A stretch of DNA of 64,000 nucleotides, taken from contig NC_045147.1 in assembly GCF_008831285.2 (NCBI RefSeq), positions 14,238,854 to 14,302,853 of the forward strand. Direction: 5' to 3'. Under the pieces are notes generated by a model that was not told the DNA's origin, made no database searches, and saw nothing but the letters and a program-made list of their open reading frames with translations. The position numbers were made by a program, and so were the translations under genes. Shown here piece after piece: positions 1 through 64,000 of this stretch; within the stretch, counting starts at the first letter, position 1; each line of letters opens with the position of its first letter. The DNA comes from Nymphaea colorata. Taxonomy: Eukaryota > Streptophyta > Magnoliopsida > Nymphaeales > Nymphaeaceae.

Positions 1-255
1 TTTCAGATTTATGGACCACGATCCAAGGTTCGAAACTAGCTTTACTTGGAGTGGCCCTGTGCGGCTGGATCTGGGTCAATTAAATCGGTTCAGAAATAAC
101 CGACCCGTTTCTGGGACGGATTTGTGGGAGGAAGGTGGAGAGAGCCCAGTTCCTCCAGTTGCCGCCACTTCCGACCCTCCCATTGCCGCTCAGTCCACTC
201 TCAAAGGACAGAAATCCTAGAAGCCCGGGAAGAGAGGAAGGAGAGAAAGAGAGTC

Positions 256-1860
256 ATGCCCCCGCCGAAGCTCTACCGGCAGCATCTTCACTCCTTCTCG
301 ACTAAGCGGCTCATCCATGCCGTCTCCGTCGACGTCCCCGACCTCCTTAGCGCCCCGAATTTGGACGCCTTCACCGTCACTCCTCCCATCTCCGGCTGGC
401 CCTCCCGCCTCACCCCACGCCGCCTCGTTCGCATGATAACTGGCCAGCAGAACGTCGATCTCGCCCTCCAGATGTTCGACTACGCCGGCAAATATCACAA
501 GGGCTTCTCGCACACCCCCGAGACCTACTCCGCTATGATCGAACGCCTCGCCCGTGCCCGCGAATTCGATGCTATGGAGTCCCTCTTCCGGAAAATGCAG
601 CCCGACGGCGTCCGCTGCGGCGAGCTCGCCTTCATCATCGCTATCCGCAACTACGGTTTTGCGAACCGGCCGCTGCCGGCCGTCCGGTGCTTCCTCCGCA
701 TGCCGGCGTTCGGCGTTGGCCGCTCCGTCCGATCCTTCAACACCCTCCTCAACGCCATGGTCCAAACGAAGCGATTCGACCTCGCTCACTTCCTCTACAA
801 GAATGCCTGCAAATTGGGAATCATCCCTAACGTCTTCTCCTGCAACATTCTGATCAAGGCCCTCTGCAAGATGAATGATGTAACCGCCGCGCTCAAGGTC
901 ATGGAGGAGATGCCGCAGCAAGGGTTCGTTCCCAATCCAGTCACCTACACGACAGTCCTCGGGGCCCTCTGCGCCTCCGGCGATCTATGGAAGGCCAGGG
1001 AGATCTTCAACGAGATACGCAGCAAAGGATGGGTTCTTGACGCTATCAGCTACACCGTTTTGATCGATGGGTATTGCAGGAACGGCAGATTGATCGATGG
1101 CGTGAAGCTTATGGACGATATGGAAGAGAATGGTGTCCGTCCCAACGACGTTACGTACAGCGTCGTGATCGAAGCGCTCTGCATGGAAGAAAAATCTGGG
1201 GAGGCTCTGAATCTACTGAACGATATGCTTGAGAGGAGGTTTCTGCCTTCGTCATCCTTGTGCTGTAAGGTTATAGATTTGTTGTGTCATAAGGGGAAGG
1301 TGGACGAGGCATCGGCATTGTGGAAAAGACTATTGAAGAAGAATTGCACGCCGGACAATGCTATCTCCAGCACGCTCATATATTGGCTGTGTAAGCATGG
1401 GAAACACAGAGAAGCGAAAAAGCTTTTCGATGAATTCGAGCGAGGATCGATCCCGAACATTGTCACATATAACGCCTTGATTTCAGGGATGTGTGAGAAT
1501 GGAGAATTGCAGGAAGCAGGGAGATTGTGGGACGATATGATCGATAAGGGGTGCCCTCCAAATGTCCATACATACAACACACTGATCGGGGGTTTCTGTA
1601 AATCCGGCAGAGCAGATGAAGGTATTAAGCTGTTGGAGGAGATGATTGAGAAGGAATGTGCGCCGAACAGGTTTACCTTTGCTGTGCTGCTTGATGGTTT
1701 TCTTGGGAAGGGCATGGAGGAGAGGATCACAGATGTTCTTATGGCTACATTGAGTAGAGGAATTCTTCTTGATATTGATTCATGGAGGGTATTCGTGACC
1801 AAGGTTGTTGATGGGTCTGAGGATTGGAGGCATACTCTCGATGGTATCGTGAGGCTTTGA
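256..1860 (+). CDS. P-class pentatricopeptide repeat protein, probably organellar
   Basis: A single uninterrupted reading frame encodes 534 residues when read from the ATG at 256. PPR proteins of this class bind organellar RNA and support its processing, stability or translation. About twelve 35-residue P-type repeats run from roughly residue 80 to the C-terminus. Typical repeat starts are TYTTVLGALC, SYTVLIDGYC, TYNALISGMC and TYNTLIGGFC. No E, E+ or DYW tail follows. The basic, Ser-containing N-terminus (MPPPKLYRQHLHSFSTKRL) suits a mitochondrial or plastid transit peptide, though this is inferred. The frame is open upstream to an ATG at 124. I prefer 256 because the extra 44 residues are low-complexity and look like translated leader. 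The gene has no introns, as is usual for the family. Third codon positions are GC-rich in the first kilobase and AT-richer afterwards. I cannot assign the exact orthologue. Confidence 0.93.
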   Translation: MPPPKLYRQHLHSFSTKRLIHAVSVDVPDLLSAPNLDAFTVTPPISGWPSRLTPRRLVRMITGQQNVDLALQMFDYAGKYHKGFSHTPETYSAMIERLARAREFDAMESLFRKMQPDGVRCGELAFIIAIRNYGFANRPLPAVRCFLRMPAFGVGRSVRSFNTLLNAMVQTKRFDLAHFLYKNACKLGIIPNVFSCNILIKALCKMNDVTAALKVMEEMPQQGFVPNPVTYTTVLGALCASGDLWKAREIFNEIRSKGWVLDAISYTVLIDGYCRNGRLIDGVKLMDDMEENGVRPNDVTYSVVIEALCMEEKSGEALNLLNDMLERRFLPSSSLCCKVIDLLCHKGKVDEASALWKRLLKKNCTPDNAISSTLIYWLCKHGKHREAKKLFDEFERGSIPNIVTYNALISGMCENGELQEAGRLWDDMIDKGCPPNVHTYNTLIGGFCKSGRADEGIKLLEEMIEKECAPNRFTFAVLLDGFLGKGMEERITDVLMATLSRGILLDIDSWRVFVTKVVDGSEDWRHTLDGIVRL

Positions 1861-4282
1861 TTGCAAGCATAATATGTTTGGAAGCTCTATTTTACTAACT
1901 GACCTCCATGAAAATGGACAAACTGAGGTCTCAACCGTGAAAGAGATCATAACGCTCATATCCGATCGCATGGGAGAACTCATAGATTCTTTTGAGTGAA
2001 ATAATTCATCCTTCCTGGATACTTGTGAACCAAGCAATTGAATTGGATGAACTCAAGGAGCAGTTCATCATTCCCCGCATGCCTCTGCCTAACTACTTTC
2101 CTTCAGTGAAGGGAAGGATTCAATTTTTTTTTTTTCCAGATTATTCGGCGGGCAGAATCTATACAACGGTGGTTTGAGTAAGTCTTGAATGAGTTCAATC
2201 CACTTTGTTCTTCGGGTTTAGACGGGTAGCTACAGTGATTGTTCGTTGTTCCCTCACGTGCCAATTCATGTGGAACAGTCTGCTGTTTACAGTTGCCTGT
2301 TTTGAGAGTCTTGTGCATTGATCAATAGAAGGTCTGACCATTTTCATGGTTAGAAATACGATTGGCGACTTCTTGGTACCTAAGTGATGGCGTCTTATTT
2401 GCAGCATGCAGTTATCACTTTTTTGGTAGTTCATCAAGGTTGGACTTGGCAGCTATTGAATTAGCCCAAGAGGCAGTAAAATATGGGGGACTCGGTTGGC
2501 ATGTCTTTTTAACTTATAATCGGCATGCTTCAGTTGTTGAACCGGACCAGGGTGCAGAGCGAATCGAAATTCCATTGGGGTTTACTTTCGGCTTCTTACA
2601 GCTCATGCTTCGCTAATCCCCGACCGATAGGCGGTGCCCTGTTGTTCTTCTGGTTAGTTAAATCATTTGGTTCTTCACAGACATGGTTATGCTTTCTTCA
2701 ACATGAAGGAAATGAAATATGTTGTAACTTGCATTCATTGTTTAACATCACCATATACTTGTATAAAAAAGAAAAAAAATTACCTTAATGTTATCATAAA
2801 AGATGGTTAAGATATTGTTTGTAATTTATAGGCCTTCGGATGAATTAAGCAGTGATTTGGTGTATCGAACACCTTTCAGTTCTCTTTAATAACTGCCTTG
2901 AACTCGGGTAAAATGGATTTCATGTGTCTTTTATCGTTTGAACGGTATAGTTCGGTCTCTCATTTATTTTTCTCCATAGTACTGTATTTAGATTGGTTAC
3001 TTATATTCTGTGTTCTCACGAATCTTGCATTCCGAGGTTGAAGTGAAAAGCTTGCTTGGGGGTTAGGCCCCCTACCTTTATTCCGAGGTTGAAGACCATA
3101 GTTTTTGCAGTTTAGGCTCTTTCTGGTGCACTTTTATGGGCAACGGAGTACCTGTATTGTCAATCCTTCGCGGCAGGATCCTTCTGTAAGCATGTGGAAA
3201 CAAGGTGGAGCGGAGAAATTATTACTGTTTTCTCTGGGATCATAAAAACAACATAGAAAAAAGTACGTGGAACAGATGCAGGATTGTAATTATCAATCTA
3301 GGTTTCTTTGGCTATGATGTCTCAAGCTTGTGTTTTGACGACTGGAAAATTGACTACAATATATGGAATAAGGTAACCTCCTTGTGCCTGCCAATCAGCC
3401 AAATGCATTAAAAATCAGATACAAATTGGATAGATTGCAACGAAAAATTGGCAAAGATGTAATTTATCCAGTGCATTTGCAATCACTATGTATGGTTTCG
3501 TGTGGTTGCCAAGAAAACTTGCAGTGTTCTTTAGGGCCTTTGATGATTTTGACTTTTGGTGTGTTGTTAGCATCTTAGCATGATTATGGAGGGTTTTAAT
3601 GTTTAAGATGTATAAGTCTGCATAGGTATTCCTGTGTATTCCCTTGCATGCGCCACCACACTGACCCAGCTTCTCACGTATATACAAGCACACACTAGAG
3701 GAGTTTACTGCGTTGGTTTAACCTGTAAGCTAATATTCTGCAGAACTCAAAGCACCTGCACATGAGCAAGTACGGCAAAACTTCATTAACAAGAAACTGC
3801 ATTGTCGTTTGGACCGTGACCTGCTGCCTGTTAAGCAGAATTTTTTTCCTGAACTAAGTCGCTTAGGTTCAGGTCTTGGGTTTTTTTGTTTCTATTTCCA
3901 CTCCAAAGTTAGTTTTCATGGCGGGATCTATTATTATTGTTGTTGTTGTTGTTGTCAACTGTTTGATGCTTTGATTGGGTTAGATCAATTACTATGGAAA
4001 CCATCAACAGAAAGCGTGATTAATAATTTAAGAAGATCCAGACTTCATGAAAAGTTACTTTATATACCAATCACATCGATTGACTGATTAAATCGATGAA
4101 GACCAAGTTCTCCAATTTGACAGTGCCCATGAATAACCCTACATATGTATACTAAATATTGATTCTATAAATATGACAAATTTGATTAGTTTTGTTCTCT
4201 TTCTTTTGAGTAAATTTTTTCTCTTTAGCAGTGAATGTAAAAAGAAAAAAGAAAGGTTGTCATACTATGAAAGTCAAAATTT

Positions 4283-4283
4283 A

Positions 4284-4317
<34 letters not shown>
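4283..4317. repeat. Compound (CT)n(TG)n microsatellite
   Basis: About ten CT units run directly into about nine TG units, with no gene overlap. Confidence 0.95.
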
Positions 4318-5973
4318 TGAATTATGTCTCCCCAACTAGGCCTCTTACATGTCTTTTTAACCTTTCTCAGGTATAACTGCACAGAGGCATAACTTTTGAA
4401 AACATAAGAATAAAATATGGAAATCTAATGTCCAAGTTGAATCTATAAAGGAAAGAAAACTAATTCCATTAATTGTGTTATTCTATAAAATATGATTTAC
4501 ATATAAAATTTTCATAATCTTCTTCCCATTTAAACATTTTACTCTGTCTATACGGCTAAATTTGTGAAAAGCAACGTTGGCGTTGCTTGAGAAGCAGAAG
4601 GCCCAAATAGCAAGAGGAAAATGGAATGTTCATGATCGAGTATTCACACACGCACGCAAATATATCTATACAACGACTAGCTAAGGTGTCTCACATCCTT
4701 GAAAAATGCAATATACTCTCTCATCATTGTAATATCAGATCTCTACGGGATTAAAACAAGAGAGTTAGAATGAATCAACAATTACATTTCAGATTTTTCA
4801 ACAACAGCCCCTCTCATGCACGATGGTATTTTCATCATCAAATGACTAATTTCATTTTTTTATTATGATAATGTAAAAAGCAATTATGAACAAGGGTCAT
4901 GAAGAGAAGGAAGTACGCACCCTCTCAGCTTGCCCTGTTGAAATAGTATCTTTGGGTTAAGTTATTATAAAGTAGATCATTGTCTATTGTATCTTGATTA
5001 GTGATCTGGAGAAAACATTTTGAATATGATCCTTGAGCTAGTTGTTTCCTTTTCCCCTCATGCACATCTTGGTGTCGCCCACACGAAACATCCCATGTGG
5101 ATGGCAACCAGATGGATGCCATTTTCTACTCCCATTTGGCTTTCAGTCGCTTTTTGGGTCCACACGAAGTGAGACATCGCCCATTTCCTGCTGCACAACT
5201 CTCATCATATATATAAACTCCAGATCTGTCCAACTGTCTCACATGCATCTCAAGGAGCCCCCATTACTTCTCTCCTCACCTCCTATCTGTACCACAATAC
5301 TTTGAAAAAAAAAACACCCAACATCCTCACTGGACCGTCTGTATCTGCTGACACAGCTATAGTGGACCACTACAATATTCTCTCTCTTTATTTCTCTCCA
5401 AATGATGGGTAATGGAACAGGGTTGGGTGCTGTGTTATTGTTATATCCTCGTTTCAATTCTTGGAGGGTGTTGTCCCTCTGTTGCACTAAGAGTTGAAAT
5501 TTGATCTCTGGCCAGGCAGACAGATAAATTGTAACAAGTATAGCAACGTTGATGCTAAATAGCAATCATAGGCCTTTCTGGTTGAGCAAAAAACTTCCCA
5601 CTTTTTTCTTTATGAAACGGCATATCATGTTTAGGATGTAAAAGGGGCTTTGGAAATTGAATGGTCGGCCTTACGTGCCGGGTACTGTAAGGCCGGAAAA
5701 ACATGTATTCCAAATTAGATGTGTTTAACTTGGTCTCATTTACTAGAAATGGCATTTTATCTTGTCTTTTATTATTAAATATGATATAGTGAATCCTGAG
5801 ATTGGGTAGATACGAGCAGCTGGATTTTGTAGGCACTCCCTTGTCTGCCACGGATCACAGTCTTACGTTTGAGAAGGAAGTAGTTAGTACATTTTTGCTG
5901 GTCAGATCATCTAAGTTTTCTAAAAAGAAAGCTTTCTAAATTGTAGAATTCTTTTTGATGATATGCTCAATCA

Positions 5974-5995
5974 TCTCTCTCTCTCTCTCTCTCTC
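5974..5995. repeat. (CT)n microsatellite
   Basis: About eleven CT units lie roughly 160 bp upstream of the early nodulin-like start codon, so the tract falls in its likely proximal promoter. Pyrimidine tracts are common just upstream of plant genes. Confidence 0.93.
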
Positions 5996-6066
5996 GAAAT
6001 AAAACATGTGCTTGCATGCACGCACACGCACACATACGTTTGAAAATAGAGAAATCAAGCCTTACA

Positions 6067-6073
6067 TATAAAG
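6067..6073 (+). promoter_or_regulatory. Putative TATA box of the early nodulin-like gene
   Basis: TATAAAG lies 86-92 bp upstream of the ATG at 6159. That distance fits a TATA box followed by a 5' leader of about 55-60 nt. No other good match lies between it and the start codon. Confidence 0.55.
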
Positions 6074-6158
6074 AACGGAGGATCTAAACTTCAGTTAAGT
6101 CCCTAACGGAGCTCCAAGCCTCCAATACCTCGTCCGGTCGTCACTCTGATCAGGAGAA

Positions 6159-6844
6159 ATGGCGTTCTTTGCCGATGTAAAAGTGAGGACCTTCTGGGCT
6201 CTGTGCCTTCTTCTGTTTGTACCAGGCAGAGTGCTCTGCTATCTATTCAGAGTGGGGGATCTAGATGCATGGGGAGTACCAGCTCCTGTGACACCAAAGA
6301 TCTACGATGATTGGTCGCAGAATAACAAGTTCCGTATTGGTGACTCTCTCCGTAAGTCTTCGTCCTCATTCTCTCTAAGCCGGCTCTCTCAAAGCTCTGT
6401 AAGAAACAAAAGAAAGCGCAGTTTATAAATTTCTCTTGTTTTTTGAACTTTGCAGTGTTTCTGTACCCACCAAGCGAGGAATCTCTGGTCCAAGTAACAG
6501 AAGATGCATTTAAATCATGCAACATCTCTAATCCGATCGCATATTTCAACGATGGCAACACGCTCTTCAACATCACTGGCCCTGGTACGTTCTACTTCAC
6601 CAGTGGGGTGGGTGGTCACTGCCTCAGATTGCAGAAGCTTGCTGTGTTTGTTCCTTCAAATGGGACGTCTAATCAACCTTCTTCTGCTCCATCGTCCCTG
6701 CCTGGAAGTTCATCATCTTCTTATCCCACGGTCTTCGGTCCAACTGCGTCGGCGCGGTCATCGGCGCCGGCCATGAGCGTTGCCTCTGTTTACTCCTCCA
6801 TGGCTTATCTTGTCTTCTCTTTCTTGCTCTTGATCTACATATAA
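6159..6844 (+). CDS. Early nodulin-like phytocyanin (ENODL), GPI-anchored
   Basis: Two exons, 6159-6351 and 6456-6844, join across a 104-bp GT-AG intron and encode 193 residues. A hydrophobic signal peptide (about residues 10-26) precedes a phytocyanin domain. The domain holds YDDWSQNNKFRIGDSL before the splice, then VTEDAFKSCN, FNDGNTLF and FYFTSGVGGHCLRLQKL. The type I copper site is not intact. The position of the Cys ligand is Ser (YFTSG), the first His is absent, and only the GHC His and the late Gln remain. This is typical of ENODLs, which are thought to act as cell-surface arabinogalactan-type proteins rather than electron carriers. A Pro/Ser/Ala-rich linker (about residues 130-170) and a hydrophobic C-terminal tail ending LLLIYI suggest glycosylation and a GPI anchor. 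The intron position, inside the domain just before LFLYPP, is usual for phytocyanins. Confidence 0.93.
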
Positions 6845-9161
6845 TCAACATTCTTGATTGGGATGTAGATCTACATTTTGTGGGCAGTGGAGAACTCGTT
6901 AGGTCCGTATGCAGCTCCGTTGTTCATGCTATGACAAGATCTCCTGTAACTGAAAAATTTTTGGAAGTGGAATTCTTTAGTATAAGAAATCAAACTGAGA
7001 ACGAGGAAATGAAACTGGTGGAGCTCAATATTTGGTTTTCCGGCACCATTTAAGTTTTAACGGGTTATCTAAGGTAAATCTCAGATGAGCTCCGAGCAGA
7101 GTCTTGATCGAGATCTTGAGCTCAAAAACTCTGCCCGACCTGCTTTCCACCTGTGGTGTTAGAACTCATTATACTGTTATCGTTACAGTTACAGTCATTC
7201 AAATCTCCTTTTTCATTCAGTAGACCTGATCTTAACGCTTGGATGTCGTCCTGGTGAGGTGCTCTGAATGAATAAGAGGAAGTTGGGACATCATCTTCCT
7301 TTGTGTTTCTGTGTTTTCACCATGAGACAGCTCAGTGGGAAGGATTTCGTGGTTTCGAATCGATTTCGAACTCAAAAGTTGTCAATATTGTTTTTGAATC
7401 TTTTCATTCCTCGTTGCTGCATTCGGCCGAACAGGGCCGTGAGCGGCTCATCGATTTGGGTGTCTGGAGAGAGGCAATTTTTCAGGGCGTGGCTCTGTTA
7501 TTGAGGAAGGAATCTCTCTTCCTTTCACGAACACGCGCTCGGATCATTTGCACCCATTAAAATACTAATGTTAATGGACTGGACAACTGCTAGTCTGCCT
7601 CGATTAACGTGACACATGACATGAGCCAAAGAAGGGAAACAAATCAGAAGGGAATTAAAAGACGTTTTGGATTTAATCTTTGGATGGATTTTATAGAAGA
7701 TGGATTTAAGTTCGAATTCAATGCAGACAAGTCGGATTAGTTCTTTATGAGATCCCAATCAAATATTAGATTGAAACTCGGTTAGCCGCGTATGGTTGAA
7801 CCCAGTTATTAATTGGATCCTGATTTCTTGACCAGTTTAGATTTAAGGGACTCGGATTTAGACTGATAATAAAAATACTGAATCCATTAATCTGCTTACA
7901 TTAGAGAATGCTTTGTTCAAGAGGGAATAAAAACTAAAAGTGTCCTTAGTGCATTGTCCAGGAAGCCCAGCACGAGCTTACTTGCTGCTAACCCAGTCTA
8001 GTGCCTAATGACAAGCTCAACATGTGTTCATTTATTTACTGAAGTGTTATTTAATTTTAATTCCGAGTTTTTGACGAACCAATTTATTGAAAGCCGGATC
8101 TTTTGAGGATGTCTGAATATGAACCTCACCATTTCTGTAATAAGGAAAAAAATTAATGTCCACTGCCCACTGCTCCACGGATGACAGGCAAGAAAAGACA
8201 TTAAAACCCGAACAGCTAAAGAACCTGCTTCCCATTAATTTTCCCGGCAAACCCACCGGAAAATGAGCCAAGTGGGGTGCTCCGTTCTGTAACAGTGTTG
8301 ATCAGCTATTTTCCTTGCTAATTGACCAATGTGCATCCATTCTGAATGGACGAGGAACAGCATGAGATGACAAGAAAAAAAATGATTGAGCAATCTTTTG
8401 GCAACCAAGAACCAACCGGAAAATGAGCAACAACGTGTGAAGTTTCACACCGGAAAATGTTCACCATTTTTGGGTCCTCACTCTTTTTCCAAGGCAAATT
8501 TTTTCTTGGTTGATAAACACTGCTTCCGAACCAAGTTGACAGGTGGGCAAGCCTGGTTGGAGTTATCTGACCCGAAATAGCTTGCAATCCGAGATTTGTA
8601 TTTTCCGGTCATTCTACATGATGATGTAGGCATGGAGGCACCTTGAAGAGATCTAGAAACTCTTCCCTTCCTCAATTCATCGATTCATGATTGCTTCTAG
8701 ACTTTGATGAAAAGCGGCATACCATGAAAAACAAATTGACTGTCAAACTTTCATCAACTAGTCCGACCAGCTATATTACGTCCCTTAACATACAATCTTG
8801 CACTCCTTTTGTATATGCTCGTAGTTGGTTAGGCCATCGGATGATAAGAAGCCAGTCACTGGCCATGAACCTTTTGCGCAAGCCAAGTCAAGTTTTCAGC
8901 TTGCTTTTGGATTCTTCGAGTGAGCAAGAAAAGGGCAAAAATCCATCAATAAAAGAATGAATTGAAACAATAGGAATCATGGTGTGTGGATTAATGTAAA
9001 GCAATCAAAAACTACTAATGGAGTAATAAACAATTTCCAAATCTCCAAATTGAGCCAATTAATGATTGAAGAGGATTGCTAATCTATATATACAAAGGCA
9101 ATTCAATAACGTAGCGTGTTGTGATCGTATACTTTCCAATCATCCAAGGACCTAATGACTT
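6845..9161. other. Intergenic region with degenerate repeat-like sequence
   Basis: The 3' UTR of the early nodulin-like gene comes first. No coding region was recognised after it. The 7660-7870 stretch has the loose CGGATT/GATTTAA-rich text that recurs elsewhere in the window. Near 8240-8460 a short phrase (ccggaaaatgagc) appears twice. No transposase or RNA gene is visible. Confidence 0.5.
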
Positions 9162-9215
9162 TAAGGGCTCGTTTGATTGCCCAGAAAAATTTGGTGGAGG
9201 GGTTGAAATAATGTA

Positions 9216-9241
9216 CGGGCGGGTGAAATTTCACCCGCCCG
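9216..9241. repeat. Perfect 26-bp subterminal palindrome
   Basis: The sequence is self-complementary over its whole length and centres on GTGAAATTTCAC. A second, shorter GTGAAATTTCACCCG copy follows at about 9262. Both lie inside the left end of the Harbinger element and may be transposase-binding or hairpin sites. Confidence 0.85.
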
Positions 9242-10063
9242 ATGCAAAAACCATCAAACGGGGTGAAATTTCACCCGCTCGACATTTTCCTTCCGAAGGC
9301 ATTCACCCGCGCGTCTTCCTCCGCAGTCAACGATCTCCCTCACATTGGAGAATAGCTGCCTGCTCACCGTCGCCACTCCGCCATCGCCGCTCTCACCGCC
9401 GCCGCTCTGCCGTCGCTGCTCAACCCTCGCCGCTTCCCTCGGGTTCCGTCTACTTCCCCTCCTTCATCGCTGCCGCTCAACCCTCGCTGCTTCCCTCAGG
9501 TTCCTTTTTCACACTGACTGGTTTTGTCAATGGATCAATTCATGGGTTCGTCTTCTCTCTTGGAGATGTGAGTGTCAAGACTCTTGAGTAGTTAATGGAT
9601 GTTCAGTCCAACTCGAAAACTTCCCCAAAATCTGCTTCGTTTTGGACAGAGGCTGGTGGCGATGAGTTTTTGTTTTTGGGGATCTTCGTTTTCTGGATCA
9701 ATTAGCAGGAATTTTGTGTAATTCAGTAACTTAATTATTTTGGAAGAAATATGGCGATTGGAGATGAATTGGGTGCTTCCAAGAAGAAATTGAAGAATGG
9801 TAACATTGATGTGCTATCTTCAACGCTGAGAATTTGCAGAACAATATGAAAACTATCTATTACAGGTTCTTTTTTGAATCCCTGCGATTCTGGATGTCCT
9901 GTTTTTTTCCTTGAAGCGTGCATATTTTTTTAGATCAATTCATCAACTAGTTTCATAATATGTAGCCAGATCTGGTGTTTTCACGACGTCGTTCACAGAT
10001 TTGGAGCTGAAAAACGAGAGTCAAGTTGAATGCATTTCGACCCAGGCTAATTCGGTTTTTCCC

Positions 10064-10195
10064 TTCTTGGCACAGAGGATCTCCTCCGAATGCAATGTCT
10101 GCACTTTGTGAAGCCACAGGAGCAGATAAAGCAGGTCATCAAGATCAATGACTACCAAAATTGCGGTTCTCGGCTTTGCATTCAAGAAAGACACA
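10064..10195 (+). pseudogene. UDP-glucose 6-dehydrogenase fragment captured in a transposon
   Basis: Three blocks match the highly conserved plant UDP-glucose dehydrogenase protein, in order but in shifted frames. They are FLAQRISS (10064-10087), NAMSALCEATGAD (10089-10127) and KQVIKINDYQ (10129-10158), then KIAVLGFAFKKDT (10157-10195). In the intact enzyme the first two blocks are separated by one Val codon, so two bases are missing here. The second and third blocks normally lie tens of residues apart, and the third and fourth about twenty, so internal deletions have joined them. The fragment cannot encode an active enzyme. It sits inside the Harbinger-type element, which implies transduplication of host coding sequence. 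Recognition rests on recalled family sequence. Confidence 0.85.
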
Positions 10196-11087
10196 GAGAG
10201 ACATCAGTTCCTGGGTTAGTGACAGTGCACTGGACGAAAAGCTTGTTGGTTTGTTGGGACCAGAGAGACATCAGTTCTTCAGCATCCTGAAAAATTGCCT
10301 TTTGCTTCTAGAGAGTGGACAATCTTATGTTGATTCTGATGTTCTTTAGCACTTGAATGTATACAGTGAAGTTAAAGGCAATTTTTTCTCTCTGATGTTC
10401 AACAGGTTTCAAGTAAACTGCAATTTGATTGACCTTCGTAAACAGAAATTTGATTGACCTTCCTGTAAACTGCAGTACCAATTTCATATTATGTTAGTGT
10501 TTGCTGCATTCTCTGCTTTCATGTTGTTGCAGCTTAGGTAGCCAACTAGTAACGGTTGCCTGCTAGCAAATAGCTGTGTTTTGAGTAATGGTGTGCTTTG
10601 GTTTAATACATTTTTGTCAAGTGAAAATCTTCACATCAGAAACAAAAAACTTTGTCATGGCAGTGCCTCTCTTCATATGATTCATTAGCATATAGATATG
10701 CTAAAATGCTTTATGGATCACATTTAGCTGTTACTTTTGCAATTATGTTTGGTTTGGCTAATGTTATATCATGTGAAGGATTTTGCAAGTTACTGCTTGT
10801 TGAACTGAATTAAAGTGCTGAAAGTTGAAAGTCACTTTTTTGCACTCAACTGGGTTTTCATGCTTGATTGCAACCTCAATTCGTTGGTAAATAAATAGGC
10901 CATTCCATTGGTTGTGTGTCTAGAATTTGGTTTTAGATGACCAAAAAAATAGACCATGCTTGTCTGCACGGGTTATATAAACAAAGAGGAAATTGAGGAA
11001 GAGAAGGAAAAGAAAAACAACTACTACTAACAGTCTTAAAAAAAAATCTCTCAAATTTTCTACTTTGTGCATCAAACAAGGTTAATT

Positions 11088-11227
11088 TTACCACGTTAAA
11101 TTCTACCCTGTCATCAAACAGAGCCTCAGATTAGAAGAGGGAGAAATTTCATCATGTAAATTTTTTCAAAAAAATTTACCATGATAAATTTACCACGTTA
11201 AATTCTTCCTGTGCATCAAACGAGCCC
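11088..11227. repeat. Duplicated right end of the Harbinger element
   Basis: ttaccacgttaaattct occurs at 11088-11104 and again near 11190. Each copy is followed within about 10 bp by a terminal-like phrase, catcaaacagagcct at about 11112 and catcaaacgagccct at 11214. A third partial terminus (catcaaacaagg) lies at about 11070. The right end was therefore duplicated locally, or a related element inserted next to it. Confidence 0.7.
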
Positions 11228-11230
11228 TAA

Positions 11231-12993
11231 GAGTGAATCTTCTAAGACTAGATCTCTGATAAATGTTTGTAGCAAATCACATTTTTATGTAAGCAACCTG
11301 TAACATTATCACAGTTTCTCTCAAGGCATGCTTGATCACCACCCATCTGTTGATCCTTGGCCTATATGTGCTTGTGACTGCAAAAATGCCTATGATCACA
11401 ACCACTGCTGTAAAAAAATGGCTCAAAGATCAGCCTTAGTCAACCGACTTTGGATGCAATTGGTCGCAAGCCAATTCCATTTAAATCAAATCATTGGCAA
11501 ATTTTGATCCAAATAATGAGCACCATACAAGAGTGCCACACATCACATATTACTTAGTTTTTGTTACTTCATAATATTTTTAAAACTTTCTTATTGTCAA
11601 TTATCTTATGTTCATATATTTTTCCTTTTATTTTTTAAAAATTTATGTGAGAATATATTTTGTCCCAATTCAGATTCAGTTCCGGAACGCTGCATTTTGG
11701 AACACCGCCATTAATCGTGTGTTCTTTTTTACCAATACGGAATTGCGTACGGTAACTACCAGTACCAGATGCTATGGATTTTGTGCTATCGAACTATTCC
11801 GGTTCTTGTCAAATTTGAAGTTGATCAATGGAGAGTACTTTGGGGAAATGCAAGGCATAGCAACACTAGGAGAACGATGGACGGTCGAGCTAAAGAACAC
11901 TGTGCTCTACAATCCATTCGGATCGACATCTCTTTTGAAGATTCTTCATTCAGGACAAGTGATTACTAAATGAGTACCATTTCGGTAGTCGTGTTATTTG
12001 AAGTTTACTAAGAACAGTTTGTCATTTAGATGGGAAAGTTAGCACCTTCGGAAAAAAAAAATGTATTTTATCTATTTTTCCTTATTATTCTTGCCTGTAT
12101 TAGCGAAGTTTACTTGGTATAGAACTTTTCCCAGTCGCTTGTAGGATTTCATTGCAAACAAACATCAAATAAATCTTTGACATTAAACTCATTTTAATCG
12201 GAAAAAACAAAAAAACAAAACAGAGCTTGGTGTCGTCCAAACACATAAGAAACTCATTCTTCATCTGCTTGTCTAGAAACAATCGATGATATGAACAGCC
12301 AGCTTATTTGATGCATACATGTACATATATGCATGGATTTTAGAATTTGTTCACTATTAAACATAAATTCTTGTACGCGTTAATGTCAACCATTAGTTAC
12401 ACATATAAATGTAAGTATATAAATTAAAATTTTAAAACCTTACTTGACAATCACGTTTAAACATCCTCCGAATAAAATCTTCCCATCCTTTTGAACGCTT
12501 GATGCAGTAACCATTCAAAGGAAAAAGTCTCGAGAATCACACAAACTTCCGGAGTCAAAATAGATACAGTATTATCATTAAAAACTTGCATGCACCAACA
12601 GTCACACGATCACTGCAAATATAAGAAACACTAGTAGGTAGCCAACCAGAGGACCGAGTACAAGAAGCAACAACCCGATACATATATAAGCATGCAGATT
12701 TATTTATAACCAGCAGAGAGCAGCACGTCAAGAGCAGGAAACAACCCCGAGCCTCCCTCTCCCGTGAGGAGAGGAGGAGACGCAAAACACTACCGTTTAC
12801 TGGCGACATTGGGAATGGAGTTTCGTGGCGGAAGCAGAAGCCCCTCGACTGACAGAGCAGGAGGAGGATATCAGGCATATGGCGTGATGTTGGTGGGTGG
12901 TGATAGTATTGTAGGCTGTGGCTGGCGGTCATGAATGCTCCTCCTCCCTTTAATGGGGTAGGAACGGGAAGCGGCCGGCCTAATAGGTGGTGG
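11231..12993. other. Intergenic region, downstream of the proline-rich gene
   Basis: Mostly AT-rich sequence without recognisable coding. An open frame at 11608-11973 (+) has no family motif and starts in poly-T-rich DNA, so it is not called. Part of 12560-12993 is probably the 3' UTR of the minus-strand proline-rich gene. Confidence 0.5.
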
Positions 12994-13533
12994 TCAAGGC
13001 CCGTGGTATGGCAGAGGAGGAGGAAGAGTGTAACCAGCTGGTGATGGGGTTTGAAGATACGGAGGAGGAGATGGTTGTTTAGATGGTGGACTCTTGCTGA
13101 TGTATGGCGGTGGCGGTGGCGGTGGTGAAGGGATAGAGATAGCGGGTGATGGTAGCCTGTAGGGAGAAGGTGCCGCCGGCGGCGGTGGTGAAGGGGTAGA
13201 GGGAGCGGGTGGCGGTAGCCTGTAGGGAGAAGGTGCCGCCGGCGGTGGCGGACCTGGTCGCAGTGGAGCATCAGGGTTGTGTACGGGAGGAGGCGTCGGC
13301 TGCAGTGCCGGCGTTCGTGACGATGATAGCGGAGGAGCAGCAGCGAGAGGCGGAGGTAAGGGAACAGTTGGAGATGTGACATTGGAGCCATTGTGTGCTA
13401 AATGGTCAGAAGGTGGAAGAGATGGAACTCCATCGTTGCAGACTGCATGTCCTGGCATGTATAAGAGGATCAGAGATGGAAACAGCAGAACGACACTGGT
13501 GACCATCTTCCCTTCCACCTTCAAGGGCTCCAT
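12994..13533 (-). CDS. Secreted proline-rich / extensin-like protein
   Basis: The frame encodes 179 residues without an intron. A hydrophobic segment at about residues 11-30 (VTSVVLLFPSLILLY) ending near AVC is a likely signal peptide. Met10 is an alternative start. The rest is about one-third Pro with Ser, Ala, Tyr and Arg. It includes SPPPP and longer Pro runs typical of extensin hydroxylation and arabinosylation sites, and YRLP and PPPY motifs. PPPPAAPSPYRLP occurs at residues 95-107 and 116-128, a 21-residue period. No kinase, pollen-Ole or LRR domain is present, so this is a small cell-wall proline-rich protein rather than a PERK or LRX. A TATA box lies 65-72 bp upstream of the ATG. Another minus-strand frame is also open over much of this GC-rich stretch, but it lacks a signal peptide and ordered repeats. 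Confidence 0.8.
   Translation of the reverse strand: MEPLKVEGKMVTSVVLLFPSLILLYMPGHAVCNDGVPSLPPSDHLAHNGSNVTSPTVPLPPPLAAAPPLSSSRTPALQPTPPPVHNPDAPLRPGPPPPAAPSPYRLPPPAPSTPSPPPPAAPSPYRLPSPAISIPSPPPPPPPYISKSPPSKQPSPPPYLQTPSPAGYTLPPPLPYHGP
13126..13251 (-). repeat. 63-bp in-frame tandem duplication in the proline-rich gene
   Basis: Two 63-bp units encode residues 95-115 and 116-136, both containing PPPPAAPSPYRLP. The DNA identity is high, including gtagcctgtagggagaagg in both units, which implies a recent duplication. Confidence 0.85.
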
Positions 13534-13597
13534 GGCCGGTGGCCCTCTACTCAGAATTCTCGGTGGTGGTGGTGCAGAAACGGCATAACCGGCAATC

Positions 13598-13605
13598 CTT
13601 TTATA
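13598..13605 (-). promoter_or_regulatory. TATA box of the proline-rich gene
   Basis: TATAAAAG on the minus strand lies 65-72 bp upstream of the start codon at 13533. It is a consensus plant TATA box at a typical distance. Confidence 0.65.
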
Positions 13606-15205
13606 CCAATCTAACGCTGTTCATCATCATTTTTGCCTTTGAACCGTGCCTGTCTTTTCTCTATCTTCTTTGTCGGATCTCGATGATCTCGATGTAAATT
13701 TCTGCTCAGGCAAAATGGACAGTTTGGCCTATGCAAACTACGCAATTACGTTTAAAATGATCAATTCTTCGCAAATTTTCGTAATTCTAATAAAAAAATG
13801 TGATTTACATGATTAATTTTTGTTAATAGGATCTATTTTTTAAATAAGATATTCGTTAAGCATCTTTTAAGTTGAGTTCATTTTTTTTCCTTGTATGATG
13901 TTTAATTCTATGTTGAATCTGGCCATCATAGATTTCAAAACTACGTTGTCGTCAGACCCCTCTCTCTCTCTTAAGACCACAAATTCGTGGTTTTAATAAG
14001 GTAACACAGATTCAAAATCCTTAGTTGAAAATTCTACTGTTTGTTTAAACTATGAATTTAACCTTAAGGTAACCTTCATTCTAACCTCGCATCTCATACC
14101 CATAGCTATCAAATATGGTCCAATAAAAAAAATATACTTGCAATGGAATATCAAAAGTAAGCCTGAGACTGGTCATGAATTAGTTGTCATGGACTATAAA
14201 TTCTTCGTAATATGAGAAAGGGAAGCCTGTAGGTTGCTACAAATAGAGTCTTTCAAATAACTATTTTTCTTGTGTCAAATTTTCTAAATTTCTCACTTTT
14301 ATTTACAACAGCACAAAATAAACATCAAAATTTTGGACACCAAATTTGTAAAAGATCTTTATTAAAAAACCAAAATTTTAAAGGCTGACTGTGAAGGCCC
14401 GAGAAGGAGGAAAGGAAACGAAAAGCATCCGCCCGTGACTATCCCTGACATGAAGCCATGGACAAGTGTCATCACTCTTATCGTGCAGCTCAACACCAAT
14501 CAAACACACTGAAACCTTTGAACAGTGCCGTCATTGAAGAAATCATGAATATTTCTGGACCTGCAAAGTAGGCTGGCTGAAAGCCTGCAACTCCCGTCCC
14601 TAACATTTTGATCTTGCGGCCGTTCAGGGCAGCAAGTTCGATGACGGAAAAAGTGACCTTGGGGAGGGAAAAAGCCAATAACCTCCTCCCATCAAGCTGG
14701 AGAAATCTATAAATCCCCGCCATGGACTGCCAAGTGTGCATGCAAGTCTCCTTTAACCTGTTGATAAACATGGGAAGTATCGGTTCTGCTTGCTTTCTTT
14801 GAAATAAGCTATTTTTTACTGATATTTTATTTGAAATTTTGGCTGCAAATCGAACTGACATCCATCTTCAATGGACTTTTGGAACGAAATTGTTTAATTT
14901 TCTCAATCGTCAACATGGCGATTGATGATTGCACTTGAAAACTGTAAAATTGAGAGTGACGCGAGAGAGGACACACATAATGAGGTCTACCAACATCAGC
15001 TTTGGCACCTTTGGATGAGGACGGGTTGGGGTATTTCCACCAACAAAGAACAATGAGAATAAATGGGGGTTTTTGGATGACACCTTCATTTAATCCAATT
15101 TTGTAAAAACTAAGTTTGATAAAGACCAAGGCCTTTAATGGGTTTTAGAAATTTTATTTTTTTTGTTCGGGTGACATCGAAAACCTAGTTTTTGAATAAC
15201 CTAAG
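13606..15205. other. AT-rich intergenic region with one unrecognised GC-richer open frame
   Basis: The sequence is mostly low-complexity AT-rich DNA. At 14490-14861 (-) an open frame ends with LAALNGRKIKMLGTGV and PAYFAGPEIF and has gene-like composition. It also has a possible splice acceptor (tttctccag) at about 14700. I do not recognise a family, and it may be a fragment of a captured or decayed gene. A T-rich tract near 15150-15165 could be the poly(A) tail of the minus-strand LINE further on. Confidence 0.4.
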
Positions 15206-15515
15206 GTTGTATTTGGTAGCTTCTGATCTAAGATTCAAAACTGCACAAAAAGCTGTATTTTCGGATATCTTCAGTTTAAACAGTAACACATGTTAAAAAC
15301 CATGGATTTAAGGTCTAATTGGAGGGAGAGACGAAGGTCTGGTCTTAAAACCATGGACAGATCAGCAGTAAAACAAACACAACACAAAGGAAAAGGTTTT
15401 TCACTCAATCTCACAAAACTAAGTTTTCTCCAAACCCAGTTTTGATATCACCAAAACATTCTAAAAACCGTGTTTGGATGCAAGCCAGGTTTCAAAGTGT
15501 CGTCCAAACACCTAC
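15206..15515. mobile_element. Candidate MITE with GTTTGG-type ends
   Basis: The left end ggttgtatttgg follows TAA, and the right end reads ccaaacacctac before TTA. The ends are loosely inverted (GG/GT-TGT-TTTGG). The flanking triplets are complementary rather than identical, so the element is either slightly misplaced or decayed. Confidence 0.35.
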
Positions 15516-15875
15516 TTAGGCTTCGATGACGATACACCCAATGAGCAGGGATACATATTCAAAGTCATTACACAAATGAGCATCTAATGCAGAGTTCAAC
15601 AAAAGTTGAGGTAACCTATTATTTGTCCTATACAAAAATTGCCACAAACACCATTTTCAATGCCAAGCAAGAGTTCACTTAATAATAGGTTTTACACCTT
15701 GATCTCAACATGGTCCATGAAACTCCTACCACTCATTTTTCTTTAATAATTGGAAGCTCCTTGACCGTAATATCCCAACACGAATTTGAATGCCATACAA
15801 AACGGTAAACACTACTTCAACCGTGCAGCGGATCTCTTCCTTGATTGTAACCAGGAGTGAGCCACTGATGAATGA

Positions 15876-17990
15876 CTATCCTAACAGGATCTGACTAGTT
15901 CTATTTGAGAAACATTTCACAAAATGAATGCCAAACCTCCCTTTTTGCATCGTAGACAAATTTAAATATCTCTTAATATGTAGCTTAATTTCTGTAACAC
16001 CAAATTTTCCACAAACCAACATTAAAACAAAGAATTTAACACTGACGAAGTTTCTTGCAGTAAAATCTTTTATGCCACCGCGAATCTTAGGCTCTTTCAT
16101 ATTCATTTGAAATGGATCCCGTAACCTTGAACCAGGATGAAATATGTTTCCATATACTCGCAGAAAAGTAGCAAAAAGACAATAAATGTGTTTCATCCTC
16201 CACATTTCTGCCACATAATGTGCATTTTTGGATGCTCGTAGGAAACCTACTCTTTGAGTTGCACCTGTTGCTCTCTATATATGAAAACTGCAACCATAAG
16301 AAAGTCAGCATGCATGAGGGAGACCCTTAAAATTCCAAAACTTTACTTATCCATTTCACCTTAATCCTACGCACCCTAACATGTTCCCATGTTTGTCTTC
16401 ATGTTGTAGTTGGCTTCAAATTGCATTGCCAACTTCGAAAACAACACGATGGGTTATACACAGTAAAAAACCAATGACAGAGCTACATATAGGCTGGTGT
16501 GGGCAGTTGCCCACACCATCTTCTCAATTTTCTCTCATTTTTACATTAAGATCGTTTACTATTTACTTTGTTACACATGTAAGTGCCCCTTCATGTATGA
16601 AAACTTGTGAATCAGTGCCCCTCCAGAAAATTTTTCTGGCTCCGCCACTGTAAAAAGGAAATCATAAACATTTTGGATATGTCTCCACCTATCTTTAATA
16701 TTATCGTCCATTGATAGAACCTCCTTGATGCATTTAACTCCTATGAACTCCACCTCTTCAAAATGTTGAATATGGACTAAATTTAAAAGGATCTCATCGT
16801 GCCATGGATCGAACCAAAATTTGGCTAATTCACCACTTTCAACGACCCTACAAGCACTTTTTTTTAATCTTTCTCCATTTAACCCTTACGTCGCCATTAA
16901 GGGGAAAGATTACCCCCAAGGTAAGAGTCCCAAGGACTTTTACGGTTGAAATATTTTTTTCGGCACAAACTTGCCTAAAGACCTGGGTGGGTGAGAGCAA
17001 TACAAGCCAAATAAGCTAAATTAGCAGACTTGATTTTATTTAATCTCCGAATGCCAATACCTCCCTCTTTCACAGGCAATGAAATAATATTCCAGTAAAG
17101 GAGATGAAGTTTACATTTTTCATCTTGATCACCCCACAGAAACTTTCTAATCATACTTATCATTCTCTTAGTAACTGAGGACAGACAATTACTAACTAAT
17201 GCCCAATAAGTGGGAAGAGCTGCTAGGATCGATTTAGTTAGGCATATTTTTCCAGTATATGATAGTAACTTCCCTTTTCGAATCCTCAGTTTGTTCCACA
17301 TTTTAAGGAGCATTGCTTCCCAGGCAAAATTTGCCAAATGTTTCGAACTTAATAGAAGATCCAAGTAACTAGTGGGAAAATGCCTATGTCGCCAACCAAA
17401 TCTTTTGAGTAATATAAGAAATATCATTGCCATCAAGGCAAAATAGAAAGAATATAGATTTGTTTCTGTTTATTTTCATATCAGTTCCTTGTTCGAAGTT
17501 GTAGATGTATAAACTTTTTGAAAATCAATGCATCATCAGCCTCACCTCCTCTACCCAACTTTGCCACGAAGAAGAGAGTTCCTCACCAGTGCAGCCTGCA
17601 AAGATCTAAAGAAAAATTTCATGACTAAGATGAGCAAGTACGGCGATAGAGAATCACTTAGCAGAGACTATAGGCAATGTCAAAATATTCACTCTCTCGA
17701 CCACCCATCACCATTGCATAAAAAGCACTAGAGACACAATCCATAATTCTATCATATATCATAGCAACCAACACGAAACTCCAATTTACCGAATCACATG
17801 CTTTGGAAAGATCTATCACAATATATACACATGCCCCTCTGCCTTACGACATCGCATATACCATCTCAGTGAGCTAGTAGTAGAAGCTACCATGCATGCT
17901 CCTTTAAAGTATATTAAGAAAAGACTTCGTGTTCCCATCCCATTCTTTGAGTCATTGTACCCCAGAATACTTCCTCTTCCTCCAAAGCAC
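15876..17990 (-). mobile_element. Decayed L1-type LINE retrotransposon (reverse transcriptase and zf-RVT)
   Basis: Read on the minus strand, the reverse-transcriptase landmarks appear in order. They are IDLSKACDSVNWSF (about 17815-17775), SPYLLILVMKFFFRSL (about 17640-17590) and a degenerate active site reading ADDALIF in place of FADD (about 17545). Then comes the thumb/connection region KLLSYTGKICLTKSILAALP with IRKFLWGDQDEKCKLHLLYW (17436-16975). WFDPWHDEI follows at about 16800, then the zinc-binding domain CTLCGRNVEDETHLLSFC at about 16240. This order is that of plant L1 ORF2. Stops and frameshifts break the frame, so it is dead. The endonuclease and ORF1 were not found, and the copy is probably 5'-truncated. 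Confidence 0.88.
16472..16650. mobile_element. 179-bp MITE nested in the LINE
   Basis: The left end caatgacagagcta and right end tagc/ctggctccgccactg are inverted repeats over about 14 bp with three transitions (consensus CARTGRCRGAGCYA). The flanks are taaaaaac (16464-16471) and taaaaagg (16651-16658), six of eight identical, consistent with an 8-bp hAT-like target duplication. The interior has a near-perfect hairpin (ggtgtgggca / tgcccacacc) at about 16496-16519. It interrupts the LINE between its RT connection region and its zinc-binding domain, so it is younger than the LINE. Confidence 0.72.
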
Positions 17991-18791
17991 CAATCAGCTT
18001 GAGTCTTGTGCTTATCTCTTACATTGCACAACCAGGTGAACCTCTGTCCTCCCTAAGCTGAAGGTTATCCAAGCCTTTTTGAAGATGGACGGCCTTATTT
18101 CCAACTCCAATTATGCAAACATGCTTTAACACGATTGCAGGGCAAAAGAAAAAGTTAAGAATCAAAGTTACATACACAGATCCTTTCATATTGCAGAGCT
18201 CGTCACAAACAAATCCTTTGATGGTGCGGAGCACAAAGCTAATTGAATAATCTGCAAATCTGTACTAAATGATATTAGTTTCATCACGAAAAACGTCTCA
18301 AGAAATTTTCCGATCACATAAGAAATGAGATTTGGCAGATCATGCATATGATGTGCTCGGCTTCGGAGATCGTAGAGAATATGAAGACATGAGACTTGAT
18401 AGTTGCTGATAAACCTGAACTCATTTAGTAAGATCTGAATAAATGCCTCTCAAAGCATGTGTTTAGCCAATAAAACCCTGCCCTTTTCCAACTTAGTCAA
18501 ATCATTCAAATTCAGGTCCAGTTTAACTCTAAATTCGAACAGAAATGTTGATTAAAACAAACCAGATGAGCAAAAACTTAGTAATATTTAGAGCCAATTA
18601 CTCCTTAAAGTAGAGGTTTGTAACCAATGACTAAACACTGGATTTTAGATCTTCTTATTAAGCGGTGCATCAGGGATCTCATCCTTCGCCTAATGCTTGG
18701 ATCTAAACACGCGATTCCGTAGCAGATCCAACATTCCAGAATTCAAAGGTACCCACCGCCACAGGTTCTGTTGGGGGAGTCGGAAGATGGT
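17991..18791. other. Intergenic region upstream of the second PPR gene
   Basis: No gene is recognised. The 18040-18240 stretch may hold more 5' LINE sequence, too decayed to read. The last 100-150 bases include the leader of the PPR gene. Confidence 0.45.
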
Positions 18792-20324
18792 ATGAACCGG
18801 ATCAGAGAAGTTCACGCCTACGCCCTCAGAAACGGCGTGGAGCAGACCAAGTTCCTGATCACGAAGCTCCTGGAGATCCCCTGCATCGACTACGCGCGAG
18901 CCATCTTTGATCGAGCCATCAATCCGGAGCTCTTCCTCTACAACAAACTCATACAGCATTACTCCTCCCATGGCCCCTGCGAGCAGTGCCTCTCTCTCTA
19001 CTCCAGTCTGTGCCGCCTTGGCCGCCTACCTAACGAGTACACCTTTCCCTTCATGCTTAAGGCTTGCGCCTCTCTTCTCTCCGCCGGAGACGGCCGGAAC
19101 CTCCATACCCACATCGTCAAATTGGGTTTTGGATCGGATGTTTTCGTTTCCACTGCGATGATTGACATGTATGCGAAGAGCGGATGTTTGGAAGACGCAC
19201 ACGGCGTGTTTGATGAAATGCCTGAGAGAGACGTGCCCTCTTGGAACTCGCTTATTGGCGGGTATGCGAGGCTAGGGCGTTTGAGCATTGCGAAGGAGCT
19301 GTTTGACCGGATGGGTTACCGCAGGAACGTGATCTCGTGGACCTCCGTGGTTTCGGGGTACGCACAGAACGGGCAGTATCACGAAGCCGTGGATATGTAT
19401 GTGAAGATGGTAGAGGAAGGCCTGAAGCCAAACCATGTGACGATTGCTAGTGTTCTTCCTGCTTGTGCTCATCTTGGAGCGTTGGACATGGGGGAAAGGA
19501 TAGATGTGTATGCTAGGGAGAATGACTATTTCCAGAACATATTTGTGAGTAATGCGCTGGTTGAGATGTACGCCAAGTGCGGAAAGATCGATTCTGCACG
19601 GCGCGTGTTCGGTGAGATTGCGGAGAAGAATGTTTGTTCATGGAATTCGATGATTACAGGGTTGGCAGTACATGGTAGATGGCGAGAAGCTCTTACTCTG
19701 TTTGAAGATATGCAAAGTGAAGGCTTCATTCCTGATGATATCACCTTTGTTGGTGTTCTATGTGCGTGCACTCATGGAGGGCTAGTGAAGCAAGGGCGAC
19801 AGTATTTCAATTTTATGAAGAGCAGATTCGGCATTTCGCCTAAATTGGAGCACTACAGTTGCATGGTTGATCTTCTTGGTCGAGCCGGGCTGCTGAGAGA
19901 AGCTTACGAAATGCTAATGAAGATGCCGATGAAGCCAGATTCAGTTGTTTGGGGAACACTGCTTGGTGCTTGTAGCTTCCATGCCAATGTAGAGATTGGT
20001 GAGGCAGCAGCCGAGAAGCTTTTCGAGCTTGAGCCCTGGAATCCAGGAAACTATGTGATCATGTCCAATATATATGCTGCTAGAGGCAGATGGGATGGAG
20101 TTGCAAGGATTAGGCTCCGGATGAAAGGCCGATCTCTGCAGAAGGCTGCAGGCTACAGCTTAATTGAAGAAGATGGAATCCTCCACAAGTTCACGGTCGA
20201 AGATAATTCACACCCATACAGCTATCAGATTTACAGGTTACTAGATGAACTCACCTCGCAGATGAAACTTGTCGGCTATGTGCCAACTGTAGAATTTGAG
20301 ACAGTGGATGGTATTTCATTGTGA
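18792..20324 (+). CDS. PLS-class PPR protein with E/E+ tail, At5g08510-like
   Basis: An intronless frame encodes 510 residues from the ATG at 18792. The pattern alternates P, L and S repeats, for example FVSTAMIDMYAKSGCLEDA, NVISWTSVVSGYAQNG and FVSNALVEMYAKCGKIDSA. It ends with E and E+ motifs (EHYSCMVDLLGRAG, VVWGTLLGACSFH, NYVIMSNIYAARGRWDGV, GYSLIEEDGILHKFTVED). There is no DYW deaminase domain. Such proteins specify C-to-U RNA editing sites in mitochondria or plastids and recruit a deaminase in trans. The sequence resembles my recollection of Arabidopsis At5g08510 throughout, including the N-terminal HAYALRNGVEQTK. I chose 18792 because that protein starts at the equivalent Met. The ATG at 18771 adds seven residues in frame and is possible. 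An obvious transit peptide is lacking, which this family member shares. Confidence 0.92.
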   Translation: MNRIREVHAYALRNGVEQTKFLITKLLEIPCIDYARAIFDRAINPELFLYNKLIQHYSSHGPCEQCLSLYSSLCRLGRLPNEYTFPFMLKACASLLSAGDGRNLHTHIVKLGFGSDVFVSTAMIDMYAKSGCLEDAHGVFDEMPERDVPSWNSLIGGYARLGRLSIAKELFDRMGYRRNVISWTSVVSGYAQNGQYHEAVDMYVKMVEEGLKPNHVTIASVLPACAHLGALDMGERIDVYARENDYFQNIFVSNALVEMYAKCGKIDSARRVFGEIAEKNVCSWNSMITGLAVHGRWREALTLFEDMQSEGFIPDDITFVGVLCACTHGGLVKQGRQYFNFMKSRFGISPKLEHYSCMVDLLGRAGLLREAYEMLMKMPMKPDSVVWGTLLGACSFHANVEIGEAAAEKLFELEPWNPGNYVIMSNIYAARGRWDGVARIRLRMKGRSLQKAAGYSLIEEDGILHKFTVEDNSHPYSYQIYRLLDELTSQMKLVGYVPTVEFETVDGISL

Positions 20325-22495
20325 AGCAATGTTTATTCAACTCCAAACGGAGGAAGCTGAGAAGCGTACAAAAAATCATTAAGCAGCGGTGATAAATTGG
20401 ACCATGAAAATAAAACATGAAAATATTTTAGCATTTCTGTCATATTTTAGCAATCATCAAGCATTTTGAATGGTCTGAGCTGCGGCAGAGATTGGATTTT
20501 TTTAGCTGAGGGGCATTTGAGTCACCGTTCCTGATCTAGTGGCTGGACCAATATCGAGCTTTCTCACAATATAAAGTTTTGACCAGTTAGTGTGGACAGT
20601 ACACCAGCCCACATGTAGGTCCGATGCTGGCCTACCACCTCACCAGCCCACATATTGCTCTGCTACCGGCCCCAAGTTGGCTGCGTGTCATCGGCTAAAT
20701 CACTTACTACCTAGTATGAGGCACTGGCTATTGAATTTCATGTCTTCTGTGATTTTGCCAAACTGTCCATTCCCTCCGCCATGCTCTTCTTCCCTCCATG
20801 GAGAAATTTAACCATTTTAGTTTCTTTGTGCTTGTTGTGATAATAGCTTCTGGAAATATCAATTTCTATTCTTGGTGTTTCAGATTCGGATCTTGGCCTC
20901 TTGACCTGCTAGTCTTTATTCGAGGAAAGCTACATGCATAATTTTGAACAAGCCTGATTCCTCATTGAGTTAGATTGTCACTTTAAAAGAGGTACTCCTA
21001 GCTTTATTACTTACAAATACACATAAATATGTTTACATAATTATACTTGTAATCAAGCATGATCCACAAAATGTAAGCAAAACAATGCACAAGTTAACAA
21101 AACATAAAAACCACACGCTTTATAAATTCAATGGTTGATGCATGTAAACGTCCACTCCACCATTCAGACAAGCGATTCATTTATTAAGACAAAAGTCCAC
21201 CCTTTTTCTCGGACAAGCCTTTTCTCCTCTTACTCCCGTTGTGTTTGAGGGAGGCGTGCGCGTGTGCGGCAAAGCATCCATCATTCAAAGCAAAAGAAAT
21301 CTTGCTTTGATTTCAAGGAGATGAAGAATGCTGACGTATAAAACATTCGCTATCGACATCATTTAGCTGGAGAATGCTTAAAACCAGATAACAAACGAGG
21401 AAAGAATTATCCGAATCGAGTAGTAACAGCTTATTATTAACCGAAAGATTTAGTAATAGAATCCAAGACTAGTGGCTCTATAAATCAGGTCATAGCAGCG
21501 GTATATAAATTTTAAACATCCAACGATTTGGTTTGAACTAAAAAGGAACCAAGATAATGGCAATCAGATGTTTAGTGACGTCTTGATTTGTTGATGAAAA
21601 GAAAACCAGTGCCTTTTCCAACTTATCCATGTATGAGGTCCATATTCATGCACCTGGTTTGGAACTCACGCTTCACTTTCCGATCCTTTTAAATGAAGTT
21701 GACACAATGGATTCAGGAGCATGAAACCTCCCTTGTTTGGAAGAATCAAATCAAAACAAATGGCAAGAGTTGACAACTTAGCCATAACTATAAACCCCCC
21801 CCCCCCCCCCGATCGATCACATGCCCTCTAGATCCAACAAAACCGATCTCATTAATACATACATTAAACCCAAATCCAATTTCATTAGTGCATATAGTAA
21901 ACCCATTTAACCCAACTCGTTTACATCTCCATCAAACTTCGGGTGACAATAACATTCATTTTTTGAGTGAGCAGAAGATCAACAATCCACAGTTAAAAGA
22001 AGACATGACATGAAGACCCCTCCATTCTCCTTGTCTTTAGGTTCCTGAGCTCCATGAGAACCTAAGTGGGGTACTGTATGTCATTCAACTTAAATGTCTT
22101 GGTCTCAAGCCATTATGGTCCAGAAGAGTAGTACTCACAGGCCGGAATTGAATAGGCAACATGCCTTGTATATGCCCACCTAACCGACCAGCCATACTAG
22201 GCATCTTGAGACAATAATGTCACCCAATCTAAACAAGATATTCGAAAGCAAAGCAAAAACAACAATCATCAATTCTTGTAAATTTCTTTCATTAATATAT
22301 AGAAGGTTCATTACAAGCCCCACTGCCGTGACATGTGCAGTTTGGAAGAAAAATTGGGTTCTAAGATCAGTCCATGGGGGACGGTTCTATGTATTATTTT
22401 ACGATCGAAATTCTTCGAAATACTCGAAACATGTAAATGTTTTGTTTTACTTCATGCCAATTTATGTTTCAACATTAGTTCTAAGTTCCCTAGCA
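20325..22495. other. Intergenic region between the PPR gene and the first Ca2+-ATPase
   Basis: Holds the 3' UTRs of two converging genes and otherwise AT-rich DNA without recognised coding. A homopolymer C tract lies at 21795-21810. Confidence 0.5.
21795..21810. repeat. Poly-C homopolymer tract
   Basis: Sixteen consecutive C residues in otherwise AT-rich DNA. The exact length is uncertain because homopolymers are error-prone. Confidence 0.85.
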
Positions 22496-27950
<5,455 letters not shown>

Positions 27951-28398
27951 GTTTTTTTTTTTCCACAAGAAAGTTTGCTCTCTGATCAAATCCAATCTTT
28001 GCTAGTAGCTTCGATATCAAGAACGCCTACTGACTCCTTCCCCCTGGGCACAAGCCAAGGACTAACAAACGAGAAGAAGATACTCAATACCAAGAAATTG
28101 GTCAAATGATTTTCAGAAAAATAAGAAATTTAGCGAGTAACAGAGATTCATAATGGGCACCAACCTACTGTTCTGCAGTTTGGTGTGGTTGGCAAACAAA
28201 ATATTCACGATCTGTGAACCAAAAGCTACTAGTAAATTGAAATAAAACGAGACACTTGAACATCTCGAGAAACTATTTCGTCTACAAAAAATTATTGCAT
28301 AGACGCAAACAATTAGAAACCTAAGCATCTTCTTATGCCGTTTCGCAGGAGTCTTTTGGGTGTTGCGCAAGGGTCCTCCCCTGTGTTTGCAACGAAAC

Positions 28399-28545
28399 AT
28401 CTCAGAAACCGCCATGTATGCTTCTGTTTTTAGTCTCAACATCAAGTTTCAACTTCCCAAAAAACAACTCCACTTCAGTGGGACCAGCAAACGCTTATTC
28501 CATTCACGCTTCTCAGAAACCGCCATGTACGCTTCTGTTCTTTTT
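28399..28545. repeat. 112-bp-period duplication upstream of ECA2 copy A
   Basis: tctcagaaaccgccatgta occurs near 28399 and again near 28511, with gcttctgtt following each. On the minus strand, which is the sense of ECA2-A, both copies carry an ATG in the phrase acatggcggtttctgag. The repeat lies about 450-600 bp upstream of the start codon, in the probable leader or promoter. Confidence 0.75.
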
Positions 28546-30559
28546 CGATATTTACTTTCATTTCTATCTTAAGCTCGGGTTGGGCAGACCTTTTCTAAAT
28601 GATGTTGAAAACTCAAGGAGAGTAGAGTTTTCAACTCAGCATCAATTCAGACGTCTTTTGAAGGTCTTAAGTCCAACCCTTCTGCTAAATTCATACCAAG
28701 CAAGTCAGCTGCTGTAAGGAAAAAAAGTTAAAAAAAGGAAAAGAACAAAGATGAAGGAAGCACAGTTTCATACTTTTCTTTCTTGTGAATCCGTCCATAC
28801 TTTTTGACAATTGACTACATTCTTCAAGCATTCCTCATTCCTATGCTGCTTTAAAGCAGCAGAAGGTCGAACTAGGATCGCATTTAGTATGTGAAACTAG
28901 ATCCAACCCATTTGCAATCTGGATTTGTCTATCAAGGCGCACTAAATTATCACAAATTTATACATAAACGTGCATATTTTTATATCAGTGCCCCTTTTCA
29001 ACTATAAATTTCTATTTTTGTCCCTCTGGTAAAACGTGAGAACATGTCTTCCCTTGTTAACGACATAACATAGAAAGGACACTTCTAAATGGCCCTCTCA
29101 TTAGTTGTTAAATGTGTCATGCTTAAGCTTTTAGAATGAATTCCCACCAATGATTTTACCAAAAGAAAGGGAATAACAAAAAGAAATGTTTTTATTTAAG
29201 TGCATGTTTTTTCTATTAAATCTTACATGTGTGGGCTTTCCATTTTTCATTTTCTTAACATGGGCCAAGTTTCTCTGAGACTGCTCTTGCCTTTAACTCT
29301 AATTTAAATATGATCTATGCTAGTAAAGACGATAATAATGCTCATTTTTTTTTAAAAAAAGTGAATGCTCATTTAAAAAAAAAAAAGTGAAGAAAAATTG
29401 ATTAGCTTAAGATAGCAAAGCCAGAAAAACTTAAAATTCAGTCAGCTGAACTGAGGCTCTCATAAAAAAAAACAGAAACACGAAACTGCGTTTGAGATTA
29501 TACACAAAAGTCAAGCCTGTAAACTGAAATTCTCTATGAAAAGTGTGAGCCACAAGAGACTAAGGTAGGCATAAATTCGCGTGCGTACTTCGTTCTATAA
29601 AGGGCTCGGAATTGATTCGGATCCAAGCATCTGTTCGTGCCTAACCGGATTCGATCCAAAAGGAGAAGTAGCACCAAATAAATCTATTCCAGTCACTGGT
29701 TTTGATCCTCTATCACATGGGCAGGGTTTGATTTAGAGTTAGATTCTGCCCACACAGACCCACTCATGTTCAATAGTTAGGGCTGAAACCAGTTATGAAG
29801 CGCTCGCTCGACTCGACCCGAAACTCTTATAACCGCTTTTCAGCTAAAAATTTTCTTGCTCCGCCACTGATTCGATTAAAATACAAATCTCATTAACATG
29901 CACTTTTCTTACTAAGAAAATATTCAGTAGCTCATAAGCTGATCATCTGGGCCCATTTAAGCCAGTGTTATAAAAGTCCAAATCTTAATCGATGGAACAA
30001 TTGAGTTATTCGGTGAGTATTTCATAAAGACACCAATTTATAAAACATAGAATTAATGTTTCATAAATGTGACGCATGCTTAGACTAGATTAATATTCAC
30101 TAAGTATCTTTATTGCCAGACAACTCCTCAATTAAAGCAGTTGTGGATGGACAAAAAAATATGATCATATTTATATTTAAAAAATAAATTGAAAAATGTT
30201 TGAAAAAATAGAAAACATTAAAAATATTTATATTTAAAAACAAACAAATATTCTTAGAACAATTGGACCTGATCTTACAAAAAGTCATTGGATGGTAAAT
30301 GTGCAACATCTTAAGCGATGAACCTTGGGAGTAAGGGGGTAATTGATGGCATGAAAAATATTTTAGTGGTTTTTGTTTATGTTCAGAAAAACAGTTGAAC
30401 CTTCCTAAGGCTGATTTTTTTTTTTGTTTTTGTTTTTACTTGTTTGCTTCACAATATGAAAATGATCAAATTTTCACCATGTTTGATTTCGCCTTTGCGC
30501 CCACACATGAAATTTCATTCATTCAAGTCACATAATAGCTTCCCTTAAGAAGGAATAAG

Positions 30560-30562
<3 letters not shown>

Positions 30563-30596
<34 letters not shown>
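30563..30596. repeat. (GA)n microsatellite
   Basis: About 17 uninterrupted GA units. Confidence 0.95.
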
Positions 30597-30600
<4 letters not shown>

Positions 30601-31119
30601 TATTTAGCATCAACACTTTTTAAACAAACAATAGAGATTGTAAAGCTAAGAGGCAGGTAAGAGCAGGCCAATGATTGATCATCATTGACTGCATTTTCTT
30701 CTCACTTTGCCAACTTTATGGTTAGGGATGTCAATGCTCAGTTTTGTTGTTCTCTCTCTTCAACTATATATATATATATATATATCTGTGTCTGTGGTGT
30801 TGGGGGAGGGGGGTGGAAAACTGTTATCTATATGAACCTTATACGTTAGATTAGATGAGAATTGTATGAGTAATCAATTTTAGAAAGATCAGAAGGAGAT
30901 TATGTTGAAAGGATCGAAACCAAACAATATTTTTAAGAGAGAGAGAACTCATTTGTTTCCGCCTTTGAAAGGTATTTAAATCTCTTAAAACAACAACTTA
31001 GCTTTTATTTTTTCCAACTTAATTTCTATCAATATCCAATTTCATTAAAATGGACAACCCAGACAATTCTCATCCAATCCACCATAAGGTCTGGTAGCTA
31101 GCAGTTCTCCCTCTCTCTT

Positions 31120-31122
<3 letters not shown>

Positions 31123-31159
<37 letters not shown>

Positions 31160-31172
31160 ACATATATATATA
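31123..31172. repeat. (AT)n microsatellite
   Basis: About 18 AT units, a short break (ctac), then six more AT units. Confidence 0.93.
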
Positions 31173-33227
31173 ACGATGCACATTCCAAAGCCCACTAGGT
31201 TGATGAGGATGACTTTGTATGCATGTTAATGAGTCCGGTCAGGAACTGACAAATGCAGAATCCTGCAATATGTGACATACCGTCGGTCTCATCTGAGCAT
31301 CCAGCTTCAGATTTTAAAAAATAGTTGCCGTTAAAATAGTAGCGATAAAAAACTGTCGGTTATAACGTACCTCTCAAGTAACAGTTAGCTTACTTCAACT
31401 CTTCCGTATACGAAAGAATTCTGAATTTAAAGATGACTGGAAGATGACCTTGACTTGTAGGAAGCTGCAAAATCCTGGATCTATTGTTGGGTTTTCCTAC
31501 TTCCTAAGACCAAAAGTTAAAAATTTAGCTGAAAAAAAACTATGGAAAACAAAATCTTAACCTCCATCTATCTATACAGTATGACGTTGAAAGAACTAAA
31601 ATAATAATGGGACCGCGCAAGCACACAAATCTCACCAAATATACTTCAGAACTTGAAAATTTTAATGGAAGAATTGCAAGCTTCTTCATTGGGGAATTTC
31701 CACAAAAAAGTATGTACTTTATAATTTTTTCATAATTCAACTATTACACACTCAAAGTTTTCAACCTACAACAGCTTCCACTTATGCTAAAATGAGATTC
31801 TCAGCTCCCTTTCTTTCATTAACCCCTACGGTTTAGACCTGTATTAGTGTTTGGTATTGAGCCAATATACATAAACTAGTACATCACCTATACATACATA
31901 TAGTAAACAAAGGTGAAGCACCTAGACAAATCAAAATAATGCATATATCGGCCTTTTTGTTATACCAGCTCGACCAACTATACTACACTCTTTAAAAGTA
32001 TTAAGTACATACTTATAGTCACCTTTTTTGGCAATACCTTAGAAAAACAAGGGGTTGGGTGAGAGCTTCAATTATCATTTAAATAGTAAGATGAAATACT
32101 CACGCATCTTACTCATAAAAAATAGCATTATCGAGCTTATGAGCGCTGAAGCTCCCACCCAAATGCAAATGTGAATTGTGTTCAAAGAGTGAACCTGAAT
32201 TTAGAAAGATGAATGTAAAACATTTGACTCAATTGAATATGAAGCAATTTTTTTTTTTTTTTTTTGGAAAAAGATATGTCATGTCAACAGGCGGGAAGGT
32301 GTCTTTATGGGGAAGCACTAATGGTGATTCTAATTTGAGGTCAAGAGTTCGCTGCCCAGGGTGCATCTTCAACATGACGTGGTGACAAGTCTACTTTACC
32401 TAACCCTAACTTGGGAATTATCAAAAGGGAATGGTTTTTTCTTTCTTTTTTCTTTTTTTTGAACTGGCCAAAGCAACCCAAATAAATTCAAATGTGCAAA
32501 CAAAAATGAGAATGTAATTGCCAAGAAAAGGGTGACAAGCTGTCGCAGGAAGTTGCAAAAAAAGAAGCAAAGCAAACAGGAAACAAGAACGGAAAACAAA
32601 ATACAGAATGCATCATCATTCCAAGCTTCTAATGCAAAAACAAAGTCATGCTCCCGGGAAGCAAGCAATAGAAATGGTAGTGGATATCAACGATTCAACG
32701 GCGGTTGAGTTAGAATTTTTTTTTTTTTTTTTTTGAAGAGCACTTATTCACAGATTTTTATATCCACATAGGCGCTCATATATATAACAAAACAAACATT
32801 TGAAATGTTAACGTGAAAATAAAGAGACATTAAGGAGCTGGTGAGGGCAATTGCAGACACCAGCCCGTATATGAGTCCGCCTCTGGATATGAACTTGGCA
32901 TGTTCCTTCACGTCACGCAGCTAAAGCGTTTCTTTACGCATGCTTTCCACGAGATTCGGCATCTTCATTTCCATTTAAACTCATTTGCCAAGGAGAAAAA
33001 AAAAATCATCTTTCAAGAGAGAAAGAGGAAAAAATCATTACCATTTTCGCAACTTTTGTTTGGGATGAAGAAGAGAAGAAGAAGAAGAGTATGATCGAAG
33101 AAGACACCGATGACAACGGGCCATGAAGGAGAAGGGAAACCTTCTTCTTCATCGTCGGAATATTGAAGCAAACGAATAACCAAACGTATTTCCGGCGTAC
33201 CTTAGAGAGAGGGGTGCGCACCCAAGC

Positions 33228-33360
33228 CATCCATGGAGGGAGGGAGAAGGATTTCGAAGAGACCAATTCCGTGGCTAAAGGAGAGAAAAAGAAGGAAGAA
33301 AGAGAACACGCATCGATCGATTTGCATAACCGCATTCTTTCCCGGTAGCTTCCTTTTATA
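33228..33360 (-). promoter_or_regulatory. Possible promoter and first exon of an unidentified minus-strand gene
   Basis: On the minus strand, TATAAAAG (33360-33353) is followed by a CT-rich leader-like stretch and an ATG at 33230. That ATG opens MAWVRTPLSK, then aag|gtacgc, which could be a splice donor. No downstream exon was recognised, so this may be an orphan or captured first exon. Confidence 0.25.
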
Positions 33361-34004
33361 TTTGAATATGGGTGTTGGTTCATCAATGCAAATATTAATT
33401 ATTTATTTTAGGTTTTGGCATTTATTTAGGCAAGTTTGGTATAATGTTTAGTGGTACCACCTCTTCATCCCCAAATAAAAAAAGATGTTTCCACTATTTC
33501 TTAATCTAACTTTTCTTTTTTTTCTCAACTGAATTTTTTTCCCGCCGTTAGTGGCATGCTCGGCTCGGCTTTCTTTTTATTAAGTGGCTCATTGCAGGGT
33601 CAAGCGCCTTGGGTCCGACATACAAGCACGTAGTTGGTGCGTTGACCGGCTGCAATCAGGCTTTATTTGGGTCAACAGACTTTCTATTTGAGCCCACTGA
33701 AAGGAAACCTGGGCCGGCCTCCGGTCAAATTTCGCGCCGGAACATTTACCAGACCTTTCGTTTTTCGAAAAAGAGTGTACAACTTGGTTATTGCTGCAAA
33801 CAGGAGCGAAGTGGGCTCGGAATGGGTGCGAACCCAGTGGCTTCTATGACTTGGCTTGGTGGCAATCGCCAAGCCGAGTGATGGGTCGTACTCCCTTACC
33901 GTTGACGTTGAGAGGCTCATGCTTCCTCAGCCAAACATTCTTATGCCTCCAATTGTTAACCAAAGGTCAACCACGGTCCCACTTGGGCACTGACGACATA
34001 ACCT

Positions 34005-34129
<125 letters not shown>

Positions 34130-34821
34130 ACCCGACTCTTCCAATCATTTTGAGTTTTAGCTAATCATAACCGTCCAATGCATGGGAGCCTCTCTCAGTT
34201 TCCGCCTGCTCTCAAGATTCAGAGGTGCTTCGGAACTTGGGTGGAGAAATCTATTTAATCGAAAAGAAAACATTGAAGAAAGATGAAGCTTGTCATGAGA
34301 CAAGTGGGACCTCTGGGACCCTCTTGGTTTCATGCAAATTAGACCATCACATTGCATTGCCAATACGGCTAAAAAAATCTTGGGTTTGCCACTAGTGCAC
34401 TAACTATATATTCTAAAAGTAGTTGTCAAACCCATTTGCCAAGCAAATTATTCAATTTCTAGTTAGCTTAATATTCTTTGATGTTGCATTTCCATCGTAA
34501 TGCAGTTTTTCGTGCAAGTTCAGACTAGGGAATCTCATCTCATCTTTGGACTGAACCGGGTGCTGCCTATCCATGAATGCATTTAACTAAATATCTTTTG
34601 TAAACTAGAGAGCCTCAATTTTTATGTTTGCTCTTAGGATGCGAGGAAAATCCATGGTAATCAAACACATCCTAGGTGTGCTTACTAAGAGGGCATTCGA
34701 TGAAAAAAAAAAAAAGATTTTAAAATACACGTTTTCACGAAACATATTTCCAAAGCATTATGCGTTTATTCTAAGAAATATGGTGTTATTATGCCTATTG
34801 TTTGATTATTAGGTCTATGAT

Positions 34822-34848
34822 AACATGCATGATCAAATCATGCATGTT
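34822..34848. repeat. Perfect inverted repeat with two RY (CATGCA) motifs
   Basis: Twelve-base arms (aacatgcatgat / atcatgcatgtt) flank a three-base spacer. CATGCATG is the RY element bound by plant B3 transcription factors such as ABI3, FUS3 and LEC2. No gene is close, so a regulatory role is unproven. Confidence 0.8.
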
Positions 34849-35534
34849 CTGTGGAACAAGAAAGAATATTCTTGAAATATGTCATGAGAGTACACAGATT
34901 TTTATTAAAGTTTTTGTCACACGGGAAAACAAGCATCAAATCACAAATTCCAAACTTTTTGCCATGAGTTATCAATTATGATCATTTAATTGGATACTGG
35001 TGATCATACTGTTTTAGCGTAAGATTGTGGGGGCATAGAAACTTGGTTCAAACTGTTCAATCACAGACTCTAGCTTTCTCCCGGTACCTCCTTTTGCTGT
35101 TCTTGTTGCTGCATAATTGAACAGCCCTTTAATTCTTGCACACCTTTTGGTTTTCTAAACTAGAGTGACTGCTTCATCACTGTGTTTTTGAAAATTTAGT
35201 AAGGGCTTCCGCCTTCAGCCAGGCGGTGGATATCTCCCGCTCACATAAAAACTATCAATTCTGATCATGTTTTGACCCCAACAAGCATGCACGTGAGAGC
35301 GCGGATGCGGTCACATCACATGCTAATAGAAGTAAGCATATGGACAAGGAATCGTAGAAGATCGAATTGAACTGTGCACGAGATGAGAATGCACTGAGCG
35401 GTGACTGATCAGTTAAAATTAAGTTGGCAACAGTTGATTATTCTATGCTTCTGTGACAAACTATGTAAGGTAATAGTGGGCTGTCCCATAACTGGACGGC
35501 AGGGCCCAAACACCCTCATTGCCTTCTTGTCTTT

Positions 35535-35541
<7 letters not shown>

Positions 35542-35608
<67 letters not shown>

Positions 35609-35609
35609 A
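35542..35609. repeat. Compound (TA)n(GA)n microsatellite
   Basis: A short CA run, about 22 TA units and about 12 GA units occur in succession. Confidence 0.95.
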
Positions 35610-35719
35610 AAAGAGAGATTTCAACTATATCGGGAGCCTAACTCCATCAAGTGTTTTCCCATAAGAATCAGATTGACTAGCTTCTCTGTACTTTTGATCT
35701 TTGGCACTACCATGCTTGT

Positions 35720-35920
35720 CAGGAGGGGCGGAGGGAAGGGGGGCTCTCCTAAGCCATGGCCCCACCCCAGCCAATGATTTTTTTTTTTTTTTACATTGAA
35801 AAAAATAATATTTTTTAATTACATAATGTATTTTTTGTATTAGAATTCAGTTTGGCTCTACTCGGATCCAGAGGTCGGACTGTCGGCCCGCTCCTGAAGA
35901 AAATCCTGGCTTTGCCCCTG
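35720..35920. mobile_element. MITE-like element of the GGCGGAGCC-terminus group
   Basis: The left end caggaggggcggag and the right end ctttgcccctg are approximately inverted. The interior is AT-rich with a poly-T. Size (about 200 bp) and termini resemble the MITE at 16472-16650, but a target duplication is not clear. Confidence 0.45.
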
Positions 35921-36447
35921 TTTGTCGGTCTCCATATTAAAACAATGTGGTGCACAAATTGTATGTAATTGCATAAACTTGTTTAATTTTTTGGAGCTTC
36001 CATGGCTGGTCAATGTACATATATATTGAGGAAAAGAGTTTCAACTTCTAGTCGGAGAACTTGGGATGGTTCACTCTGCAGGCATCATCAACCTTTGAGA
36101 AACTGTCCAAGATGAAAGTTGTCTCAGTTATGTCTGGCCTTAGAGCTCACTTGTCACACTTAGTAGTTTATAAATCTTGTTGGCAAACGCATGAAATGGG
36201 TGATGTCATAGTACAAGTACATACTTGATGTCCCCAGTAATTACTATGTACTTGCCAATAAGAGATTGTGAAAACGACGACAAGGTGGTCGGAGGTGGAT
36301 TTAGATCCATGACCATCTTAAGAATCACCTCTCTTAAATGTAAATCCCCCAATTATGGTTCACCCCTACTGAAAAAATCCCCTGTGCGACATGGTTTTCA
36401 GTTGAGATCCAGCAAGAACTCTGCATAGTATAGTTACAATTTAGGCA

Positions 36448-36730
36448 TTTCAAACAGCAAGGTTTTCTCGAGTATAACAAAGCGAGCTTGAAAAAAAAAA
36501 TTTGAAATTAAAAAAAAAAAACCATTAGGAGAAAATAAAATAAATGTGAAACTAATATGGCCACATAAAAAAAATAAGTAGATGAAAACAACAAATAAAA
36601 ATTAGAAAACGAAAACCACTTAAAATGAAAAAGGAGAAAAAACAAGAATCGTAAAAAGACAAATGGCCTTTTTTTATCGTTTTATTCGGCCAACTTATTT
36701 TTCACGTTTTTACTGCATTTTTTGCGACTA
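36448..36730 (+). repeat. Dispersed A-rich repeat, family X, copy 1
   Basis: Shares with the copies at 55.7 and 62.3 kb the phrase aacagcaaggttttctc, then gagtataac, gcgagcttgaaaaaa, an A-rich block, and ataagtaga followed by acaacaaataaaaa. All three copies have the same orientation. No inverted termini or coding are visible. Confidence 0.7.
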
Positions 36731-37446
36731 TGGTTTTAGTTTATTGGTCCAAATATCTTATTATTTCAATGTGAAATTGTTTGTTTTCTTTTGGGTTCCA
36801 ATAATCAAAATTGCAATCCTACTTTGAGGGGAACATTTGATCCAAATCCTGCACAGCATATCACAAACTATCTTCACGTCACCTTACGTAACTCAGTCCA
36901 CGTCTACATGAAAAATGAGGATATCTAACATCACAGTGCTTGGGTTCTACCGAGCACTATGATCCAAAAGACAACGATTAAGACAAACCAGTAACTCATA
37001 TAGGACAAGAAATTCATGTTGCTTGCGACCAAGAACTTATAACTCCAACCTGAGCAATATTTCATATGGTGCAAAAATGGACCAAGAAAGGTTTGATATG
37101 TGATCTCACTGAGGCTTCATTTGCTTTATAAATTCATGTGACGTGCAAAACGTACACGTATTATTTAGAGATGACGAATGGGTATAGATCAGGTATTACT
37201 GTTTCTTTGTACTTTCCTTGTTTAAATTATCAGTCTCGCTCTCAAGATCAGAGTGCGATCATCATGATGCTGCCGTGTTTTGTGGGTCAGCTCATGTTCC
37301 CTTAATATTTATAGATGGAGGTTCAGTTTCAGAAGCCACAAGCCATGCGATTCTTACGGGTGATGTCATCCTTATTGTGTTGTTGTTCGATAATGCAGGT
37401 TAAACTTTAAAGTACTCGAACCGAGCTATTCAAATACTTTTCACCA

Positions 37447-37642
37447 AGGGCAGAGTCAAAAATTTTTTATAAGGGGGGCCGAATTAAAGTTTCTAAATTT
37501 TGACTACTAAGACCCAAATATCATTTTTCAAAAACTTTATATAAAACAAGTGAAATTTTGTAAAATTTGCATGTAAATTTTTAAAATAAAATTTTTGAGG
37601 TGGGGCTAAAGCTCATGCGGGACCTACCTTGGCTCTACCCCT
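37447..37642. mobile_element. MITE-like element of the same terminus group
   Basis: The left end agggcagagtca and the right end tggctctacccct (complement aggggtagagcca) are inverted with one indel and two differences. The interior is AT-rich. The target duplication is unclear. Confidence 0.5.
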
Positions 37643-39840
37643 ACTCCTCACCTTATAAAAAGAACAGAATTATACGGAGCACTGGCCGAGCCCAAACCTA
37701 CATGTTTATCTGTCATTTTATTATGTATTTGAATCATTTTTTTAAACACCTCAGCCCATTCTCACTCCATTCCTCATAATCTTAGATATATAACCGAGCT
37801 TTTCAAAGTATGTCGTCACAATTTTTTAGGCTCTAAAATTTAAGAAATTATTAAAACCAACCTCAATCGGTGTGGGAATAGATATCTGTTTGAAATAGTT
37901 TAAATGAAGTTGTAATGACCCGACCCATTCTTGGGCTCGAACCCTTGATCCAGTGGATCCCAACTCAATCCCTAGCAATTTTGGTTTCAATCTGAGAAAA
38001 ACTAGGAACCAAAACGACTCACTATTTTGACAAACCAATTTACAAGTTTCTAAAGTCTCTTGCAATGTTCAATATGAGACTAAACTTTTGAAGTGTTACA
38101 TGTGAATATGCAAAAAAAATTACACCCAGTTAAGAAATAAGATAGGATTCAGTTTCAATAAATGACTTATGTGGCTTCCATTTTGGATTTGGTTTTAAAT
38201 AAATATTCAATCAGATGGTCAACATCAATATGATCAAATATAAATTCTTTTTATATACAATACCGAGACATTTTCAAAGTCAGTCTTAACCTACAAAGTG
38301 AATTAAGTTTCTACCGAATTCAATTTTAAATTTAAAAGTCTTAGACTTTTTTCATTTGCATTAAAAAGTCTAAACAACCGATAAGCCGGATATAGTAGAA
38401 GCTACCTCTTATTCGATTCAGATTGTTTTTTTTTTATTTACAAAGTAATTGTTTTCTAATTTAAATATTAATGAAATAAAAGATACTTTTCCATTGCTCA
38501 TATTGGCCAGCACCGTCGTCTCAGTTCCAGGTTTATACGATGCGTCTCAGCCGATCCAACCAATGTCTAATAGACCGCTTTTAACATAGGAGGGGCGGAT
38601 CACCCACTACACCTTATTTGCAAGGTAGAAAGAGAACATGAACTGCCGTCAGACCGAACCATGCCGTCCGGCCCAATGTTCACATTTAATTAAGTTTGTC
38701 GGTAGGGAAGCTATAGTCAAACTATAGATGTTGGGACCTTTTCTTATTTAAATATGTATATAATATTATTTTTTCTAAAATAAATTAAGAAAATCAGTGA
38801 TGATCTCAAATATCCGCCACAAGTCAGTGATTACGTTAGGTTTTGTGCGTGCTCAAGCAACTTGAAGAGCCCGCCACTGGCCAGTTTAATTAATATAATA
38901 TTTAACATAGTCATTTTATACCTCATACATCAAGAATATATATGAATGACAAAGTCATATCTCTGAGAATTGACTTCTATATGTTTTCTATGCATGTATA
39001 TACTTTGCTCTCGTGGTCAAATTCGAAACTTATCTATAAGGTTAGATAATAAAAAAAAAAAACTTATCAACCAATTTTAATGGTCTGGTTTTTGTCCTAG
39101 ATCTATTTGTCCTCCTTAGTCTTTGTTTAGTGAAAAAAAAAAAAGCACAACTGTGCTTTGAAGAATTTCTAGAGCCAATGAATTGTTTTTGCTGCAGTAT
39201 AAAGACCAATATGTCGTTGTCGTATCATATGTTTGCAAACTAAAATATAGATTTTTAAATATGGCAGAAACAATATCTGGCTTACTTATAATCCCAAAAA
39301 TTAATTGAAAAACACATGTATGACTCTTGAATTAGTATCTACTAGAGTCCATATTCAAGCTAAGGACATCCCATTCAAGCCTTGCCTGGATCTTTACTGC
39401 ACTTACTTGGGGCAATATTTTTCTCTTATTTTTTCTTTTCGCTAGTTCTTTAAAACGATTTCGTTTTCTATTGTGTCAAAACTGACTTCGTCGAAGCCAT
39501 TACATATGCATCCAAACGGGGAATAATTTAACTTCTCATATTCTCTTCTGTATTATTGACTCAAATGGTGTGCATTCTATTGTGATCAGCATTCAATTTC
39601 ATATGACAGCGAAAGAAATGACATTAGTCGTTCATCTTAATGGCGGCCTATTTGATGCCAATAAAGACCTTTTGTTTTCGGAAATTTTCCACAAAAAAAG
39701 TACACCAAAAATTTGATAATTATGAAGATCAAAGTTAACCATTTCATATTACCTTCTGTCAATTAAACCTTAACTTTTCACTAAGTTAAGTTGAGTTAAT
39801 GAGATAAAATAACTGAAATTCAACCTCCTCAATGCAAATA

Positions 39841-39954
<114 letters not shown>

Positions 39955-40027
39955 AAAGGGAGAAATTGATTAGACTGTTTAAATGCAACAGTTAATGTGT
40001 TCTTTTTGCTGTTTTACCTTACAAGGT

Positions 40028-40205
40028 TAACATATATTTAGTTAATTATTTTTTGAATTTAATGTCATTTTGATCAGACATAAAACTGAATAGCCCATAT
40101 AACATCAACATTTTAATCGTGGAGAAATCCCCATTTTTCATAAAAGTAACTATAACTAAAGTATATTTTGTATCAAATTAGTTTTTATAAATATCCTAAG
40201 GAAAG
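40028..40205 (+). repeat. Dispersed repeat, family Y, copy 1
   Basis: Matches 63482-63655 over about 175 bp. Shared phrases include acatatatt, gttaattattttttg / gttagttattttttg, tataacatc, aactaaa and tttgtat-aaattagt. There are no termini or coding. Both copies lie on the plus strand in AT-rich DNA. Confidence 0.7.
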
Positions 40206-41639
40206 TGTTGAAAGAGTCCCATTTTTAGACTAACTATTCTAGCTCATTTTCTTCCCTTACTTGCTCACCTACTTTTCCTTTTCTATCTCTCTTTTTTTTT
40301 TTTAACACAATTTTCCTCTCCACCTTAAGATCTGTGGATCTTAAGGATGAAAATGGACTTAAAACTTAGTCCTATTCTGGGACGAGCTTTGCTCATATAT
40401 AATGCTGCAAAGACGGATGTATCAAGTGGTACATAATGGTCCTTGTGGTGCCAGATTAAGAATATGTTCACGGAATATGACATAAGGACAAAAGTCATTG
40501 TTTCAGCTATTAAATGAGAACAGTTGATGGTTTAGCACATAAAATGTATGTTTGTTATTGAAAAAATATTATCGGTAATCGTAGAAGATACTATCAATAA
40601 TAAGTCTTTGTCCGAGAACCTAAATGAAATGGAGCTGGTGGTGGAAATGAGAGTGTGGCTGTTAATGTAGTAAAAATTTCTGAACATTTTCTTTTAGAAG
40701 TACCTGAATTGATCTCTATTCTTATCTGCATTATTTATCTCCTAAATTTTGCAGTGAGAGAGAGGTTAACAATTCACCGCCCAAAAAAGAGGCTCGGAAC
40801 CCCCTGCTTCCTAGATCCTGAGCTGCATCAGTATCAACAATGACAACAATACACCTTTCACCTTAAGTACTACACTCCACCGTGTAAGGCTGAGAAACAC
40901 TACATCCACAAGAATCAAACTACAAACCTGGCTCCTTATAAGCCCCTAGCCTGACCAGCTACACTGTAACCTGACCAACTAGAGTATGCTTTTTAGGCTT
41001 GTCTCTGCCAAATTCAAACTCTTACACCGCCAAAGCAATAACTATTGTGGGTACAAGGCATTAATACTTATTAAATGCACACAAATCAAACAAGGCCTTC
41101 AATGATCTTTAAAACCTAAAACAATTATAATTGAAATTTTCAGGTACAATAAGGAACAGGATTGAAATTTGGATTCCCTTCGAACTTTAAATTTCAAATG
41201 TAAGGTTCAGTCTTTCAATTTCTCCGAATTGAATCCAGAATCTTAGTTTCATTAAAACATGGCAGGGATCGCTGGGAGATCCTCTCCCCATCCTTTTTGA
41301 ATTTCAAAACTAAAACTTGGAAATTTCAATTCTTAATTTGAACGAAAAGAAGTTTCAAACATTAGTCTGGTGTGGAAATATCGCGTGCGTCTGAACTCAA
41401 GTTTGTGTTTGGAGAAGAAGCCAAATTTGGTATTAGAGTCTGTTTACCAATAGTAAGTTTACTAGCTTGAAGATGCTTCCCAAATATTCCATGGACAAAG
41501 TCAATTCCAAATTGCTTTGCCGTTTTTCTATCTTTAGGTTTTTATATGTAAACAAAAAATTGACAGTCTTCTAACAAATGACCCACTGTTTGAAATGTTG
41601 AGATTACTCGAGTCCCAAAGTCCAGGATACCAGTTACAA

Positions 41640-41751
41640 TTGACATGTAGAACAGGATTAATCCATGGAGAAGGCATAACATGAATTATTTTACAGTTGA
41701 CATGTAGAACAGGAATAATCCATGGTGAAGGCATAACATGAATTATTTCAG
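41640..41751. repeat. 57-bp tandem duplication just downstream of ECA2 copy B
   Basis: Two units (41640-41696 and 41697-41751) share ttgacatgtagaacagg and aggcataacatgaattatt with a few differences. They start about 115 bp beyond the ECA2-B stop codon and may lie in its 3' UTR. Confidence 0.88.
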
Positions 41752-41864
41752 TTACTTCTTTTTCCCCTTGCAATAAACAAATGCAGCATACTTTCTTTCA
41801 TTTGGAATGAACTTCCTAAAGAATTAAGTGTAAAGAAGAAAACTTGATATCATACTGAAGGGGA

Positions 41865-46573
<4,709 letters not shown>

Positions 46574-46589
46574 TGTATCCCGATTCCAC

Positions 46590-47135
46590 CTAAAATAAAA
46601 TTATAAAGGATCGTTTATACAATAACAAAATAGATATGTTCATGCACACAATTGAACCCGAGGCTGCATGGTCCAATCTAAGAACTGACAAATGCAATCG
46701 GTGGACTGACCAAGTATAAAAAAGAGTTTGAACTTTGCCCTCTAGCAGAAGCAGAAAGACAACGTGATAACTACCAGAAACCGACTTACAGAAAATTGAA
46801 GAGGCAAGTGATTAGACTCAAAGAAAAAAAGAAAAAGAACCCAAGCAGTAATTATAACAAACACGTCCCGATTCTCACATTGTTCAGGAGAAGAACCAGA
46901 AAATTCGCCTACTACTCAACAAGATCAGTACGTTACCGTTCGAAAACTATGTTTCCTCACAAGAAAACAACAAACTCAGTACAATCCACAATAAAACTCG
47001 AACCAAATAGAAAGCAGACTTGAAGGACTATGACTAGCCTAAAATTTAGAAAGCAGGAAAAAGAACAACAAGCCCTTGCAAACCCCCACCAAGTAACCAA
47101 AACAGAAAACGAAGCGACAAACTCCAGAATCTTAC
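46590..47135 (-). other. Probable 5' UTR intron of ECA2 copy B
   Basis: On the minus strand a good acceptor (ttttattttag) ends at 46590, leaving 16 bases before the ATG. A good donor (gtaagattc) starts at 47135. The upstream leader exon would lie in the CT-rich stretch from 47136 to about 47420. Leader introns are common in plant housekeeping genes. The exact transcription start is not visible. Confidence 0.5.
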
Positions 47136-47420
47136 AGAAGCGAAAAGAAAGAAAAGGGAGCTAAGAACCAGAAAAGCGAAAGGGGAGAACTGTTGATTCC
47201 CGGGAAAAGAAAAAGCGGGAACAGAAATATGAAAAAGAAGAAACATCGGAACCATCGACGGGAAATCTACTCTTCCAGAATGAACGAAGAAGGAAACCAA
47301 CTTTGGAGAGAGAGATCAAAGCCAGCCAGGATTGTCAGTGGCAAAAAATTCCGGAATCTTTGCCTCGATGCCTTTGGCGCTTCTCGTGACGACAAAGTAA
47401 GAACGGGGAAGTTAATGCAT

Positions 47421-49968
47421 TAATATCGACACCACTGCCTTGCACTCCTCTCTCTCTCTGTCTATCTCTCTATGCGCCTCTCTTTCCCTCCCCACGGGGG
47501 CTTCCGCGCTGCTTCCTCGACTTTATTCCTGCGATGTGCCAACTTTTATATGAATTTTTTCTTATACAGTTTACATTCCCTCCCTCCAGCCATCATTTCT
47601 GTTTCTTTATACCACTTGAGTTTTCTCCATGTAAGCATTAAGATCTTGAAAAGCTAAGACATTCAAATCAACTTTTTTTTTTCATGTTGGTAGTCACATT
47701 TTGTGCTGTAGTTCTTATTTTTAGTGACGATTTAGACTTGCGAATTCGAGAAAAGAAGATTTTACACATTTTTCTTCCTTTTCCTTGTGAGGAACACCAT
47801 CCCGTAGGTTTCCAACACGCTTTGTTTGTCCCAATAATAAAAGCAAGCGATAGAATTCTTATCTTTCAAATGAGTCAACAAGTAAATTCTAAAAGAAGGA
47901 AATAAGCCTTCAGTTTTTCATTTCATTAAGAACAATAATTTTACGGAAGAAAATAAAAAAGGTGCTTTACTAAAAAAGTTACTAACATTGCAAACAAGTC
48001 AAAACCTGAACTTCCTTATTTGAAAATCTCAGTAGCATAAGACCTGTGTCGAGAAAGTCCAGAAATTGGTTGGCGTCTATGAGCAATCTCAAGCAACTTA
48101 CAAGTGTCGCGTCAGGAAAGTACATTGCAAAGACCTGAGCATTCGAGTTTGTTTGTGAGTCAGCCAAGGAATTTTTGCACCCACTCTGAGCTAAGCAAGG
48201 CCCGTTGGACTCCCTTTCTTTGTTTGTTTGCTCCTGCACCCTTACTTTCTAAATTTCTCTGGTCCATATCATCATATTTCATCAATTAATTATGTATTTA
48301 TAGATCTACCATTTTATTATACCATGACATGCTACATCTATGTGAATATAAGAAATACACAGGGACTTGAAAAAATATTTGAAATATAAATATATTATAT
48401 ATAGGAAAAGTCAATGTTATAATGTGCTGGATAGTTCTCCTGTTACTAAAATTTAAAAATTCAGCGCTAAGGAATATAAATTATCATAAAAAGAAAAAAA
48501 AACCATTATGGTATGTGGGATAATAAAACTCAAATCAAGAAAAGTTATCACTGATATTCTCACTAATTAGCATATAATCAGATTCAAGGTATGTGGGATA
48601 ATTGAACATGAGCCTACACTTCAGGGGAATTCTACAGATAGCATACTTAACATTTTAGTATTGTTTAAAAAACATTTTAGTTGATAAAAGTATTCTTCTA
48701 TCAATTATACCAAGATTATGAGATAAAATGATAAAAACACGCTCAGTACAAACAATTTTCATGCTTACATTGTCTATTTTTATTATACTCAATACTTGAA
48801 ATAGATGTTTGAGTTTATTCAAGTTAATTAGTCCTTGGTATGAAAACAGGCTAGGTGGTTCACAAATTAAGCATGATAGGTGTATAGTCACCAGCACATG
48901 GAAGCTAAATTCTTGGCTTTTAAAACTCATGACAACTGCTTTTGTTTCTCTCTCTTTCATTAAAATTCTTGGCTTTTAAAACTAAAGAAAACAACATTGC
49001 CAAGGTAACAACATTATTAGGTTAGAAGTTCAAGATCTACTATCTGGATCTGATATGGGTATTTCTGTGTCAGAGATGAAGAAAAAGTAAAGTTAAGAAT
49101 TAAGAGATAAAATTTTAGGCCAAAAGAATCATAAAATCAAAGTCATGCTTTACGTATTGGATTCGGAAGGAAGAAAAGAATGATTTTTTAGGAAAAAGAA
49201 ATTCACATGATACGGGCACGTTGTCACTATTTCTTAGAAGATTCATCAGCATCATCACTAAATAATAAAACCAATGGTGGCACGTTGTTATGTTAACGAA
49301 GTCATTAGATACTAATGCTTAGAACCCATACTAATTGAGTTCTTTAAGAAGAAAAATGTTCAGGAGCTCAACATCTAATTAAGTGCATATTTTCACATAA
49401 TCTGAATGAGATATGTCTTTCTTTAGCTGAGGGTGAACCTTAAGCGCCAAGCCTCATAAAGGATGTGCATGGGTCGGTTAGATTGGATTGCCAACCTGAA
49501 ACTGGACCAGCTTAGTCAAGATTTAGAAAGAAGGAGCCAAATCCTAGTCAAATTCAGATTGGCCGTAAGATTTAGGTTATTTGATATGAACTTTGAATTT
49601 GAAATCCTACATAATTATCGGTCAACCAATCGTGGATCATACCCACGTTGAATCCAGATTCAGTTTCAGAAACTTAAGTAAGAATTCTTCTAAATCTGAT
49701 CAGTAAAGATCTGACTAAATATTTGACTTCCACGGTAATACGTTCTAAAGCGCGTGGCATCCGTTCAAACGCCGGTTTTTTTCTAAATTGAAAGCCAGCA
49801 TCAAGTAGAGGAGAGAGCTAAAGCATGTCATTTTGTCCGAAATTAATGCCATTCAATTCAAAGTTGCGAGTGCTTTCTGAAAGAAGGGAAGTCATTCATT
49901 TGATGGGAATGAACTTAGTGAAGAGATTTCCTATATAATAAAGACTACTATTCTATATGTTGATTCTC
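47421..49968. other. Intergenic region upstream of ECA2 copy B
   Basis: Includes the likely promoter of ECA2-B, with a CT run near 47448-47475. The rest is AT-rich and holds no recognised gene. The 49470-49740 stretch has degenerate GATTC/TTGAATT-rich text like that at 7.7 and 55 kb. Confidence 0.5.
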
Positions 49969-49987
49969 ACAACATATGAGCAAGCTG

Positions 49988-50163
49988 TTATGTGGGGCAT
50001 AGCACAAACGGGCGGGCTTGGAGGTGCGTTGAAAGTGTGTCTCGAGTTCGAAACCCGACTAATGGTACGTGTAAATTGAAACGCATAGTGAGATGCTAGG
50101 GCAAGGGAAAGGAGGGGGCTTCGGCTCTTTCCGAGATGGTGGGATAACTCTTGTGCTCACCCG
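49988..50163 (+). mobile_element. SINE retrotransposon
   Basis: A 176-bp element is flanked by a 19-bp direct repeat (acaacatatgag followed by aag-tg) at 49969-49987 and 50164-50182, with two mismatches. It contains a Pol III B-box-like gagttcgaaacccg at about 50044 and an A-box-like tagcacaaacggg about 45 bp upstream. The distance and tRNA-like layout are those of plant tRNA-derived SINEs. The 3' end is GC-rich (ggggcttcggctc ... tgctcaccc) and lacks a poly(A). Confidence 0.82.
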
Positions 50164-50182
50164 ACAACATATGAGAAAGTTG

Positions 50183-53100
50183 GTGCAACAAAATGAAAAT
50201 TTAACTTATTCAGAGTCTTCAGCTTAATTAAGACACTTCATCTAGGGTTTTATTCACATATAACAAAAAATTTCCGAATCCTTTATCATGATTATTTAAT
50301 ATTTAACTACTGCTAAAAAATTTTGTCATTTCACGTGAGAAGTTGTATAATTAAGCTTTTAGCTTACAACAACATAGCTGCCAGAAACTTCTTTTCTTAT
50401 GAAGGGGAATTTCACTTTCTTAGAAGCCCGTTTTGTAAATCAAAATCTTATAAACTGTAATTATTCATCGATTCACCAACTATCTCTCGACAAAAAAGGT
50501 CCAACCAAGCATCAAAAGTCTTCCGCCCCAAATGCCATATTATTGATTGCTTTGCATGAATAAGCATATAAATATATGGTCGCTTGTTAAGAAAGCAAAA
50601 GACCAAAGAAAGAGAAAGTAGTGACGAGACATTAAGAATCAACTTGGGCAATAAATATTCCAAGTTATGGAACGAACAAGGAACATATTTGGTAGGACCA
50701 CCAATTATTTGCTGCCTAAAATAATGTCACAAATTATCTTCTCACTTGCTTCATAGAAGATGCCATCAACTTTTGTAGGCTAAATGGTCTCACAAAATAA
50801 GGGCATCCCCCTACATGTTAAAGAGTAGGAGGAGGAAGGTGAGGTTTTTGTCTTTGTTTGTTTGTTGGTTGTTGATGGACCATCGCCCTACTAAGTTGGT
50901 AGTAATGAATTGATGAATTACTAGAACCCGACCAGCATAAGCATTTTTAAATTTGATCGGTTAGGGCACTCTACCATTCAACACCTACTGCTGTTTGGAA
51001 CTTAAATTAATGGAAGACCTACTTGCAGCATTTTGTCTTCTGTAATTAAACATTGCGGCCGGGCTGAATGAGACAAGGCTTGGGTTAGCCCGGCAAGGTT
51101 TGCAGCTTCGACTAACTAAAAACTTGACCTAGGTCTACATTAGGCTAGGTCTGCGCGACTCGGTCGGGTCGAGGGGATGCATAAACACTTGGTAGCAACT
51201 CACTCGCACCACCTAAGCCTGTATGCCTTTGATCAAAATCTTTCAAAATCAAAATTGATTCCGAGCTTCCCTGTGGCCTACGTATCATAAACTCTTGTCG
51301 CCTCTTTCTTAACTATTTAGAGATCTTAGTCGTTGTTTTACTTACTCAACAAGAAACTCTTATTTCAACTATCAAATTGGCAATTTCCTTCAAGTTGAAC
51401 GCTTGAAGGCAACCTAAGTATCCACATATATAAATTGTATATAGCCCAAGTGATGGCAGGAGCAATATCGTGGAAGGTCACTAGAAAGGGTAGCCGTTTC
51501 CAAAGGTTCGCGCATGGAAATTGGTCCGTTATTTTTTTTCTAAGATTTGGAAAGAAGTTTCATTGAGCACCTCACTTTTTTTTGTTATTCCAAAGCCAGG
51601 TCAACGACTTGGGATTTCTTACGATAGGCAAAAGGTCAGCAAAAGCCTCCCAATATTCCAGAATGGGACCTCCTTCTGCTTTGGGCAGAGTTTTTCTCAC
51701 GCTTCCTCTAATTTTGTTCTCTTTTGCTTTTTATTTTTATTTTTTGTTTAAAGTTTAGAAATTGGGGATTGAAAGGAAAAACTGCCATTAAAGAGAGATA
51801 GGCAAGAGGATTGGCATGAGTTAGGACTACACAACGAGTTCTACTCGTTCGTAAACAAGTCGAGTTCGAGTTTAAATATATGCTCGAAACATTAAATCGT
51901 TCAAATTTAAATTATAAAAACTCGACTTATAAAAAAACAGTTTAATGAGTAGTAACTAAATGAATTAAACAAATTTACAAGTGAAAAGAAAAGAGATAGA
52001 CTTGAGAAAATTGAGTTAAACAAGTTCATCGACCTCGAACTCAATGATTTTACTTTGGTGGCGTGAAGAGTGATGCTATGATGGAAGGTCAGTGTTTGCC
52101 CCAGCTGTGGGAAGCCAACTTTTTTCTTGTCAAATTTTATTTTATACAGATAATCGCCCTGGCGAGGACCAGGACCGGGAGACTAGTCCATCCAAAGTAC
52201 CAAGAAATTCCGTTGGTCCTAGCAGTGTGGGACAAAACACAGTGGTCTACAGTGTCCCTTTCATCCATACTTGGCCGTATACGACGGGTTCCCCACATTT
52301 TGTGCCACTGTCCCATCCATTGTTCATAAGTGAGGACGTTTGATTCGCAGCCGGTGGGGAACACCCCTGTCCGTGTTTACCTTTGGGACGCCCTTAAATC
52401 AAGCCTCCACTTCTGAGTGGATTGTTGAGACCCGCGTTTGTTCTTTGAAGGTGTTTGACGGCAGGACATCAGCTCCACAGTGAGCAGAGTAAGAGTGTCG
52501 AGAGCTACAAAAATTTTATTAATTTTCAGGGTGTTTTGCATGAATCTAATCCAAAACTTGAGATAGGTTCATGTTCTTAAATGAATTTGTCTTAATTTTT
52601 GAGATATATTCATCAAACAACACGTTCCTGTTACAAAATGTCTCCTTCCATTACTTGAAAAATTCAGAACAAAATGTTCTATTTTTGGCATCTCAAAAAT
52701 GAGAAATCGAGACATTTTGTTCTTAGGGGTTGCATCTCAAACACAAAATCAGCTAATTTCAAATCTGAGGTTTTGCCCACATTCTCAGGATCTCAAATCC
52801 TCGGTTTTCTACAGATATGAAATCTAATGTTTGTTTATCATGTGGGCTCTACATAAAAGGGATTTCGAATCAGCTTCGAACCTTACATCTGAAGCCATCA
52901 GACGTACTTTTAATAGATCTAAGATCTAAGGAACCCAAGTTCTGAACAATTAAGTACCGGTTAATTGGAAGCAAACAGTCATGCCAGTTTTGACCTTAAT
53001 CTGAAGTTTTTCCCAGTCCAACTCTAGATCCGGCCACTTGGGAGGCGGTGATTGTCGTCTAAGTTTGAATGGTCTATAAAAGTTTACCTTTTCTTGAGGA

Positions 53101-53208
53101 ACAAGGAAACTAAAACTTTTGACTAAAGCATTCCCACTTCCAGAATTTGATGGGAATTGTATAAAGCAAACTTTTTTCATGCAGATTTGCTGGGAACAAT
53201 GCCTCCCA

Positions 53209-53243
<35 letters not shown>

Positions 53244-53257
53244 TATCCGAATCAGAG
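50183..53257. other. Intergenic region with decayed repeat text
   Basis: No gene was recognised. The 51830-52060 stretch has recurring tcgagttcgag / gaactcgag phrases of a kind common in decayed plant transposons. A (TA)n microsatellite lies at 53211-53241. Confidence 0.45.
53211..53241. repeat. (TA)n microsatellite
   Basis: About 15 TA units, immediately left of the MITE-like element at 53258. Confidence 0.93.
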
Positions 53258-53394
53258 CAATGGCGAGCCTGGGAAGCATGAGACCACGTACTTTAACAAA
53301 ATATTTATATAAGCAGACATATTTACAGACCCTTTATTTATATATTGGTTAACCCTGGCTCTCAGTCAGCCAAACATGTCTGGCTCTGCCACTG
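53258..53394. mobile_element. Short MITE-like element with CARTGGC-GAGCC ends
   Basis: The left end caatggcgagcc and the right end ggctctgccactg (complement cagtggcagagcc) are inverted with one base gap and one difference. They match the terminus of the MITE at 16472-16650. No clear target duplication was found. Confidence 0.5.
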
Positions 53395-54462
53395 GTAATA
53401 CTACAAACAAACAGCTTTTCTGAAAGATATTAATGTGAATACCGTGAACCATATATCCTCAGTTTTTGCATGGTGATGGTGTCGTGTTACCATATGCGTT
53501 CCCCTTCTTAAGACTGACCTTTGTTAGTGTTTCTGAATATAATCCTTTGGTTCCTGTCAAAGGTATGATGGAGCATGACGGCCGCACACTAATTGATCTT
53601 CGTAATCATGTTCATATGGCCTTCTTAAGGAAGTTGAGGATAAAGGCAAAGGGGGATCTCAAAAAATTCAGTCTCGTCACCCCAAAAAGCATTTGAGACA
53701 GAATCAGAACTAAACTTCCTACTGAAGATGATGGAGAAAGAAAATTTGCGTGAAGAGATGCGTTTAGCAGACGACGGTTGAAAACTGGGGTATGGCTATG
53801 GCTTCCAGACGCCCTTCAAGCATTCATAACACAAAAGCTCGAAGCCACGCTCAATTAACTTAGATTTTAGTGCCAAAATCTGGCAATTCCTCTGCTCTGA
53901 ATCTGGTGGAAGATGAATCCGTCAGTTGTCCATGTAACTTTTTCTGATCACAACATAATGCTCGGAGATTAACTCCAGTTTGGTTGTTTAGCTAGAAAAT
54001 TTGAAAATGGAGAAATGAAAGCATTCACAAAGCGCTGTTCTTAGTACTTGGTAGGCTAGAGAAATGCTGCAAATCATTGGAAATGGCAGTTTGGACCAGA
54101 AGTCGAAATCTGGGAAGCTTCTATTCTCGAGCAAAGTTAGATATTGATGGCGGTGGCTGCTAAAAACGTTAATGATATGCATTTCTTACTACTCGTGCAG
54201 CGAACAGAGCGGCTGGAACCTTATAAACTGGAATAGTTATTTTAGAAGAATTCTGTCTGATATAGGTTCACATAGTAATACTCAAACTCAAGCTTTAGTT
54301 AGCGTTAACCTAGAGTTAATGGGCAAATGTTTTTTTTTTTTTTCAAATTAGTGGTGCAAAACCTAGGTTGTTCTTAGAAACATTAAAGGATAGTTTGTTT
54401 TCAACATCAACAAATCTTTAGTGGAATTTTGAAATGTTTTCTAAAAGAAATAAAAAACCATC

Positions 54463-54468
<6 letters not shown>

Positions 54469-54533
<65 letters not shown>
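54469..54533. repeat. Compound (CT)n(AT)n microsatellite
   Basis: About 19 CT units run into about 13 AT units. Confidence 0.95.
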
Positions 54534-54536
<3 letters not shown>

Positions 54537-55327
54537 GAGCTTTCTTGACTGCTTCCTATCACAAGAGACTCGTGAAACTGAAAATCTGCAATGTGGTGGG
54601 TGATGGGTGACTGCAGTGTGCGATTCGGTGTGATATTGTTAAAAGAGGAAGATGATCACAACGATGAGTAAGCAGCTTCCTTAGGTCAGCTGTCAGACTC
54701 ATCCCTCTTGAGCTCCTTCTTCATTCTTTCTGTGCTGGTGAAGATCGTTACCATAGATGTATCAGACTTGATTTGGATGACGTTATTGACTTGCCAAATA
54801 ACTTTGTAGCGCTTATGGATTTCCTGGCTTTTTTTTTTTTTTTTTGTTAAGGAAGGCAGATGTGGACGAGGATCCAATCGAACCCAGTCATGCTTTAATG
54901 GAATTAAATTAAAAGTTTGAATTTAATCAAGCATTTCAAATTGCTCATTGAAATAAAATTTTGTCATATATATATAAGGTTAGTATAGAATCGGATTCAA
55001 ATATGATATACTCTTTGCTACGTCTGACGTTCATATATTCATACTCAAATCGGATTCGAACTCAAATTCAAATAAAGAAAAAACTATAATATATCCGAAA
55101 CTGAATTCACAAATCTGAATCCAATCGGAATCTGATTTCTGGATTAACATCTGAATATGAATCCGACTTTTAAATCAAATTAAAACTGCAATGTGATATT
55201 TCAAGATACAACTTTCAAAATATATGAACTAGTTATAAAATATTTATTTGAAACTTCCCATCAGTTATTTACTCAACTCTGAATCCGATCGAATGTCATT
55301 CTTAAAATTTTTGTTTTATAGCCTCTC

Positions 55328-55330
<3 letters not shown>

Positions 55331-55362
<32 letters not shown>
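55331..55362. repeat. (AT)n microsatellite
   Basis: About 16 AT units. Confidence 0.93.
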
Positions 55363-55364
<2 letters not shown>

Positions 55365-55715
55365 GGTATCCGTAACTTTTCAGAGTCACCAAACTATCAA
55401 ACCAAAGCTATTTGATTTACTATGATGAACGGTTGCAAGAAAAATGTGAAAGGTATCTTTGTAATCTAGCATCAGGCATTTTTTCTCTTTTTTTTTTCAA
55501 CCATCTATCTATTTCAGATAGACAAGCAAAGTCATCATTCACTCACTCATATATATGTATATATAAAAGTTAAAGTATGTAATTAGAAAACACTTGCCAA
55601 TTGCCATAACAGTACTAGCAATGGTGCAGTAATAGTTTATGGTGCTTTTAACATGAAACTATAAGATGTTAACTGAAATCCTGATAGTTCAGATCTTAGT
55701 CACAAATAATATTTC

Positions 55716-56025
55716 TGAGTTTTAAACAGCAAAGCTTTTCTCAGGTATAATACGGCGAGCTTGAAAAAACTTGAAAAATACTGTAAATTTTTAAAAATTA
55801 AAAAAAAAAACTAAAAATATGTGAAAAGTAAAATAAATGAGAAACTTATAGCACAAATATCAAAAGATAAGTAGATTTGCAACAAATAAAAATAGAAAAT
55901 GAAAAGAAACTGTTTGGCATAAAAAAATAAAAAAAAAGTGAAAAAAAAATGCATTTTTTTTAGTTTTAAACGGCAGTTTAATTTATTGTGTTATTTCCTA
56001 AAAAAAATGTTGGTTTTGTGACACT
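55716..56025 (+). repeat. Dispersed A-rich repeat, family X, copy 2
   Basis: Starts with gagttttaaacagcaaagc and ttttctcaggtataat, then cggcgagcttgaaaaa. Further on it has caaaagataagtagatttg, aacaaataaaaa, ctgtttggcataaaaaaa and ttttaaacggcagtttaat. It is the most complete copy by eye. Copies 1 and 3 share these phrases in the same order. Confidence 0.8.
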
Positions 56026-56254
56026 GGTTCAGATCAAACAAAAGAAACCTCACCAATGCCTATGAACTGGGTCCCAAGGAAGCCATTTTTCATGCATGTG
56101 CATGCACATACACACATATATTCATATACACGGATGTAATTAAACAGAACCTGCAGCAACACGGACCACAACCCAGCTTGCAGTGCTGGTCCTCACTCAA
56201 GAGTTTCTGCTTCCAAGTTTCATTAGGAACTGACACATCTTACAAGCTTCAGAA

Positions 56255-56370
56255 ATGAGTCCTGCCACTTTCTATCCTTTTATTATCTGCTGTGGACTTG
56301 TGAAGAGTAAAAGAATTACAGAGTTCTTACATATGAGTCCTACCACTTTTCATCCTTTTGCTATCTTCTG
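56255..56370 (+). repeat. 78-bp-period imperfect duplication
   Basis: atgagtcctgccacttt at 56255 and atgagtcctaccactttt at 56333 begin two diverged units that also share catccttt and tctgc. The frame is open but shows no family motif. Confidence 0.7.
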
Positions 56371-56847
56371 CAGAGTGATGTTAAATTCAGTACCCACTTG
56401 GTCACACCTTGCGATCACCCAAATCTTTTGTTTAATAACTTCCCATTTGATCGGCGCTGGTCAGAGTTTCAGGTTGAAACATTTATCGGGAACTTAGACT
56501 TCCTGCAAACTCGAGAATGAGGGGAGATTGGCTTGAAATTTGGAGGGAACGGAGAAATTTAAGACCCAACTGCTCCAATAGGAAGAAATTTGCATGGCCG
56601 TGTCGCAGTAAAGCGTTTGCTTTCAATACCACAAGTCAAGGCATGTGCAGCTTGACTTGTCCTTCTGCTTTGCTCTCTGTCGAAGCAAGGGCGACTTCAC
56701 CTTCTTTCTTTGTTTCTGGCCGCAACGAGACCTACTCCACCTTCAAAGTAATGCTAACGTTGGAACACTCCAGGAGTCTAACTGCCATTAGATTGCCATA
56801 TAGAAAGTTACGGTGTGCATCTTTTTCTTATACTCTTGGAAAACTAT

Positions 56848-57150
56848 GAGGTTTGTTTGATTATGTATCCCTGAGCTTAGATTCAAGGGTCTGGCCTTCT
56901 TTGACACGCACCTTAGATATATGGCTGAAGCAAACTGTGAATTCGACGATCATGATGTTTAAGACGTCAATAGTCCTCAGATCTATGAAATTGAAGTGGG
57001 AAAAGGGGGGGTGACTGAAGATTTAGATCCATAGATTTTCATGAAGTAATTAGTGCATCTTGATTTCGGATTCTCATTAGAAATTGGTAAATTCTAAACC
57101 ATGAAATCTAATATCCCAAGATCTTAAGATGGAATGTAATCAAACACCGC
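56848..57150. mobile_element. Candidate Tourist-like MITE
   Basis: The left end gaggtttgtttgattatg and the right end gtaatcaaacaccgc are inverted around TGTTTGATTA. The right flank is TTA, but the left flank does not match. Size is about 300 bp, with short internal atctaagat-type repeats. Confidence 0.5.
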
Positions 57151-57412
57151 TTAAGATCAGTCATCTGCCCGACTCGAAGCAGTTGGTACCTTGTGATTTA
57201 TGATTCTATATAAAGAATGTTCATCATATGAAACTTTGTAGAAATATGCAGCGCAACATTTTTTTTTTTTTTTTTTTGAGAAATTAATGAACTTTGGGTC
57301 ATTTTTTTGCCTGAGAATATGAATTTTTAGGACTTTGGAAAATATTAAAGATGTCTATGCCATCCTTTTTCTCTTGGAATTCTTTTCGAACGTAGTAAAG
57401 ATTCATATCACA

Positions 57413-57482
57413 ATCGGGTGAGCTGGAAGAGATCTCACCTAACCCCTTTCTCGTTCTCATGTATGATTTTCGTGACCCAGCC
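57413..57482 (-). mobile_element. 5'-truncated SINE 3' end
   Basis: On the minus strand, gatctcttccagctcacccga closely resembles gataactcttgtgctcaccc at the 3' end of the SINE at 49988-50163. A second minus-strand relative may lie at about 57891-57935, reading ggggcttctgccttcag then gcgctcac. Confidence 0.4.
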
Positions 57483-58889
57483 TCCTTTCCTCAAAAAAAA
57501 AAAAAAGAAGAAGAAGAAGTAAAGAAAAAAAAAAGTCTTCCATAAGGTCTACGACTGTTTTTTTTTTTTTTTTTGTCTGGGAACTGAATGGTCCTCATGA
57601 CTCTCTCCTGCCATTAGGAGGAACCGATCACTATATGGTCATTTAGAATAGCAGTTTCCCACTGTTCGTTCCATTCATGCATTTCGTTAGTGGGCCAAAC
57701 CATTTACGTCAGGCCACTTTGTTATATTTAATTGAAGCATTTCTTTAGCTCGATTCAGCATGCGTTTAATCAAATGCATAACTCGATCCGTCAAACGATG
57801 GATCTGATCATATGACCTTTTAAGTTAAAGAGTTCAATTTCCGAAATAGCTAAACCCATCTTGTGATAAAGAAATAAAAGACAATAAAGTGTGAGCGCTA
57901 GGCTAATTCCACTGAAGGCAGAAGCCCCCACCCCCCTTCTCCTCATCCCTGTAGGATTCAGGATTACTTTGGTGGATCGAGGTAGGCGCCTCGCTATACA
58001 TTATTTGCATTTAGATGCATTTTCTTTTGTAGCACAGACAGGAGATGGAAACGAAGAACGGCGGCCTACCAATCCCCACACGGGCCATTGTACCAACCTC
58101 CTTGTGGATAAATAAAATAAAAGATAATATAGGCAATAGTGCAAAGCTTGACAGCCCATGAAAGCAGCAGCAGCTCATTAATTTCTACTTCCGGTGACAG
58201 TGTGGCCGGGCATATGATACGAAGGCTTCAAAATAACGAACTCCACTCCTTTTTGTGGTGCTCCTTTGCAGGAAAAAAAAAAAAACGTCTTGAAACACAA
58301 AATTATTTTAGAGAGTTTGTATTCATGTGAATGAAATCATGAATGTTTACAAGAATGGACCCAAGGCACCATCATTGCGGAAGAACCAGTTCATGGTAAT
58401 TAGATAAAGTTTATTTAAGTTAAAACCGTTAAAACTTCGAAATGTTACGTAATGTTATCAGTTCTTGTCTGTACGTTCAAAGAAAGCAATCAAAGATGTG
58501 CATTTATAAGTTTTTTGAAGCATCAGGATTGCAAACTCACTGCCAGGATTTTGAAAAGAAAAGAAATTTCAGAAACTTACTTGGAAAGTGTAAAATTGAC
58601 AAGTTTTCGTTTGATTACATTGATCCCACTGAAAGACAAAAAAGGAGAACTATTCCCTTCTCAATTGTTAAAAAAGAAAAGGATTCCTTTGTCCACTTAG
58701 GTGAAGCTCTTGGCTATGGTGATGCCACCCAACCTTCCAGGCCCATCTCATTCGGCACCCAAATTCATGTTGGCAACAATCTCATTTAACACTCAATTCA
58801 TGTCCGCCTCAATCTCGTTCAGAATTCACATCGCGTCGCCATCAAAAGAATGTGGCGGTGCCCGGTGGTTGAACACACAACTCTATAGA

Positions 58890-58893
<4 letters not shown>

Positions 58894-58924
<31 letters not shown>
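58894..58924. repeat. (CT)n microsatellite
   Basis: About 15 CT units. Confidence 0.94.
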
Positions 58925-58927
<3 letters not shown>

Positions 58928-59164
58928 GGATCAAACTACGAACAAGAAATCTCAAAGATTGATTCAGATCAAAATGAAAGTTAAAACAATCTACAAAGAT
59001 CTACAGGCATGAATGAAACCATCCAGATTACATGCAATTCATTCACTTAATTAGCCTTGTTACTTAATTCTGCGAGGGGAGGGAGAACCGCGAACACAAG
59101 GAGGAAAATGGAGAAGAAAGACGACTGCCCAAGAGACGTTGAAGACGCCTTCTCTGTTTCTCGC

Positions 59165-59557
59165 TTATTTCCCGGAGCGCCGGATCTCCTGAGCGAGAGC
59201 CTCCTCCAGCCAGGCCTCCGCGTCGCTCATGAGCTCCGGGCTGAGCCTGACCATGAGCACGCAGAACTCGCGCTCGTCCAACGCCCCGTCGCCGTCGAGA
59301 TCCCCCTCCCTCACCATCGCCTCCAGCTCGGCGTCCCCGAGCCCGTCCAGCCCCAGCAGCCCCGCGTTCCTCTTCAGGCTCTCGGCCGTGATCACGCCCC
59401 TTGCCGGGTCGGCCAGCAGCCTGAAGCCGTTCACCAGCTCGCCCATGAACTCGTCCGCCAGGAGCTTCTCCGCCATCACGGGCAGAAGGTCCTCGTACTC
59501 CTCCTCCTCCTCCTCCGCCGAAGCAGGCCCCATCTCCTCCGTTGCTCCCTTGTTCAT
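59165..59557 (-). CDS. KIC: KIC-like single EF-hand Ca2+-binding protein
   Basis: A single exon encodes 130 residues. After a short acidic stretch, YEDLLPVMAEKLLADEF, GFRLLADPARGVITAESLKR and the EF-hand MVREGDLDGDGALDEREFC follow. Then come LMVRLSPELM and AWLEEALAQEI. The loop has Asp at 86, 88 and 90 and Glu at 97, so it should bind Ca2+. The sequence closely matches my recollection of Arabidopsis KIC, which binds the kinesin-like calmodulin-binding protein (KCBP) in a Ca2+-dependent way, inhibits its microtubule binding and affects trichome branching. The related PINOID-binding protein PBP1 is the alternative. The length (KIC is about 135 residues) and the absence of introns both fit. Third positions are almost all G or C, in contrast with the surrounding AT-rich DNA. 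Antisense frames here are shadows. Confidence 0.93.
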   Translation of the reverse strand: MNKGATEEMGPASAEEEEEEYEDLLPVMAEKLLADEFMGELVNGFRLLADPARGVITAESLKRNAGLLGLDGLGDAELEAMVREGDLDGDGALDEREFCVLMVRLSPELMSDAEAWLEEALAQEIRRSGK

Positions 59558-59601
59558 AGCTTCCGATTCGAGGCGACGTAGGAAAGCTGGCAGTGCTGAT
59601 C

Positions 59602-59608
59602 ATTTATA
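59602..59608 (-). promoter_or_regulatory. Putative TATA box of the KIC-like gene
   Basis: TATAAAT on the minus strand lies 45-51 bp upstream of the ATG at 59557, implying a short leader of about 15-20 nt. The closeness makes this tentative. Confidence 0.45.
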
Positions 59609-60158
59609 CAAACACATTGTGGGCATGGTCCCTGGCCAGCTCTACACCAGTTCAAGCCTCGCCCCTCTAGATTTCGTCTGGTGGTTGCACGACAAACGCC
59701 CCGATGCGAATTTATTATCGCCGCTGTCATCTTCTTGATTACGGCGTGGCATCTTAACGTGATTCGATGGGGAAAAAAAGAAGATGACCAAAATGGGCCT
59801 CATGAGCTCATCTCAAGAGGCCCCTGGTTCTAACTTGAAGTTGTTTCAAGTTTCTATCAATCAAACTCTATGACTCACCGAAATATGTCATGCATTTATC
59901 ATTATATAATCAGCTTTTGGAATTTAAAGGGCCCTGCTACTGAAGAATGTACAAAGTTTCAAAAATTTTAAGTTGTGTTTATGTGAGAACCATGTTCTGT
60001 GAAAACATGTGTTTGAACCATTTCTTAAAATATGGTTTGTGTGTCCAAAACGATAAAATGTCGTTCCACCTAAGTCATGTTCTTAACATGATAACATTTA
60101 AGAGAGTCAACAAACATGTTCCTAACATGACAACATGGAGTCGGCAAACACGCCCTTA

Positions 60159-60398
60159 CGGTGTATTTGATAGCTTCGTATTTGAGATGTGAGATGGATC
60201 TAAGATCTCTTTTATGTAGGATTCAAAATGTAAACAAACACTTGATTTTACCATTACAAGGAAAAATCATGGATTTGATATCCTCAGTGAAAACCCTCAC
60301 GTTTGAGGTTGACAGTGAGAAGGTTTCTAACCTTAGATCCAATAGATCTGATATCCCTAATTATCTCAAATCATCTCTGATGCTATCAAAATGTCCTC
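60159..60398. mobile_element. Tourist-like (PIF/Harbinger) MITE
   Basis: TTA flanks both ends (60156-60158 and 60399-60401). The left end cggtgtatttgatagcttc and the right end gatgctatcaaaatgtcctc are inverted over about 18 bp, strongest in TTTGATAGC. Size is 240 bp with no coding. The TTA duplication and TTTGATAGC core fit the Tourist group. Confidence 0.72.
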
Positions 60399-60401
60399 TT
60401 A

Positions 60402-62278
60402 TGGGCAGTTTGACTACAGTAACATACCGTAAATCTATGCCAAATGGGTAGATTCATGGCGCCCTATAATACATTGTTCCATGAATTTGCTTCATTTTTA
60501 AGATAGATTTATTAAACAGTAACATAATGTTACTGTTGCCAAACAGCTCCTTAAAATTTTTGACATATTTTGCCCTTGGTGTGTAACAATTGACAAATTT
60601 ATCTTCTTTGTTTTTGCAATTTCAAGACAATTTTTTATTACTTTGATACTGGCATTTGGCCTTATCAAATTGTTCCACTTTTTTGTGGGTGGGGGAAGGA
60701 TTTCTTTGACAAATTCAACCTGAAAAACTTGTTTCGACCACAAGAAAGTGTGGGGATATTTCTCTGCAATAACAGGGCATGGGTGAATTCTTGAATTGAA
60801 GAAAGAAACGCAACTTACTTTCACATTCTTACATTTCGTCGCAACCGAGCATGGCAAAAACTCTTTCCTCTTTTATTTATGTTTTCTTATATGTATTTGG
60901 TATAGCTTTTTGAGAAAACCTAAGACTCCAGAACTCTTTCCTTGATAGCATATTGGAAAAAAAATCTTCTTTTTCTCTCTTCAAACACACTTCCTACCCG
61001 TCTTTGTTAATCTTTTCCAATTTGGTCCTCTCTCACTGTAATATATATATATATATACGAGAGAGAGAGAGAGAGAGTCTGTGGAGTGTTAGAATGTGTA
61101 CAGGATCAAGACTTCTTTGCAGAAAATGCTGAACATTCTTCTTTATTCAATTACTATCGTGATTAATTATTGTGCGACGGAATTGAATACGTTTTTCTGC
61201 TAAGTTGCACGTCTTTTTGGCAGGCTTTTTTATATTCAATCGATGGTCAATGGATTAACAACGTGGATTCACCGATTCGATGTGCCAAATCGAAGCATTA
61301 ATGGAGACGTCGGCAACCTCAACTGCTCAGCACTCAATGTGAAATTCTACAGTTTGAAAAATTGCAAGTGCGCGCGGTGAGATTGAACTTCTTGTTGATA
61401 CGATGGTGATGCTGCGATGACGCAGATGTCCCTGTTGCACAAACTTCTGTGCAATTTTTGTTTCAGAAATGAGCTTCAATTCGTTTTCTTATCATATCTT
61501 TTTAGAAATTTAACCATACTAATGAGATAACTTGATGTCCAGAACCAGTCAGATAAGAACATGAGATCCCACGAGTCACAAAGATCAACTGCGACAGATC
61601 TATAAAAACTATAAATATTTATTAAACAGCGCTCCAATGAAAAGTTTCTGGGCTTTGAGCTACAAAAATCACATCTCCTTTCTTAGAAGGTTTAGAACAT
61701 TCAGGAGTCTACAACATCCTCTGCACAAAAATCATAGATTTCAATCTAATCAAGTTTCTGAAGGCCATTAAATCTTACCTGCCCATTTTCTAAGAAAGGA
61801 TTTTCTGGATCTGGATTAGACTTTTAGTCTCTGCTTGGAAAAAGGGCAATGGACTGAGAATAAACTTCAAAAAATCAACATACAGAAATTCAACTTCAAC
61901 ATTGTTTATGCAATTGGACTGCACCTGATCCATGCTCTAGAAGACGTCAAAAGGCGAAATTTTTTTCGCAAATGCGAGGGCAATACAGGAATTTGGGGTC
62001 ACGGCCATGCAGCTTCCAGGAAGGAGAGGAATTGGCGTTTAATGGTGGAAATAAGGTGAATGAAGGTGACTTGTGGGGGAAGGTCAAGTTGTTCTTGCTT
62101 TTGGTTTTGTTAGGCCACCCCCACTTTCCTGGTGCCTTCCTCCTTCTTCCCTTCATTGACATTCATATCTTTACAATAATGCTGCACTATTCTATAGTAC
62201 CCGTTTCGTATCGGCAGCTTGGTACCGGCTTTATTGTTTTTTAGAAAACTCGAGTTTGATTCGAAACCACAAATAACA
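60402..62278. other. Intergenic region, no gene recognised
   Basis: AT-rich, with a compound microsatellite at 61041-61077. Phrases near 60515-60545 (aacagtaacataatgttac) resemble text near 52600 and may be further transposon relics. Short open frames show no motifs. Confidence 0.45.
61041..61077. repeat. Compound (AT)n(GA)n microsatellite
   Basis: About eight AT units, then about nine GA units. Confidence 0.92.
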
Positions 62279-62600
62279 TCTCAGAGTTTTAAACAGCGAG
62301 GTTTTTTTCAGGTATAATATGGTGACCTTGAAAAAAACAAGAAAAATATGGTGATTTTTTTTAAATTTTAAAAAAATTAAAAATAAAAAAAAATAAAATA
62401 AGTAGGAAACTAATAACACAAACATCAAAAGATAAGTAGATTTGTAATAAATAAAAAATAAAAATAAATTGTTTGGCATTAAAAAAACTAAAAAAAGTGA
62501 AAAAAAACACATTCTTTTTTAACTTAAAAAAAACGTATTTTTTAAAGTTTTAAACCGTCATTTAATTTATCACGTATTAAAAAATGTACTTTTTAAACTT
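62279..62600 (+). repeat. Dispersed A-rich repeat, family X, copy 3
   Basis: Begins cagagttttaaacagcgagg and ttttttcaggtataatatgg. Later it has caaaagataagtagatttg, aataaataaaaa, ttgtttggcat and ttttaaaccgtcatttaat, in the same order as copy 2. Confidence 0.78.
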
Positions 62601-64000
62601 TTCTAAGGCTTGTCAACAAACTCGAATTTGGCATAAAAAAATGCATTTTCTACGACTATGCGACAAACTTGACTTGAACTCCACCTTCAAATGTCGGCCG
62701 ATACGTATAGCAGCTGCAGCATCGGTTATGTCAATTTTATATCAATTGTTTCAATAAAATAACGATAATAATAATAATACTGATAAACTGATCTTTCAAG
62801 TGTTCAAATAGAAAAGCATTTAAAAAAGACTGGCAGATCAACGGAAAAAAAAAAAGACTCGCATTAATTTTGGTGCTAATGTTGACAAAATTTTATTGGG
62901 GATGTGGTTGGTCGCCTAGTCTTTATTGCATAGTTTTCTTGTTTATCAAACAGTAGATAATCGTATTAGTGTACTTAATTTTCACAATAAATATATTCTA
63001 ATTTTTTTTTTAAATACCGCCTTTGGTGAAAACGTTAAAGCGAGCTTTTAATATTGTCACCACAGGACTTTCAGTTTGCTTTTATTAAAATATATAAATG
63101 AGGACAATAGTTCTTGCACAAAAAGCTCAATGAAAATGTGTGGATTTGGAAAAGTTGCCTCTAGAATGTCAACAGTGAGTTGCCGATGGCAGCACACACA
63201 AATTTATTTATAAATAGAGGTATATAAAAAATTGCATATAGATGTGTCCAATTCAGTGTAGCAAGGATCTCTCTCACTATATGTATAGAAAAATTGGTAG
63301 GTTGAAACCTTTAGTTAACTTTCTCAATCTTCGAATTTTTTCGTATTGACTGTTGAGAGAGAAAAAAAGAGAAAGGTTTTTTAAGAGTTTAGGACCTGAA
63401 GATCTGACACCTACTAATCTCTCACTCTCTCTCTTTTGGCAATCTAACCTTATACATATAATCTTAGAAGTGGTTTGGTTTGAAACATATATTAGGTTAG
63501 TTATTTTTTGCTTTAATAATGTTTTTCATAAAAAAATGAACAGCCCCTATAACATCTAAATTTTGATATTAGATAGTTCAATTTTTTGACAAAGATAACT
63601 TAAACTAAAACATGATTTGTATTAAATTAGTAGTTATAAACGCATTAGGCAGCTTACATTTTGTTTAAAACACTTTTTATGGTTTTTATCCCATACCAAA
63701 ACAATCTGGTTTTTACTAATCATTCACACACACACATATATATAGACACACATTGGGTTTGGTTTTCACCAATCCAACTATATATATGTATCCAAAATTT
63801 GAAACTTAGGTATGTTTGATGGATTGGAAACTTGGAATTGAAAAAATATTCTTGAAAATAAGTTTCTTGGAATAAAGGAATTGAAAAAATCTTTCCGATT
63901 CTCATTTTGATGTGTGTGTGATGCCTTCTTAGTTTGATGGAATCGAAATATATTTCCAAGTGAAAAAGGCGAGTGAGGGAGGAAGAAGGGAGGTGCAAAA
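62601..64000. other. AT-rich end of the window
   Basis: No gene is recognised. A family Y repeat copy lies at 63482-63655. Near 63810, ttaggtatgtttgatggatt resembles the left end of a Harbinger-type element that would run off the window. Confidence 0.4.
63482..63655 (+). repeat. Dispersed repeat, family Y, copy 2
   Basis: Shares with 40028-40205 the ordered phrases catatatta-gttagttatttttt, cataaaa-tgaa-agccc, tataacatc, aactaaa and tttgtattaaattagt. The match covers about 175 bp with many substitutions. Confidence 0.7.

Follow-up and report, generated by a model that had tools for sequence, protein, structure and literature searches.

UDP-glucose dehydrogenase gene pieces in a putative Pack-PIF family of a water lily

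Most of what is understood of the shuffling of gene pieces by transposons comes from Mutator and CACTA elements. Pack-MULEs resemble the element described here in that they are cut-and-paste transposons with gene pieces, but differ in their target duplications, which are about 9 bp rather than the 3 bp found here. For PIF/Harbinger elements, gene capture was described in grapevine (PMC2528002) and in Caenorhabditis elegans (PMC2572040) in 2008, and Pack-PIFs were reported from maize and rice in 2022 (PMC8903248). The first-pass annotation of this locus had called capture by Harbinger-type elements seldom reported, which is only partly fair in view of these cases; in the available portion of a 2026 review of gene capture, the word Harbinger does not occur in the main text (PMC13317346). 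Among the matches listed in our literature search, the term Pack-PIF was used by PMC8903248 only, and an 11-base stretch of the element end led to no transposon paper, as judged by titles and the starts of abstracts.

As described in the available portions of these papers, the Pack-PIFs of maize and rice are like the elements reported here in being non-autonomous and multi-copy, with PIF ends, duplications that are mostly TTA or TAA, and pieces of host genes inside (PMC8903248), whereas the present elements come from another plant, allow a single donor gene and successive stages of one capture to be resolved, and show no fusion scar that we could find. Pifvine-3 of grapevine also belongs to the PIF superfamily, has TAA or TTA duplications and carries captured exons and introns that are common to several copies; however, its captured DNA forms a long extra 5′ region beside canonical ORFs, whereas the element reported here is without a transposase (PMC2528002). 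Turmoil-1 of C. elegans is likewise a Harbinger element with two captured coding pieces, but its host is an animal, its captures lie inside 760-bp inverted repeats and one complete copy has a transposase (PMC2572040). The family described below is new but its kind is known, and the record of it within this one genome is unusually full.

Ends and flanks of the window element and its family

The window, which is the whole 64-kb stretch of DNA that was analysed (C10:14238854-14302853 of the host genome), contains an element of 2,063 bp (9165-11227) with the following terminal features.

9162..9164, no strand: left target-site duplication TAA, from flank comparison
9165..9177, plus strand: left terminal inverted repeat, 13 bp exact, GGGCTCGTTTGAT; the commonest form in the family is GGGCCCGTTTGAT
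9165..9276, plus strand: family-conserved left end of about 112 bp with subterminal palindromes, from alignment and fold
11065..11227, plus strand: family-conserved right end (length about 160 bp); 102 bp inside lies an inner end-like motif, which the relative L048 has too
11215..11227, minus strand: right terminal inverted repeat, 13 bp exact, the inverted copy of GGGCTCGTTTGAT
11228..11230, no strand: right target-site duplication TAA, from flank comparison

The DNA fold of 9165-9264 gave a z score of -4.1, and both ends of the element are self-folding. Elsewhere in the window, the plus strand has two PPR-protein genes (124-1860 and 18771-20324), and the minus strand has a pair of related P-type calcium-ATPase-like genes (22496-27995 and 41865-46573), which are 69-73% identical in their matching pieces. 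Short direct repeats, with 63- and 57-bp spacings, occur at 13114-13251 and 41634-41753, and a direct repeat of about 270 bp, 79% identical, is present at 55701-55970 and 62268-62529.

Exact 13-bp inverted pairs with a spacing of 100-4000 bp were counted in the 64-kb window and in 40 dinucleotide-preserving shuffles. One pair in the window had equal TAA or TTA flanks, as opposed to none in 40 of 40 shuffles. With any equal 3-bp flank there were 10 pairs in the window and a shuffle mean of 0.15, and with no flank rule the numbers were 3,290 and 7.4. Because so many pairs, which we take to be mostly simple repeats, are found when flanks are ignored, the weight of this test rests on the flank rule. 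The exact terminal repeats with matching TAA flanks that had been proposed for 9165..11227 are borne out.

The left end was then used to search the 407.8-Mb host assembly (783 contigs). The best 40 of 278 candidates lay at 40 distinct places, and 36 of the 40 were examined, the window included. Both ends were found at 32 of these 36 places, and the addition of L018 and a second element at L022 gave 34 two-ended elements; one end was not found for the first L022 element, L024, L036 and L038, nor for L016, which was found by a different search. Equal 3-bp flanks were present in 26 of the 34 two-ended elements (TTA 11, TAA 10, TCA 3, TGA 1 and CAA 1), a count in which one end of L041, L042, L045 and L047 was shifted by one base after the sequences had been seen, compared with 1.9% of random position pairs. 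Eight of the 34 were without equal flanks, among them L030 and the C6 copy (L040/L052). Two pairs of elements, L029/L031 and L045/L048, have common flanks and look like duplicated loci, which reduces the count to 24 of 32. With up to three mismatches allowed, a 20-bp form of the left end matched 264 sites, which are sites rather than elements, whereas the reversed control pattern matched 20. Members of the family have their ends in common and differ in their interiors. Ends and flanks that were not conserved in other copies would have argued against the first reading of the element; instead they are kept, and 21 of the 26 equal flanks are TAA or TTA.

Relatives that encode a transposase

The first-pass annotation also held that the element lacks a transposase. 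We found this to be so: compared with L048, a 5.6-kb relative with the same ends, the window element matches at its ends and at element positions 199-257 only, and it was not among the places of DDE_Tnp_4 matches listed by a genome profile search (best 150 of 307 candidates). L048 (5,599 bp, C13) contains an exon with DDE_Tnp_4 (4.2e-8) and an ORF with Myb_DNA-bind_3 (3.1e-14). L045 is 99.6% identical to it; its DDE_Tnp_4 match was below the cut-off in its own short ORF and above the cut-off, with stops, in the genome search. A further copy on C6 has its left end in L040 and its right end in L052, with DDE_Tnp_4 at 2.2e-17. Thus, there are three transposase-bearing copies from two independent insertions. 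The ends of the window element are only 83% identical to those of L048 over 108 bp and 80% over 157 bp, so the mobilising partner of the window subfamily may be an element other than L048.

An extra ORF of L048 (L048:4980-5342) encodes the N-terminal domain of RNase H1 (1.7e-16), and an equally long ORF occupies the corresponding position in L052 (L052:2220-2585); this extra ORF may itself be a captured piece of host sequence. Another element, L039:326-6084, is 5,759 bp long with family ends and TTA flanks; two of its ORFs were searched, and neither matched a Pfam domain. L020 was considered as a gene carrier and rejected, as it is an internal-deletion derivative of L048.

UGDH pieces, their donor and the class of the element

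UDP-glucose dehydrogenase (UGDH) coding sequence had been proposed at 10064-10195. Its presence was upheld by DNA matches to a host gene, four pieces in order being 92, 97, 90 and 96% identical, with the coding pieces in different frames. The proposed coordinates did not hold, since the UGDH-derived part is 9929-10207 and takes in 132 bp from upstream of the donor start codon.

9929..10060, plus strand: captured stretch with 92% identity to donor L017 (reverse complement, 2628-2759), where it lies about 1.2 kb before the UGDH start codon
10062..10128, plus strand: UGDH coding piece 1; donor 4616-4684, 97% identity; a 2-bp deletion breaks the frame
10129..10156, plus strand: UGDH coding piece 2; donor from 4843, 90% identity; donor 4685-4842 is lost, likewise in L009-L014
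10157..10207, plus strand: UGDH coding piece 3; donor 4930-4979, 96% identity; preceded by a 58-bp deletion absent from L009-L014

Three short peptides, when joined, led to UGDH in a PDB search. Parts of the three forward frames of this region gave no Pfam match, the pieces being short and frame-broken, and as read from its sequence the cargo of the window element probably makes no enzyme. The short, frame-broken coding pieces also speak against a chimeric element that is expressed or serves as a source of small RNAs affecting the host UGDH gene; this would be improbable, even with stretches in nine carriers that are 85-97% identical to the apparently intact gene on C8.

A genome search with the UGDH central domain found three stop-free genes, one on C8 and two on C7, together with the long carriers L015 and L016. 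The C8 gene (L017) has an unbroken coding frame with all three UGDH domains in one frame. As the first-pass annotation had suggested, the cargo was aligned with the host UGDH genes. L015 was 96.9% identical to the C8 gene over 782 aligned bases, compared with 77.9% and 71.0% for the two C7 paralogues, and the coding pieces of the window element were 97, 90 and 96% identical to the C8 gene, compared with 81-85% for the nearer C7 gene. By these identities, the intact C8 gene is the donor of the UGDH cargo.

Nine UGDH carriers were found at nine loci (the window element, L009-L014, L015 and L016), and in all nine the same junction joins upstream donor sequence to mid-coding sequence. Equal 3-bp flanks are present in six of the nine; L009, whose right end is decayed, and L013 are without them, and the left end of L016 was not found. 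The common junction, the nine loci and the six sets of equal flanks indicate that the cargo was multiplied by transposition. Independent insertion of the UGDH segment, the outcome that would have spoken against capture, was not found; the segment travels with the element.

The carriers differ in how much donor sequence they keep. The longest, L015 (C1), contains donor 2539-2759 and 4616-5397 and ends at the stop codon, and L016 (C2) contains donor 2668-2759 and 4616-4977. Donor 4685-4842 is missing from L009-L014 and the window element, which are 96.1-97.8% identical to one another over aligned bases. Among these seven, the further 58-bp loss is confined to the window element. Two more stretches that the other six keep are missing from it, one of 33-95 bp (element position 96) and one of 15-29 bp (element position 245). 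The window copy is the shortest UGDH carrier. Joints of deletions and captures, as we read them from the alignments, share 0-2 bases. The order of the carriers is partial: L016 keeps less of the upstream piece than L009-L014 do, so it is a side branch and no simple intermediate.

Insertion of a UGDH retrocopy or pseudogene into an existing element, apart from the transposon's own repair, would fit the intronless coding part and the exact end of the longest copy at the stop codon. However, the coding frame of the donor gene is itself unbroken, the captured piece takes in DNA that lies about 1.2 kb before the start codon, and there is no poly-A tract after the right boundary in L015. We therefore regard such an insertion as highly improbable.

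PIF/Harbinger elements are recognized by a 3-bp duplication, mostly TTA or TAA, and by ends that are common with elements encoding a DDE transposase and a Myb-like protein. The window element has TAA on both sides and shares its ends with L048 and with the C6 copy, which has DDE_Tnp_4 in L052. The properties of Pack-TYPE elements are also present, namely no transposase of its own, an identifiable host donor and multiplied cargo. Other classes of gene-carrying element were rejected: a Pack-MULE, because the flanks of the window element agree over 3 bp only; CACTA, whose ends begin CACTA or CACTG, because the window ends begin GGGCTC; and a Helitron, which has neither inverted ends nor a target duplication, because inverted ends and a TAA duplication are present. 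From its ends, its flanks and its relatives, the window element is very probably a non-autonomous Pack-PIF moved in trans by the PIF transposase of relatives with the same ends. The original interpretation as a gene-capturing PIF/Harbinger element is supported by the ends, the 3-bp duplications, the transposase-bearing relatives and the UGDH donor.

Other host sequences and the route of capture

In each of 17 further elements, one or two open stretches were chosen by eye and searched against Pfam, with no control set of random stretches; on this basis 10 of the 17 had a host-type domain above the cut-off.

L015: UGDH domain
L025, L032, L037, L047: PPR domain
L027, L029, L046: LRR domain
L026: OSCA-type channel domains
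L028: amino-acid transporter domain

In the chosen stretches of six of the 17 (L018, L020, L022b, L033, L034 and L043) no Pfam domain was above the cut-off, and L041 gave nothing beyond a KIP1 match below the threshold. The OSCA piece of L026 matched locus L053 on C9 with 96% identity over 612 aligned bases, and L053 has the OSCA-type domains of L026 over a longer frame. L053, an OSCA-type gene on C9, is a second identified donor. Since the match overruns the end of the open frame of L053, this capture probably included intron or other non-coding DNA. The L026 cargo also matches a place on C5 (L054), where pieces resembling the family ends are present; L054 is probably a sister element. Most of the other matches of the L026 cargo may be sister elements too, C9 being the one that was checked as a gene.

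Sequences from further sources lie on either side of the UGDH pieces in the window element.

9752..9934, plus strand: segment common to family elements (L027, L029 and L046 among them) that also encode leucine-rich repeats
10208..10349, plus strand: third-source pieces, 10208-10279 (99% to element L018, 93% to locus L019) and 10297-10349 (87% to L019)
10367..10656, plus strand: piece 86% similar to locus L021 (C1:34751 kb)

Thus, the order is the segment shared with the LRR elements, then UGDH, then the L018/L019 and L021 pieces. We suggest that an element already holding other host-like DNA gained the UGDH DNA, most likely by repair of a break in the element with copying from other templates. 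The carrier would then have multiplied, shedding sequence by small deletions, and the window copy would be a late, shortened member. Repair copying is suggested by the several sources, by the 0-2-base joints and by the finding that the UGDH donor stretch, L019, L021 and the OSCA stretch are free of family ends. The two donor stretches would also result from a single contiguous capture and a later deletion of 1.86 kb.

Another route is fusion of neighbours, in which two short elements flanked UGDH, their outer ends were used together and their inner ends were lost. This is a published Pack-TYPE model with a Pack-PIF example, as given in the available portion of the paper (PMC8903248), and the inner end-like motif in the right end and the self-folding of both ends are in line with it. 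However, we rejected the inner motif as a fusion scar, as it is also present in the transposase-bearing L048 and in other members, which makes it a feature of the family. In addition, motif scan and BLAST found no end-like motifs or end matches in the 7.5-kb UGDH donor stretch and no family ends in 8 kb at L019 or 5 kb at L021, and motif scan found none in the 2.6-kb OSCA stretch on C9, although old inner ends may have been lost. We consider fusion unlikely. A bolder reading, somewhat short of probable, is that the family is a serial collector of gene pieces that acquired genomic DNA of unlinked host genes by repair copying rather than by fusion of neighbours, and in which UGDH carriers from long forms to the shortest remnant persist.

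These elements provide a clean PIF/Harbinger case, with donors (UGDH on C8 and an OSCA-type gene on C9), transposase-bearing relatives and partly ordered carriers, so that the gain and loss of gene pieces is testable in this family. The water-lily host would place such activity in an early-branching lineage of flowering plants.
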